A model generated the notes under the pieces. That model was not told the origin of the DNA. It searched no databases and worked only from the letters and a program-made list of their open reading frames with translations. Positions 1 through 64,000 of a DNA stretch of 64,000 nucleotides are shown here, piece by piece. Numbering within the stretch: the first letter of the stretch is position 1; the number at the start of each line of letters is the position of its first letter. The translations under genes and the position numbers were made by a program. The stretch comes from Macrotrachela quadricornifera (Eukaryota > Rotifera > Eurotatoria > Philodinida > Philodinidae). The stretch covers positions 1 through 64,000 of the forward strand of contig JAJEKB010020648.1 in the NCBI GenBank assembly GCA_022393335.1, read 5' to 3'.

Positions 1-240
1 CGGTCGATATTGCCACTATTGTCCACATGAAACATGGGGTTGTTCGGATCAATTTAAGGTTATCATAGATTTGCTATAATGCGCCTCGAACACTATGATG
101 TTCTACCAAGACTATAGTGAAGAAACAGGGAAATGGGGAGGGTGTAGAGTAATGGCGCATTGGGCCACCGAGATTGCCACTATTGTCCACGTGGAACATG
201 GGGTTGTTTGGGCCAACTTAAGGTTATCATATATATTCCC
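1..240. repeat. Two diverged copies of a ~164-bp unit
   Basis: The stretch beginning ATTGCCACTATTGTCCAC at about position 9 recurs from about 173, so the period is close to 164 bp. Both copies continue through the same GGGGTTGTT...TTAAGGTTATCATA segment. The first copy is cut by the window edge. An open frame across the second copy (95-355) has no recognisable domain, and I do not regard it as a gene. Confidence 0.7.
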
Positions 241-423
241 TCGACTGAGAGGGGGGTCATATGAAAAAATAAATATGAAAAAAAATAGTTCGTGTGTGTA
301 TGGATGTTTGTGTCAGGGTGAAAAGAATATCGAGGTCAAAAAAACAAAGTCTTAAAAAAGCTTCAAAGGTTAACTAAAAATAAACGTTTGACCAAAAGTT
401 TTTGGGACAGGTATGATACTTGA

Positions 424-804
424 TCAACACCATTGTTTATTATTGTGGCATCAGTATTGTTCAATTCATGTTAGGAATTGGTGAGGTTTCGTATTATCCT
501 TAATAATGTGTTTTTTCACGAATCGATGAATTGACGGTGGTGAATGATGAACAGTATTGTTTATTGTTGTGGTATCAGCATTGTTCAATTGATGTCAGGA
601 ATTGGTGAGGTTTAGTATTTTTTTTCAAAAAAATGTGTTTTTTCACGAAATGATGGTTTCACCGTGGTGCGTAATTAGCAGCATTACTCATTATTGTGGT
701 ATCTGGATTGTTCAGTGACGTTAGGATTTGGTGAGGTTTGGTATTTTTCATCAGAGATAGGTGTTTTTTCACGAAATGATGATTTCACGATTGTGGTTGA
801 TCGA
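424..804. repeat. Three-copy tandem repeat, ~127-bp unit
   Basis: Three consecutive diverged units start at about 424, 551 and 678. Each carries a TTATTGTGGTATC-like block, then ATTGGTGAGGTTT, then GTGTTTTTTCACGAA. A CTCGACTGA...GGGTCATATGAAAAA motif at about 240 recurs in the same orientation at about 1139, so the array lies between short direct repeats. This looks like satellite or transposon-derived DNA. Confidence 0.7.
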
Positions 805-1735
805 CAGGATTTGTTGCTGTTGTTAAGTAATCCAAATTGCTCAATGAGTGTTTTTCGCAGTACGGAGTTCCCTCGAAGGATTTATGATTTAACCCTTTGA
901 GCACGGTTGACATCATATGTCACCACTTTTTTTTAGTATAGAAAAACTGTTTTGTTCATATTAAACTGTTAGATCGTCAAGTACACACAGGTTATATAGT
1001 TGACGTCATCTGTCATCTCAAATTTGTTACACTATTGTTCTAACTTTGTTGTTTGCCCAGGATGTGATGAACATTCTATTAAAATAATTGATCCCGATCT
1101 GTGCAGTTTAAAATTGAAGAATGTTCTTACGTTTTGCGCTCGACTGAAGGGCGGGTCATATGAAAAAGATTAAATGCGTTCGAGTGTTTGTTTGCATAAA
1201 GTCAAAGAAACATGCATAAATTCGAAAACTGTTTTTTGCTCGAAACGATCTCGTGTGCTTGAAACAAATGGTAGCGCGAGCCGAGGTACATGAGGCGAGA
1301 GAGACATCTTTCAAAATTCCAAAATGCTTTGTTTTCCTAAAACAGCCAGCATGTGAAATATAAGTGACATTTTACACATGGTTCTTCGGTACTGCTACGA
1401 AAATGGTAAAAGAGAGAACGACGCGCTACGAAATTTTACCCGCATTGTACGCACTGCCTAGTAGTCGGTAGTGGGCGGACCGTAGGGCCGCTAACGACTG
1501 ACTGTGAGCTATCCCTTATGCGCCACTTTACAAAATTAAAAAAAGAAATTCGAAAGTCCGCTCTTTTTACACAATGGTCGTTTATGACAGTATTATAAAG
1601 TTCTTTTATATACAGGTGTTTGTTCAGCGATAGATCTCAAAACAGAATTCAAGAAGAAGTAATACATGATGATTAGATAGGATTCAGTCGAGGGTCAAGC
1701 GAGTCACTACGACGAGCGTTACTTGTTGTTAATAG
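805..1735. other. Non-coding stretch before the glycosyltransferase
   Basis: I see no convincing gene. At 889 the sequence TTAACCCTTTGAG resembles a single piggyBac-type terminal repeat next to a TTAA target, but no partner end is visible. The section 1260-1520 is less AT-rich than its surroundings and has stops in all frames. None of it resembles the missing N-terminal half of the downstream glycosyltransferase. Confidence 0.5.
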
Positions 1736-3210
1736 ATGTGGTTAGGTATCGGTGATCTTATCAATAAGTTTCGTCATCATTCACTAGACCTTCCATCGTT
1801 AGACATACGTCAAGCCATCTCTATCATGATTGATGAGAAAGTACCGTACACTTATTGTTGGTCTCCGTCACTCGTCCAGAAACCTTCCGATTGGCCATGG
1901 TATGTCGATGTTTCTGGATTTTTCTTTCTTGATCCTATACCTGATAAAGTAAAACCATCCGAGGACTTACTCATCTTTCTTGGCCTTCGCTCCAATTCTG
2001 ACATTCAGACAAAAGAAATGTTACCACCTATATTCATTGGTTTTGGCTCTATTATTGGTCATGATTCACAACGAATTTTAGACATCGTACTTGATGCATT
2101 GATTCAAACTGGGTATCGAGCATTACTTGCTGGATTTGATATAGAGAAAGATCGTTTACCTGAAACTATTTTTAAAATTGACGAAATTTCATATGATTGG
2201 CTCTTTCAATATGGTAAGTAATTTGTCAAACATTTGTTTGATGTATAAAATGAATGAATTGCATATAGATATTCTTTTGCACTTTGTCGTTTGTTAGTGT
2301 CAGCAGTATGTCATCATGGTGGTGCTGGAACAACAGCCTCTGCTCTACATGCTGGCAAGCCGAATATTATTATACCTTTTTTTGGTGATCAATTTTTTTG
2401 GGGCGATATTATCAATAGAAGTGGTGCTGGCCCTCCTCCGTTACTAGGAAAAGAACTAACTATAATCAAATTAGTAGAAGCTTTTAAATTTGTGCACAAA
2501 ACAGAAGTACAAGCTGCTGCTCAGCGTATTCGGGAGGCTATAATGCATGAAAATGGATGTGCAGCAGCAGTGCGTGCCTTTCATGCTAATCTACCTGTGT
2601 CACGTATGCATAGTGATCTAGAATCAACATTTGCTGCTTGTTTTCGTTTGGATGAGTATAATCTACAAATATCTCGACCAGTTGCTCAAGTACTACTATC
2701 AGCAGGAGTTGTAGATGAATCACAGTTTCGCTACCATTCCACCAAAGATTGGAAGCTACCACATCAAAATTCACGGTAAGATTATTGTTTTTGATTTTAT
2801 CAATAGTACTCAACGATTGAGTGATACAAAATTTGTAATAAATGATTTTTATTTTGAATTGAAGTAAATCAAATAAACAAGATCATCTACATATGACAGA
2901 TATTCAATTCGATATGATGACACCCAAACCTACTGATTATTATGATGCAGGGCAGATGACGACTGCTGTCAATTGTGTGATGAAGACCAGCATTGACGGT
3001 GAACAACAACATATACTGCCCGATATTTCAGTTCTTGCTCATAATGCGGCAAATATTTCAGGTTTCTCTCCAGGAATATGCAAGCATATTTTGCAACAAT
3101 TCAATGAAATAAAACAACAACATAAGCAGAAATTGATTCTTCCATCGGCGAAGCATCATCGAACGTATTCTTCCACACTTCGCCGAAGTAAATCGTTCAT
3201 TAATCTTTAA
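1736..3210 (+). CDS. Sterol 3-beta-glucosyltransferase-type GT-B enzyme, 5' end missing
   Basis: Three exons read through in frame: 1736-2213, 2298-2775 and 2865-3210. Introns are 84 and 89 nt, both GT-AG, and the sum is 433 residues. The C-terminal GT-B domain begins at PPIFIGFGSI. The junction of exons 1 and 2 recreates FQYVSAVCHHGGAGTTAS, which leads into the donor-binding block GKPNIIIPFFGDQFFWG, typical of UDP-glucose:sterol glucosyltransferases (UGT80/Atg26 type). These enzymes move glucose from UDP-glucose to the 3-hydroxyl of a membrane sterol. Exon 1 opens directly after an in-frame TAG that is also a possible splice acceptor (TTGTTGTTAATAG). The N-terminal acceptor-binding domain of this family (roughly 200 residues) is not found in the 1.7 kb upstream. 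The gene is therefore either 5'-truncated or has a distant first exon. The last ~110 residues are poorly conserved. Confidence 0.8.
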
Positions 3211-3714
3211 AGCTTATTATTATATTACTATTTGTTATATAATTTCGCATGTGTGTTCTCGACTTTATTTTTATTGACATTTTTTATCATGTGTATTCTA
3301 GCAAATTTTGTATAAACAAGCATACATATATATTCGATAAATTAATAGCTGTTTTCAAATATTGACTGCGTTCTGTTGTAAATCTTTTTCCATAAAAAAT
3401 GCAAGATCTAATGCTATATCTAAAAGACAACAGACACAGTTATATGCCACTTAGTGCTTGCATCGACATTATTCTACGAGAAAACAATAGTGTAAAGCAG
3501 ACTACCAATTAAATACTTATACACTTCACTTCTTTTTTACTTTGTGTAAAAGTCATTCATTTTGACTAAAGATCAAAAACAAATTGAAAATAACTAGTTA
3601 ATAATATTTAGTTTCATGTATCTTAGGACAGGCTGACTATGCGAATCATATCGACATAACTAATTGTAAAGGATTTTGAGAGAATATCCAGATTTTCTAG
3701 TATATGAGCTTAAT
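3211..3714. other. Intergenic, nothing seen
   Basis: AT-rich spacer between the 3' ends of the glycosyltransferase and a minus-strand candidate. No long open frame, repeat or RNA gene was recognised. Confidence 0.5.
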
Positions 3715-4241
3715 TCATCGATCGTGGATTTGTTGCAACAAGATTTGCGCTTCAGTACATGTATAAATTGTAGCCAATGAAGTAATAAAGGAATCTATAA
3801 GCAAATCAGCTCGTCCATTTCGATAATTGTATGAATTAAATGAAATTTCTTGTATATATGTGATATTATAATTTGACACACTAATGGAACGATCTAGTCC
3901 ACAATTAAATAGTGTGATCATAGCGGGCAAAGTCGATTTTTCATTATATGTGATTGACCCAAATATTTCATTGTTGATCAATGTACAAGTAACAAATAAT
4001 TCCAACTTGTTTGAAATTCTTGCAAGATATCCAATGTTTGATCGATTGTGTCATTATAACCTAAACCAAATGTTGCTTCACTCTTGTTCAAAATAAAAAT
4101 TTCAGATCGATGAGTGTAGTACGAATTAGCACAATCAAATCGATATCCACAAGTATACCCCGCTTTTTTCGGTATGAAGACCGTAACGAGGATCATCATG
4201 AGGTTCGGCGCCACATTCAGGATACGTATTATGAGGCTCAT
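3715..4241 (-). pseudogene. Candidate secreted protein split by a frame change
   Basis: Two minus-strand frames overlap at 3978-4005 and read like one protein. The first (from ATG at 4241, 87 residues) has a hydrophobic N-terminus and then a Cys- and Asn-containing segment (YTCGYRFDCANSYYTHRSE). The second continues with NNEIFGSITYNEKSTLPA and ends QILLQQIHDR. Several N-x-S/T sites suggest an extracellular protein. No GT-AG intron that joins the frames is evident, so a 1-nt frameshift (real, or an assembly error) is the simplest reading. I do not recognise the family. Confidence 0.35.
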
Positions 4242-4801
4242 TTTTTCTACTATAGAAATTAAGTCAAAGACTCAAAGTTGATATTCTACGATTAATTTCA
4301 ACAGTATTGAACAAAAAAAATGAATGAACATCGGTAAATAGGGAAGGCGCATATAAAGAGAAAGAACCAGAGTAACAGCTACATGATAATAACATATACA
4401 CAGTACAACTCAAAACTGAAGATAAACAAAAACAAGAAAAACACATTTCTTTCATGCATATCAGTTTATTTTATCTAATTCTCGTATTCACATCTTTATT
4501 CCTCGCAACAAAAATTTTCATCATCAATCTAACATTCATAAACATATGTATGAAATCTTACTTTATATATTACTCGATTTTCTTCTTTCTTTTTAACAGA
4601 ATCTTTTTTTTTTGCAGTGTAGTTTTACAATTTTATATGTAGAGAAGAACTATAAAGTATATAGCCGATTTTAGATAATTATATCCTCTATATGAATGTT
4701 TAGATTATGGTTTTTCTTTCAATCATCAGAAGATTTTATTAATACTTTTCGCATAAAATATGGTGCTCAAGTTTGTAATTCATAGATTATGCACTTATAT
4801 T
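4242..4801. other. Spacer with DUSP polyadenylation signal
   Basis: No gene is supported here; the short open frames are low-complexity and hydrophobic. Read on the minus strand, an AATAAA lies at about 4733-4741, roughly 60 bases past the phosphatase stop. It is a plausible polyadenylation signal for that gene. Confidence 0.45.
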
Positions 4802-5385
4802 TTAGTCAGAAAGGTCATCTGCATCGAAATTCATTGATACACTTCCAAAAAGAGAATCTTCAAAAGCCATCAATTGTTGCAAGAAACCAGGATTAGGGGA
4901 TATGTGTTTACGAGCGTTAATCAATAATTCATAAGATGCTTTGAGATTTCTTTCTTTCTTGTGCATTAAATATGCTAGAACAAAAGCAGGAGATCGACTA
5001 ACACCCATATGGCAATGAATAAGACATGCTGAATTAGGTGAAGCCTACAAATAATAATGATCGACTTGCTGAAAATTTTAAGTCGATAGCTAGTTCATAC
5101 TTGATCAATAAAATTGAATACTTCTTCGAATAGAGGTATGATATCTTGAGAAGAAGAATCTTTGACGGGACATTGAAGATAGATGAAAGTATCTGGATGC
5201 AAATTTGAACAATCAGTAAGATTTAGAATATATCTGTGAATGAATATAACTTTTATATGAAGTTCGATTATCAAAGCTTACTTAATGCCCATTTCGAGAA
5301 GTTTCTCTTTGTTGTGAGTGCATGAATAAGAACCAAGAAATAGATGAGGTAAGATTTGAGAAGGAGATTCCACATTTGACGTCAT
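4802..5385 (-). CDS. Small atypical dual-specificity protein phosphatase
   Basis: Three minus-strand exons join cleanly: 5385-5282, 5233-5101 and 5044-4802. The introns are 48 and 56 nt and the product is 159 residues. The fold starts at ILPHLFLGSY, the usual first strand of DUSP domains. It continues through YILNLTDCSN and CPVKD, where Asp60 is the likely general acid. It reaches the signature HCHMGVSRS with nucleophile Cys90 and phosphate-binding Arg96, followed by the AYLM helix. All catalytic elements are present and the length matches small atypical DUSPs. The enzyme should dephosphorylate Tyr and Ser/Thr residues, or possibly another phosphorylated ligand. No targeting signal or regulatory domain is visible. 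The start is the first ATG in a frame that closes correctly through both introns. Confidence 0.92.
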
Positions 5386-7798
5386 TATATCAAATAAAAT
5401 AATAAAAAGCGAGAAAATCTATAAAGAAAAAGTTTATAATAATAATAATTTTTAAACAAAATTTAAATGTATTAAGATCAATTGTAAGTAACGGATTTCT
5501 TAAAATAGTAAAATCAGTATTTCGCTTTTTTTTCTATATTGCAAAGATGAGCTTAGAAAATAAGTGCTTATAAACAAATATCTAACTATATGCGTATGTT
5601 GTGACCGATTAATACTTCAATACTCAAAGTGTAAGAAATTATTCATTTCTGAAAATCATCATTGTTTTCAACGAAATATTTGTTACGTTTAATACATATA
5701 GAAAATCCCGTACAATCGTTTTTGAATAAAGATTGAAAAGTTAAGTAGAATTAAAACTTTGAATCTCTAGCCTAAGCGTACCCATCAAGTAAGATAAAGA
5801 TCTTGAAGTTTTATGTAAATTATTAGGATTTTGATAAAGGAAATTTGCAATTGAAGTGTGACCTAGAACTTCTATTCTATCTCATGGAAAGTGTGACTTT
5901 ATGTTTTCTTCAGTATACTTACTATTTGCACATACTTGTGACATTACTCAAAAAGAAAAAAAAAGTTTGATTACAGTGTGTTGTGTAATTCCTTTTCGTT
6001 CTTTATGTTGAGTCATAAATTAAACTCGTTTAGCTGATTCATTCCACGTTGGTAAAAATTTAAATCATAATGAAGGCATTCTCAAGTAAAAAAAGAGAAT
6101 AAACAATGCAAAATTTATATGATACTTATGTAATGTATATTTCGCTATTTTTCAATGGTAAATTTTTTCAGCCTTAAAACTTTATGAGTACATACTGATA
6201 CATTCAATAGTATTTTTCGGCCATAATGAGGGATAAAGACGTTTTTCGTATACTCAGAATGTAATCCGCAATACTCTATGATTAGCGTTTCTATCGTTTG
6301 GAAGCGATCTATGGCCTTCCACTTCGGAACTAAGTATATCTAAATAATATTAAATATTTATTTTCTTTCATGAATAATTTTTTTTCTTATATGGAAAATC
6401 TTGAGGTTATTCTACAATTCAAATATTTTCGTCATCCTGCTATTCTACTTTGCAGTCATTTTTCCTTAAATGGTCAAAAAATGTGACCACTCAAGTAAAT
6501 CTCAAAAGGTCTTTGTTAGATGCGGCGACTGCTCGAGAGTCATTTCAGTCAAGTTTTTCCCGTTCTGTTAAAATGAGCACCCCTCGAAAAATCTAATATC
6601 CAGCTATTTGCGGTTTCGATTCCTCGATCTTGACTAATCGACCAGACGATTTTCTACGAGTGCTCAAACTTCAGTTGGCGTGAAAATCTTTTGAACAAAT
6701 TAAAGAGTTGCATCTTCTTTTCGCTCATTTAGCTTTCTTTCGAACGCTTCGATTCTATCAAAATAGCGAGTACTCGGCGAAAGAAACACATCTAAGCCCA
6801 CTATTCAAGCACTCGACTTTTTTTGTGCAACAGAAGCTTATGGAATTTCTCAAAGATCAGCTGTAAAGATGCTGTCAGGAAAATCATCAATACTTGGATA
6901 CGATCGGTGATGATCTCAAAGTCAAATCTACATTTCATAGCCTCGTAAATTTCAAGCTACATAAGAAAGAAATCTAATCAGATCTGTTGAAAATCTTTTA
7001 GATTCTTTACATTACTGTCTTAGATTTCGCTTCCATTTGAAATATCAATAGCTTGAAAGTCGATTAAAATTCGCTATCATCAATTATCAATCAATTCTTA
7101 TAATTATTGTATGGGCATCTTTTTTTTATTTCTCTTTCTTGATTTAGTTTCGCAATATTTTATTAATGTTAAATTATAAAATGTTGAATTGAAAAAAATA
7201 TTCTAGAAAATAATGATTGCTGTCTGACTAAATGAGAAAATAAGAAAGAATTTATATTCATGAAAAAAAAAAGAAATATCGCTAAGGACAGTTGATATAT
7301 TGATAAAATATGTTTCTATAGTCAGAAGATCAAGATGTTTAGATCAACTCGTCGATTCATGGTTCATAATCGTAAGTACATATGTTCGAAGTAACACTTT
7401 CCGATAGATCGAGGACATGGCGATGAGTTGTTTCATTTCGATATATATAAACCTATTGAAAAAATTCTAAGATTTTCAATCGATTTGAACGTTCGATGGA
7501 CATCGAAATATCCATCGACAGTTAGGTTGGGAAGTTCTTCCATCTGATAGTATTATTGTTAATTAATATGAATCAACATTCTTTTATCTATATAAAAAGA
7601 TTTTCATTTAGAAAAAGTGAGTATTGGTAAAAGTACTTAATTTTGCTAAAACAAACTAGTTTATTTACTGATGATTCAATATTAATATTAATTTCACAAT
7701 ATGACAAAAAAAGCTGAACACTGATAAATACACAATGATAAGCAAGTAGATCAGTTCTTCGAAGAAAGTCACATTTCGTACAGGAATTTTGCTAATAT
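5386..7798. other. 2.4-kb AT-rich intergenic region
   Basis: No open frame longer than a few dozen codons has recognisable coding character. A block at 6520-7000 is less AT-rich and has short in-frame stretches interrupted by stops, but no family was recognised. The 3' end of the receptor gene and the promoter of the phosphatase must lie within this region. No TATA-type element stands out. Confidence 0.45.
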
Positions 7799-10700
7799 CT
7801 AGATGAACTTATTAAGAAAACGTCGACAAATATTTGATAATAGTTCCGTAAATTCTTTTCTGAAGAATGATGATGGTATAACAAAGATTATAAAAACGGA
7901 TGCTGATGGAATGAATGAAAGAAAATAACCGATAAGATAAAACCAAAATAAATGAGATGATTTATTACAATCTAATATAATTGAAATAATTAAATGAGGT
8001 AATGTTAATATTATGATCATAATAGGACTAATTAGAAGATGTTTATATTTTTTTAATTTTAATCTAAAATGAATCCATAAACTAGAATTAGTTTGAATAG
8101 TAGCTCGTTGACGAGTAGTTGTTATGATGATGAATAATGCTGAGAATAGATTAATAAATAATGGAATAAAATAATGAAAAAATAACAAAGTTGAAGTATA
8201 AATTTGTAACCATGATGAATAAATAACAACACACCAACTTCGTTCTTCGATTTTATCTTCAAATACATGAAGGCCAAGTAATTGTGGAATAGAGAGACAG
8301 AAAATAATAATAAATAATAATACGATTATACATTTAGCAATTTGTTTACTTTTCTTCTTGTTAAAAGAAATTCCTTGAAATACAGTAATTGATCGTTCTA
8401 TTGCTACACAAGCATTAAGCCAATTGTCTAAGTATAAAAACATTTTTAGAAGAAGTTCAATACATCGACAATTCATAATAAGAATAAATTGCTGAACAAT
8501 TTCACCAAAATAATCTTGATATGAAAGAAAAAGAAGCCAGAATTTCAGTGTAAATAAAATGACAATCACTAATGAAATAATCGATGAAGCCAAAAGATAT
8601 GTTCCACAACCAATTATCTGTGTTTTTTTTCTCGAAAAAGTTATTATTGATAAAATACTATTGATGATACCTATTACGAATATTAACATTGTAATAATAG
8701 CACTCACTTTTACTCTAAAAGATTGCTTGGCTAAGATTATATTATGTTTAAATTCATAACCTAAGATTTCATCTAATGTTGCACCGAGACCTTTTGCATA
8801 AAATTGACATTGATTACCAAAAAAACAATTAGGACATATACAAATTCTTGTAGATGGACAAGTCGGATGATCTTGTAAACATTGTGCTCCATGTTTACAA
8901 TCATTATTCAATGTACATTGAAAATTATTATCATGATTAAATTCCAAACAATTAGCATGATGATCATTTGTACATAAACAAAGATAGTATTCATCAATAA
9001 AACAAGTCAAATCAAAGCGTCTTCGACAAAGATCGAAATAAAATTTTATTCGTTGATATTTTAACATTGTCAATACATTTGAATGAAATAATTGTTCAGT
9101 AGGATAACATTCTTGTTTAAAACTAATTGATGTTGAAATGTATGTCTTTGAAGATTGTTGAAGTACAGCAAGATAATACTTGTTACTAGCTTCAATAATT
9201 ACCATATGAAATGGTATTGCAATGTGAAAAGTAATGACATCTTGAAAAAGAGTTAATTTTCGGAGTATAATCGTTTTGATTGGTTCAGATTCATTGGAAA
9301 GGGTAAAGAAATAAGTTACGAGATACGATGGAATATAAATGGTATCTAGAGAAATATCAAGTCTAGATTTCAACTTTTCACAATTTCTTCCAAAATATCG
9401 ATCAGGACAAATACAAGTATAATCTTTTTGAGGATTAGTCACATCAGCTGGGACACATTTACCATTATTTTGACAAGCATTAATCGGACATGTTGATGTC
9501 AATAGACATTGAGAACCAAATTTGTCTAAAGGACATACACATATCGATTGATTATTTGATGATCCTATACAGATTGAATCGGATGAACATGTCTGACAAT
9601 TTATTGGTATATTGCATTGAATACCTGACCATTTAGGAGAACATCGACAGAAATATTTTTCTTTATTTAAGTATTTTACACATTCACCATTGACACAAGT
9701 AATGGAGCAATGAGATGAACGATGAATTGGATTATTTGATAGAATAAATGAAAATGCTAATCTATTGACAGGCAAAAAAAGAAAAGTAATGGGAACGTAC
9801 CAACTTCCAACATATATCATATTATTTTTGTCGAATGTATCGATACGTATACTGTAATTCTTGGAAATATCTTTTGGTCGTGTTGAAAATAATAAATATC
9901 GGTTGAATCTAATACTACAGCTTTGTTTTGATATATATACAAACTGATTATATGCATCAATCTTGTGTTCTTCATCATTATCATCGATTAACATAATAAC
10001 AATAGCATAAATAGTATGTCTATCAAATGAACTCAATCGTAATGTTAAACTAATTCGTTTATTTTGATATTGACATAAATGACCATAATAACTAGGTGGG
10101 CATATACATGTCTTATTATAATTATTGTTTCCGAGTAATGTATGAATAATGAGTCCACGATTGCAATACCATGGCCAGAAGTTATCCTTAATTTGAGATA
10201 CATTAATATTTACGGAAGGATGTCTCTCTATTGGCCAATAAATAGTTTCATTAAAGACATTTTTTTCTGAAGGAGGATGGTTGGATGAAGTATGAACGGA
10301 AAAATATTGAATTCTGTCATTTTTAGCTTCACTCAGTCCACAAAGAACTTCTTCAATTTCACTACGATTGCGCGTTAAATCCTTGTCACATCTAAATGAA
10401 CGATTATTGCAGAAATCTTCATCATCACCCTCAGGACAATCTCGATTATGATCACATAATTGAGATGATTTTATGCATTCATCAGTGTTTGAACAGCGAA
10501 AACGAAATTCACTTGCAGGATATTTCCATCGACATAGTTCTTGTTCATCTGCTGCTCCAAGACAATCAACTTCTGTATCATTAACTTGTTCATGAGATAA
10601 ACAAATCACTGTATAATTGACGGGAGATACACATGCATAAGTTCCTGAACAACATTTTGTTTGACTACAATTGTTTTCATCTCGTCCATCTACACATGAC

Positions 10701-12481
10701 CAATAGCCATCACAACGCGCATACATGTTGTCACACATCCAAGGCTCGCACTCAGATTCGTCATTCTGTAGGTTTTCGTAACTATCGTAAAAATTATATT
10801 CTTTCATACCATTGCAAAATTTGTAAAAAGGGATTTTCTCTCCACTTAAGTCACTTTGCACCATGCAAACGTCTGTTTCCACTAGAGGAGACCAACACTG
10901 ATTTGTGTTTAGACAGTGCACTCGGTATGAGTCATTAAGTAGACAGCTATTTTCATAGTCCTCATCGTCCTCCCAAAAACAATCTACATTCCCATCCATA
11001 ATGCGATGTACAGAAATGAACTTTGAAGAATTTTGACATTGATATAATGATAAATGATCACTATATTGTGTTTTATTATGAAAGATAACATGAGAAGTTA
11101 AACAGCGGCGAAAATATTCTTCAATGTTCTGAACCATCTCAAACCACGACTCTGCAAACGTATACAAGTACGTTAATACTGTATTATTCTGTAGACACGT
11201 GAGATTTTCATAAATCAATTGAGGTATGATAGAATCACATAACTGTTGATTATAGCAAATATAATCTGGTGTAAAAAACTGTTTCAAAGATCGATTCAAA
11301 AGATCATTTTTATAGATGAAACGAATATGACCAGAATGAACTGGAATAGTAGGAAATTGAAAGAGAGGATCACATTGTTGCAGAAAGTCGTAAGCTGAAT
11401 TATTCATCATCCATCTTTCACATAAACCTCTATTATTATCTTGCTCAGCAAGTATGTTAAGACAGACCATAGCAGTCCAGCATTCGTTTGTTAGATTACC
11501 TTTGGCTGTCATTGATTCTATCAGTAATACATGACGGGCATTGGGACATGTACCAAATTTCAGAACACATTGCCCATCTCCACATGAAAAACTGTCGGTA
11601 TTTGGTCTGCAAGAATGTTCTTCACAACGAAATGTCGGATCTTGAAAACAATGCTCAGTATATGAGGCACGTGATACTTCATCCGATCGATCGAGACAAT
11701 CAGCATCACCTTCACCTTCTTCCCAGAGATCGCTTGAAATACATAAACCATTGTGGCATCGATATTCATCTTCTTGACATTCATTTAATTCCATCTCGAA
11801 GCAAAATTCCTCATCGAGACCTTCATCATAACAATCAATATTTCCATTGCACACTTCGCGCCAATCAAGACACCAAAATTGACCATTACGATGGCATTTT
11901 AGAAAAACATAGCATGGCATCTGAACTATCATGTCAGTCGAATCGGAATATGGTTTTCTCCCAAGAAATTGAGCTTGAACAATTTGATTAAAGGACATTG
12001 ATTCACCAAACTCAAATGAATATTGACAGCGAACACCAAACCATGGCTTCGTACAATTGTAGACATGCTCATTTAATGAAAATTTCGGTTCATTCAGATA
12101 GAATTGATATCGTTCAGTCACATCAAGTGGAATTGACCACGAGAGAAGTTCTTGTGACGTAATATTGGTCAAGCGTAATTCTTCAAAACTCAAGTTTTGA
12201 GAAAGTGGATTGACAACATCTCCAAATGATTCATCGAAATTATTTGCTGGACGAAAACAATATGGAATGACTTCATCCGTAATATCTAATAATTCTTGAT
12301 AAGCGAATTTTTCACGATAAACATAATAATTTAAACAATCATATTGTAACGAATTGATTTTTATTGTTTGATCAGTGTTATAGAGATTCAATTGACAAGT
12401 AGTAATCGCACATTGAAATAAAACTATCAAAAAAATCTGAAATCTTATTTTACCTTTCCTAAATGAGATTGCATTCATCAT
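7799..12481 (-). CDS. Chimeric LDLR-A/EGF ectodomain 7TM receptor
   Basis: A single uninterrupted minus-strand exon encodes 1560 residues. A signal peptide (about residues 10-30, FLIVLFQCAITTCQ) precedes a ~1220-residue ectodomain. LDLR class A modules with acidic calcium-site motifs lie near residues 190-230, 235-270, 600 and 660-690 (CPEGDDEDFC). EGF-like modules lie near 790-800 (CPPSYYGHLC), 930-965, 965-1000 and 1005-1040 (CICPDRYFGRNC). There are many N-glycosylation sites. From about residue 1255 seven hydrophobic segments follow. TM3 is followed by LDNWLNACVAIERS in the position of the rhodopsin-family D/E-R-Y motif, and the tail after TM7 is short. This is a class A-like GPCR with a very large modular extracellular part. 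The ligand is unknown. Divergent receptors with this plan are, to my knowledge, expanded in bdelloids. The single-exon structure is unusual for a modular receptor and may point to a retrocopy or intron loss. Confidence 0.85.
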   Translation of the reverse strand: MMNAISFRKGKIRFQIFLIVLFQCAITTCQLNLYNTDQTIKINSLQYDCLNYYVYREKFAYQELLDITDEVIPYCFRPANNFDESFGDVVNPLSQNLSFEELRLTNITSQELLSWSIPLDVTERYQFYLNEPKFSLNEHVYNCTKPWFGVRCQYSFEFGESMSFNQIVQAQFLGRKPYSDSTDMIVQMPCYVFLKCHRNGQFWCLDWREVCNGNIDCYDEGLDEEFCFEMELNECQEDEYRCHNGLCISSDLWEEGEGDADCLDRSDEVSRASYTEHCFQDPTFRCEEHSCRPNTDSFSCGDGQCVLKFGTCPNARHVLLIESMTAKGNLTNECWTAMVCLNILAEQDNNRGLCERWMMNNSAYDFLQQCDPLFQFPTIPVHSGHIRFIYKNDLLNRSLKQFFTPDYICYNQQLCDSIIPQLIYENLTCLQNNTVLTYLYTFAESWFEMVQNIEEYFRRCLTSHVIFHNKTQYSDHLSLYQCQNSSKFISVHRIMDGNVDCFWEDDEDYENSCLLNDSYRVHCLNTNQCWSPLVETDVCMVQSDLSGEKIPFYKFCNGMKEYNFYDSYENLQNDESECEPWMCDNMYARCDGYWSCVDGRDENNCSQTKCCSGTYACVSPVNYTVICLSHEQVNDTEVDCLGAADEQELCRWKYPASEFRFRCSNTDECIKSSQLCDHNRDCPEGDDEDFCNNRSFRCDKDLTRNRSEIEEVLCGLSEAKNDRIQYFSVHTSSNHPPSEKNVFNETIYWPIERHPSVNINVSQIKDNFWPWYCNRGLIIHTLLGNNNYNKTCICPPSYYGHLCQYQNKRISLTLRLSSFDRHTIYAIVIMLIDDNDEEHKIDAYNQFVYISKQSCSIRFNRYLLFSTRPKDISKNYSIRIDTFDKNNMIYVGSWYVPITFLFLPVNRLAFSFILSNNPIHRSSHCSITCVNGECVKYLNKEKYFCRCSPKWSGIQCNIPINCQTCSSDSICIGSSNNQSICVCPLDKFGSQCLLTSTCPINACQNNGKCVPADVTNPQKDYTCICPDRYFGRNCEKLKSRLDISLDTIYIPSYLVTYFFTLSNESEPIKTIILRKLTLFQDVITFHIAIPFHMVIIEASNKYYLAVLQQSSKTYISTSISFKQECYPTEQLFHSNVLTMLKYQRIKFYFDLCRRRFDLTCFIDEYYLCLCTNDHHANCLEFNHDNNFQCTLNNDCKHGAQCLQDHPTCPSTRICICPNCFFGNQCQFYAKGLGATLDEILGYEFKHNIILAKQSFRVKVSAIITMLIFVIGIINSILSIITFSRKKTQIIGCGTYLLASSIISLVIVILFTLKFWLLFLSYQDYFGEIVQQFILIMNCRCIELLLKMFLYLDNWLNACVAIERSITVFQGISFNKKKSKQIAKCIIVLLFIIIFCLSIPQLLGLHVFEDKIEERSWCVVIYSSWLQIYTSTLLFFHYFIPLFINLFSALFIIITTTRQRATIQTNSSLWIHFRLKLKKYKHLLISPIMIIILTLPHLIISIILDCNKSSHLFWFYLIGYFLSFIPSASVFIIFVIPSSFFRKEFTELLSNICRRFLNKFI

Positions 12482-13005
12482 CGACCGTTGTTTTTTTTAA
12501 TTTTTATTCTCACTGATTTCAACAATTTTAGCTCTGAGAAAGTCAGAATAATATATTTTTATTGAGAGAAAAAGATTTTCTATGTGCAAAATAACTGTGA
12601 ATAATTATTATCATTGGTCGATTTCTATATTAACAGATAAAAAAAAACATTCAAACAATAATATATCCAGATCGATGATCAAACAACAACTAAACGTGTC
12701 AAAACTCTGCGGTGAATATCATGATAATATAGAGTTACACATATTATAGAAGTAAAAAAATCAACATCGATTATTATTAATCTTCATATTGACACTTCGT
12801 GCTGTATGTATAATTTGTAAAATAATATTTAAAAAAAAACATAAAATAATGTTCACAATATGTGAAAGTAATGGTTTCAGCTATAAAAACCACTTCTTCT
12901 AAATAATAATCAGTATATCAACATAGTGGTTTCGTTGAGAAGAAACTTTTTTTAATAGTCTGTTGTTTTTGTCATTGTTTGATCGAAATATCTCATCAAA
13001 TAGTT
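12482..13005. promoter_or_regulatory. Region upstream of the receptor and a divergent candidate gene
   Basis: This spacer lies upstream of the receptor (minus strand) and of the small plus-strand candidate. A CTATAAAAAC sequence at 12881-12890 is a good TATA-box candidate for the plus strand, about 115 bases before the ATG at 13006. No equivalent was clear for the receptor. Confidence 0.35.
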
Positions 13006-13956
13006 ATGGTCTTGTTATCCTATATGGTAAATCTAATCTTGTTTAGATATTCTTATAGTTATTACACAGTCATTTGTGTCATAGTTGCCATACAGACAGT
13101 TACAGGTAAATTTCTGCTTCTAGATCCTAGCCTTACAGTCCAGGGAAAATACTGTTCCACAAAATTTGTATTCATATTCAATCTCCAGTGCTTAGATATA
13201 AAAGATATGATTCATTAAGTTATCTACTCTCTCTCATTAGTAACAATCTCTCTTACGCTTTCCAACTGAACATTAGATATCATACAATTGTGTGTGATTT
13301 TAGTTGCTAAAACAAAGGTCTTTTTTTAAATATTAACGTTTTGACCACAAGACAAAGCTACAGATCCTGTGTAGATAAGTTAAGTAAGTTATCTGACTAA
13401 AATCATACACCTTTTAACCGATTTTTAAACGGTTTTAATAAAAAATAATTCAAAAAATCAAAATTTTATCGGTTATTCTGAATATTTTTGATTATAATCG
13501 ATTTTAATCTGATTATTTGCCTAGGTTTTTTTATATCGAACACATATTGCAATTAAGATAGTTAACACTCCAAACTACCACTAACGCTGTCCCTACAGCT
13601 TTGTTTCTTTGCAGAAAAAATGTTTGTCTTTCAAAGGGTTATTCAGCCAAAACAAAACAGGTGATTTATATTATCTAGTAGACTATCTGTTTTGAAATAG
13701 CTTATTAATGTCATATCATAGTAAGACGAAATATGAAGTTTATATAAATGTTTTAGATTTCTCGTACAGTTTACTCATATGTATTACAAATGCACAAATA
13801 GAAAACATTGAAATAAGAAAAAAAGCAGAACATTCAGAAAAATCTAGTTTGATAAATCCAAATCTTATGGTTTCAGTTCTCAAAGAATTCACCTGGAAAT
13901 ATCCAATCAAGCAATACGATTTAATTGCAATAGATTCACGTAATTCTGATTCTTAA
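13006..13956 (+). CDS. Candidate small secreted protein, two exons
   Basis: I propose exon 1 at 13006-13105 (ends ...ACAG/GTAAAT) and exon 2 at 13802-13956 (after ...CACAAATAG). The phases close exactly, giving 84 residues. The N-terminal part is a long hydrophobic segment ending VICVIVAIQTVT, like a signal peptide. The mature part begins ENIEIRKKAEHSEK and contains a basic RKK. It ends DLIAIDSRNSDS. A TATA-like box lies upstream at 12881. The 696-nt intron is long for this window and I recognise no family, so the call rests only on splice phase, the hydrophobic leader and the TATA box. A peptide precursor is one possibility. Confidence 0.33.
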
Positions 13957-14176
13957 TGAAATTCATATACTATATTACTGTCGTGTCTTGTGTGGATACT
14001 ACAAACTGTTTGACTAAACTTTTTCATGAGTATACTACCAGCAAGCAAATTGAATAGTTACATGTTTATTTCAATAAGATGTTCGGTTTATTATTTAATA
14101 AAAAAATATTTAACAAAGCACATTTTTAAAACTTCTGGATTAAACATCAAGTACTGTATTGATTTATAAATGTTGA

Positions 14177-14428
14177 TCAATTGAAACATCTACAAGTCAG
14201 GTGACCATGAAATGGTTGACAGTGACCAGTCTTGAAACCTTTACGTATGCAATCCTTTTTACATAGCGCGTTAGTTGTTGGTGTTCCGTCACAATGAACT
14301 GCACGAGCATCAGCCATTTCGGTTTCATCCGCAACCACACTTGGGTTGGTATCGCCTTGAGTTGTCGCTTGAGCCAAGCATAACAAGACGACGAAGAATA
14401 AAACTGCAATCAGTTGTTTCGAAAACAT
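14177..14428 (-). CDS. CSalphabeta defensin-like secreted peptide
   Basis: A minus-strand ORF of 83 residues has a textbook signal peptide (FSKQLIAVLFFVVLLCLAQA). A short acidic pro-region (ETEMADARAV) follows, then a compact cysteine-rich domain. The six domain cysteines are residues 46, 56, 60, 70, 79 and 81, spaced C-x9-C-x3-C-x9-C-x8-C-x1-C. CKKDC and CRC are the CxxxC and CxC halves of the cysteine-stabilised alpha-beta motif found in invertebrate defensins. The domain is rich in Lys, Arg and His, as expected for a membrane-active antimicrobial peptide. The same scaffold also occurs in other small secreted ligands, so the antimicrobial role is an inference. The 5' leader may contain a short intron (GTGAGT donor near 14487, TATATAG acceptor just before the ATG). 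An AATAAA lies about 95 bases downstream. Confidence 0.8.
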   Translation of the reverse strand: MFSKQLIAVLFFVVLLCLAQATTQGDTNPSVVADETEMADARAVHCDGTPTTNALCKKDCIRKGFKTGHCQPFHGHLTCRCFN

Positions 14429-14559
14429 AATGTCTATATAAAAACTATAACTATATCATTGTAAGATCACTTAGTTATATACTCACTTAAATGTATTGTA
14501 TTAGTTGATTTCAATAATACCAAAGAATGCTATATGATATCTGCTGTTCGAAAAGTCCA

Positions 14560-14570
14560 TTTATATATAG
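14560..14570 (-). promoter_or_regulatory. TATA box of the defensin-like gene
   Basis: On the minus strand the sequence CTATATATAAA lies about 135 bases before the start codon. That spacing suits a short 5' UTR plus the small leader intron inferred for this gene. Confidence 0.4.
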
Positions 14571-17500
14571 ATTTCGATGTAATACTAGTCTGCAAGGGGT
14601 AAATTGGGCAACTGGGAACTAGGAAAAGGGCAGACCTTGACTTTTTTTTCCAAGCAAAGCCTACAGATCAGCAATGAAATGACGCATTGGACATTCATTA
14701 CTGACATGTGATACTTCGTCACAATGTTCGTGTAGTATTAGTATTTTGCACTTAGTTTTCTTATCTTTCAAGGAAGAAAAATATTAGATTACACAAGACG
14801 GAAATAGTCTTAAGTCAAATGTAAGCGATCGATTATTGGTAGAACCATTCATGTGTTTTTTTGTGAAAGAAGAAATAGATATCATCGATCTTGTGAAAAC
14901 AGAGTATGTCCAAAATCATAGAGTTTAATTTATAATTTCTTCGAAAATATTTTAGATTTTCATTCATAACCAAAAAGATATTAAATTGTAAATAAATTGT
15001 TTCACCTTGATTTTCATGAGTTTAACCATCGAACTCATTAAAAGAAGAGAAAATGATAAGAGAATCAATCAACTATGATCAACGGTTTAATATTTGGATA
15101 ATTTATTCTCAACAAACAAAATATCTCTAACATTATAATTATTGTAATTACAAAATATTCTCTTATTAAATATGACTGAATATTGATGTTTTATTTTTAT
15201 ACACAGATAAATAAGAAAAATATATAAGATGATCTGTAATTCTCAGTCTATGTTAAATTTACTGCAATTGAGTCACAGATTTTAAGACTTCATTGTTAGC
15301 TTTCTCTAATTAAACGAATCAATATATTGAAGCGATTTTTACGAATGTAATGTAATATGATTTAAGAAAAATAAATATTTTATTAAAAAAAGAGTTTGAT
15401 TATTTTCGATAGTATTGCATAAACAAAGATTAATATTATATTGTAAAGATGAGTAACCAATTCAATACTCATTTTAACATGATATATAAAAAAAATGAAG
15501 AGTATTTAAATTGAATAATTGAACTGTTTGATTGATTTTGAACATCTGCATCATCTTTTAATAAAACGATCATATTTCATGTCTCATTTTCTTTTCAGCC
15601 GCCATTTATTTTTGAGAAAACAGCAATGAAGTGAAATCTTTGAGAAACACACTATTGTCATTGTTTGCACAGGGTGTGGGATACATTCAACAGGTCCTAG
15701 ACTTAGATCATTATGCACCAATAGTATAAATCGTTTTCACATTCCTGTACTCCTAACGTCATCAATTTTTCCAACAAAAAAACACATGGCGTATTTTCAC
15801 AAGGATATACTCAATGCCGTCATGTCAATTACGTTTTAAAAATTAGAAAAAAAACGAAAAAAATAAGCGTAGATAATGTTGGTAAAAGTGATTAATATGA
15901 CAATGAAAAGAGTGTTTCATTTTTTATCTACTTCCGAGAGACAGCTTCCGTGTGTCATACATAGGTAAAGCAAATATTTGTTCTAGAATGTAGGAAGAAA
16001 CGATAAAAGAAATATCAATAAAAGAATTTATTTCAAATATCTGTCTTCATTAATAATGATGATGTTATTTCGTTTATAGTTTTCATAAATACTTGCTAAT
16101 CAAAGTGTTTGTTCGTTGTTTAGCACGTCTAAATCTTGAAAACAATATAGATATATATGTCCTTTTTAGACACCTATTTAAAATTCTGAATTCTGAACTC
16201 TTGAGGAATCCAAGTAATCAAAAAGATTTAAAAATTGATTATTTACACGGTAAAAGAAAACAAAAGGACCTCGAGAAATTGAGTAGTGTTAATAGTTCAC
16301 ACATTCGACGTTGTCGATATTAACGTATCAAGAGTATGCAAGGTATCTGAAACGTATCTTACTACATCTTTGCTATCTATTCACTACGATGTGTGACGTT
16401 ACGCAATCATTCTCGTTAGCAATGACTCAAATCATTAGTTTCTTATTTGCGCCTTTTGTTAAAAAGGTGATTTAGGAACACGTTTTTCTTCTTTCCTTTC
16501 TCTTTTCTTGACTCATGATGCATGATGCATTGTGTCAAAAATGTGATGATATGTTATATTTTTTCCTTCGTTTTTTTGTTTGAGAGTGAAGATTCGTTTT
16601 GTTGTTGAAAAAGGACTTTTGCTTCGAAAATAAAGTTTACTATATATACACACACATTCACTCTTTTTCTCTGTTAGCTCCTACAAACAGACTAACAACT
16701 GTCACCCTCACTTCCTTGGATTTTATGGATTCGCTGGATCCTCTGTGTTCTTCAGGAGCTCATGATTTGTGTAATTCTGTATCCTGTGCGATTGTTGGAT
16801 TGCTTGGTTCTCTCAAGAGTTTAGAATTCACGACATTCGATCACTTCTGGCTTTTTTCAATACGTATTATCTTTAAAAACATCATCCATGCGATCTGATA
16901 TTTTGAATATCATAAAATATGTTCCTCGGTAAAATATACTAATTTGATCACTGGATGAGATGAAAAGAATCGTCTTCATCACCAAATCATCATGTTATAT
17001 GAATACAATAATTAACTTATTTTCTTTTATATTATTTTAAAAAGTTTATTTATTCAGGAATCGATAGTTAATGTATATGCAAAGATACCAATACTATTGT
17101 TAAAATATTGAAATTGAGAACAGAATTATTTTAAGAAAATGTTTTCTTCGGCTGTTTTACAGTAGATCTGTCTTTTTGTCTACTCTCAGGATAATCTAAT
17201 TTCAAATTATATCAAACTATAGCTCAAATTGCCGTGTATATACAGTAATATTAAATGTGAGAAGATGAACAAAGTATAGAACTACGAAAACAAATAGTTA
17301 ACAGATATAAAAATTGAAAAGAAATTAATTGTTACAAACGGGAGAAAAAAAATTAAAAAAAAAAACGTTTTAACATGTCCAAAGCTCAAGGATTGATCAA
17401 AATTCAGCCTTTTACCTCTGAAATATATCTCCATCATGACAACGTGAAGAATTAAAAACAATTCAGATTTGCGTTATTTGTTATAATGAGTAAATATGAA

Positions 17501-20047
17501 GAAGTTGTATTTTATGAGATTTCAAAGAACACCATTAGTGGAGACTAAATTAATAAAACTCATAAAAAATGCCTTTTCTCGTATGTTTTTCAACCAAATT
17601 GGTGAAATTGTCAAAAATCTCAGATGTCAAGGTATAATCATCGTCTAGTATGAACAAAATATAACAATGTGAAAAAATATTGTTCGCTTGGCTTTATGAC
17701 TTCTTTATTATTTACATCTATACCAACTGGATTATCATGAGTCGTGTAAGTATATAATTAGATAGTTATTATCACACGAAATATGTTTTTCACTTGCAAA
17801 TGATTGAATGTTTAATTGTAATTAATAGAAAACAATCAGTTCAAGATGCGTTAGATCTCGTTGAAAAAAAATAAAAATTAACGAGTTAATTTTAAACTTG
17901 AATTTTTGGGTTTTAACAAAATCTTGACACATTTCTTTCTTGAAAATCTTGTCGAATTTGATAAATGGATCTCGATGAGTAGAACAAAAGTTGCCATGAA
18001 CTTAGAATCCTCAAATGGTTCCTTTCCACAGATATTCAGAAGCTAAAGACTAAAAAATGCCTTAAAGTCCTTTCCTTTCCATATTTCTCTTTGTAATATA
18101 TCATTCCTGAGGACACTATCAAAACAGCGCAATTTTTTCTCTTAGTTGATTTTGTGCAATCAACTAAGAATTCGTAAGAATAATATTTTTAAGAAAAATC
18201 AAAGCACTTATAAAACAGATTCAATCCTATAGACAATACAGTGTAGGAGAACACAGTGAAATATTTCAATTTTTTGTTCAAAGATCTAATTCTGAGAAAA
18301 AAGACAAAATTTTTCTCAAATTTTCTATATATAAAACGTAGGTTTTCAGTTCTCAAAATGTGCTCATTCAATCATGTTGTCATTAGAATCGATTTTGAAA
18401 GACTCATGACTTATGTATTTATATAAATTCTTGTAACATGTGAAGTCAACCGCAGCTTACCGTACATAATAAACCTTATAAAGTATCCTTATTCAAAAAA
18501 TTCAATACTTCAGTAGTAATTTTAGTCTTGTTTAAAATTCCTTAAAATATGAAGAAAGACACGGGTAAATCAGATTTAACCAATTTTTTTGTGCTCTGCG
18601 TTTGAGATGTTTAAAAACAATTTTACTGATTTATGTAGATTTATTCCTAACCTATTTGATGGTATATATCAAGTGTTTTATGTAAATAAAAAGAATTCTT
18701 TACTTGATACTTCTTTCAAAATAGTAACACCTTTACTTGTATGATTTTATAGAAACCAGCATAATATTTATATTTGTTGATCATTTTGAATATATTGTGA
18801 AATACTAATCTTTCATTTTAAATTTATTTCTGAATTATTTTGTATATAGTATCAAAATGAGGAAACTATTAAATTATTCATATTGAAAGAGAGTCGTTTT
18901 TTTTTCATTCTAAATATTGATTAAGATATATAAAGATTTTAGAGAAAACTCTAGGGTTACGCCCGCACCCTCAAGAGTACTTGAATTCAAGTTTCAAGTC
19001 TTAAATATATGTGAAGATTAATCCAGTCGTTAATCTTTGTCCTGATACCACGCAGATATTGAATATTATGTATATTGGTTTTCTCTTACGGTGCACAACA
19101 GAATTGAATAATATAAATACCATTGGATAGAGAAAATCTTCGTCTGTGAACATACATGTATCTCGTTATCTAGAAAGAGACATTAGAAAAATCTTGATTT
19201 CGAACTCAATTGATCACTTGAAAATCCCAATTTTGCGTACTCACAATACCCTAATCGTAGCGCTACAAAATCATATCAGATCAACTTTCTTTTTGATAGA
19301 ATTTCTTTTTCTGGATTCCAGATGTTAAAAGGCACTTTTCCAGTCTAACTATGTTCTTAAAGCCTCTTCAGTTTTTCGTAAACATTTAAAGCAAATATTT
19401 TTACATATTTTTGTAGTAGATACTTTACTCTTTCTAACAATAAAAAAATACCAAGTTGCCATAACGAAAATTTGAGATATTATACTGGAAGTAAAATTAG
19501 TGCAAAGACTTTGCGTCATCCTTGATTAGTAGTATCATTTTTTATTTTATTTTAGTAGTACATTATTCCTTTACTATAGAAGTTGTTTGAAAACTTCTTT
19601 AATGACCATACATTGTAAGAGAAATATTTTTCAGTATTCTTTAATAAAATCCTTTCGATAAGATTTTTCGTTAAATTATAACGTGTTTTATTGTGTGCAA
19701 CAATAACTATATTCTCATTCTCTACTATAGAGCTTGCAACAGCACATATTTTGTCGTTATTTTAAAAAATTGTATATTTAATAGTACCATCGCCAAATAT
19801 TGATTATAGATTGATAATTACTTATCTATTTTTTTGTTAAAACAAAACCCTATTGAGACACTATTTGAAACATTATACTAAAAGATTATGAGTACATGAG
19901 ATATTTTCAATTGAGTATCAAATAACTATACGATGTGTTAATCATTATAAGACCCTTAATAATGATAAATGTCCTTTCACTATATATATTTATAACTTCG
20001 ATATTTTCAGTGTACTTTTGTGAATTTATTGAAAGAAGAAAAGAACT
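14571..20047. other. 5.5-kb AT-rich region without a supported gene
   Basis: The longest frames (16093-16323, 16599-16898, 18189-18371, 19146-19328) lack recognisable domains, splice support or coding-like composition. A less AT-rich block near 16680-16860 has a Ser/Glu-rich reading on the minus strand broken by a stop and may be a decayed exon. Just before the M23 gene, TATATATATTTATAAC at about 19981-19996 is a plausible TATA box for that gene. Confidence 0.45.
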
Positions 20048-20512
20048 ATGGTTACCATACGCAGTTCAACTGGTTTATTTGCTATCATTGTTTTGATTCA
20101 TTGTATAATTGATCAAACCAATGGTGTGTCACCAGTTCCTGGTAAAAAAGTAACAACAGCATATGGTGTAAAAGGTAATTGGGCACTTGGTTATCATACA
20201 GGAGCTGATTATGCATGTCCTATTGGAACAAAAGTAGTAGCAACAAAAGAAGGAGTTGTTAAAGCTGGAAATTGGGGTGCAGCTTTAGGTACACATATTA
20301 TAATTGAATCAAAAGATTCAAATGGTAAATTGGTTCAACATTTATATGCACATTTAAGTAAAAAATTGGTAAATGTTGGTGATAAAGTTAAAACTGGACA
20401 AGAAATAGCTAAAAGTGGAAATACAGGACAAGTAACTGGTCCTCATCTTCATTATGCAGAACGAGTTTCACCATTTGCTTATGCTAATCATCGAAAACCA
20501 CTATTTAGTTAA
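20048..20512 (+). CDS. Secreted M23-family (LytM-type) metallopeptidase
   Basis: This intronless 154-residue protein has a signal peptide (about residues 1-26, ending DQTNG) and a single peptidase M23 domain. The zinc ligands are His50 and Asp54 in GYHTGADYACP, and His135 in GPHLHYAE. His102 in LYAHLSK is the second active-site histidine. The surrounding glycines (GNTGQVTGPH, GDKVKTGQEIAKSG) are the conserved turns of the fold. M23 enzymes cut peptide cross-links in bacterial peptidoglycan, which animals lack. The closest overall look is to short bacterial, especially actinobacterial, secreted forms, so horizontal acquisition is likely. Eukaryotic integration is shown by an upstream TATA-like sequence, local AT-rich codon use and an AATAAA at about 20577. 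A TTTTCAG before the 5' leader could be the acceptor of a leader intron. The likely role is extracellular digestion of, or defence against, bacteria. Confidence 0.88.
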   Translation: MVTIRSSTGLFAIIVLIHCIIDQTNGVSPVPGKKVTTAYGVKGNWALGYHTGADYACPIGTKVVATKEGVVKAGNWGAALGTHIIIESKDSNGKLVQHLYAHLSKKLVNVGDKVKTGQEIAKSGNTGQVTGPHLHYAERVSPFAYANHRKPLFS

Positions 20513-21059
20513 GAAAAACAATATTATTTCAAATATAATACTACTTTTCTTTTGCTTGGTATTATGTATTTATTTCAATAAATAATATAGATAGAAAATT
20601 TATTCTTTTGAAAAGTTTCTAAGTTAATCAAAATAGATTATCAAGTTTTTCAAAATTTAAATTAAAAATAATCATCAATATCTATTTTCGAAAGAAATAC
20701 GGTCACAGTTGTAGAAAACCATAGAGTACTACATTCACAATGTCTTCAAACAATATGAACTATTTCGTATTTAATTTTGATTGGAAAAGCACAGATCAAT
20801 TTATGTCGATGATTAATTCGAAAAAATTTAATGATAATCGTATTGTATAGCATTCATATGTTGGATTGTGACGTTGATCAATAGAAAAAAAAATGTTATT
20901 AAAATCTTCTGTTTAACTTTTTTTTATGACTTCCAATATGTAAATAAAGAAAATCTTTCTTCAATTTCTCTCAAAGAATATTTTATTTTTTTTCTTCTAT
21001 AAACAACCTGTTTTCGAAACATGTAATATAATAATTTTTTTTTCTACGCAGAACATCAA
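20513..21059. other. Intergenic, 3' UTR of M23 gene and 5' leader of next gene
   Basis: AT-rich spacer. The polyadenylation signal of the M23 gene is near 20577. A polypyrimidine tract ending CTACGCAG at about 21050 is a good splice acceptor a few bases before the next ATG, so an untranslated first exon is likely somewhere in this spacer. Confidence 0.4.
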
Positions 21060-22421
21060 ATGGAATTATTAAATAAGTCATGTGTTGTTGCAACATGTGC
21101 AACATCATCTACTATTTTATGTAATTTTTGCCAGCAAAATGTTTGTATTAATCATTTAAATGAACATGAAAAACAATGTAATAATTATTCTTCATCGTTA
21201 GATGATGATATTCATGTACTTTCCAATCGATTAAATAAATTTTCTATTAATGAATCAATATTTATTAAAAATTTAGAACAATGGCGTATTGAATCTTATA
21301 AAACAATTGATAAATTTTATGAATTAAAATATAATGAATATGTAAGAAAAACACAGGAAGAAATTGATCAATTACAAGAAACAGTAGCTTCATTAAGTAA
21401 TGATCATGATGCAGCTGAAGATTATATTGATTGGGTTAAAGAAACGATTCAATCAATTCATCAACAACTTGATGAACTTCAAAAATATCAATATAAATTT
21501 CCTTCATTAAAAATTGAAAATTCAACTATGATATCTTTACCTTCAATGTGTGATATTAAACGTCATCCAACTCCATTAAAAGATCTCTTTTCATCAACAT
21601 CATTATCAGACGAACTTTATTCTCCATTATCTCCATCTATATCATTTAATTATATTGATCAATCGAATAAACAAACAATGAAATTATCATCTGATAATTG
21701 GTATTCATTAGCTACAAATGAAATACATTTATTAATTACTAGTAAAACAAATTTATATTTAATTGATCATTCATTAACAATTAAAAATAAAAAGTCCTTT
21801 GTACAAATTGGAATAAAAGATATATGTTGGTCAAAAATTCTTTCACGATTTATTTTAATATCTCCAAAAGAAATTTATATTCTTGATGAAAAATCTATGA
21901 ATTTAGAATTAACATCAATAAATTTAATAAATAATAATACATGGGAACGTGGAACATGTTCCGAAACAATATTATTTCTTTCAACTTATGGTGAAAATCC
22001 ATTTATTGTTGAATATAATTTTCTTCCATCAATTCATTTTAATAAACGTTATCAAACATCAATTATTTGTGGAGAAAATGAAATAATTAATGATATTAAA
22101 TGTAATAATATATCTATTGGATTAATTATTGATAATGGTTTAATTAATCAAAGTCGTCTTGAACTTCGTTCAATAAAATCATTTGAACGTATTTGGTCAG
22201 TTAATATTGGGAGAGGATGGGGTTATAGATGTTCTTTCATCAATAATCATTATTGGATTGTCATAGATTCTTATAATAATCGATTTATTCGAATAGTTAA
22301 TAATGGAATAATTGATATAACAGAAGATTATTCTACTAAACCATTTAATGTTATTGATTGGAATGAACAGAAAATTGTTATACGAACTAATGAAGGTATC
22401 AATATTCATGAATATAAATAA
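21060..22421 (+). CDS. B-box-like zinc finger, coiled-coil, C-terminal repeat protein
   Basis: The 453-residue product starts with a short zinc-binding segment, CATCATSSTILCNFCQQNVC, followed by NHLNEHEKQC. The Cys/His spacing resembles a B-box. Residues ~40-165 are helical and charged (EEIDQLQETVASL, IQSIHQQLDELQKY), consistent with a coiled coil. From about residue 215 the chain is a string of hydrophobic beta-like blocks (LLITSKTNLYLID, ICWSKILSRFILISPKEIYILDE, IVIRTNEGINIHEY), as in a beta-propeller. The B-box, coiled-coil and propeller order is that of TRIM/NHL-type proteins lacking the RING. In bdelloids such proteins form large families. The function is probably protein-protein interaction, but the partner is unknown. 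Codons are extremely AT-rich. The start is the ATG directly after an apparent acceptor. Confidence 0.6.
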   Translation: MELLNKSCVVATCATSSTILCNFCQQNVCINHLNEHEKQCNNYSSSLDDDIHVLSNRLNKFSINESIFIKNLEQWRIESYKTIDKFYELKYNEYVRKTQEEIDQLQETVASLSNDHDAAEDYIDWVKETIQSIHQQLDELQKYQYKFPSLKIENSTMISLPSMCDIKRHPTPLKDLFSSTSLSDELYSPLSPSISFNYIDQSNKQTMKLSSDNWYSLATNEIHLLITSKTNLYLIDHSLTIKNKKSFVQIGIKDICWSKILSRFILISPKEIYILDEKSMNLELTSINLINNNTWERGTCSETILFLSTYGENPFIVEYNFLPSIHFNKRYQTSIICGENEIINDIKCNNISIGLIIDNGLINQSRLELRSIKSFERIWSVNIGRGWGYRCSFINNHYWIVIDSYNNRFIRIVNNGIIDITEDYSTKPFNVIDWNEQKIVIRTNEGINIHEYK

Positions 22422-22489
22422 ACTTCTTTAATCATTCAAAACTCGACTGAAATTTTAATAATCTTTGTTTTCTTTTTTTATTGTATGAT

Positions 22490-23119
22490 TGAGAAAATGA
22501 CCTTCTAGTTTTTTTGTGTTATTTGATCACTCTTCAACTAATAAAATAGAAGATAGAAACTATTTTTATTGAAAATTTAACTATGGATTGAGACGGATTA
22601 AATGGCTGCGCTTTACATTTCAGTTCTTGATCATTTAACATATTCTATTAGAAAATTAAAATATATCACAAATATGCAACGTGAAAAGTTCTACAACTTA
22701 CATAAGACTGCTTGTTTTATAACTGAAATAACAAGAGAAGAATTTCTCTTGAGACGGAGAAAACTGATGGCATAAAATTTTACTTTTTCAAAATGAAGAA
22801 ATGAACAAATAAAATAAGTTTTGCTTTGTAGATTGTAGAACTTTTCATGTTGCATATTGTGATATATTTTATTTTCTGATACAACATATTAAGCGATTAA
22901 AAAATGAAATGTAAAGCGTAGCCTTTAATTCGTCTTAATCGATAGTTAAGTTTTCAACAAAAATAATTTCTATCTTCTATTTTATTAGTTGAAGAGCGAT
23001 CAAATAGTATAGAAAAACAGAGCGTCATTTTCTCTATTATACCATAACAAAAGAACTTTTTCTCGAGCTTTCAATGAGGAAATAAGATACCTCCGCCACT
23101 ACTTTTAGGTACCCTTAAG
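22490..23119. mobile_element. Foldback MITE of mariner type, left end truncated
   Basis: The left arm (~22490-22700) and right arm (~22838-23040) are long imperfect inverted repeats of ~200 bp. Examples are CTTCAACTAATAAAATAGAA against its complement, and ATATATCACAAATATGCAAC against its complement. The right end continues to CCACTACTTTTAGGTACCCTTAAG/TA at 23119. This resembles the CTTAGG...AAAAGTAGTG terminus of the mariner element at 53384-56159. The matching left tip is absent. There is no coding capacity, so this is a non-autonomous element. Confidence 0.72.
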
Positions 23120-25674
23120 TATTTTTTAATCTATTTATGATTAATATAGATGATATGACAATAATTCGTAATTTCCCCTAAAAAAATATGTTAAGAGATG
23201 AGGATTGTTAGAAAATGATAGTTTCAAGATGATCGATTGTTTATAACTCGACTATTTGTTATAGAGGTATTAGTTTGACAGTGACTTCTAGCTTTGAATA
23301 TAAGTTTGAAATTTTTTAATGATGAAGAAGTGAGAAAAATGTATTTTTGATTTTTGTTATTTCCTACTTGAGCGAGAATATAGAAATTTTTGATATCAAA
23401 TTCAATATTATGCTAATTGAATATAAAAACAAAAATATTTTGTCAAAAGTTAACATAGAATAACTTAAAAGAATTAAATGATTTCTTTCATTGTCAAAGG
23501 CATTTTTTTCTTATTTATGAAATATGTAGTCAATAGTATCCAAAGAATAGATAATGTTTTATATTCATTCTATTTGTTATTGTTTGGTGTGATGAAATAA
23601 TTATTTGTAATATTGATATCAACTATGAATGATAAGATAATATTCGACCAAGTTGAAAGAGCAAGTTGCAAATAATTAGAATATATTTATAGAGCAATAA
23701 ATATTTCTCGTTTTTATTTTTTTCATTACGAAAACTAAGGAAATATAAATTCATCTTTTGGCTTAATACGCTAACATAAATAGAAGAATACAAGTTTTCT
23801 AATGACTCTAAATGATGTATTGATTCTAACTACCTGTCTTATTTCTTTATTTTTATCAATATCTTAGAAAAATTAAGAATTGAATCACACAAAAGAGAAA
23901 GATAATATTCCTATGATACGATCTTATTACAAATAAGAATGTAAGTTCATTCTTACACGAACATTCAGATCAGAGGTTCAAAGAGGTCGACTTTTTGCAG
24001 ACCTGGTCTGCCTATAATAGGTTTACACTATTCCTAATCTGCTCGTCTCTGTTGTATGATTTCTTCGACCTGGCCTACAGTCAATGGAAGGATTTAAACG
24101 ATTCCAGTAGGCATTTTCTATTGTGAACACTCAGGAAAATAGTTAAAAATGATAAGAAGTAAGCAAAACAACTAATACTACACTGTACGAAAATTGTCAC
24201 TAAGCAATTATAAGATTTTATCCAACATTCAATATGCATTGAAAATTATTGATATATTGGAAATAAAGAAATAGAAAAATATTAGCACTGAGGAAAACAA
24301 TCATGCTTTTGCTTTAAAACATTTTGTGGACTTAAGTCGGCGAAGGGAGACCAAGAAAAGTCGACGAAGATATTTTAATGTACACATAAAACTAGTTGGT
24401 GCTCAAATTCTCATTCTTGTGACTTTAATTCTGTCTACACTGAACGTTTTACTCATCAAATTCAACGAAACATCAGTCAAAAACGAAAAAATGCCATATT
24501 TTAACAGCACTATCATTTTTCTAAGAGTCTGGAATTTTCATTAGAACTATATATTTCTCCTTTATCACATACAAATCTCAGTGATAAGAATTTCAGAATA
24601 ACTAGAATTAATGGTATCATTGAATTAACAGATTTTTAGAATATTGAAATACTTAGAATAGCTGAAATTCCAGGATAGACACTATAGAAAATAATTGAGA
24701 TTTCGAACTTTCAAAATTTTCTGATGATTAAAGTAATGAGAATCTTGGAAGTATCGCTTTATCGAAATGACTAAGTATGTGGAAGCTCTAGAATATCCAA
24801 CGCTCGGTGTGTAGTTATAAACGATAGAATCGTAGAAATATTCTTATTATTCTGAAATCCTTACTTTTCTCATTTTTTTGAGATTGCTTATTTTCTCTCA
24901 ATGGTTTATGATAAAAGAAGAATACAGAATTCCAATAAAAATTCTACAATCTTGGAATAATAACAGATATTCACAAAATCCTCTATAAAAATGTACGAAA
25001 ACTAACGTGACCGAATACTATAACAATAGTTAAATAGACCAGATTATCATCAAATATCGAATGCAATATGTTTAAGACAGATAGTGGTTAATTCAGATAG
25101 TCTGAGTAGAGTATAAATACATCAAATATGACTAATTTTATCAGCAATCATTTTTTAAAGTGTTGTCTGATGATTTTTCATAGAAGTAAATAAATTCTGT
25201 CAGGAAAGTGTATGTGTATAAAAAGAAAAAAATCGTTTTTTCTTTGTCATAGGACAACAACAACACTATGTATCAGAATGTCACTCACGTTCACTTCTCT
25301 TCTTTCTGCCATCACTTCAAATGCGTCATTGTCAATTAGATCAGAGAAATTGGAGAAGGCAGTTGCTAGCAAGATATTATTTAGCTTTTGATAGTTGAAA
25401 TAGTATCAAAGGTACGTTGTTTGAAAAGCTCTGCAGTAAAAAAAAACATATGCAAGATTGATAAAAATCAATGGAATTATTTGAATTAACTTGGTTTAGA
25501 AGAAAGAAATCGATTAATTTCCTTTTCTATTCACATGTCATAATTATAGCATTTTCATCAGAAGGGAAAGAACAATCTTGCGGATCTAATTGATTTTCAA
25601 CCCAATTTGAAGTTTGAAATGCTTATTTAGTTTATAAAATTGTTAAAAATTATATTTTTTGTATTTAAATCGAT
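23120..25674. other. AT-rich intergenic region
   Basis: No gene is supported. Around 24600-24830 short motifs of the type TTAGAATA-TGAAAT recur irregularly, like a decayed minisatellite. A less AT-rich block near 23980-24120 has no recognisable product. Confidence 0.4.
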
Positions 25675-25678
25675 TTAA

Positions 25679-26175
25679 CCCATTCGCAGTGGGTGTCCCC
25701 TATATGGGACGATGAGGTTTTTTATTATACATGCTTGTATTAATATGACTCGAAATACAATTTAACACAAGTATTTGAGAAGTTCTATCTATCCTAAGGA
25801 TAGAAAAACCAATAGTGATAATAGTTTTACAGTAAATATGCATGTTTAAATGTGAAGCTTTTAAACGCTTCGTTTAGTCTGTCTAAGAAAGTTGAAAGTA
25901 GTAGCTGATTAGAAAGCTCGAATAACGAGCAAAGGCATTGCTTTACCAGCCGTCATGCTACTCGTGATCCAAAGCACGATATAAAAACTAGCTACGAATA
26001 CAAAGAGTACAATGTTGGCTGTAAAGAGCGAAGGTCATTGGCTCGCGGGCTTTTTAGCAATTGAGAAAACTATTTTACCTTCCAGATGCATCACCTTTTC
26101 ACATACTGCAATAAAAACTATTTTTCACTAAATATGGATACATTTCTCACTGAAAATAAACTCACCACGAATGGG
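25679..26175. mobile_element. piggyBac-type MITE flanked by TTAA
   Basis: The element starts CCCATTCGCAGTGGGTGT next to TTAA (25675-25678) and ends CTCACCACGAATGGG next to TTAA (26176-26179). The 497-bp body has no open frame. Inverted CCC...GGG tips and a TTAA target duplication are hallmarks of the piggyBac superfamily, so this is a non-autonomous copy. It sits about 270 bases downstream of the aminotransferase stop codon. Confidence 0.75.
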
Positions 26176-26449
26176 TTAAAATATGTGTGTAGTTTATTTT
26201 AAAATATTAGAAATATAACGCAGAACGAAGAAAACTTAATAAACGATGATTAAATAAATTACATAAAAAGAAAAGATTTAAAAGAAACTGAAAATGCAAT
26301 CAGGTTTAGCAAATCTTCAAAAAAAAATTACTAACACACAAACTTAAATGAAAGTTTTGACACAAAATGCATGAATTGTTTCTTTTTTCAAATTTTTAAC
26401 TTTGACATGAATAATAGTAATAATACCATGATCATAAGTCCAAATCAAA

Positions 26450-29400
26450 CTAAGCAAGCTCAGGTGTTGACTTAAAGATGACATCAATTGACGCCTTTAA
26501 AGTGTCAACAAGGAATACAAGTTCCTCTTCACTAATTGTGTATGGTGGAGCGACCAACACATGATCTCCGTAGGTGCCATCTGCGGTACCCTTCGAACCA
26601 GGATAAACGATAACTAGGAAAGATAGAAATGTATAATCAACATTTAGAATGAATAAATACTTACCGCCACGGTTCATACACTCGTTGATAATAGAATCAA
26701 TAAACAAACAAGTAGGTGGGTACATTTCTTTCGTTTGTTTATCTTTGATGAATTCTACGGACCAGAATAGGCCACGACCGCTATTCAATGGCAAAGAACA
26801 AGATCATACAAACTCCATTGGAAGAAAACGTACGAAATTCTAGTCGATAATGTGTTGCTTATTAAAGTGTGAAACAGAAAAAGATGAATTAGAAGGAAAA
26901 TTTCAGTTAATTTGAAAGCAAGTCTCCTTACATCTATTAAAATTTTCTTTTTTAAAGCTTGCGTCATCTTCAAATCTGCACTATTTTCTATTTGTTTCTG
27001 AATTGAACAAACATGAAAAAAGTAAAAGTTGTCATTTTAATTTATATCTTTTGTTCTTTCACGAACACCTTAAAATTAATGTTTTTTTAGTAGCTATAAA
27101 CATTTCTCTCACAAGAAATATTCATTTCTTACTACAACAGTTATCTTATCGGCAAAAGAGATTTCAAAGTTGCACTTTTTTGTTAGTTGCCATTTTTGCA
27201 ACAAAATATCAATCTATTAAGGTATCTTGAGGGTGAGTATAGGAGGAGCAGAATTATTCTACTGTTGTCCACCATCGTATGGCTATTCAAAATTTTTCTT
27301 TTGCGATATCTAAACAAATAAGAGGTTTGAAATACAGCCATTCTCATAAATACGTTTTCTTCTCTCACTAAGGACATTAATAGCACTACGTAGATTTCGG
27401 TATTGAATCGGGTTTAATAAGGAAAAAGTGTTCTCAAAACTAACCGAATATCACCAACATGTAAGTGATCACCCAGCTGCTCTTTGAGTATCTTTTCCAA
27501 GAAAAGTCCACGTTGATAGCATTGTTCAACCAATCTATCTTCTTTCATTACTTTCAGAACTTCTAATGCCGCCCTACATCCTAAAGCATGCGACTGATAG
27601 GTGTATCCATTATTGAATGAACCTGATCCAGCAATAAAAACGTTGATGACTTTATCTGAAATAAGAACAGCTGCTAGGGGAGCATAACCACCACCAAGTC
27701 CCTTTCCTAAAATTTGAATATCTGGCGGACCTGAGAGATCTTCCCATTGCCATGCATGCATTTTGCCTGTTCGACCTATGCCACACATGATCTCGTCGAG
27801 AACAAACAAAGCACCATGTCGATCACAAACTTCACGAATTGCCTTGAAATAACCAGGTACTGCTGGAGTACAGCCACTTGTGGCCCCAACGACTGTGAAT
27901 TAACAAAATAAAATATGTTTTTATACATATCACATAACTCCAACTTACTTGTTTCAGCAAAAAAAGCAGCTACCGTTTGAGGACCGAGTTCTTGAAATTT
28001 GGCCTCCAGTTCATCAGCAAGACGCTTCACATAGGCTTCATCTGATTCATTGGCCAACTTGTAATGATAAGCAAAGCAAGGTGAAACATGATGAAAATGA
28101 GATGGAAAGTACGGTAAAAAGGGAGCACGACGTGCTTTATGCCTACAGAGACCAAGTGCGCCAAGCGAATTGCCATGATAACTTTGTTGACGAGCAATAA
28201 AGTTAACTCTTTCAGGTTGTTTGTTTTCCAAATGATATTGTCTAGCGAGTTTTATTGCTGATTCTATGGCTTCCTATTTAGGACAACTTATAATCTAGAA
28301 AGTATCGAAAACTAAACTTACAGATCCACCAGAGACAAATACAGCTCTAGCCATTCCACTTTCTTTCGTGAGTTCGTTTGCGAGTTCTTCGGTTGCCTCA
28401 ATAAAAGATTGAGAATGGATTATTAACTTAATATATTAGCAACGATGTGAAATTATTCTACTCGTTGTAAAACAATCCATGATTTTATAGATTTTTGCAT
28501 TATTATATATATATGAATAAGTGGATAGGCTAAATTTGCAAGTGGCAGGCTTGATTTTGTAACTCTCGAATACCTTTTTGAAAACATATAATCGAGAAAT
28601 CCCGAACTCTATTCACAGAAAGCTTGAGAAATGCTCGATTCGGTTTTATATCTCTCATTGACTAAAAACTTCACTGAATTTTGATAACTTTTAGTGTAAA
28701 GATTGAAGAACTGCACTCAATCGAGTGGTCGCTAGAAGACTGTTGTCTTTCTCCTTCTTCAGTCATGTTTTGTGTCATGTCCAAGCATTGTCGCTCTTCG
28801 TTAAAAAGTATGTGTATGGCGTGAAGAACTAAAACAACTGTTTACAGGATCATGAATTTTCTCTACTGCCTAGTATTCTCTTTAGAAAGTTTTTGGCTAC
28901 ATTTCTAGCAGGTTGTAGATGTTTCCTCCTAAACCACACCCACATTCACATGAAAGCTTGTCTGATTTTATCCGAATTCGGATCCCAATAGGCTGAGGGT
29001 CTGAAAAATCTGAACAAACCAATTCCACATCAAAACTTGGTTTCAAAGATGCGAATTACTAGAGTTTTCGATTCTGCAGCAAAATTAATTTGTCACAATT
29101 ACGAATCTTGGTGGTATCAACATTTTTTGCCACGTTACAGGTATCTCCTTTCATCCTCACCTTGCGACGCTCGGACTCATGTCATATTAGATCTAAAGTG
29201 AGGATAAGTCTCTGAACGTTTAGTAGCCTAATGAGATCATATTTTCTAGATCATTCGTGATGAAATTTTAGCAATCACGAGATAGTTAAGCAATGAATGC
29301 TTTTACTTACCTTGTTAGCAAACATTCCAGAGTGTACATAATCAACAGTTTGAAACTGATCAAGCATACCTGCAAGGACACGCTTATCACCATGGCCAAT

Positions 29401-29568
29401 ATTTGTTACAGCAGCACCACCACTACCATCAAGCAATTTGCGTCCATCTTTGAGATAAATGTAATTACCTTCTGCTCGTACAGCGTACAAGGGTTCATTG
29501 TTAAGAGACCGATGAAAAACATGTGAAGGAGTCGTGTTTGTTGAAGTGGCTGTTGGAGTAGAAGTCAT
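26450..29568 (-). CDS. Class III PLP-dependent aminotransferase
   Basis: Six minus-strand exons join in frame: 29568-29311, 28396-28322, 28273-27949, 27892-27445, 26780-26665 and 26613-26450. The product is 461 residues. Recognisable elements are LLDGSGGAAVTNIGHGD near the N-terminus, VFVSGGSEAIESAIKLARQY (phosphate-binding loop), and FVLDEIMCGIGRTGKMHAW with Asp252 contacting the pyridine nitrogen. ILGKGLGGGYAPLAAVL contains Lys283, which should form the Schiff base with PLP. The C-terminal GLFWSVEFIKD and GDHVLVAPPYTISEEEL complete the fold. The family moves an amino group between an omega-amine or amino acid and a 2-oxo acid. The substrate cannot be read from sequence, and resemblance is to the broad 'aspartate aminotransferase family' class III group of bacteria and fungi. 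Intron 1 is 914 nt and intron 4 is 664 nt; the others are 48-56 nt. No clear mitochondrial presequence is seen. Confidence 0.9.
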
Positions 29569-30032
29569 TCTAAAGCAATAGAATAGTTGTTTTTTGTTTC
29601 TTTTTTTGTAAGTATATTTATTCTAAATTTTCATGTAACTCTCAATGAAACCTCTTCAGTATAATTTACGTTGCAACAACGTTTATCATATATTATAAGG
29701 AACAAATGCGGCAAACAACAACAGCAATAGAGGAGAAAGAAGTAGAGCCATGTTTTTTTTTCTAACACGCCCTTTTCTCTTATCTTCGCACACATTTTAA
29801 CAAAGCAGGCACAGTCGCATTTTCGATTAAGCATATCTTTCACATTGTGCTAGATTTTCATATGAAGTAAAGATTTTCATTTTATTCTTAAGTTATTCAC
29901 TTTAAAAACAAAACTTTTTAGAAAGCGCACAAAAAACCGAAAACAGACGTACTGAAGTGACTCTTTTTTTTCTACATTCTTTTCTATGTTACCTATCACG
30001 TATGAAAGTTTCTTTGAACTATTACGATGATA
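29569..30032. other. Upstream region of the aminotransferase
   Basis: No gene is supported. The short open frames on the minus strand are low-complexity. This stretch must hold the aminotransferase promoter, but no TATA element stands out. Confidence 0.4.
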
Positions 30033-30710
30033 CTTAGGCCTAACCAAACGTTCGTGCAACATTAAATAAAATTATAATGATAAGGACATATTTTTAATTT
30101 TATTTTACCAAATGTTGAAGATAGTTGCTAGTATTAGTTATAAACAATTCGATCCTTTCTAACAATTTGTTAAAAGTTTTTTTGAAGCTATTTACAAAAA
30201 ACGTATTTGGGCACCTTGAAAACCGGATGAACTAATCACATTTCATTTGTTTTAAAAATTTAGCGAAATTTTGTTTGATCATGTCAGTTGCGTTCTAGTA
30301 TTACTAGTAATAAGATCGGGATTTATTTTATATCGATTAGTCATAGATCATCTGATGCTAGCTGACTTATTGAAAACGAATCGTCAAAGACTATCGTTTA
30401 TAAAGACGGATTTCAACTAAAGCATTATTAGGTATATTATTTAAAACAAATGGTCCTGTTTTTACACATAGTGTAAATAAAGGCAAGACTGTAGCTCACG
30501 AGTATTGTATTGAAAATGGTCCGCAACCTTTTGTTGACACACTATGGGGAAAAACAGAGACATCAGGTTCAAAATGCACAAAATTGCTTGATGACGATCG
30601 TTGACTTCATACTCATCCAATGTTGTGAATTATATGACAGAAGAAGATATCAATATAATGTCATATCCATCATATTCGCCAAGCCTGACAATCAATCAAA
30701 TTTTTTTTTT
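30033..30710 (+). mobile_element. Truncated mariner-like element with decayed transposase
   Basis: The left terminus CTTAGGCCTAACCAAACGTTC follows TA and matches the tips of the element at 35754. About 200 bp of arm sequence is shared with that element. From ~30434 the plus strand reads ILFKTNGPVFTHSVNKG, and further on TKLLDDDR. After a frame change it reads NVVNYMTEEDINIMSYPS then YSPSLT, as in the catalytic part of a mariner transposase. Stops and frameshifts interrupt it, the N-terminal DNA-binding half is deleted and no right terminus is visible. It is inactive. Confidence 0.7.
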
Positions 30711-32656
30711 ATCATCAGCTCGAGTGTCTGTTTATATATAAGAAATTAATTATTTCTGACAATAAGAATAACTAACTACTCTTTTTATTAATATGAAAAA
30801 GTGATGAAAGACTTATGCAGTCAATGGTAAATCGACAACAGGCACAATTGAAGTTCAAAATATATAAGCTAAGTCAAAAACCATAAAATCTTAAAGGATG
30901 ACAAGCATGAAACTCTTAAATAACTATTTAAAAGTAACTAAGACTATATTCTTCTAGGTATATAGATTGACTTAAACGTATGCTAAAAAACATCTATAGA
31001 TATAAAGAATGAAAATGCAGTGATCTAAATTACATTTAAAAGTCGAATCGAACTGATTTGTGCTCATTTCCATGCCGTACATCTCATTATTTTCTCTATA
31101 CTTAGTGCTTCTCCTATTTCTCTGTATTTTTCTGTACTTTTTTACTTAGAAAGGACAGAATATCGCTTGTTTTCCCTTGATTCTAGCACAGAGAGCCGCA
31201 TTCTTCGCATTATGTTCATTAAATTATTTTGTTGAACAAATCATATTTTTAAATTTTCTATATAAAAATCTTTATTTAAACTATGTATAATACAAATTGT
31301 AAGCTGGATAATTATATTTAATTGATAACAAAAGACTTTTGCAATTATCAGTAACTGATATGTTTTTACGGAAGTTAGTATATTTCTCAATGTTTAGAGG
31401 AGAGTTTCTCAATGTTTTCATTATTATTCTAAATATAAGAAATTGATTCATATAATAAAGAATAATATATAGTATCAATATTTGAGTTGTATTCATAATA
31501 ATTAATACTGACGAATATATATATATATTACGGTGAAAACTGCAGTTTGGTCATATTCTACATTTGTCCGAGCAAAATTGGAATTTAATTTCTAACGGCC
31601 AAACATAGAATTTTATTTTGATAAGTTAAAAAACTAAGAAAAAAAGCAATACCGAAAGCACAAACTAAGTCAAGTACAATGGTGAGGATAAAGGAGAAGA
31701 TTTCGAGTGAGGGTATTGCGGGCAGCCTTGGTGAGGATTATGAAGTTTTCGGAAATAGAAAATTTTTGAGTAAGACTAAAGTTTTACACAATTATTCATT
31801 CTAATTTCACCCTTAACGTCAAAATCCAGACCAACATCCCGTCACCTTCATTCACATCTCCGTTATCGTCCTCATCAATATTTCTAATCTTACTCGTATT
31901 GGTTTCGTTATTTTTTCCTAAGTTTCGCTGTTCATCAAAATAAAATTCTAATATATGCAATTCTATTCATCATCTTATTAGTTTCAAAATGTAAACAAAA
32001 ATTATTGCACTACTAGAGCCGTGTTCTTTACATATATGTCTTCATAGAAAGCGAATGAACAGAGTCGGAAAAAATATTATTAGAAGGATGTAATGGTGTA
32101 ATTCCAAATAGAGTAATTAATAGATTTCATACCAGATGAAAGCTCATCGAAAACGGGATTTGTTGATACAGAATAGTTAGTGTTATTGAAACTTTTTAGT
32201 ATCGAACTTAAGAAAGTTTTGGGAATTTTACACCTTTTGAAGAGAGAAAAATAAGTCGTTAGTAATTCTAACAAGGAATAAAAATATTTTATTGCACCCT
32301 TTTGTATGATTTGTCCTCTGTTTTAGTCTTTTATGAGTAAAAATCACTTTTATAGGTTTAGTGGAAAGTAATATAAATGGTCTAACTGATAAGCAAGATA
32401 AACCGTTTTGACGTTTTGTTTTTTCTACAAATATTTCCACTTGTTTGAGACACAATTGTATTTTCATGTCAATAGAAATAGTATACATGCAAGCGTTGAT
32501 ATGATGGCATTTTTTTCATTCGCACCCCGTAATCTTTTGGAAATTTATGAACAGTTTAGTGAGTATGCAAGTCTTTCTTATATGGAAAACGTGATCAGAA
32601 TAGTCGGTACTTAATTAGATAAAAATACCATTATAATCAAAATTAATATTATATCG
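30711..32656. other. AT-rich spacer before the pentapeptide-repeat gene
   Basis: Nothing gene-like is supported. Open frames at 31281-31496, 32080-32274, 32228-32488 and 32408-32614 have no domain character. A (TA)n run occurs near 31518. Confidence 0.4.
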
Positions 32657-34220
32657 ATGTTATCCGATTCAAAATTTTCAAAAAAGTCTCGATGTATACC
32701 TTGGCTTAAGCTAATTTTGGGTGTTATTCCTTCACTTGTCTTCGGTGTGTTTACTGTAGTATTTACCATTCAACAAAATTTTTTTTCAGAATCGACACGT
32801 GAATTAGAACGACAACAAGAATTCGAACAACGCAAGCAGGCAATATTTGATAATTGCATTGACGTTATCTCGAATCTTCTTGTCAGTCCACACTTCAATC
32901 GTAGTGATGTCAGACATCTTCGACCTATTCGGGAAAAAGTACTAACCGCTCTTCGTCAAATTGATGGGAGACAAAAACGAGATATTATATTTTTCTTATA
33001 CACCAATGAATTGATCCGAAATGACATTCCACTTACACATCGATTAGATATGTATGGTGCTGACTTGAATAATGTACAATTTGTTAGATCGATGACAGTT
33101 CTTTGTGAGCTTCCGAATTTGTATCTAAGAGGTGTATTAGCATCGAATATTGTTTTTTCGGGGTGCCAACTTCAGCATGCAGATTTCGGAGAAAGTGTGA
33201 TGGATAGAAGCTTATTTGATGATTGCTTCTTAGGATATTCTACGTTCACCGATGCCGATCTCACACAAGTGATGTTTGTTAACAACGTGTTATATACGAT
33301 CAGTTTTGCAGGCGCCTCTCTGATCCAATCATCGTTCGTGAATAATAGTGCATTTCTTAACATTAATTGGACAAATACAAATTTATTGAAAAGCAATATC
33401 AACAATCAAGATCTATTCGGAATTACTCCCAGTAATCTGTTATACACAAATGTACTATTAAATACTCATTTACCAAATGGATCTTTTATCCTTGATACAT
33501 CACAACTAATCATAGATGGTGGAGCTGAAGAACAGGTAAACATTAAAATTACTATAACTAGAAAGACATTTCCTACTATCTCGTAGTATTCGTCAGATCT
33601 ATTCAAAAAAAGGATGAGTTTTATTAGGGATCGAAACTTACTATTTCTATTGTTGTTTTATAAATAGTGTAATTCAAATTCACATTCAGTTAAACATTGG
33701 CATACATCGGTTGATATTTTTCAAGTACAAACACATATATCAACTGAAAATTCTAGCATTTATCCATTGCCAGTTGAAGGATATTGCTACTTCCTTATGG
33801 ATAAAATCAATGTAATACGTCAAGAAATTGATGTACGGCGATTTTCAACGTTTATTGATAATGGACGAGGTTCCAGCGCTATCTCTGTTCAATTTGGTTG
33901 CTCCCAAGCACATCCAAACGATGAAGCAGTTGTATATGTCGGCTACTTAGATAAACGCCAACTACCCATTAATAGTGGGCCAGGTCAGACGTTTAAATAG
34001 ACTATACTGTCTGATAATAGTCTTTTTTTTTGTGTTTATAGTTGTACGCACCCACAACAAACCCTTTGAATTTCAATCACAGAATGGATCTATTCCTATC
34101 GACACGCGTACAATCATTGTTTATGTTGCAGCAGTTATTAACCAATTGGTAACAAACCACACACATCAATATTGTGTCTTTGATGATATTAAATTGTTTA
34201 TTTTTAATAATGATTTATAA
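32657..34220 (+). CDS. Membrane-anchored pentapeptide-repeat protein
   Basis: Three exons (32657-33535, 33668-33983, 34042-34220) give 457 residues, and the phases close. Residues ~18-43 (LKLILGVIPSLVFGVFTVVF) form one membrane span. A charged helical stretch (RELERQQEFEQRKQ) follows. Residues ~135-255 carry pentapeptide-type A(D/N)LxX turns, such as GADLNNVQFV, LQHADFGES, FTDADLTQVMF and FAGASLIQSSF. These should form a right-handed quadrilateral beta-helix. The C-terminal ~160 residues (VEGYCYFLMDKINVIRQEID, ISVQFGCSQAHPNDEAV) look like a compact beta-rich domain that I cannot name. With the membrane span at the N-terminus, the repeats probably face outside the cell or into the secretory lumen. 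Pentapeptide repeats are mainly bacterial, and this fusion is unusual for an animal. The function is unknown. Confidence 0.75.
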
Positions 34221-34249
34221 TCATCATAATATATATATTGTATGTGTCA

Positions 34250-34350
34250 AGCAGTAACCAAAAAACGAACCGAATCGAACCCGAACAGATTTTCTAAAAA
34301 CTATACCGAACCGAACCGAACTCGAACCAGAAAAAGTTCGGTTCGTTTCG
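34250..34350. repeat. CGAAC-rich short repeat with internal palindrome
   Basis: Immediately after the pentapeptide gene, motifs ACCGAA/CGAAC recur many times (CGAACCGAATCGAACCCGAAC; ACCGAACCGAACCGAACTCG). They are followed by the inverse GTTCGGTTCG, so the end of the tract can pair with the repeats. Confidence 0.7.
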
Positions 34351-34566
34351 ATCTCTGGTATCAAGCCATAGATCAATATGATTTTAGTCATCTTGAAATT
34401 GATTATTATTTAATAAACAAACAAATTCAGACTCAAATTTCGCATCCCTCAAATCTAACCGGTTGCATTCCTAGCACCTGGAAATCCAGACGGTCCAAAA
34501 CCCAATCAAGAATAACCTTATTAGCGAAATCACTGATGAAAAAATTCTGATTGATTGATTTGCCTC

Positions 34567-34807
34567 TGTCATGTCCATCGGACATGATACATTTTCTTTC
34601 CTCCCTCATGCATTTGTTTCGCATTCATACTCCTCTCACATATGTATACATCTCTCTCCATTCTCCATATGTTTTGTTTGTTTCGCTTCACCGCCCACAC
34701 ATTCATTCTCTTCCTTTTTACGAGTATATATAGGTAATGTCTTTCTGCTTGAGTGTGTGTTTTTGTTCTTGGATAGCATCTGGTTGAATAAAGAAGGATT
34801 CATCACA
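34567..34807. mobile_element. Solo LTR of a retrotransposon, copy 1
   Basis: This 241-bp segment begins TGTCATGTCCATCGG and ends CATCACA. It is flanked by GCCTC and GTCTC, a 5-bp target duplication with one mismatch. It contains GAGTATATATA, the LTR TATA box. It is clearly homologous to the 241-bp solo LTR at 54118-54358. No gag/pol lies beside it, so it is the recombination product of a former LTR element. The open frames across it are spurious. Confidence 0.78.
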
Positions 34808-35278
34808 GTCTCCTCCTTCCCCTCACTGAAATCCTATTGGTTGGAATCGCAATGTCAAAAAACCCTATTGGTCGCAATCCTGACCAAAAATAACCTTACT
34901 GAACGAAATCGTAGGTCAAAGAAATCTGATTCGCTTGAACAGACAGACAGCCAAACTTTAAGCATTTTAGCCGGCGTATTTGAACGCTCTATAACCATTT
35001 CTTTCAGAAAAGGGAATTACTTATTCGACGTTAAAACTTCTTTCTCATACCCATTCCCATGGAAATATTTCTTCTTTCAGATATACATTCATGTACCAAT
35101 CAATGTAATCCTCAAGTAATCTAGGATTATATAATTAAGGATTCGATGCAGTTAAACCAAAATAATATCGATATACTGGGAAATTGAAAAAAATACTATT
35201 TGTACTAACTGGATCACGAACTTTATTTAATAACCAGACGATGTGTGCAAGTCTATACAATAGTAAAAGTTTTCTTGC
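34808..35278. other. Spacer with short diverged repeats
   Basis: AATAACCTTACTGAACGAAATC near 34890 resembles AATAACCTTATTAGCGAAATC near 34511 on the other side of the solo LTR. The LTR therefore landed within a short diverged direct repeat. No gene is supported. Confidence 0.4.
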
Positions 35279-35589
35279 CTACCCTAACTGTTGACTTAGT
35301 TCCACTCGTGTAGATGATGGTACATTTCGTAGAGACGATTCTGGTGATGTTCCACTTTCCTTCTTTGCTTCTTCTTCGACGCTTTTGAGCGTTGAAGATG
35401 AAGTACTAGTATTTTCTTGATTGATTGATATGATGTTGTTGTATCATCCATACCACTATCAACGAGCTTTCTAACGACTACTTTTGTTTGTGCTCATGGT
35501 TTCGATAAAATATCGGCAAGTAATTTGCTGATTGGCGTCGACTTCTTTACTGTTAACATTCTTCGAAATAATTGTTTTCGTTTAGGCAT
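35279..35589 (-). pseudogene. Decayed coding remnant, basic N-terminus
   Basis: From ATG at 35589 the minus strand reads MPKRKQLFRRMLTVKKSTP and soon reaches a TGA. Other frames then continue with TKVVVRKLVDSGMDDTTTSY, and with ENTSTSSSTLKSVEEEAKKE up to a TAG at 35279. The composition is coding-like and less AT-rich than the surroundings, but frame changes break it. No family was recognised. Confidence 0.35.
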
Positions 35590-35753
35590 ATTCTAGCCTT
35601 GACATGTGTATTTTAAAAGAAATCTAAAACATACACAAAATACCTCATAGATCTTTTCTATCACGTATATGATGCGCAGGGATGTTTATTTTTTTAATAA
35701 AGACGTGCACATCAACTCCTACATAAGAAACAAAACCCAACAGACAAATTATA

Positions 35754-36601
35754 CTTAGGTCTGACCAAAAGTTCTGGCAACATTACATGAAAATATAAAG
35801 ATTTGGAGATATTTTTAATTTTATTTTATTGAATATTGAGGATAGTTGCCATGATTATTTATACCAAGTTCGATCCTTTCTAATAACTTGTTAAAAGGTT
35901 TTTTGAAGCCTTTTTCGAAAAAAATTTTAGGTACCTTGGATACTGCATGGACTTATCATGTCTCGTTTATTTAATCAGTTAAACTACGTTCGATAGAATT
36001 TTTTTGCTAAAAATTACATAGAGTATGAATTCACCGATGATTGTCAAGCAATTTTCTACATTTTGAAGCTGACATCTCTGTTTGTTTCGATATTTCACTA
36101 ATAGAAGGCTTCGGACAATTATCAATATAATATTTGTGACCTACAGTATTGCCTTTATCTACACTCTGTATAAAAACAGGATTATTTGATTTAAAGAATA
36201 TACCAAACGAAGTTATGGTTAAAATTTGTCTTCATGAACAATAGCCTTTGACGATGCATCTTCAATTTGCCAGCTAGTATCAGATGACTTATGACTAACC
36301 TATATAAAATAAATCCATATCCCATCACTAGTAATGCTAGACCGCAATTGACATAATCGAACAAAATTTCACTAAATTTCTAAAAGAAATCAAATATGAT
36401 TTGTTCATACGGTATCCAAAGTACCTAAAATTTTTTTCGAAAAAGACTCCAAAAAAACTTTTAACAAACTGCTAGAAAGAATCGGACTTGGTATAAATAA
36501 TCATGGCAACTATCCTCAACATTTGATAAGAGAAAATTAAAAATATCTCCACATCTTTATATTTTTATTTAATGTTGCCAGAACTTTTGGTCAGACCTAA
36601 G
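35754..36601. mobile_element. 848-bp foldback mariner-type element
   Basis: The tips CTTAGGTCTGACCAAAAGTTC are exact inverse copies at both ends, flanked by TA/TA. The inverted arms extend ~220 bp each with roughly 90% identity. The centre holds a transposase relic on the minus strand at 36107-36207 (reads FGIFFKSNNPVFIQSVDKG, then GHKYYIDNCPK). The element is therefore a deletion derivative of a mariner with long terminal repeats, related to the copies at 30033 and 53384. Confidence 0.85.
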
Positions 36602-37972
36602 TAATAAAGTCAAATTTCCAAATCATCAATTCCATAAGATTGCTTTGATTTTCGAAATGATGATTGGCCATCTGGACGAAAGAAGCGGATCTTATGAAAT
36701 TTATGATCTTGAAAATTCCCTCTATTAGGCTTATTTTTAACTATTATGTCATAATACATGCATATAAACGATAGTGTCAGATATGACCGATATGCAAACA
36801 AAAAAAAATAAAACAAAAATTGAGGTATTAAAAGAGAAGCACTGTAGAATAGGTCGAGAAAGAGGTGATTTTGCTGTCTAAGTCAAAAGCTGTAACTTTG
36901 AACACTAATTGTGAAGTTTGTTCGCGCCAGTAGAAACTTCACACTTATATCTATCATCTGGAAAAAACACTGGTTGATTAACTTTGATAATTAGTGAAAT
37001 TCGACGAAATTACTTTTCGATGAGACTTTTAGAACATCCTGTATGGTTAATTTACAAATAATTAAGATGTCGGTTACAGTCTGTGGGAGGGAGGAGAATA
37101 CAAATTTCTACCCCTATACCCTTCAACACTCCTTTAAGATGCTGTTTCACAAAATTATTCTACTATTAATCGCATTAAAATTGTGAGGTCTTTTGTTTAT
37201 AGCGTTCTACGAACACCCTTCTAATCAATGAATGCCTTCTTGTTTTGCATTAAAAAAATTATCCACTTCTTTTTATTGTGTAAGTGCCGAATAAAACTCA
37301 TTTACTAACGTTGTATTTGACAACAAATACTTGAAATTGGAATTTGTCGTTGAGATGAATATAAATTTTAACTGTTCGTAGGAGCATAATAGAAGGCCCT
37401 TTTATGACTTATAAATAATCATAAAGAACGAAAGATTTTGGATCTTCTAATATATCGAGAATCTATATTAGATTTCCAACTACTTTTGTTAGCATTCTCA
37501 TGGAAAAGCTCTTGACGATCCTATCCATATTGAATATGAATAATAATAAAATTGACACAGAAAGACATAACCGGCATGAAACACTAGAACCTATAGAATG
37601 AGCTTCAGCCAATGTAAAATGTCAAAATCGTTGCATCGATGCTTTTTTTGAGTATAATGGCTATGTTTTTTATGCAAATCGTAATCATACTATTCATACT
37701 CAATTAAATTTGATCTATCACATTCGTCTTTACTTATTTTTCTTGAGTTACATGGCTTCTACTTCATCATATCAAATAGAGCAAGAATGATAAGGAATAA
37801 ATATAAAGAGAAAAGATAAAACACGAAAGAATGCGCAAAAAGTAATAGTATTTGTTGATTCACATTACCAGGTGTTTGCGCTTATTGCGTTATATTTAAA
37901 AAGACAAGTATATGAAAACTTTTTAATGAGAATAAGATATATTTTACTACATATCAATTACCCTTTTCAGGT
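36602..37972. other. Intergenic spacer upstream of ACSF2-like gene
   Basis: No gene or repeat was recognised. CCCTTTTCAG at ~37961-37970 is a good splice acceptor two bases before the ACSF2-like ATG, so a 5' UTR exon or an alternative N-terminal exon may lie in this region. Confidence 0.4.
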
Positions 37973-39830
37973 ATGAATGAAACTCGAAAACGGGACAATG
38001 TTACAGCAATACCAAGAACTAAACTAACTTCAAGTTACTTTTATCATGCATCCTCATTCCAATTGGTTTACAAGACGTTGAGTCAAAGCTTCGATGAGAT
38101 GGCGCTCAAATACGCCAATGATGAATGCTTCATCTTTAAAAGTTTTTCTTTTTCTTGTTATAAATCTATCCATACGACTTGTATCACATTTTACTAGGTG
38201 AACAAAAACGATATACATACAAAACATTCAAACATGAAATTGATAGTATAGCAGCATCTCTTCTTGAATTAGGTTTTGAAAAAAACGATCGTTTTGCTGT
38301 TTGGCTTCCTAATACATCTGAAAATGTTGCCATAACATATGCAGCATCGAAATTGGGATTGATCAAAGTATTATCAATTTGTAACTTCCGACTCTTTTTT
38401 TCTTTCTTTCTATATATTAGGTGAATATTAATCCAGCTTATATAGAACGTGAACTAGAATATTGTATTAATAAAGTGGGCTGTAAAGGTATTCTGCTTGC
38501 GCCATCAGTCAAATCGATCGAATCGCTTTCAATTTTTCGTCAACTTGTGCCCGAACTTGGTCAGCAATCATCCTTAAGAGGTGAACTCTCGGCTAAAGCA
38601 GTTCCTACTTTAAAATATGTTATTTTAACTGGCGAACAAACATCTGAACCAGGTACACATTCCTATGTGGATTTACTTAAACGAGGAGCCCAAATGTCAC
38701 ACAAGCAACTAAACGAACGACAAGCCTCGGTCGATCCGGATTCACCTGTTGCGATTTTCTACACTTCAGGCACAACAGGTCATCCCAAAGCAGCAACATT
38801 GACCAATTTTGGTATGCTCAACTTGGTCCGTGCTCAATGGGAACTTTTAAGTCCATTTTATAGTCGTGTTTGTGTACCTATTCCAATGTTTCATATATTT
38901 GCGGTAACTTCAGGTGTGCTCAATGTAGCCGTTGGCAAATGTCGAGTAGTCTTTCCGGCTGTGTTACCCGATACAGTTGCTACAATGCGTGCTATTCATG
39001 AAGAAAAATGTACAGCATTAATTGGAGCACCCATTATATTTCGTGATATATTAATGCATCCAGATCGGAAAAAATACGATCTCAGTTCGTTAGCTTATGG
39101 TGGATCTGGAGCAACAACGTTACATGTCGATTTTTTGCGTCAAATAGAAAAGGAATTTCCGATAACACGCATGGTACAAGGTTATGGTTTGACGGAAAAT
39201 GCTTCTCTACTCACAAGTGGTATGTGGGCCGGTGACAATGATCCACAGCGACGGCTGGGATCATTGGGTCTATGCATGCAAGGTTTAGAAGTTAAAGTTG
39301 TGGATCGACAAGGACAAATAGTACCGATTGGACAACAAGGTGAAATTTGGGCAAGGGGCTATCCAATTATGCGCGGATACTATGGTGATCCAGAGAAAAC
39401 AGCAGAAACCCTTACGCCTTCCGGATGGCTTAGAACGGGTGATGAAGGTAGGATGGATGAAGATGGATATCTCTATTTTGTTGGACGTCAAAAAGAGATA
39501 ATCATTCGTGGTGGTGTCAATATATATCCAATTGAAGTAGAAAATGCGATCATTGAACATACAAGTATAGCACAAGCGCAAGTCTTTTCCATTCCGGACC
39601 AGCGATACGGTGAAGAAGTATGCGCTTGGATCATATTGAAACCAAATATGCCACAATGTGAAGCAAAAGATATTCAAAATTTTCTTAAAGATAAATTAGC
39701 TTTCTTCAAAATACCCAAACATATACGAATTGTTGATAAATTCATTACGACACCAACTGGTAAAGTACAAAAATTCAAAATGTCTGAAATAATGGCTAAT
39801 GAATTGAACCATACGATCAGTAAACTATGA
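37973..39830 (+). CDS. ACSF2: Acyl-CoA synthetase of the ACSF2 (medium-chain) family
   Basis: Exons 37973-38141, 38198-38367 and 38421-39830 give 582 residues, close to the ~615 of animal ACSF2. The adenylate-forming motifs are all present. They are FYTSGTTGHPKAATLTNFG (ATP loop, residues ~226-244), MVQGYGLTENAS (adenine pocket), GWLRTGDEG (ribose-binding Asp), VGRQKEIIIRGGVNIYPIEV (hinge) and TPTGKVQKFKM with the C-terminal catalytic Lys. The enzyme activates medium-chain fatty acids to acyl-CoA using ATP. Animal ACSF2 is mitochondrial. Here the N-terminus (MNETRKRDNVTAIPRTK) is basic but not a clear presequence, and a missing upstream exon could supply one. The donor of intron 1 (A/GTTTTT) is weak, so that junction is the least certain. 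A polyadenylation signal AATAAA lies at ~39879. Confidence 0.9.
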
Positions 39831-40970
39831 TTTTATTATTATTTTTTTCATATCAACAGTGTGCTATTATTCAGTACAAATAAAGAAATAGAGAATATCT
39901 AGATTGAAATATATGTCCGATAATCACTTGCAAATAATTGAATAATTGAAGAGGACTTCGTTAACTCAGTTCAACTTTCACGTTAAATGTTACTGTAGTA
40001 TACGGTTAGAATCGATGCTTCAATAAGACCCTACCGATGGAATTGACAAGAATATTTATGATAAAATCTCTTCCTTATCCACTCACAAAAGACTTTAAGA
40101 GCTGACAAATTGAGACAGTTCTTCTCACAATATTTGAATCGCTCACGCCTAATTTCAAGAAACCAACTTTAGTTCTCAAGAGAAGTTCAACATGAAGATC
40201 TTGATTGTGTCAATCACACTCTAAATCTTCGAATGATAGTAACGGGTATTGAACTGCCTCGACTGCCAACATTTTACTCAGACTGTACATTGGATGACTA
40301 AGAAGTTGTGTGAGAAAAGATAAGTGGTATGGTGCTCAAGTCTTTTGTTGTGTTCTGTCTATAGTATGCGTAGGTTTAGAAACTATGACGGAATTGATAT
40401 ATTGTGAATAATAGTTACTAGATAGTTTTCTCACCTATCGCTAAACAGTTTACATGGCACAGTTTGTGATGGAACCAAAAAGTATGTTGATATACCTGTT
40501 TGGAACAGAGAGAGTTCTACTTTTCTCATTATATAATACCAAGTCCATTAATAATTGTGTTTCATAATATCTCGATGAAAGCGATAAGCTTTCACTAATA
40601 TCGACAATTCTCATATACGAGACGGCTAGTTTTGGTAATGAATTGGGAAAAATAATTCCACCTCATAGTACATTTAATGAAATTCCCAAAATTCTATTCT
40701 GTTGTACATGAGAAAATGTTAACTTTTATTCAAAATATATATAGAGTTCGACTCTAATAGACTTGATAATGGTTTTCTTGGTGATAAGGAATGATATACA
40801 TTTTCATCCTATGCTCTTCAATCACTCTTTATCTATATGTATCTGTAAATAAATCAAAAAAATTCTTTATTCAATTACATTAAGACACAATCCTAATTTT
40901 TAATTTAAACAGTCATACTCGTCATATTAGTAGATGGTAGAAATTTAATGATAATGTGATAAATTGATAT
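39831..40970. other. Intergenic between two convergent genes
   Basis: This spacer holds the 3' UTR of ACSF2-like (AATAAA near 39879). On the other strand it holds the 3' UTR of the GNAT-like gene (minus-strand AATAAA near 40866). Nothing else was recognised. Confidence 0.45.
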
Positions 40971-41594
40971 TTATGATTGTAATTTTCGTAGAAGTCTCTG
41001 AAGAAGTTGTTCTTGATGTTCATTGTTTGTTTTCCCATACCATATACTATGGTCATGATTATCGCGAGTCAAACATGTAAGATCAAAATAGCGTTGTAAG
41101 ATATGACATCCAACTTCGCTTACTGCAACTCCGGACCATTCTGTAACGATAGATCCATTTTTTCTATAGAATAAAAGACTTTCTAAGAAATGTTTAACTA
41201 TTAAACGATATACGGGTAAATCAGGGCGTTTTTGATAATCAGGATCAACAACCATTGAACATATATATATAGAAAAATTTTTATCAACTCCATCATTCCA
41301 AATTCTTATATCATCGTCCGTAATATCTGTCAATTCATCAAATTCTGGTTGCAGAGTTTTTAGAAAAGCTTCATGCTTCAGTGGTATTGCAGACATATAA
41401 CCAATAAGACGATTATTCTCTCTGGCGAACCACCACATGAAAGGATTACATCGATACCATCGAAATAGTAAATCAGAAGAAAGAACAATAGATGATTTAT
41501 AAACTTTTTTTGCTAATGATTCAATATCAACCATCGTTTGTTTAGCTTCTTCATATGGTATAGTATGACTAATAGTCAATGACGTTGCTTCCAT
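40971..41594 (-). CDS. GNAT-like acetyltransferase, intronless
   Basis: The 207-residue product has the look of a GNAT fold. WWFARENNRLIGYMSAIPL matches the beta2-beta3 region. IYICSMVVDPDYQKRPDLPV matches beta4 leading to the acetyl-CoA pyrophosphate loop and helix 3 (VYRLIVKHFLESL). The canonical Q/RxxGxG/A is not preserved; the position reads QKRPDLP, so cofactor binding is uncertain. The chain ends in a charged helix (EQLLQRLLRKLQS). No signal peptide or membrane span is seen. The substrate cannot be predicted. The absence of introns and the similarity in style to short bacterial GNATs allow a transferred origin, but this is weak evidence. Confidence 0.5.
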   Translation of the reverse strand: MEATSLTISHTIPYEEAKQTMVDIESLAKKVYKSSIVLSSDLLFRWYRCNPFMWWFARENNRLIGYMSAIPLKHEAFLKTLQPEFDELTDITDDDIRIWNDGVDKNFSIYICSMVVDPDYQKRPDLPVYRLIVKHFLESLLFYRKNGSIVTEWSGVAVSEVGCHILQRYFDLTCLTRDNHDHSIWYGKTNNEHQEQLLQRLLRKLQS

Positions 41595-42077
41595 TGATTT
41601 ATAGTATCTACAAATTTGAGAACAGATATTGATGGAGAATATTTGTTCAAAATCTTGAGGGTGTGGGTGAGGGTGATGATATGGATGCCGACATAGTTTT
41701 TTGCTTTGTCTACATGCATCAATGCTCTAGTAATACCTTTGGGTATTCTAATCACTTATAATACCACTGTGCCGATACAATTAGCAATACCAGTAATCAG
41801 AAAAATATGGGTGCAGTTTCTCATGAGTATTACGACCGTGCTTATCCGACCTGGGTGAGGATATATGTATTATGTAAACGTAAATCAGCACCTTAAGAGA
41901 TTATCAATCAAGTAATGTCAAACTTTATCATTTTTTAACTTACTCTTCCATTTTTGTCTCCGACAGTAGACAACATTAATCACTATTATTAATTTTACAG
42001 AGAAGATGTGAAGGTGAGATAACGCTAGCCCTATACTCCCACTCTCTAGATGCACATTTTATCTTTTCTCTGAGTCA

Positions 42078-45000
42078 ATGTTTGTCGATAGCAATGTCAC
42101 TTCAACAGCTCTTTTTTTTTCTTATCTCCAATACTATCATGTGATGAAAAAGAACTTCTTTAACATTCATAATCGTATACACATAATGGAACGCAGCATA
42201 GTCCAAAACTCAAATTGGTTGAGGAATCAAAACTTTGTAGGTGAATTTGCAAGAAAAGATCTTCAATGCTCTTTATGTTTAAGAAAATTCATATCTATTC
42301 GAGGCTTGAGAAACCATATTAATGGTTTTCACGACAGATATAATTTACGTACTAATTTATTGAATTACGTCAACACAGTATGTACGAGGAATAATTATGC
42401 AACAACGATCAAACAATCTCTGTCTATATCTATGGAGACATTCTCTTGTTGGCAATGTAACAAGAAATATCAATATAATGAAGATCGTGTGCAACATTTT
42501 ATTGCATGCCATTTTGCCTTATTTCCATCTCCAAATAATGTATTAGAATCTTACCTATTGAGAAAATTGTTTAAGTGTTGGAAATGCGAAAAGCAATTTA
42601 AATCTCAAAATGCTCGATTATATCATTTCATCCAGAAACATGCTCCAAGTATTTTATCAACTGGTATTGATCCATCGAATAGTCTAAAAAGACAGATTGA
42701 AGTATTAGAAGAACAAGTGACAACCATCAGTACGGAGACCTCTGTATCTATAACCAGCGAACTCCCGATAGAACCGCTTTGTGAGGTTGAAACGAGACAA
42801 GACCAGACTAACATTGCAGAATTGACATATACTCGTAATGGTACATCAATATTCTGTTCGCGATGTAACAAAAAATTTCGGTCAACTAGTATTTTTAAAA
42901 GACATGTCGATGCTAAACATTTTCAAACTAATTCGGCCAAGACAGCTTCTAAAAGAAAGCTCCATTCAGATCGAATTATACTGTTACAAGAAAAGTTAAC
43001 GTCGGTTGAGGACATAAAAAACAATGCGTACAATCCATTTACTTGTTTGCAATATTCAGAACAAATAGAAACAACTGCCAATTCCATCCATCATTTCAGT
43101 AGTAATAATCTTGAAACGGTTCTATCTACATGTGACCTAACATCAGTTTCCTCTATTCACACAAAGCCAGTTTTATCAAATGAAACAAAAAATACTGAAC
43201 AAATGACTAACTCCGTAATATTATCTTCTGAAGACTTAAGTTGTACTCAAATATTCGAATCAACTATTGCTCAAGATAATCAGTTTAAAGAAAACCATAT
43301 TTCATCGGAGTTGCATACATCAACGTCGACGCCAGATGACATAAAAATCATGAAGGCTATGAGTGATCCTATTCAAACAATTTTTTGTTGGCAATGTAGA
43401 AAAAAATTTAAATCTGCTGTTATTCGCTTGGATCATTTCCTCCATAAACATGCTATATTATTTCGTTCAAAGATTAAGGAATTAATAAATAATGCACATA
43501 ACCATAAAAGAGTTGGGCAGCTGCGGACGAACAACGCAAAAAGTCCTATTCCTGTCGGAAAACGATTCTCGAGATGCTGGCAATGCAACAAGAAGAAAAT
43601 TCTGTCTGAGAGAAGTTTTTTATCTCATTTTGCTTCCAAGCATTGCAGTTTAATTCTATCGAATAACATCGATCCATCAACTTATCTTGAAAACCAACTT
43701 GCATTGATTGAGGAACATATGAATATTATACAAGACGAGACTACTTCCAGGACTACATCATTCTCTTCTTCAAAATACTCTGAAAACCTTGATTTATCTT
43801 CTGATCTTGATCAAGATCATGAAACTTTTCATGATCAATTGAATACATCAGACACTTCAAAAACACAACTTTCTATTGGAAAACAAATAGAAACTGAAGA
43901 ACTTGCGAGTACTTCTGAAAATCATCTATCTGGCCGTTCTCATTTTGAAGAAAAATCTCAATTGACTACTCATCAAGATGCAGATTTACCTAGGATGAAT
44001 TCTAATTATATTTCAACGGCTAATAATACACAACGTTCAAACAGTCCTTTAACTATGTTTTCTTGTTGGCAATGTTCTAAGAAATTCAAAACACTTCAGA
44101 GTCGTGTGACTCACTATATCAATCATCATATTGCATCAATCCTGTCCGTTTCCAATATACTCTCCAATGATGCCGATGAAAGCATATGTTCTCGGCAAAA
44201 AACGCCAGACAATACAACAGTTTCAAGTACTCTACTTATTAAGCAATATAAATGTTGGTCATGCAGTAAGAGATTTCAATCACATCAGAGTCTCATAGCT
44301 CATTTCATTGACAAGCATGCTAATTTCATTTTATTTGCAACTATTGATCCAATCGATATTCTTAAAAATGAGATAGCTAAGGCAAAACAACAAACAGAGA
44401 CATCATCTATTAATGACGCAACATCCCACGACTGCTCGAAAGATTCTGAGACAATCAAACTTGTAGACACTGACACAATGAAACTCAAGAATAGCCATGT
44501 CGAATCTTCTACACCTGTAACTACTTTAACAACAAAGGGTACTATTAATGAAAAAACGGTACCAACACAAGTTCAAAAAAAAATTTCAAATCAAGCCATT
44601 GAGTCAATCAGCTCACAACCTAATAATTTGTCGCATCCTCAAATACTCGAATTAGCTACTTGTGCCATTGTTGATTTTCACGAAAACCAAGTGACATCCA
44701 GTTTATCCCTGAATACTGAAGTATCAAGTACTCTTAATAATCAATCAAAAATAACAATGAAAGTTCAAAACAGTGCCACTGAACATGTGCATCGTTGTCT
44801 TAAAAAGTTTGCTTGTTGGAAATGTGTCAAGAGATACAAATCTGCTTATGGTCGTTTACATCATTTTTTATTGAGTCATTCCGAATTCTTTTTACCTTCT
44901 ATTACTGTCTCAGCAAATAATGACAATGAGCATACATTATTACATAGTCAGCAGATAGATAACTTCAATGTACCAGTGAATCCTTTGAAAAAGTCATACT

Positions 45001-45878
45001 TTTGCTGGAATTGCGGAAAGAAATTCAAATCTTATGATCATCAGGTATCGCATTTCATTGAAAAGCATGCTAAAGCTTTGCTATCCATGGATATTGATCC
45101 AGTAGATACTCTGAAAAATCAAATAATAAAGGCGCAAGAAAAGATGAAGATCAAGCAATACGCGACGACTGCTATTGAACCATCATTTAGCTATTCTCAA
45201 TGCTCAAAAAAATTTAAAACAAAGACTGATCGTTTGAATCATTTCAACAATAAACATGCTAGTTCCATTCTTACTCCTATATCTAAAACCAATTGTGTCG
45301 TTAGTGAAACTACAGAGACACAGGAATCGATAAAAACCGTACACAACATGGCTTATCGTGTAAATACACTTTTGAATAGTTCAAAGTGCTCAATGGATTT
45401 CAAATATAATTCTGAGACTCAAGTCGAAGTGCCGCAAGAACATATGAAAAACGGAGAATCGAAACAAACATTAATAAATAAATCGTACTATTGTCGACCG
45501 TGTCACAAAGAGTTTATGTGTGCTGCCGATCATCTAGAACATTTCCAATCCGTCCATACCGAAATGAAATCATTCAACAGAACTTTAGAAGAATTTTTTA
45601 CTGATCCAGCTATTATGCAATGTCCTAAAGCAAAGTCTGCCACACTCGTTTACATGTTTACCGAATTGTCACGAGAGCAAATCTGCATCACACATGGCAA
45701 GATCAACCGTTGTCCTTATAAATCTTGTCATTTAAAAATGGTTAATTATGATTTCCAACAGTATTGGCTGCATACAATTGAAGAACACAAAGATACACAG
45801 ATCAAACTAGAATGTTGTGATCCTATGATAATGTACACGCCAGAGCAATACAAAAACCACATTTTACATCTGGATTAA
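42078..45878 (+). CDS. Large C2H2 zinc-finger protein with duplicated two-finger module
   Basis: A single exon encodes 1266 residues. C2H2 fingers begin near residues 64, 124, 166, 260, 436, 499, 661, 725, 912, 975, 1137 and ~1211. Another near 1037 has lost its first Cys (YSQCSKKFKT). Most have an unusual CWxC knuckle (CWQCNKK, CWKCEKQ, CWSCSKR), where Trp sits between the cysteines, and end H-x3-H within HFIxKH. Fingers are arranged in pairs. The second finger of four pairs is followed by the same helix, IDPxxxLKNQI (IDPSNSLKRQIEVLEE, IDPSTYLENQLALIEE, IDPIDILKNEIAKAKQ, IDPVDTLKNQIIKAQE). Long Ser/Thr-rich linkers separate the pairs. This suggests internal duplication of a ~0.7-kb block. 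DNA or RNA binding is likely but widely spaced fingers make a classical recognition array unlikely. An alternative start is ATG at 42186. Confidence 0.8.
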   Translation: MFVDSNVTSTALFFSYLQYYHVMKKNFFNIHNRIHIMERSIVQNSNWLRNQNFVGEFARKDLQCSLCLRKFISIRGLRNHINGFHDRYNLRTNLLNYVNTVCTRNNYATTIKQSLSISMETFSCWQCNKKYQYNEDRVQHFIACHFALFPSPNNVLESYLLRKLFKCWKCEKQFKSQNARLYHFIQKHAPSILSTGIDPSNSLKRQIEVLEEQVTTISTETSVSITSELPIEPLCEVETRQDQTNIAELTYTRNGTSIFCSRCNKKFRSTSIFKRHVDAKHFQTNSAKTASKRKLHSDRIILLQEKLTSVEDIKNNAYNPFTCLQYSEQIETTANSIHHFSSNNLETVLSTCDLTSVSSIHTKPVLSNETKNTEQMTNSVILSSEDLSCTQIFESTIAQDNQFKENHISSELHTSTSTPDDIKIMKAMSDPIQTIFCWQCRKKFKSAVIRLDHFLHKHAILFRSKIKELINNAHNHKRVGQLRTNNAKSPIPVGKRFSRCWQCNKKKILSERSFLSHFASKHCSLILSNNIDPSTYLENQLALIEEHMNIIQDETTSRTTSFSSSKYSENLDLSSDLDQDHETFHDQLNTSDTSKTQLSIGKQIETEELASTSENHLSGRSHFEEKSQLTTHQDADLPRMNSNYISTANNTQRSNSPLTMFSCWQCSKKFKTLQSRVTHYINHHIASILSVSNILSNDADESICSRQKTPDNTTVSSTLLIKQYKCWSCSKRFQSHQSLIAHFIDKHANFILFATIDPIDILKNEIAKAKQQTETSSINDATSHDCSKDSETIKLVDTDTMKLKNSHVESSTPVTTLTTKGTINEKTVPTQVQKKISNQAIESISSQPNNLSHPQILELATCAIVDFHENQVTSSLSLNTEVSSTLNNQSKITMKVQNSATEHVHRCLKKFACWKCVKRYKSAYGRLHHFLLSHSEFFLPSITVSANNDNEHTLLHSQQIDNFNVPVNPLKKSYFCWNCGKKFKSYDHQVSHFIEKHAKALLSMDIDPVDTLKNQIIKAQEKMKIKQYATTAIEPSFSYSQCSKKFKTKTDRLNHFNNKHASSILTPISKTNCVVSETTETQESIKTVHNMAYRVNTLLNSSKCSMDFKYNSETQVEVPQEHMKNGESKQTLINKSYYCRPCHKEFMCAADHLEHFQSVHTEMKSFNRTLEEFFTDPAIMQCPKAKSATLVYMFTELSREQICITHGKINRCPYKSCHLKMVNYDFQQYWLHTIEEHKDTQIKLECCDPMIMYTPEQYKNHILHLD

Positions 45879-46108
45879 AGTCATTAGACTCAGTAACGTG
45901 TCACATGAACTAATTTTTATAATTCTAGCATTTTAATACTCTTATTTTGAAGTAGTGACCGAAATGATTGACATTTTTTGATCATAGTCATGATCACAAT
46001 TGAGAATATTATTGAAGGAAAATTTCAACCACGACTAGGAACTTTACAGAGAGTGAGCGTGAAGGTGGGATTCAAGAAACACACCTTAATTGCGATTTCG
46101 ATCTCGCT
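45879..46108. other. Short spacer
   Basis: This is the 3' flank of the zinc-finger gene. Nothing was recognised. Confidence 0.4.
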
Positions 46109-46516
46109 TCAGAGTCTCTCGATCCTGGCTAGATATCTCGAAAGATTCCCCCGTAGATTTTGTTTCAATAAGGAGCGAACAAGAGCATTTTGGAATTGAA
46201 GTTGTGTCATTGCAGCATTGCTAGTTTCCTGAGTTTTTATTTTATGCAGGTGATAAGAATTTACTATAGCTAAATCAAGTAAAACCATGAATATTACTTT
46301 ATAATATTCCTTCAATCTTTTATGAAGAATATAATAAGAGGCTAACATTTGATCAAACATATTCACCCGGCCTCTTGTGTCATTATTTTCACGAACACAC
46401 ATTGGTTTCTCACCTTGAGCTAGTCTCTTGTGATTGATTGTCATAGTGTTTTTATGGCATGTAGATAACATGTAAAAATATTTCTTGTTGTGCCATAAGG
46501 AATATAAATAACACAA
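46109..46516 (-). pseudogene. piggyBac transposase C-terminal fragment
   Basis: The minus-strand frame reads VNMFDQMLASYYILHKRLKE followed by YYKVIFMVLLDLAIVNSYHL. This is the conserved end of the piggyBac DDE domain (GVDxxDQM..Y, then the W/YYKKxFFHLLDLAxxNAY helix). The preceding KYFYMLSTCHKNT matches the strand before the last catalytic aspartate. The upstream catalytic portion and N-terminus are absent, so it cannot encode an active enzyme. The cysteine-rich tail is also missing. Confidence 0.7.
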
Positions 46517-46699
46517 ACTATTTTGGACGGAGGCAATGAGCTCTAATCAATACGAAATGCTAGAATCGATACAGAGCATTCAAAGAAAATAGAACTATGG
46601 AATTGCAATTGTCATTGTTCCTATAAAGATTGCTTGGACAAATATACTCGTCAATAATGGTTAAATAGTTAAACGAAATCAGATGGAAGAAAGCTTATA

Positions 46700-47535
46700 A
46701 ATTTTGAAGAAAAAGTCATGGTAATCGGTAGTTTTCGTCATTTTATAGAGGACAAATAGGGACACATTAATTGTGGCCCAGTCATGCCTCTATACAATGT
46801 GAAAGATCGTCTTGTTAAAATGTTCAATATTTCGGAAAGTTCTATTTACAGATTAACGCATGAATTAAAGCGTTCAAGGCATAAAGAAATAAAGAAAATA
46901 TCACAATAACACCAGAGAAAGAGAAAGTAGAAACATTTGTTAGAAGTCTTCGTAGTCGCACCATATAATTTCCAATATCCAAACAAGGTCAATCCTCAAT
47001 ATCTGCTCTATCAGCTATAATTCTCTGTCGTCGATATACTACTTCTTCTGATTCTTCATCAATAAATCACATCAATCTACTCATTCCTGAGGTACGAAGT
47101 CTTCAGAAGAAAAGTAAAAGGTTTATTCTATCACTTGAATAGCATGCAAATCAGCTTCTATTTTCCTACTGCACTCTAAACAACGGAATATTATTTTGTT
47201 AACGCAAGGAAAAAATTTAACCAGGCTTGAATTTCATAAGCAAATTGAAGAAAAATTTTATCTAACTGCGGACAAACGATTGAAAAGATTGAAAGAAGCA
47301 AACATTCATTTGTAGTATTACGATGCAATGTGGATGAATCTTCGAGGGTTTAAAGGACCAATTTGGACTTTAGGTGGCAAAGAAGAAATTAAACCAGGAG
47401 GAGAGCGAGGTAAGCCTCGAAATCACTCATAAATTGTTCTCTTACATATCCTTACTTCTCTCTTTTAAAGGATCTCGTTCAGCAGTGGCGGTACTTATAA
47501 ATGTTCATGGTTATTATATTCCGAGTTAGTGAACT
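46700..47535 (+). pseudogene. Decayed coding region of unknown family
   Basis: Coding-like segments appear in changing plus-strand frames. They are VKDRLVKMFNISESSIYRLT (helix-turn-helix-like), then SALSAIILCRRYTTSS, then RLEFHKQIEEKFYLTADKR, then YDAMWMNLRGFKGPIWTLGG. Last comes SRSAVAVLINVHGYYIPS after a possible intron near 47410-47470. Stops separate them. The initial HTH and the DAMW...GG part could belong to a transposase or to an endonuclease-type host gene. I cannot name it. Confidence 0.35.
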
Positions 47536-47635
47536 TTCAGCACGCGGAATAATCAGCACAATGAGTGTTCAGCACGTCATAGCGTAGAAACCGTAAACTC
47601 TTAATGATTTAACGATTTTTAATTCGAGTTAACCT

Positions 47636-48090
47636 CTTTCATCCACTACTCTCCTCTCTCTCGTTCCTCCACCCTCTATTGCGCACTCACTTTCTATCCC
47701 TCTATCTTTCTCACACTCACACTCCTCTCTTCCTCCTTTCATCCATAATCTCTCTCTCAAATCAGTTCATTTTCTCTCCTCCCTCGATTTCTCTATCAAT
47801 GTTTTCTCCTTTTCCCCTCTATTCTCCCTTTCCATTCTCTCTGCATTTTCTCTTTTCATCATCACTATAACCATCCCGTTTCTCTCCCCTTTCATCCTCA
47901 CTATGCTTCCCACTTATCTTTCCTGTCACCCTCGCTATTGCTCCCCATCTTATTGTCTCTCCCCTCACTCTCGGTATGACCCCTTCTTCTCTGTTCCTTC
48001 ACCCTCAGTATAGTCCCCTCCTTTTGCCTCTCTCTTGGCCCTCATCTTTTCTCTCCCCCTTCAATCTTACTATTATCTCCCTCCTCACGA
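47636..48090. repeat. Pyrimidine-rich degenerate minisatellite
   Basis: About 450 bases of the plus strand are almost wholly C and T. Loosely repeated blocks such as CACCCTCACTAT...CCCCTTCTTCTCT recur every 35-45 bases. Similar blocks include CACCCTCGCTATTGCTCCCC, CCCTCACTCTCGGTATGACC and CACCCTCAGTATAGTCCCC. Open frames across it reflect the lack of A/G and are not genes. Confidence 0.8.
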
Positions 48091-48204
48091 GTAGCCACAA
48101 GTCGCGGCGCAACTGCAGGGAGTTGATATCATATAAACCTACTATTATTAATTATAACTCATACACCCTCACCTCAACATAGAATATTACCTTGGATCGA
48201 TACG

Positions 48205-48249
48205 TTGGGACGTTACATTGGGACGTTATATCCCAATGTAACGACCCAA
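48205..48249. repeat. 19-bp hairpin palindrome
   Basis: TTGGGACGTTACATTGGGA (48205-48223) is followed after 7 bases by its inverse complement with one mismatch (48231-48249). An extra in-phase ATTGGGACGTTA copy lies inside. It could be a transposon end, a protein-binding palindrome or a small hairpin RNA; the sequence does not decide. Confidence 0.7.
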
Positions 48250-49841
48250 AGTATTTATGTGACGTTAAAAGAGGAGATTGATGAGTTGACCTCCTGTGAA
48301 TCGAATTTTTCATGAATGAATTCTGATACTTTCTCCGTACATAAGGAAGAACAGATTGCTAATTGTCTGTATAATGCAACTTGACACAATAAACTAATAC
48401 AATGTAAAGAGGTTTCGACGACTAAAAGCAGCCTGAAAAAGTGTCGCTAGAACCCATTTTCACATGCTGACATGTGTCCCCGCCTGTTCTCTATTAAATA
48501 AAGAAAACTACAGATCGTTATGACTTTTTATTTAAAAGTTATAAACTTTTCTTTCATCTGCCTTCTTTTAAAATTTCAATACTAATGGTAAAAAAGGAAG
48601 AATGATCTGAAATGTGGATTACAAATGAATAACGAAAAAAAGTTAAACAACAAGAAACTTCTAATAACCATTTATCATAGCCTAATATAATAACACTAAT
48701 AGTTTTCGTTTTATTCTTTTCATAGATGATAATGAGAAAATGCAAACATATAAATTGACATGAATAAGACATTGTGAGTCAGACAAGGACACTGAAAATA
48801 ACAATCATCTCAATATATCCAATTTACTGAATGAAATATTATTCAACATTTTCAAAAAACTTAATACGATTGATGTCCTTATTTACTTGTAAGATTCAAC
48901 AAATATGCTTAATAAATATTCGATCCTTCTTATATTCATCATTTTGATATAACTATGATATCGTCTTTCGATGACATATTTTCAATAGACAAGCAAATTC
49001 CTACGAGAATTTGTGGAAAAAAATCTTATCTCCAATTCATCAACGAATAAATAAACTTATTCTGGAAGCACATCCAATGGAAAGCACCCATGTGTTCGAT
49101 TATGACTGAGCTGCAATAAAAATATTGTGGTTGTGCATAGTTGTGCCGCAATTGCTGTAAAAAACGATAGAGGTGAGATTTTCATTCTGTACATAGAATT
49201 ATTGTGAATTACGAAAGTTTTTTTAGCCGCAGTTACGCATAACTATGACGCAATCGTTAAAAAAATAGTTATTCTGACTATTTATTACCCTGAACTTTAT
49301 TAGTTATCACTTATTAGTTATTTTCTAAGAAATTCCGTATCAGTATTTAACAGCTATGCCATTTCGCTTTGTTTATATTAATTGTGGTTTTATATTTCGA
49401 TCCACAAGTTGTATATCTTTAACTTTAGCTAAATGGAAAATCAATGTCGAAACTTTTGATGATTGTCTTTATATTCTTGGTAAAAATTTAGATCGTTTAT
49501 TGACATGAAATCACTATGAGATATTTCCTAATAGAGATAAACACTAAAGATTTTTATGTGTGAAGAAATTTTCAAGTTAAATATATATATTAATTGATTT
49601 GTACGATTATTTATTGCAGTATTTTTATCTCTGGTGACCTGTATGTAAACTAATATTTTGCGAAAGAATATTTATTTTTGAGAGAAATATCTTGGTTTTC
49701 TGTATAATGTATCTCTGACAATGTAGGATAAATATTCTTATTAGTCTATATTTTATTCATTTTTCTATCTTTCATTTTAAGCGTTTATTAAATTTTAATT
49801 TATTGTTAACATTGATTATTTATAGAAAATTTTTTTTCAAA
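48250..49841. other. Intergenic, weakly repetitive
   Basis: No gene is supported. Two diverged copies of GCATAGTTGTGCCGCAAT-like sequence occur near 49120 and 49230. On the minus strand an AATAAA near 49786 may serve the LicD-like gene. Confidence 0.4.
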
Positions 49842-50531
49842 TTAACTTATTTTATGAATTGGTCGGTTAAGTATTAACCAATAAGGAATATTCCAGGGAA
49901 AATAACAAGATACTTTAAATGGAACAGATCTTTTATATGATGTTGGATAACGTTTTTTAATAAATTCTATTGGAGGATATGGAGCTCTGACAAATCCACC
50001 AGCAAATGGAATTAAAACTGTTTTCTCAATAAAACTAACATTAAAATCATTCAATTTTTCAAGAAACTCCATATTTCGATTTGTTGCTTTTGTATATATA
50101 ATTCCTCCATTGGATGATGGTACTGTTTTCCAGGTAAAAATATCTGTTTGCAAACCTTCATATAACATAAAATCATAATTCAAATAAATATTATATCGTT
50201 CCTTGGCAATTTTTTGTGCTGGTCCATCATCCTGAAGCAGATGTGCAAATTTTTGATCATATGATACATCAGCATCATGATCCCAAATAGTAATATTTTC
50301 ATATCGCAAAGCTCCAAAAAGTGTTCCATAATCAGTCCAATAAGTTACATTTAGTTCAGTCATAATGTCATTAAATGCTTTTACCATATAAGCTAATCTA
50401 TTGCGATCTGCGACGGGAGTTATACATGGATGGTTAAAGTTCCAGATAATTGCAGCACACAATAATAAAACAAGACTAATCGATATAAAAATATTTAATA
50501 GTGAGCATCGTTTTCCGAAACGGAAATACAT
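49842..50531 (-). CDS. LicD/fukutin-like phosphotransferase, type II membrane protein
   Basis: The intronless 229-residue protein begins with a short basic cytosolic tail and one membrane span (residues ~12-31). This is the layout of Golgi type II enzymes. The catalytic region starts at YWTDYGTLFGALRYENITIW and includes DHDADVSY (residues 84-91), the metal-binding D-x-D of LicD/fukutin nucleotidyltransferase-fold enzymes. Two glycosylation sites (NVT, NIT) fit a luminal domain. LicD moves phosphocholine onto surface glycans in bacteria. Fukutin and FKRP add ribitol phosphate to dystroglycan in animals. The donor and acceptor here are unknown. The length is shorter than fukutin (about 460) and close to the minimal LicD domain. 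Confidence 0.8.
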   Translation of the reverse strand: MYFRFGKRCSLLNIFISISLVLLLCAAIIWNFNHPCITPVADRNRLAYMVKAFNDIMTELNVTYWTDYGTLFGALRYENITIWDHDADVSYDQKFAHLLQDDGPAQKIAKERYNIYLNYDFMLYEGLQTDIFTWKTVPSSNGGIIYTKATNRNMEFLEKLNDFNVSFIEKTVLIPFAGGFVRAPYPPIEFIKKRYPTSYKRSVPFKVSCYFPWNIPYWLILNRPIHKIS

Positions 50532-50862
50532 TCTAATATGATTGGTAGTTGTTCTTCAAAATATCAATGAGAATCTGTTCTAGACATTATTTGTACAATA
50601 GAACGATGATTTGATTCTTAAAATAAAATAAAAAAAACTAATCGAACATTTAAAGTGCCGACAATACGAATTTTCAGTAAAAAATTTTTTTACTACTTTT
50701 TCGCCTTAGCGAATGCTTTTTTTTCTGTTAAAAAATTCGAAAGATGATGATTTTTTTCAGATTTAGTATCAAAGACTGAATACAAACAAGTTCTTGAATC
50801 GGCTTTAGACTTAAAATTCTATTGATGATGGCGCCATGAATCGAATCGGATCGAATACATTA

Positions 50863-51160
50863 CGTATAAGCTGATTTTGTAAACCTATCTAGTTTTTCTA
50901 TGTCAGTGATAAAGCCTTTACTTTATTCAATTTTTTATACTGATTACGAATCTGTAATTTTTTTATGATTAAAGGTCTTATTTGAATTCTAAGGCCTATG
51001 GTATCAGTAAAAACACTTTTTCTTCACAAACTAAAGAAAAGGAAAAAAAAAGTGATGCATACTTATTTGCCTAGTCATATGATAAATAGAATGAGATAAA
51101 ATATTTCACGTTATCATTTACGTAGAAATACTAGATAGGTTTACAAAATCAGCCTATACA
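50863..51160. mobile_element. ~300-bp MITE with inverted ends
   Basis: TATAAGCTGATTTTGTAAAC plus the next CTATCTAG at ~50865-50892 is inverted at ~51132-51157 (CTAGATAGGTTTACAAAATC). The match extends inward for ~45 bp with mismatches. There is no open frame between the ends. I could not identify a target duplication. Confidence 0.6.
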
Positions 51161-51637
51161 TAGTGCCATAGATGAGGGAGCCACGAGGTCTAGGTAGACT
51201 CTTTAATGTTAAAACTTTCTATCATTATTTAATTTTCTATTTTCTACTGACAGATTACGCCTTACCAGAAGGTTAGTCCATTTTTTATCAACTATCAACC
51301 AGTGTCCAATTAGGTATTCTTTGAGTTTTGTTAGTATCTCATCTTAGAATTGTCATAGAAGTTCTGACACAATTTTATAAATCACCATTCTCGCCTTCAA
51401 TAAAAGTAAAGTCTGTAAAATTTTGATGGATTATTACACATATCTAGTGGAATACGATCGATTGAAATAACTGAGTTTAATGTAAAATCATAAAATCGTC
51501 ACCTTAAATTTTTAGATAAAAAAAAACACCTGTAGACAAAGCCATACATTCTTTTCATTAACCTTCAAGATAATAAAATCTTGAAGAGAAAATCATCAAT
51601 CACTAACCGTAATCTTCAAAATAATAAATCCTTCGCA

Positions 51638-51779
51638 CTAAAATAAAATGTGTCACATATGTCGCACTGAGCAATTTGTGTCGTATTTCTTGCGTTCTCC
51701 ACTTAATATATATAGTGAAGAAAGCAAGAGGCACGACACGCGATGCTCATTGCGACATATGTGACACATTTTATTTCAG
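51638..51779. repeat. 65-bp-arm hairpin (foldback sequence)
   Basis: The arms 51638-51703 and 51715-51779 are inverse complements. The outer ~26 bases around AATGTGTCACATATGTCGCA are perfect, the inner part has mismatches, and an AATATATAT loop joins them. The size suits a miniature transposon or a hairpin-RNA precursor. The open frame 51676-51954 crosses it and is not credible. Confidence 0.75.
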
Positions 51780-53189
51780 AGTGTTGACCTTAAATTTTAA
51801 GCCAGTAAACATTTATAGGAAAAATCATACATTATTCTCTATAATATTCAAGATAGTGAACCCTATAAGGATTTATGAAAATCATAGTAAGGATAAAGAT
51901 TTAGTATTCTACTTTTTTTTTACAATGATAGATAGATATACAAAATTCATTTGAACTATTATAGCTGAAAAAGCAGCTAAGGAATTTGATAATGCATGAA
52001 ATGTTACTTTTCAAGGTGAACAAGATTATGAACAATTCAAAAACTGCACTAAAAAACATGAAACAAATTTAGTATTTCTTTATGTCAACGAATAATAGAT
52101 AATATTACAATTCGAAAAAGATGGTAATTAAATACTGAACAGTCATTTAGCATTATGAATCGAATAAAACATATTTACGCTGTATAAAGACCCAATAATG
52201 AGCAGTATTTACTCTGATTTTATTTCAAAAAATTAAGGTTCAAGCGTATGAAATGATGTAAAAAAAGGATAGGAAAAAAAAACTTTTACTGAAAATTCAC
52301 ATTACCGGCACCTTACAATGAATCCTAAAAGTTTTTTTTGAATATCTCTACTATTTGACCTAACTTTAACGATAAGTAAATATACCAAGGTTTTATTGAT
52401 CCTATTAAACTTCTATATTACTCTGAGAAACTATCATCTTTGATCGAAATACAAAAAATTTACCTTTCTTTCTAAGCAGTGAATAACTCAAAATTCGACT
52501 AAATTTTATTTTCTTTGATATTTTCATATGAAAAAGTTCGTTTCTTTCATATTTTTCAGATCTAAATAAAAATCGCTAAGATATTAATACCAGAGATATT
52601 CATCGAGGTCTCTACTTCAACTAATTCAATAAGAATAAAATTTCGACAAGATCTGTTTTGTTCTGGTGTGTCATGACAATATAGATGCTAGCGAGTGGTT
52701 TTTGAATAACTTTTAATAGAAACATGGTAGAAGACTGCGCTTTTCACCGTTAGAAAGAAGAAATGAAAATGTATCAGATCATGTATTATAGATTTTACTA
52801 ATATTAATTTCTGGAGTATTTTTATTTAATTGTTTAACTGGCAGAAAAATGCTTTTCTTATGCAAGAAAAAAAAAGAAAAAGTGCAAAAGTGGGCTTTTC
52901 ACATAGGAACTGCTCTGGATTATAATACATATTATTTATCTTAGTCTTCCGTAGTTTGTGAATCTTTGATTAGTGGCTTGAATATATACTTCATAGGATC
53001 AATTGAAAACCTCACAAAAAAAACAAGTAAAAAGTCTCTGTTATATATGATTCAATACGTCTTCATCTCCTCTTTCCAATGATGAAAAATGCAGTTCTCT
53101 ATCTTGTTTCCATCAAAAGTTGTTTAAAAAAGTGCTCATCCTCCTGTTTTAAATGAGCGCTAATGTTGTCGTGATGTATGCAAACAAAA
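51780..53189. other. AT-rich region with one faint coding remnant
   Basis: At 51966-52095, after an acceptor-like ACTATTATAG, the plus strand reads EKAAKEFDNA, a stop, then NVTFQGEQDYEQFKNCTKKH and ETNLVFLYVNE. Its composition looks like an exon, but nothing connects to it. The rest is featureless. Confidence 0.3.
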
Positions 53190-53354
53190 CCGATCTTATC
53201 GAAATTTTATTCTTATTGAATTAGTTGAAGTATGATCAAATAGCATAAAAATTAGAGCATTCTTTTCTCTATCGTACTATATAAAGATAAAGTTTCTTAA
53301 AGCTTACTATACGGTAAATAACACCAGACTACGAACTTCTAGTACACCCTAAGT
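53190..53354. mobile_element. Fragment of the 22.5-kb foldback MITE family
   Basis: ATTAGTTGAAG-ATGATCAAATAG followed by TTTTCTCTAT and ending ACACCCTAAG/TA parallels the right arm and tip of the element at 22490-23119. Only the terminal part is recognisable. It lies 29 bases before the mariner-like element. Confidence 0.5.
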
Positions 53355-53717
53355 ATAATTAGTATATATCTGAAACATAATCACTTAGGGCATACCAAAA
53401 GTAGTGAGGAAGGTCCTTTTTTTTTATGCTATTTGATAATTCCTCGCCTTCTATCAAGTTAGTGAAATTTCGAGAAAACTTTTCTTTTGCATACAACTCT
53501 CTGGTAGGAGAAGCTTATATTTTCGTTTTCCTTTCTTTTTTTTCATTCTTTTCTTCTTATCATTTTTTACAACTTCCTTCCATATATACATAAGAAGGAA
53601 CGCGTTTGAGTTATTATCTGCATTATTACGGATCATCGTATATTTCCTTTTTTCCTTTCCTTCTCCTCTCTTCTTTGACTTTCGATAACTACTGAAAACT
53701 TTCGCTTTTACATAAAA

Positions 53718-53936
53718 GTGCGTACTACACTTAGTATTCCAGCAAGAGTTACTCATGATGAATTGATTTTTGTTTATGGTAATGAAGCCTCTGATCTAAG
53801 TACAGTTGAACGATGGTCAAAATTGTTTCGTGATGGTCGAGAGGAAATTGAAGATAAAGCGCAGCCTGGTAGACCTATTACTGAAACAACAACTGAGAAT
53901 ATCGAACAGGTTCGTCTTCTCATCGATGATACCTAG
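53718..53936 (+). pseudogene. Mariner transposase, N-terminal DNA-binding fragment
   Basis: This reads STVERWSKLFRDGREEIEDK, then GRPITETTTENIEQVRLLID, the paired helix-turn-helix region and GRP linker of mariner transposases. It stops just after LIDDT, where foreign DNA begins. The rest of the protein resumes about 1.3 kb downstream. Confidence 0.8.
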
Positions 53937-54117
53937 GTCATCAAAAACGGCCTCGTTTTCTTAGCTTTACGAATACAATACACTTATCTGTCTTGTTACG
54001 TTTGGACATTGGAAACCGTTGTTAGCGTATCGTTTCATATGCGTTTTTGTTTATGATATTCTTATTTTGATACCATTGTAATTTATTTAATTACAAAAAA
54101 ATAATTTTTTATCGTGA

Positions 54118-54358
54118 TGTCATATTCATCGGAAATGATACATTCTCTTTCCTCCTCAATGCATTTGTTTCACATTTATACTCCTCTCACATTCTTTCTC
54201 CTTCACACACGTATACATCCCCTCCATTCTCCATATGTTCTGTTTGTTTTGCTCCACCGCTCGCACATTCTTTCTTTTCCTTTTTGAGAGTATATATTGC
54301 CAGTGTCTTTCTACTTAAGTGTGTATCTTCTCTCTTCCTAATAAACATCATCTTTACA
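54118..54358. mobile_element. Solo LTR of a retrotransposon, copy 2
   Basis: This 241-bp LTR begins TGTCATATTCATCGG and ends CATCTTTACA. It is bounded on both sides by the exact 5-bp duplication CGTGA (54113-54117 and 54359-54363). It has a TATA-like GAGTATATATT and an AATAAA near its end, as expected of U3-R. It has the same length and family as 34567-34807. It lies inside foreign DNA that itself interrupts the mariner transposase. Confidence 0.88.
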
Positions 54359-55228
54359 CGTGATCATTTGAATTTTTTTCCTTCTATCTATTAATTAATT
54401 AAGTTTGACAAAAAAGACACAAATGCCAAATACAAAAAATAAATAGACAACCAACACTTGATGTTCAACACTATATGGAAAAAAGGTTCATTATGTGTAA
54501 CAAAAAGAAAATTTCTGTGTTAAACAATTCTATTGGACCCATCTTTTTTCCATCTATCAAATTAACAAAGAAAAATTTAGTATTATTACTGATCTAAAGA
54601 AAATAATGTATTAGTAAAGTATAATATGAGCCAAAAATATTCTCACCAAATAAACATAGCCATGTAGTTTCAAAAAAAAAATTATATCGACATTTCCATA
54701 CATTTTCTATAATTTATATACCGGTATGCATATCAACCTAGACAGTTATGTGTTAGTGCATGAAGCCAATAAAAAATAGAAAGATATTATTTTTTTTTAT
54801 TTTCTTATGCAAACGATGTTTGAAAAAATGATCAGTTCTTTTTTAAAATGTTAAATCTTATTCCGAATAATAAATTTTTTTTCTCAATATAGATGTCGTC
54901 ACTAAGTATCATATTTCGAAGTCGAATATTCTGTAGTACTTGTTTTGTCTATTCCTCATAAATCGGTTTAAGTTAAGTAGGAAAAAATAATATTTCGAAA
55001 TATGACTTGATATAGTTAATAAGCTTACTATAATCATTTTCTTAAAAATATGTTTAAAAACGGTACGTAAACGATGTTCGTTGTCGGACAGTATTTACTG
55101 CTGAGAAAATCGGTCCGTAAAACGTCGCGTAATATATCGGTATACGAAAAATGTTGGGTGTACATAGAGTCACCGTTTTTTATCGGTTTACCGCCATTTA
55201 CGGCACGACTCTTTTGACCTGAGTAACG

Positions 55229-55845
55229 CTTAGATCACAATCGAAGATATCCAAGAACAAACTGATTTGAGTTATGGGACTGTTCAATGAATAATCACTG
55301 ATCATTTAAAGCTTCGGTAGATATAGGAGATCCTTAATCTACTGTTGTTCGAGGAAGTCGCCTTGCATCAAAAACCTTGTTTTCGATCTTTTTCAAATCG
55401 ATTGAGCCTATGTTAATCCATCGCATCGAACGTGATCAGTTTGTTGATCATCATTATTACATCAACCAATGTTTACGACTTCTGATCGATGAGATTAAAC
55501 GTCAAAGATCTTTGTATGGGACGCGTGGTATCAAAATTCATTATGACAATGGTAGACTACATGTGCATGAAGATGTATCCGATTATCTTGAATCTGAAGG
55601 CTTTACAATAATACCACATCCATCTAATTCTCCAGATTTGTCACCTTGTAACTTCTGGATATTCGACTTGATCAAAGATAATCTGACCACTCAAGATGAT
55701 TCAGACTCATTACATGATACTGTGGTCGATTTCATGAACTCCTTAAATTCAGACGAGTATAAAAAAGACCTTCGAAAAATGTATCGAAAGAATGAAGCTG
55801 TATGTAGATAATCATGGTGATTACTTTGAACATTTAATGAAATAA
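55229..55845 (+). pseudogene. Mariner transposase, catalytic fragment
   Basis: ITIEDIQEQTDLSYGTVQ (second helix-turn-helix) is followed by stops. After a deletion the sequence continues STVVRGSRLASKTLFSIFFK, then IHYDNGRLHVHEDVSDYLE, and HPSNSPDLSPCNFWIFDLIK. The second catalytic Asp (HYDN) and the third (SPDL) are present, 34 residues apart or close to it. The region with the first catalytic Asp is deleted. A frameshift precedes the final DNHGDYFEHLMK. The protein cannot function. Confidence 0.82.
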
Positions 55846-56181
55846 TCACGAAATTCATTTTTATTTCTGTTTTCTTTTCTTGTTCACTGATATCGTTACA
55901 CAGTAAAACATGTGGAAGCAAGTTATAGGAAATGATAAGAAGAAAAGAATGAAAAACGAAAATATAAGCTTCTACTACCAGAGAGTTGTTGGCAAAAAAA
56001 GTTTTCTCCAAATTTCACTAGCTTGGTAGAAGGTGAGGAATTATCAAAGAGCATAGAAAGGTACCGCGAAACACGCTCTATCTATTGGTAAAAAAAATTT
56101 GTATGCTCCTGATAAAGAAAAAAAAAGGACTTCCATCACTACTTTTGATATAGCCTAAGTACTTTTTATTCAAAACGATAT

Positions 56182-56316
56182 TGAACAAGAACATCAAATC
56201 AATGAAATACTACAAGTAATAGAAGAAGAACAAGGACAGATCAATCAAGAACGTTTATCACAACTGCAATCATGGGAAGATGTAGATATTTTAATTCAGC
56301 AGCTGCATCAAAACTA
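56182..56316 (+). pseudogene. Glu/Gln-rich coding remnant
   Basis: Right after the mariner end one frame reads NDIEQEHQINEILQVIEEEQ, then GQINQERLSQLQSWEDVDIL and a stop. The amphipathic, Glu/Gln-rich pattern looks like a real C-terminal coiled coil. No upstream part remains on the other side of the transposon. Confidence 0.35.
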
Positions 56317-57202
56317 ACCTTTTCTTATTTACATCAGATCTTATACAATCAGTAAAATTTTGGATAAAATAAATAAAGATAAACCGATAGCTGTATACTT
56401 TTAAAAACATCATTCTACATTGCCATTAAATATGTACTAAACATTATTTTCACATAGTCTTTTTTTCAGATCCATCCTTCTTTCATTTAACCTTCAATCA
56501 CAATGAAAACTGTATTCAAAGGTTGAATATCACGCAAGTAACAGGATACAACCATAATAAAGACGATATTCAGAGTAGACAACCCCAAACATCATATCCT
56601 GCTTACCGATATACTATTTTAAAGTCACAAACTACCTAACGATCTCGTAGATCAAGCACATACAACCATCGTAAGTAGCTCAGAACTGATCCATGAAAAA
56701 AATTCCCTCGTCCAGAAGAATCGAAGAAATCTCACGTTTTTTACATTCATCTAATATCTACATAGATGTCATCCAATCGTAATTCGAGGAGAACACCTCA
56801 AGTGTTCACTCGCTTTAGAGCTCACACGTTGACTACAAGTAGACCTCAGTATAACTAGCTGAAAATCAAATGGATCCGAGTCTGTGGTTTTGTAGTGGGA
56901 TGTTATGGCCATTTGACCGTTCATATGAAGTATGTGATGAAGAGCCTGAAATGACACCGACCTTATTCATAGTCATTCGACGATGATGATCAAGGATTTT
57001 AGTGATTAGTCACACCTGAATTTTCACCTTTCGTTCAAATCAACGTTCACCGATGCTCATTAGTGAAATAGCGATATATAGAACCGAAAAAGAAGTTAGT
57101 GCATTCAAGCTATATAAAAAAAGACGTCTTGCACTTTATTTGTCAAAGACATTTAGATGTAATGAATACATTAGTGAAAAAAAAGTCTTGTTCATTTTAT
57201 CT
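56317..57202. other. Spacer 3' of the GTPase cluster
   Basis: No gene is supported. Open frames 56769-56957 and 57053-57394 are not domain-bearing, and the latter overlaps the GTPase gene on the opposite strand. Confidence 0.4.
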
Positions 57203-57940
57203 TCAACCCGTTATATCATGGACCATTTTGAGCCAATCATCAAACATCTTTGGATTTTTAGCACTGACAAAATAGATCTTTCTCACTCCTCTAAGACCAA
57301 TCTTCTCTACTTCCGATCGAATCTGTTTTTTCACTTGTTCTTGTTCATCTGTATCCACTTTGTCGAATTTGTTGAATATAATGTCATATTGTAGACCGAT
57401 TTCATCCAACAGTTTCATCATACTTGAGTTTTCTTTTACTGTAGCTTGGATGAGAATCAGACGGCGGGTGAGACCTTTGAAGAAGGAGATATATTCCATA
57501 CTCAAATACGATACTTCATCATTTCGACCGGGAACATCCCAGAGTATGAAGTTAGTTCCAGGATAAGATTTGATTACAGTAGTTGTTTCACCAACACCTG
57601 TTTCGGCGACTTTTTGGCCAAGGAGAACATTGAGCATGGTGGATTTACCAGTGGATGTCAAACCAAATAGCGCAATATTGTTGCCTTCCATTTGACGCGC
57701 CTCAGTTTTCTTTGCTAAATCGACGAGAACTTTCTTTGCTTGTTGATCTTGTTCAGCAAGCTCCTCGAAGGTTTCAATCTTTTTTCGTTTAAGCTGCTCG
57801 TTGAGTTCATCGAAGCGTTGCAGTAATTGCTCGTGTTGTTGGCGATATCGAGCCAATTCTTCACGTAATTGAGCCATTTCGGCAGATTCTCTCGGTTCTA
57901 TATGAAGAAGTATTAATAGACGGTCGGTCGGAATGATCAT
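57203..57940 (-). CDS. IRG-like P-loop GTPase, paralogue 1
   Basis: A minus-strand ORF carries the full set of G motifs. They are FGLTSTGKSTMLNVLLGQ (G1), ETGVGETTT (G2 Thr), LWDVPGRND (G3 DxxG), NKFDKVD (G4) and VSAKNP (G5). An N-terminal coiled coil precedes them (QLREELARYRQQHEQLLQRF, LNEQLKRKKIETFEELAEQ). It ends shortly after G5 (FDDWLKMVHDITG). Unlike its paralogues, no good short first exon was found. An acceptor-like TTCATATAG at ~57902 has the family's phase, but the upstream sequence has stops in all suitable frames. The gene may use the ATG at 57940, or it may have lost its first exon. The role is inferred from the family: nucleotide-dependent assembly on membranes. Confidence 0.75.
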   Translation of the reverse strand: MIIPTDRLLILLHIEPRESAEMAQLREELARYRQQHEQLLQRFDELNEQLKRKKIETFEELAEQDQQAKKVLVDLAKKTEARQMEGNNIALFGLTSTGKSTMLNVLLGQKVAETGVGETTTVIKSYPGTNFILWDVPGRNDEVSYLSMEYISFFKGLTRRLILIQATVKENSSMMKLLDEIGLQYDIIFNKFDKVDTDEQEQVKKQIRSEVEKIGLRGVRKIYFVSAKNPKMFDDWLKMVHDITG

Positions 57941-58020
57941 ATTCAAAGTATCAGCTCTGTCTGATGTTTCTTTACCGAATTACAGGGTCATCATCTTAAT
58001 GACCTTCCCACAGATACACA
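57930..58020. repeat. Inverted duplicate of GTPase 5' flank, arm 1
   Basis: The minus-strand text GAAGGTCATTAAGATGATGA through AAAGAAACATCAGACAGAGC is repeated in opposite orientation at 58853-58925 with few differences. The two arms enclose ~830 bp that holds an unrelated coding remnant. This shows a local inversion or duplication of the GTPase upstream region. Confidence 0.7.
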
Positions 58021-58299
58021 AAAAACTGTTTTTTTGAGATCGGACCGTAAAGTTGTTATATAACAAGTGTCACCATTCGAACGGGTTATGCCAAAAAATA
58101 GAGCGACTTTTTCATCTCTCCATATCGATCTTTAGGTAGGAAAAAATGTCTCACAAAGTTTTTTTTCAAAAACTTTGGATGAAAAGAAGATGAACACCTA
58201 AGGCTACCACTATTGGAAAGAGCGATTTTAGATGGATTGGATGAGACTAGAGAAGGTACCTAATAACGATAGTAAATTTTTGACTCGACTTGGTTGAGA

Positions 58300-58850
58300 T
58301 CTTTCGTAACTAAAATACGCTTCATTCGCACTAATTTTTCGTTTCCAGAATCATGGACACTTCTTTCAAATATCAGAGTGGTCTACGATTCATCTATCAC
58401 GGTATCCGACTTGGAATCACGTCTTTATAACGACACTAAGTTAAATTTTGACTATAATAACGATATTGTAGAGCGCATCGAACTCTATCAAAAACTAGCG
58501 GTTCATAAAGAATGAATCAGTTATTTTTTGCATCTAGTAATGGGACATACGAAAAATTTCAATAGATCTTGACACAGGACGCAAACTAATTTTTATTTTA
58601 GGAGGCTACTTGATTGTGTTTGTTTTTCACCACTTTATTTCATCCCTCAAGAAAAGTCATTTTTGTGCTGGGACCCTTACCATCAGGTTTTCGCAAAAAT
58701 TTTGCTCGTTCATTCCATGTGCAATCTTCACAATTTGATCGAACAATATGTGCTGATCACGAATATCATATTTTTTTCAATATTAATCCACTAATGAAGA
58801 CGCTCTATGGCACTTTTGGAGGAGAGATAAATCAGCTTTTTGTGTAACCA
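58300..58850 (+). pseudogene. Two coding-like segments of an unrecognised protein
   Basis: The first segment (to 58515) reads VVYDSSITVSDLESRLYNDT then KLNFDYNNDIVERIELYQKL and ends VHKE. After ~100 bases with an acceptor-like TTTATTTTAG, the second (58614-58847) reads FVLGPLPSGFRKNFARSFHV, then ADHEYHIFFNINPLMKTLYG and GTFGGEINQLFV, then a stop. Both look like conserved soluble protein, and the second reaches a natural-looking C-terminus. They cannot be joined in frame through the splice sites I see, and an in-frame TGA precedes the second. It is probably a decayed gene. I do not recognise the family. Confidence 0.45.
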
Positions 58851-58852
58851 TG

Positions 58853-58925
58853 AGAAGGTCATTAGGATAATGATCCTATAATTCGATAAAGAAACATCAG
58901 ACAGAGCTGATACTTTGGATTTTAT
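58853..58925. repeat. Inverted duplicate of GTPase 5' flank, arm 2
   Basis: This plus-strand copy of the segment upstream of paralogue 1 includes AAAGAAACATCAGACAGAGC followed by TGATACTTTG. It stops before any GTPase coding sequence. Confidence 0.7.
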
Positions 58926-60185
58926 ACTACTACAACATGGTCTTCATTCTGGCGTCATCAAATCCAAAAATTAAAAATATTTCTCCTGCCATCATGTTTA
59001 GAATTCTGACGGACTGTTTTTTAAAAAGATATCGTTAGACAAACTCAAGATATAAGTTAATCCGTTAGTCATTAGAAATAAATCTTTTGCTTCTCGATCG
59101 ATACTATGAATTTCAATCGGTTTATTATACAAGAATTTATTTACGTACCTTTTTTTGCAGAGAAATGGTTCAATAAAGCTTCAGTAACTTTGTTAACAAT
59201 GGGTATGAATGGTAAGTATGCCATCTCAGAAGGTAAAGATTCTAATCAATATTCAGCTCAATAACTTGTGACTTTTTATACCCGGTCGTCGACGAATAAA
59301 TAGTGCTGCTCGGTATGTTGGAATATACCGAGGAATTTTACCTATTCCCATTGCCCATATTTTATTTTTTCTGATGTAATCTCATAGTATGTTCTTTCTC
59401 TCTTCTTTGCATATTGTTTGAGCAATTTTTGCATGTGTCATAGACTGTTATCGAGGAGGCTGGCTTTTTCTCTTTTCCGTTCTGTGTCGGAAATAATAGC
59501 CGCATGTGATTTGGTAAGGACTAGAAAAGACCCACCTCATATCACTTAAAATCGGAATATTCCGAAAGAATAGTAAATCGAGACCTTTCGTCATGAAAGT
59601 GATCAACAAGCAAAATAGGAAAATATCTCTATATGTAGACTTTTCGATCTCTTCTCCTCAAACTGTGCAAGCTTTTAAATCTTTTTATAATTCGAAAAAA
59701 ATATTCATTCACATCAAGAAACTCTATCGTCTAACACATAAGTGTGTCGATTTCGATAACGAATGAGAATATTTCAAAGTCAGCCAATATTATTTGAAAT
59801 TACTTTTATTGAGTTTCGATTAATATCATGTAAGTCACATACAACATGTATCCTGCAATGACTCATTGTATTTGTCGACGGGTATACCACAAGTGTAGTA
59901 CTGAGTACAGAACGAAAGAAAGAAAAAACCAACTTTGTTCTCGATGGTAGTCTAGCATACACATACAAATTACTCAAGGAATGCGTAAGAGGGAGAGAAT
60001 AGAGCGGGATAATTTCACCACACAATAATAAAATATGAAGTTGGAAGAAAGGAATAGTTGTTTCTTAGTCATTGGCCGATTCCAATATAGCTGTGATTCA
60101 TATATATATATATATTTCTCATAGATTTGTGTTGCAAATATACAATCTACAAAGCACTAGATTCACTGTAAGTTAGGACTGCAAC
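58926..60185. other. Spacer inside the GTPase cluster
   Basis: No gene is supported. A (TA)n run lies near 60102-60116, about 70 bases before the ATG of paralogue 2, and may act as its TATA element. The open frame 59780-60025 has no domain character. Confidence 0.4.
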
Positions 60186-61226
60186 ATGACAAGTACAATC
60201 AAAAGAAAGTCACTGCGTGCCCGTGCAGTTCAAATGCTGATGAATACAATTAACTCTTTTCAAAGTAAGTGATGGGAGATTTTTAGATTTGAAATTATCT
60301 GAGCAACACGTCTTCGTTTAGGTCGTTATCATCTCTATCAAGAAAATACTGCATTGCGTAACGAATTATCCTATCATCGTCAGCAAGTTGTAGAAAGACC
60401 GAAAGTAGGTGAGCAGCAGTTGACATCCAGTCCTAAATCACATCATAAGTCAGGATTTCCGAATTCGGTATCTACAAATCATCCACCATCTCCAAAAGAT
60501 ATAAATTCACACACAGTGAAACCAAAAATTGAAGAAGATATTGATGACGAAGAAGCATTACGAGCCGAAGTGGAACATTATCGCGAAAGAAACGCTGAAC
60601 TACTCCAACGTTATGCCAAGCTCAATGAAGAACTGAAGAGAAAGAAGATCGATTCATTCGAATCTCTCGCCGAATATGATAAGGATACAATGAAAGTTCT
60701 CATCGAATTAGCTCGACTCACTGAACCCATTCCGTTAGAAGGCATCAATATTGGTCTATTTGGTCTGACATCCACTGGTAAATCCACCATGCTCAACGCT
60801 CTTCTTGGTCAAAAACTCGCCGAAACAGGTGTTGGTGAAACGACCACTGAAATCAAACCCTATCCTGGAGCTACCTTTACTCTCTGGGATATTCCCGGTC
60901 GAAATGACGAAGTATCTTACTTCAGTATGGAATATATCTCTTTTTTCAAAGGTCTCACTCAACGACTGATTCTCATTCAAGCTACAGTGAAAGAAAACTC
61001 AAGCATGATGAAATTGTTGGATGAAATTGGATTACATTATGACATCGTGTTCAACAAGTTTGACAAAGTCGACGAAGAGGAACGAGCAGAAGTACAAAAG
61101 CAGATTCGATTGGAAGTAGAGAAGATCGGTCTTCAAGGAGCGAGAAAAATCTATTTTGTCAGTGCTAAAAATCCAAAGATGTTTGCTGATTGGTTGATGA
61201 TGACCGAGGATCTGGTCAATCCTTGA
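60186..61226 (+). CDS. IRG-like P-loop GTPase, paralogue 2
   Basis: Exon 1 is 60186-60264 and exon 2 is 60322-61226. The intron is 57 nt (A/GTAAGT, TTTAG/GT) at phase 1, and the product is 327 residues. Exon 1 encodes a basic leader (MTSTIKRKSLRARAVQMLMN). Residues ~40-100 are a Ser/Pro-rich linker. Residues ~105-150 form a coiled coil (RAEVEHYRERNAELLQRYAK). The G domain follows with GLTSTGKST at 174-182, TGVGETTTE, WDIPG at 215-219, NKFD at 271-274 and SAK at 307-309. The order TG(V)-x-ETT followed by a W-D-x-P-G switch 2 motif resembles immunity-related GTPases. A catalytic Gln in switch 2 is absent (PGRNDE), as is common in self-assembling GTPases. AATAAA signals lie at ~61289-61300. It is likely to bind GTP and oligomerise on membranes; this is inferred. 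Confidence 0.85.
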
Positions 61227-61330
61227 ATGAAAAGAAACTCTTCAATCAAAACATTTCGTTTTTTTGTGAATGTTTTTTTGTGAAAAAAAGAACAATAAAT
61301 AAAATATGACTGATGTCCGTTATCTTTATC

Positions 61331-61372
61331 AATCTGAATCTGAATCCGAATCCGAATCCGAATTTGCATCTT
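61331..61372. repeat. Hexamer microsatellite (CYGAAT)n
   Basis: AATCTGAATCTGAATCCGAATCCGAA-type units, about six copies, sit between the convergent 3' ends of GTPase paralogues 2 and 3. Confidence 0.8.
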
Positions 61373-61383
61373 CCATGGTATGA

Positions 61384-62242
61384 TTATCGTCTAAATAAAA
61401 AGATAAATATATCTGATAAAACCATTATTTGCAGATGGGACTTACAATCTTCATATTTTGAGGTTAAATATTTGACCATTTCCACCCAACTAGGAAACAT
61501 CTTCGGGTATTGAGCACTAAGAAAAAACACTTGTCTCATTCCTGTTAGGCCCGAAGATGCAATTTCTCGCTGGATTTGACGTTGAAATTGAGATCGTTCA
61601 TCTTCATCAACATCATCGAATTTATTCACAATAATATCATAACCCAATCCAAGATCGTCCAACAGACGCATAAATTGCAAGTTTTCTTTGATTGTGTATT
61701 GAATGAGAACAAGACGCCGAGTCAATCCCTTGATGAATGAAATGTATTCTTCATTCGAATAATTCAACTCATCATTACGACCAGGTGCATCCCAAAGAGT
61801 GTATCCTGTGCCTTGATATTGCGTCATTTCTGTCGTTGTTTCACCAACACCTGTAGCAGCAGTCTTTCTTCCCAGAAGACTATTGACCATGGTCGATTTG
61901 CCTGTGGAGGTTAATCCGAATATGCCAATATGTATGCCATGCATTCGAATTGCTTGCGTTCTACGCGCCAGTCTAGCTAGTGCTTTTTCACGTCGTTTTT
62001 CTTCTCGTTTCTCTTGTTTCCTTATCGATCGTTCTAAATTTCGATGTTGCTGATCAACTTCATCGCGCATTCGCTCGACTTCAGTACGCAACGATGCTGT
62101 TATCGTAGTTTGTTGACGACCTACAAAAGCAATTCATGTCACGGATAAGCAAATTCGATCACTTACGAGGAGTATCATCGAGTGTCTTCAACACGTTTCC
62201 AACGACTGTTGCTGCAGCAGCTCCTAGTAACCAGAATGCCAT
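61384..62242 (-). CDS. IRG-like P-loop GTPase, paralogue 3, with hydrophobic N-terminus
   Basis: Exon 1 (62242-62167) and exon 2 (62120-61384) are separated by a 46-nt intron at phase 1, giving 270 residues. Exon 1 encodes MAFWLLGAAAATVVGNVLKT, a short Ala/Gly-rich hydrophobic helix that could insert in or tether to a membrane. No other paralogue has this. A very basic coiled coil follows (IRKQEKREEKRREKALARLA). The G motifs are GLTSTGKST at 93-101, TGVGETTTE, LWDAPGRND with DxPG at 135-138, NKFD at 190-193, and SAQ in place of SAK. The Ser/Pro-rich linker of paralogues 2 and 4 is missing. The C-terminal extension (LQIMVLSDIFIFLFRR) is hydrophobic. The two hydrophobic ends make this the most likely membrane-resident member. 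Confidence 0.82.
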
Positions 62243-62579
62243 GGATGAATCGAAGTGTGTAGATTGAATCTGTTCGTCAATGTGAAATGATTGAGATTAA
62301 TAAATAGTCGTTGTAAAAAGCCTTTCTTATGAAATTTCCATAGATTTTTTCCCACTTCATTCACCGATAGTATCGTGGAAATAACCAACATGGATATGGT
62401 AAATGACTCATGAGATTTTTACCCAACAAGAACGAAAGAATGCGATATATATCACGTTCTTTCATTCTGTATCTCAATTAGCTCGAAGATTAAAGATGCA
62501 CAACTATCATCAATCTTGTTTATTGTAAAAAAAATGTGTTCTAGTTTACAAAGAAAATGAAATGCACTCAACAGTTTAT
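62243..62579. other. Spacer between paralogues 3 and 4
   Basis: About 340 bases hold the promoter of paralogue 3 and the 3' end of paralogue 4, both on the minus strand. No TATA box or repeat is obvious. Confidence 0.4.
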
Positions 62580-63593
62580 TTAATGTTGAAAATTTTCCAT
62601 GTAATTGACCATAATTTGCCAGTCAGGGAATTTTGCAGGAACTTTAGCACTGACAAAGAATACTCGATCAATCCCTTTTAAACCAAGTAATTTGATTTCA
62701 TTGTTAATCTGTTGTTGGATTTGTGTTCGTTCATCTTCATCGACTTTATCGAATTTGTTGAACACAATTGTATAATTTAAACCAAGGGCATCCAAGAATT
62801 TGATCATACTTGAGTTTTCTTTCACGGTAGCTTGAATGAGAATGAGACGTTGTGTGAGACCTTTGAAAAAGGAGATATATTCCATTGACAGATAGTTCAA
62901 TTCGTCGTTTTTTCCCGGAACATCCCAGAGTGTGAATTTAGTGCTATTGTAGGATTTGATTTCGGTTGTTGTTTCTCCGACACCTGTTTCGGCCACTTGT
63001 TGATCAAGAAGAGCGTTGAGTAGGGTGGATTTACCAGTAGATGTCAGACCAAAGAAACCAATGTTGTTGCCTTCCATGAGCATGGGTGGAGTCAGACGAG
63101 CCAATTCGATCAGAGTTTCCATTGCTTCTTTATCATGGTGGATAAGATCTTCGAATGAATCAATTTTTTTTCTCTTCAGTTGCTCATGGAGCTTTTCAAA
63201 ACGTTTGATCAGTTCAGCATTCTTTTCGCGATATCGAGATATTTCCGCTCGTAGTGCAGCATCGTCGTCTGTCTCTTGTGACGTTGATGACGCATTTGGC
63301 TGATGCTGCTCATGTTCTTGAGGTGAAGGTCGTTCGGTAGGTCGAGCGTTCGTCGGCTGCTGCCGCTGTTCGTGAGATGCCGGATTATTTGCAGATTGAT
63401 AACCATGAGGAGTTGATTGTCCTCTCGGTTGGAAGCTTCTTTCAGATGGATCAACAAAACCTAAACGAAACAATCAATAATATCTTCGAAGTTATGAAAA
63501 GAAGAATGGCCTACCCCGAAATACATTGATCGAATTCAATAATAGTTCAATGAACCGAATAGGAAAGGTTATAGTAATAGTCATGGCATCCAT
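62580..63593 (-). CDS. IRG-like P-loop GTPase, paralogue 4
   Basis: Exon 1 (63593-63515) and exon 2 (63460-62580) are separated by a 54-nt intron at phase 1, giving 319 residues. Exon 1 encodes MDAMTITITFPIRFIELLLN, an amphipathic leader. A long polar linker rich in Gln, Pro and Ser covers residues ~35-92 (HEQRQQPTNARPTERPSPQE). A coiled coil follows (RAEISRYREKNAELIKRFEK). The G motifs are GLTSTGKST at 164-172, TGVGETTTE, WDVPG at 205-209, NKFD at 261-264, and VSAK. It is closest in plan to paralogue 2, sharing the linker, the coiled coil and KRKKIDSFE. The orientation and exon structure point to tandem duplication with inversion. No stop or frameshift interrupts it. An alternative start is the Met four residues in. 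Confidence 0.85.
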
Positions 63594-64000
63594 ATTTCAA
63601 CTCAACTATCGTTGTTTGATACAAAAAAGTCGTTCTTAGTTTCTACTTCGTCTCTCCAGCAATTATAACCTAATAAATTTGGTGGTTGGATATTTTCACG
63701 TTCTCTATATTAGATTTTATCCATTCTCTTTCTCTCACTGACTCACAACGGTCATAAACAACCGAGCAGTATATGGTTTTTTTTCCGTTTTTTCTGTTCT
63801 GTACGGCAATTACACACATACAAAAACCTATGACGAATCTTGTGCAAGAATAAGTATGGGGTGTGAGAGTGAGAACAGCTACCAAACGCTAGATTTCACT
63901 GCAGCTACGCAGATTATTACTTGGCTTTCAAAACTAAGTATAATTGAATTCAATTGTTGAATGTAGAAAAATATATTAAAGTCAGTGTAAAATATAAAAA
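63594..64000. other. Upstream flank of paralogue 4, window end
   Basis: No gene was recognised. The minus-strand frame 63670-63885 is low-complexity. The promoter of paralogue 4 should lie in this stretch. Confidence 0.4.

What the first reader, a model, noticed from the sequence alone, without database searches (positions are those of the whole stretch)
57203..63593. Cluster of four IRG-like GTPases with a shared, compact gene design
Four intact paralogous G-domain genes lie within 6.4 kb in mixed orientation. All share GLTSTGKST, a TGVGETT block, WDxPGRND/KND, NKFD and a terminal SAK/SAQ (seen). Three share a 76-79 nt first exon and a phase-1 intron. They differ only in the N-terminal module: basic leader, amphipathic leader, or hydrophobic helix. 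The motif style resembles immunity-related GTPases (family knowledge), but the proteins are shorter and lack the IRG helical C-terminus. Rapid variation of the leader while the G domain is conserved suggests paralogues sent to different membranes. This would be a compact self-assembling GTPase system, perhaps cell-autonomous defence (inference).
Basis: partly seen in the sequence, partly recalled or inferred. Interest (0 to 1): 0.78.

Follow-up and report, generated by a model that had tools for sequence, protein, structure and literature searches.

The report
Rotifer-only membrane-helix GTPase family cluster
Four neighbouring genes belong to a large family of small GTP-binding proteins, so far found only in bdelloid rotifers, in which some neighbouring genes have copied the enzyme half from each other while keeping different front halves; the job of the proteins is not known.

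Summary
Gene A's first exon lies across a 1.25-kb intron swollen by an inverted-repeat element.

The host is a bdelloid rotifer by its homologues. Its genome has 39 matching stretches on 19 contigs, 13 with internal stops. Every relative with an organism name is bdelloid.

Structurally the G domain ties between IRG and EngB; PDB sequence profiles favour IRG. But IIGP only grazes its cut-off and is outscored by MMR_HSR1, the IRG C-terminal helical domain is missing, and R/K replaces the hydrophobic Q61-site residue. Stronger IRG homologues lie elsewhere in the genome.

'Rapid leader variation' is mostly the reverse: leader types recur across bdelloid genera, while G domains are homogenised by gene conversion with a sharp boundary (A'/B' dS: 0.04 in G, 1.6 in coil).

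Best reading: bdelloid-specific, probably membrane-anchored, coiled-coil GTPases under birth-and-death evolution. Defence is plausible but untested.

The parts
59149..59224 (-). gene A exon 1 (76 nt), class I hydrophobic leader MAYLPFIPIVNKVTEALLNHFSAKK
   Evidence: junction crossed by P0026, 87% identity, no gap
57898..59148 (-). gene A intron 1, phase 1, 1251 nt, holding the inverted-repeat element
57203..57897 (-). gene A exon 2: coiled-coil-like helices, pre-G helix and G domain (256 aa in all)
57936..58925 (.). 990-bp element with 97-nt inverted arms (57936-58032, 58829-58925; 86% complementary) inside gene A's intron
59225..60185 (.). 961-bp head-to-head spacer between the start codons of A and B; 945 bp in the homoeologous cluster
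60186..60264 (+). gene B exon 1 (79 nt), class II basic leader
   Evidence: P0002 and P0011 cross the junction
60265..60321 (+). gene B intron, 57 nt, phase 1
60322..61226 (+). gene B exon 2: linker, coiled-coil-like helices, G domain (327 aa in all)
   Evidence: AlphaFold2 model, mean pLDDT 82
62167..62242 (-). gene C exon 1 (76 nt), hydrophobic leader MAFWLLGAAAATVVGNVLKTLDDTP
62121..62166 (-). gene C intron 1, 46 nt, phase 1
61446..62120 (-). gene C exon 2: shortened helix and G domain
61391..61445 (-). gene C probable intron 2, 55 nt
   Evidence: GTAAGT..TTTAG; inferred from sequence only
61329..61390 (-). gene C probable exon 3, acidic SDSDSDSD tail (270 aa in all)
   Evidence: inferred from sequence only
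63515..63593 (-). gene D exon 1 (79 nt), class II leader MDAMTITITFPIRFIELLLNSINVFR
   Evidence: P0043 aligns from residue 1; second-ranked in the scan
63461..63514 (-). gene D intron, 54 nt, phase 1
62580..63460 (-). gene D exon 2: linker, coiled-coil-like helices, G domain (319 aa in all)

Best explanation
A cluster of four members of a large GTPase family found so far only in bdelloid rotifers. Anatomy shown by sequence and model: a leader of about 25 residues in its own exon, a variable linker, a helical coiled-coil-like segment, and a C-terminal G domain with nothing after it (except C's probable short acidic tail). Family history shown: clusters in several places of the genome, many broken copies, and gene conversion that copies the G domain, but not the leader and coil, between genes of different leader classes.

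Inferred mechanism: the leader puts the protein on a membrane, the coil drives oligomerisation, and GTP-dependent G-G contacts, kept compatible by homogenisation, join class I and class II proteins into mixed assemblies. The most likely use, inferred only from the evolutionary style and the IRG-like G domain, is recognition or remodelling of membranes in cell-autonomous defence.
Against: No expression, localisation or phenotype data. The leader of the P0035 model is below pLDDT 50 and B's model has no leader. B's leader is no more amphipathic than shuffles (603 of 1000 reach it), and only 9 of the 18 leaders that I picked are reached by at most 50 of 1000. Gene conversion may be a passive result of proximity in inverted orientation and need not mean hetero-assembly. 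Window A/B has the same step in identity, but its longest run is not significant (2886 of 10,000). dN/dS shows no positive selection in the leaders. 68 of the 188 hits were not listed, so a distant non-bdelloid relative could be among them.
Confidence: 0.5

Rival explanations
1. Same anatomy, but the work is constitutive membrane traffic, organelle contact or repair of membranes after drying, not defence.
For: Leaders and coil suit any membrane GTPase; one well-supported clade (100/99) holds an own-genome copy together with Rotaria and Adineta proteins, so some lineages are old and kept; nothing ties the genes to infection.
Against: 13 of 39 matching stretches carry stops, and both homoeologous copies A' and B' are cut short, which is unusual for core traffic genes.
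Confidence: 0.3
2. True immunity-related GTPases (IRG/IIGP) that lost the C-terminal helical domain.
For: Best PDB profile matches are Irgb10 (E 1.1e-9, aligned from its N-terminal helices to G3) and Tgtp2 (1.8e-9); IIGP scores 23.5-25.7 bits around its cut-off of 24; 59 of 76 members match IIGP at E 0.01 or better, the best at 1.4e-11; one relative, P0130, is named IRG-type G domain-containing protein in UniRef.
Against: MMR_HSR1 outscores IIGP in all four and has the better best E-value over the 76 (3.5e-18); P0130 itself shows no IIGP match at E 0.001. The same genome holds better IIGP matches (up to 78 bits; the C4649 pieces span profile positions 24-308), and a 72-aa piece of one scores 70.3 bits. 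R or K sits at the Q61 site in 115 of the 116 proteins with the motif. EngB ties structurally and is Foldseek's first match.
Confidence: 0.1
3. EngB/Der-type ribosome-assembly GTPases sent to mitochondria by the basic leader.
For: Best NCBIfam match for two of four (A, B) is YsxC/EngB, up to 45 bits, and Der is best for C; EngB is among the top folds; B's leader has charge +5.
Against: 45 bits is far below the curated cut-off of 124; the leaders of B' (+1), D (0) and C (0) are not mitochondrial in style; many paralogues with broken copies.
Confidence: 0.07

Closest known systems
Immunity-related GTPases (IRG/p47, IIGP; Irga6, Irgb6/Tgtp2, Irgb10)
   Same: First in the PDB profile search and top by VIA-align over about 155 G-domain residues, tied with EngB; the aligned segments share an ETT switch I and a WD-x-PG G3.
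   Different: No C-terminal helical domain; R/K in nearly all listed homologues where IRGs have a hydrophobic residue after DxPG; NKFD and SAK motifs; leader exon plus coil; better IIGP matches exist separately in the same genome.
EngB/YsxC ribosome-assembly GTPases
   Same: Compact G domain, tied structural score, first in Foldseek, TIGR03598 at 32.5-45 bits.
   Different: Far under the curated cut-off of 124; extra leader and coil; multigene family with turnover.
Mitofusins and EHD-type dynamin relatives
   Different: No stalk or membrane segment after the G domain; in the four window proteins the Dynamin_N match covers mainly the P-loop region.

Membership tests
IRG/IIGP | PF05049 as best family, clearly above cut-off | tested here: not met
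   A, C and D pass the cut-off of 24 by at most 1.7 bits, B (23.5) does not; MMR_HSR1 scores 33.6-40.1 in the same four, and for D the SRPRB and Arf profiles also pass their cut-offs. Other members do better: 59 of 76 match at E 0.01 or better, best 1.4e-11, but MMR_HSR1 reaches 3.5e-18. A 72-aa piece of another locus of this genome scores 70.3 bits.
IRG/IIGP | C-terminal helical domain after the G domain (feature from passages of PMC1297648) | tested here: not met
   110 of 119 listed homologues with a P-loop have 140-175 residues from P-loop to C-terminus; 3 are shorter, 6 longer. The models end with the last G-domain helix. The two longest of the six, P0001 and P0004, have a second G domain.
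[quoted passage not shown]
   R 106, K 9, N 1 of 116 matching D-x-[PA]-G-x-[NH]; 4 of 120 do not match that pattern. The own-genome copies C4807b and C4769b have Q.
IRG/IIGP | N-terminal helical domain | tested here: inconclusive
   Helices precede the G domain in both models and the Irgb10 profile match starts in its N-terminal helices, but the structural alignments span the G domain (98-258; 137-300).
IRG/IIGP | Ras-like G domain of IRG type | tested here: inconclusive
IRG/IIGP | Interferon-inducible resistance function | not testable with these tools
   No expression or infection data.
EngB/YsxC | TIGR03598 above curated cut-off | tested here: not met
   32.5-45 bits against 124.45.
AIG1/GIMAP | PF04548 above cut-off | tested here: not met
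   In the rows shown only C lists it (12.3 bits, cut-off 27); 3 of 76 members at E 0.01 or better. The table for A was cut at 25 of 33 families.
GBP | PF02263 above cut-off | tested here: not met
   In the rows shown only C lists it (14.2 bits, cut-off 21.1; A's table cut at 25 of 33); not among the 25 of 43 families shown.
Septin | PF00735 above cut-off | tested here: not met
   In the rows shown only D lists it (10.9 bits, cut-off 26.2; A's table cut at 25 of 33); 3 of 76 members at E 0.01 or better.

The most novel reading that the evidence does not exclude
Class I and class II proteins from head-to-head gene pairs form obligate mixed assemblies, and gene conversion keeps the two G-domain faces matched while the membrane-targeting halves stay different: a two-component, concertedly evolving GTPase system private to bdelloids, possibly their counterpart of an IRG/GBP coat.
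Probability: 0.2. Interest if true: 0.7.

Novelty: new variant of a known kind. Interest (0 to 1): 0.52.

Why it matters
Bdelloids are treated as long-term asexuals that meet many pathogens (recalled, not tested here), and how their innate immunity diversifies without ordinary sex is an open question. A large private GTPase family in which one half of a gene is overwritten by its neighbour while the other half is held distinct gives a directly testable case of gene conversion shaping a multigene family. It also separates this family from the better IRG homologues that the same genome carries.

Tried and rejected
Prokaryotic or viral origin: the scans of genome contigs and viral contigs with the family alignment found 16 and 14 pattern matches, none confirmed by tblastn. 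The patterns were strict, so distant relatives could be missed.

Positive selection in leaders: NG86 on the two homoeologous pairs gave dN/dS 0.53 (A/A') and 0.33 (B/B') over 25 and 26 codons. The B/B' linker is near neutral (dN 0.54, dS 0.61). Both partners A' and B' are cut short, so the values may be inflated.

Pure purifying selection as the cause of the conserved G domain: rejected for A'/B', because synonymous sites are also near identical there.

Automatic classing of homologues by a helix pattern left 20 of 106 unclassed and misplaced a few; I dropped it for module identities (102 proteins; P0130-P0138 left out by an id filter, others for lack of a full N-module or G domain).

Leader scan in the own genome: 27 loci, with a score that favoured 73-82 nt exons. 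I count as plausible the 76-82 nt exons of nine loci (A, B, C, D, C3481a, C3481b, C4341b, C4475a, C4807a); those of D and C4475a were not top-ranked alone, the C4341b and C4475a donors are weak, and the other 18 loci gave none, or only weak or misplaced candidates.

Conserved promoter between the head-to-head pairs: four short matches at E 0.003 or better, two on the same strand and two on opposite strands, in AT-rich DNA without low-complexity filter; not pursued.

Literature: (search listings). I saw no paper on this family in those listings. PMC1297648 and PMC12220480 were seen as passages only. The second lists an Adineta vaga '50S ribosome-binding GTPase' flagged HGT with a cyanobacterial best hit; I did not test whether it belongs here.

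Fusions: P0130 and P0126 carry a ligand-gated channel and a DNL zinc-finger match beside the G domain; I take them for read-through gene models, untested.

Foldseek and VIA lists: septins and guanylate-binding proteins do not appear in the rows shown, which excludes nothing.

Copies of the inverted-repeat element in the genome: three requests, none answered.
Full report
What is there. The stretch 57203-63593 holds four intact GTPase genes, A (minus), B (plus), C (minus) and D (minus). The proteins are 256, 327, 270 (probable) and 319 residues long. Gene A's 76-nt exon 1 lies at 59224-59149, followed by a 1251-nt phase-1 intron which is long because it holds a 990-bp element with 97-nt inverted arms. 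This splice is supported by P0026, a continuous 248-aa reading frame on a 933-nt contig that aligns with A from residue 9 through the junction without a gap at 87% identity. P0002 and P0011 cross B's junction and P0043 crosses D's. Gene C probably has a second small intron and an acidic tail; that part rests on sequence alone.

Whose genome. The window is the first 64 kb of a contig of a 450-Mb genome. Every homologue that bears an organism name is from Rotaria, Adineta or Didymodactylos (120 of 188 hits listed, many without a name). Didymodactylos is a bdelloid in the NCBI taxonomy; that Rotaria and Adineta are bdelloids is recalled. An own-genome member on contig C4643 is 90% identical to a Rotaria sordida protein.

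How large the family is. A search of the genome with gene B gave 39 matching stretches on 19 contigs, of which 13 have stops inside. Some stretches are pieces of one gene, and one of the stops is probably part of a splice site. The tool calls such counts lower bounds. Several copies come in near-identical pairs, for example on C4341 and C4475. C3481 carries a homoeologous copy of the window's cluster with A' (minus), B' (plus) and a broken C' in the same order and orientation; no D' was found there. A' lacks its last residues, and B' is interrupted near the end of the G domain by an insertion of about 2 kb with long inverted arms.

Who else has it. A second query, made of four own-genome G domains joined so as to move the length window of the search, gave 27 proteins at E 4e-21 or better, bdelloid where named, and then a gap to Der-like proteins at 1.8e-3 (7997 candidates scored). 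Scans of bacterial, archaeal and viral contigs gave no confirmed relative. Within these searches the family is confined to bdelloids; the 68 unlisted hits were not seen.

Is it IRG? The Pfam IIGP profile scores 23.5-25.7 bits in the four proteins, around its cut-off of 24, while the general MMR_HSR1 scores 33.6-40.1. Against this, 59 of 76 family members match IIGP at E 0.01 or better, the best at 1.4e-11. The residue at the Ras Q61 site is R or K in 115 of 116 listed proteins with the motif, though two own-genome copies, C4807b and C4769b, have Q; IRGs have a large hydrophobic residue there (PMC1297648, passages). The own genome holds 26 IIGP matches; the best reach 78 bits and the pieces at C4649 span profile positions 24-308; three of the 26 overlap loci of the present family, at 26.6-31.2 bits, and none is one of the four window genes. 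A 72-residue piece of the C4649 locus scores 70.3 bits. So the family works with an IRG/EngB-like G domain but is not filed as IRG. Septin, GBP and AIG1 profiles do not fit. In NCBIfam only the general small_GTP domain model passes its cut-off among the rows shown, in D (48.2 against 42.5).

What really happens to the two halves. Between the homoeologous clusters, A/A' and B/B' are similar along the compared coil and G domain (nucleotide identity in 48-nt steps 67-90%). Between the neighbours A' and B' identity is 54-65% in the coil and jumps to 94-100% in the G domain. A and B in the window show the same step, 56-62% to 79-92%. For A'/B' the synonymous divergence is 0.043 in the G domain and 1.6 in the coil, and the longest run of matching variable sites is reached in none of 10,000 shuffles. 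For A/B the G-domain dS is 0.54 and the coil is saturated, but the run test is not significant (2886 of 10,000), as an old event would leave it. At protein level, of 39 pairs with G domains at least 90% identical, 13 have N-modules under 60% identical; they fall into five groups, among them Adineta ricciae P0018/P0087 (G 99%, N-module 48%) and Rotaria P0044/P0013 (97%, 44%). For these protein pairs I had no DNA, so conversion is shown by synonymous sites only for A'/B'. G domains are thus copied across leader classes, with the boundary close to the first strand of the G domain.

Leaders. Two leader styles recur across genera: hydrophobic ones like A (Rotaria P0035, P0036, P0044; Adineta P0087, P0108, P0111) and ones ending in a LLNTIN-like motif like B and D (P0002 unnamed, Adineta P0018, Rotaria P0043). 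A/A' and B/B' leaders are 54-56% identical over 26-27 residues. dN/dS is 0.53 and 0.33. This does not support rapid or positively selected change. Of 18 leaders that I picked, 9 have a helical moment reached by at most 50 of 1000 shuffles; B's is reached by 603.

How it probably works. Shown: leader exon, helical segment, G domain, multigene turnover, gene conversion. Inferred: the leader binds a membrane, the coil oligomerises, and G domains of class I and class II proteins meet. Inferred with less weight: defence. The head-to-head spacing of A and B (961 and 945 bp) fits a co-expressed pair but does not show one.

In print. The nine literature searches showed no paper on this family in their listings. 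One Adineta vaga transcriptome paper lists a '50S ribosome-binding GTPase' with a cyanobacterial best hit (PMC12220480, passages); its relation to this family was not tested.

Noticed in passing
57936-58925: A 990-bp element with 97-nt inverted arms (86% complementary) sits in gene A's intron; its copy number in the genome could not be searched (tool busy).
   Followed up: partly
L031 about 7205-9218 (C3481:105205-107218): The homoeologous gene B' is interrupted by an insertion of about 2 kb with long inverted arms (seen by eye); the rest of the gene's end follows it.
   Followed up: partly
G000:C4649:914998-915866 and C4653:1241685-1242553: Better IIGP-type GTPase homologues in the same genome (up to 77.7 bits at C4649), separate from the window's family; the C4653 copy carries stops.
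   Followed up: partly
20033-20512: Open frame with an N-terminal hydrophobic stretch and a Peptidase_M23 domain (E 1.2e-24), a class mostly known from bacteria (recalled); a candidate transferred antibacterial gene.
   Followed up: no
55338-55811: Open frame that recalls a mariner-type transposase by eye; no Pfam match at E 1e-4.
   Followed up: partly
7799-12496: 1565-aa open frame with LDL-receptor and EGF domain matches and a rhodopsin-type 7TM end.
   Followed up: no
L042 after about 6308 (C4639 from about 1124308): A family member (L027) runs into a stretch of N, so the 3211-aa 'open frame' reported there is an artefact.
   Followed up: yes
P0007 and P0014: Two homologues with identical N-modules (66 of 66) but different tails (23 of 39): perhaps a converted and an unconverted copy.
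   Followed up: no
own-genome C4807:319535-320191 and C4769:678798-679457: A divergent subgroup with GGTSRGKST or GWTSRGKST and Q after DxPG, where the rest of the family has R or K; its catalysis may differ.
   Followed up: no
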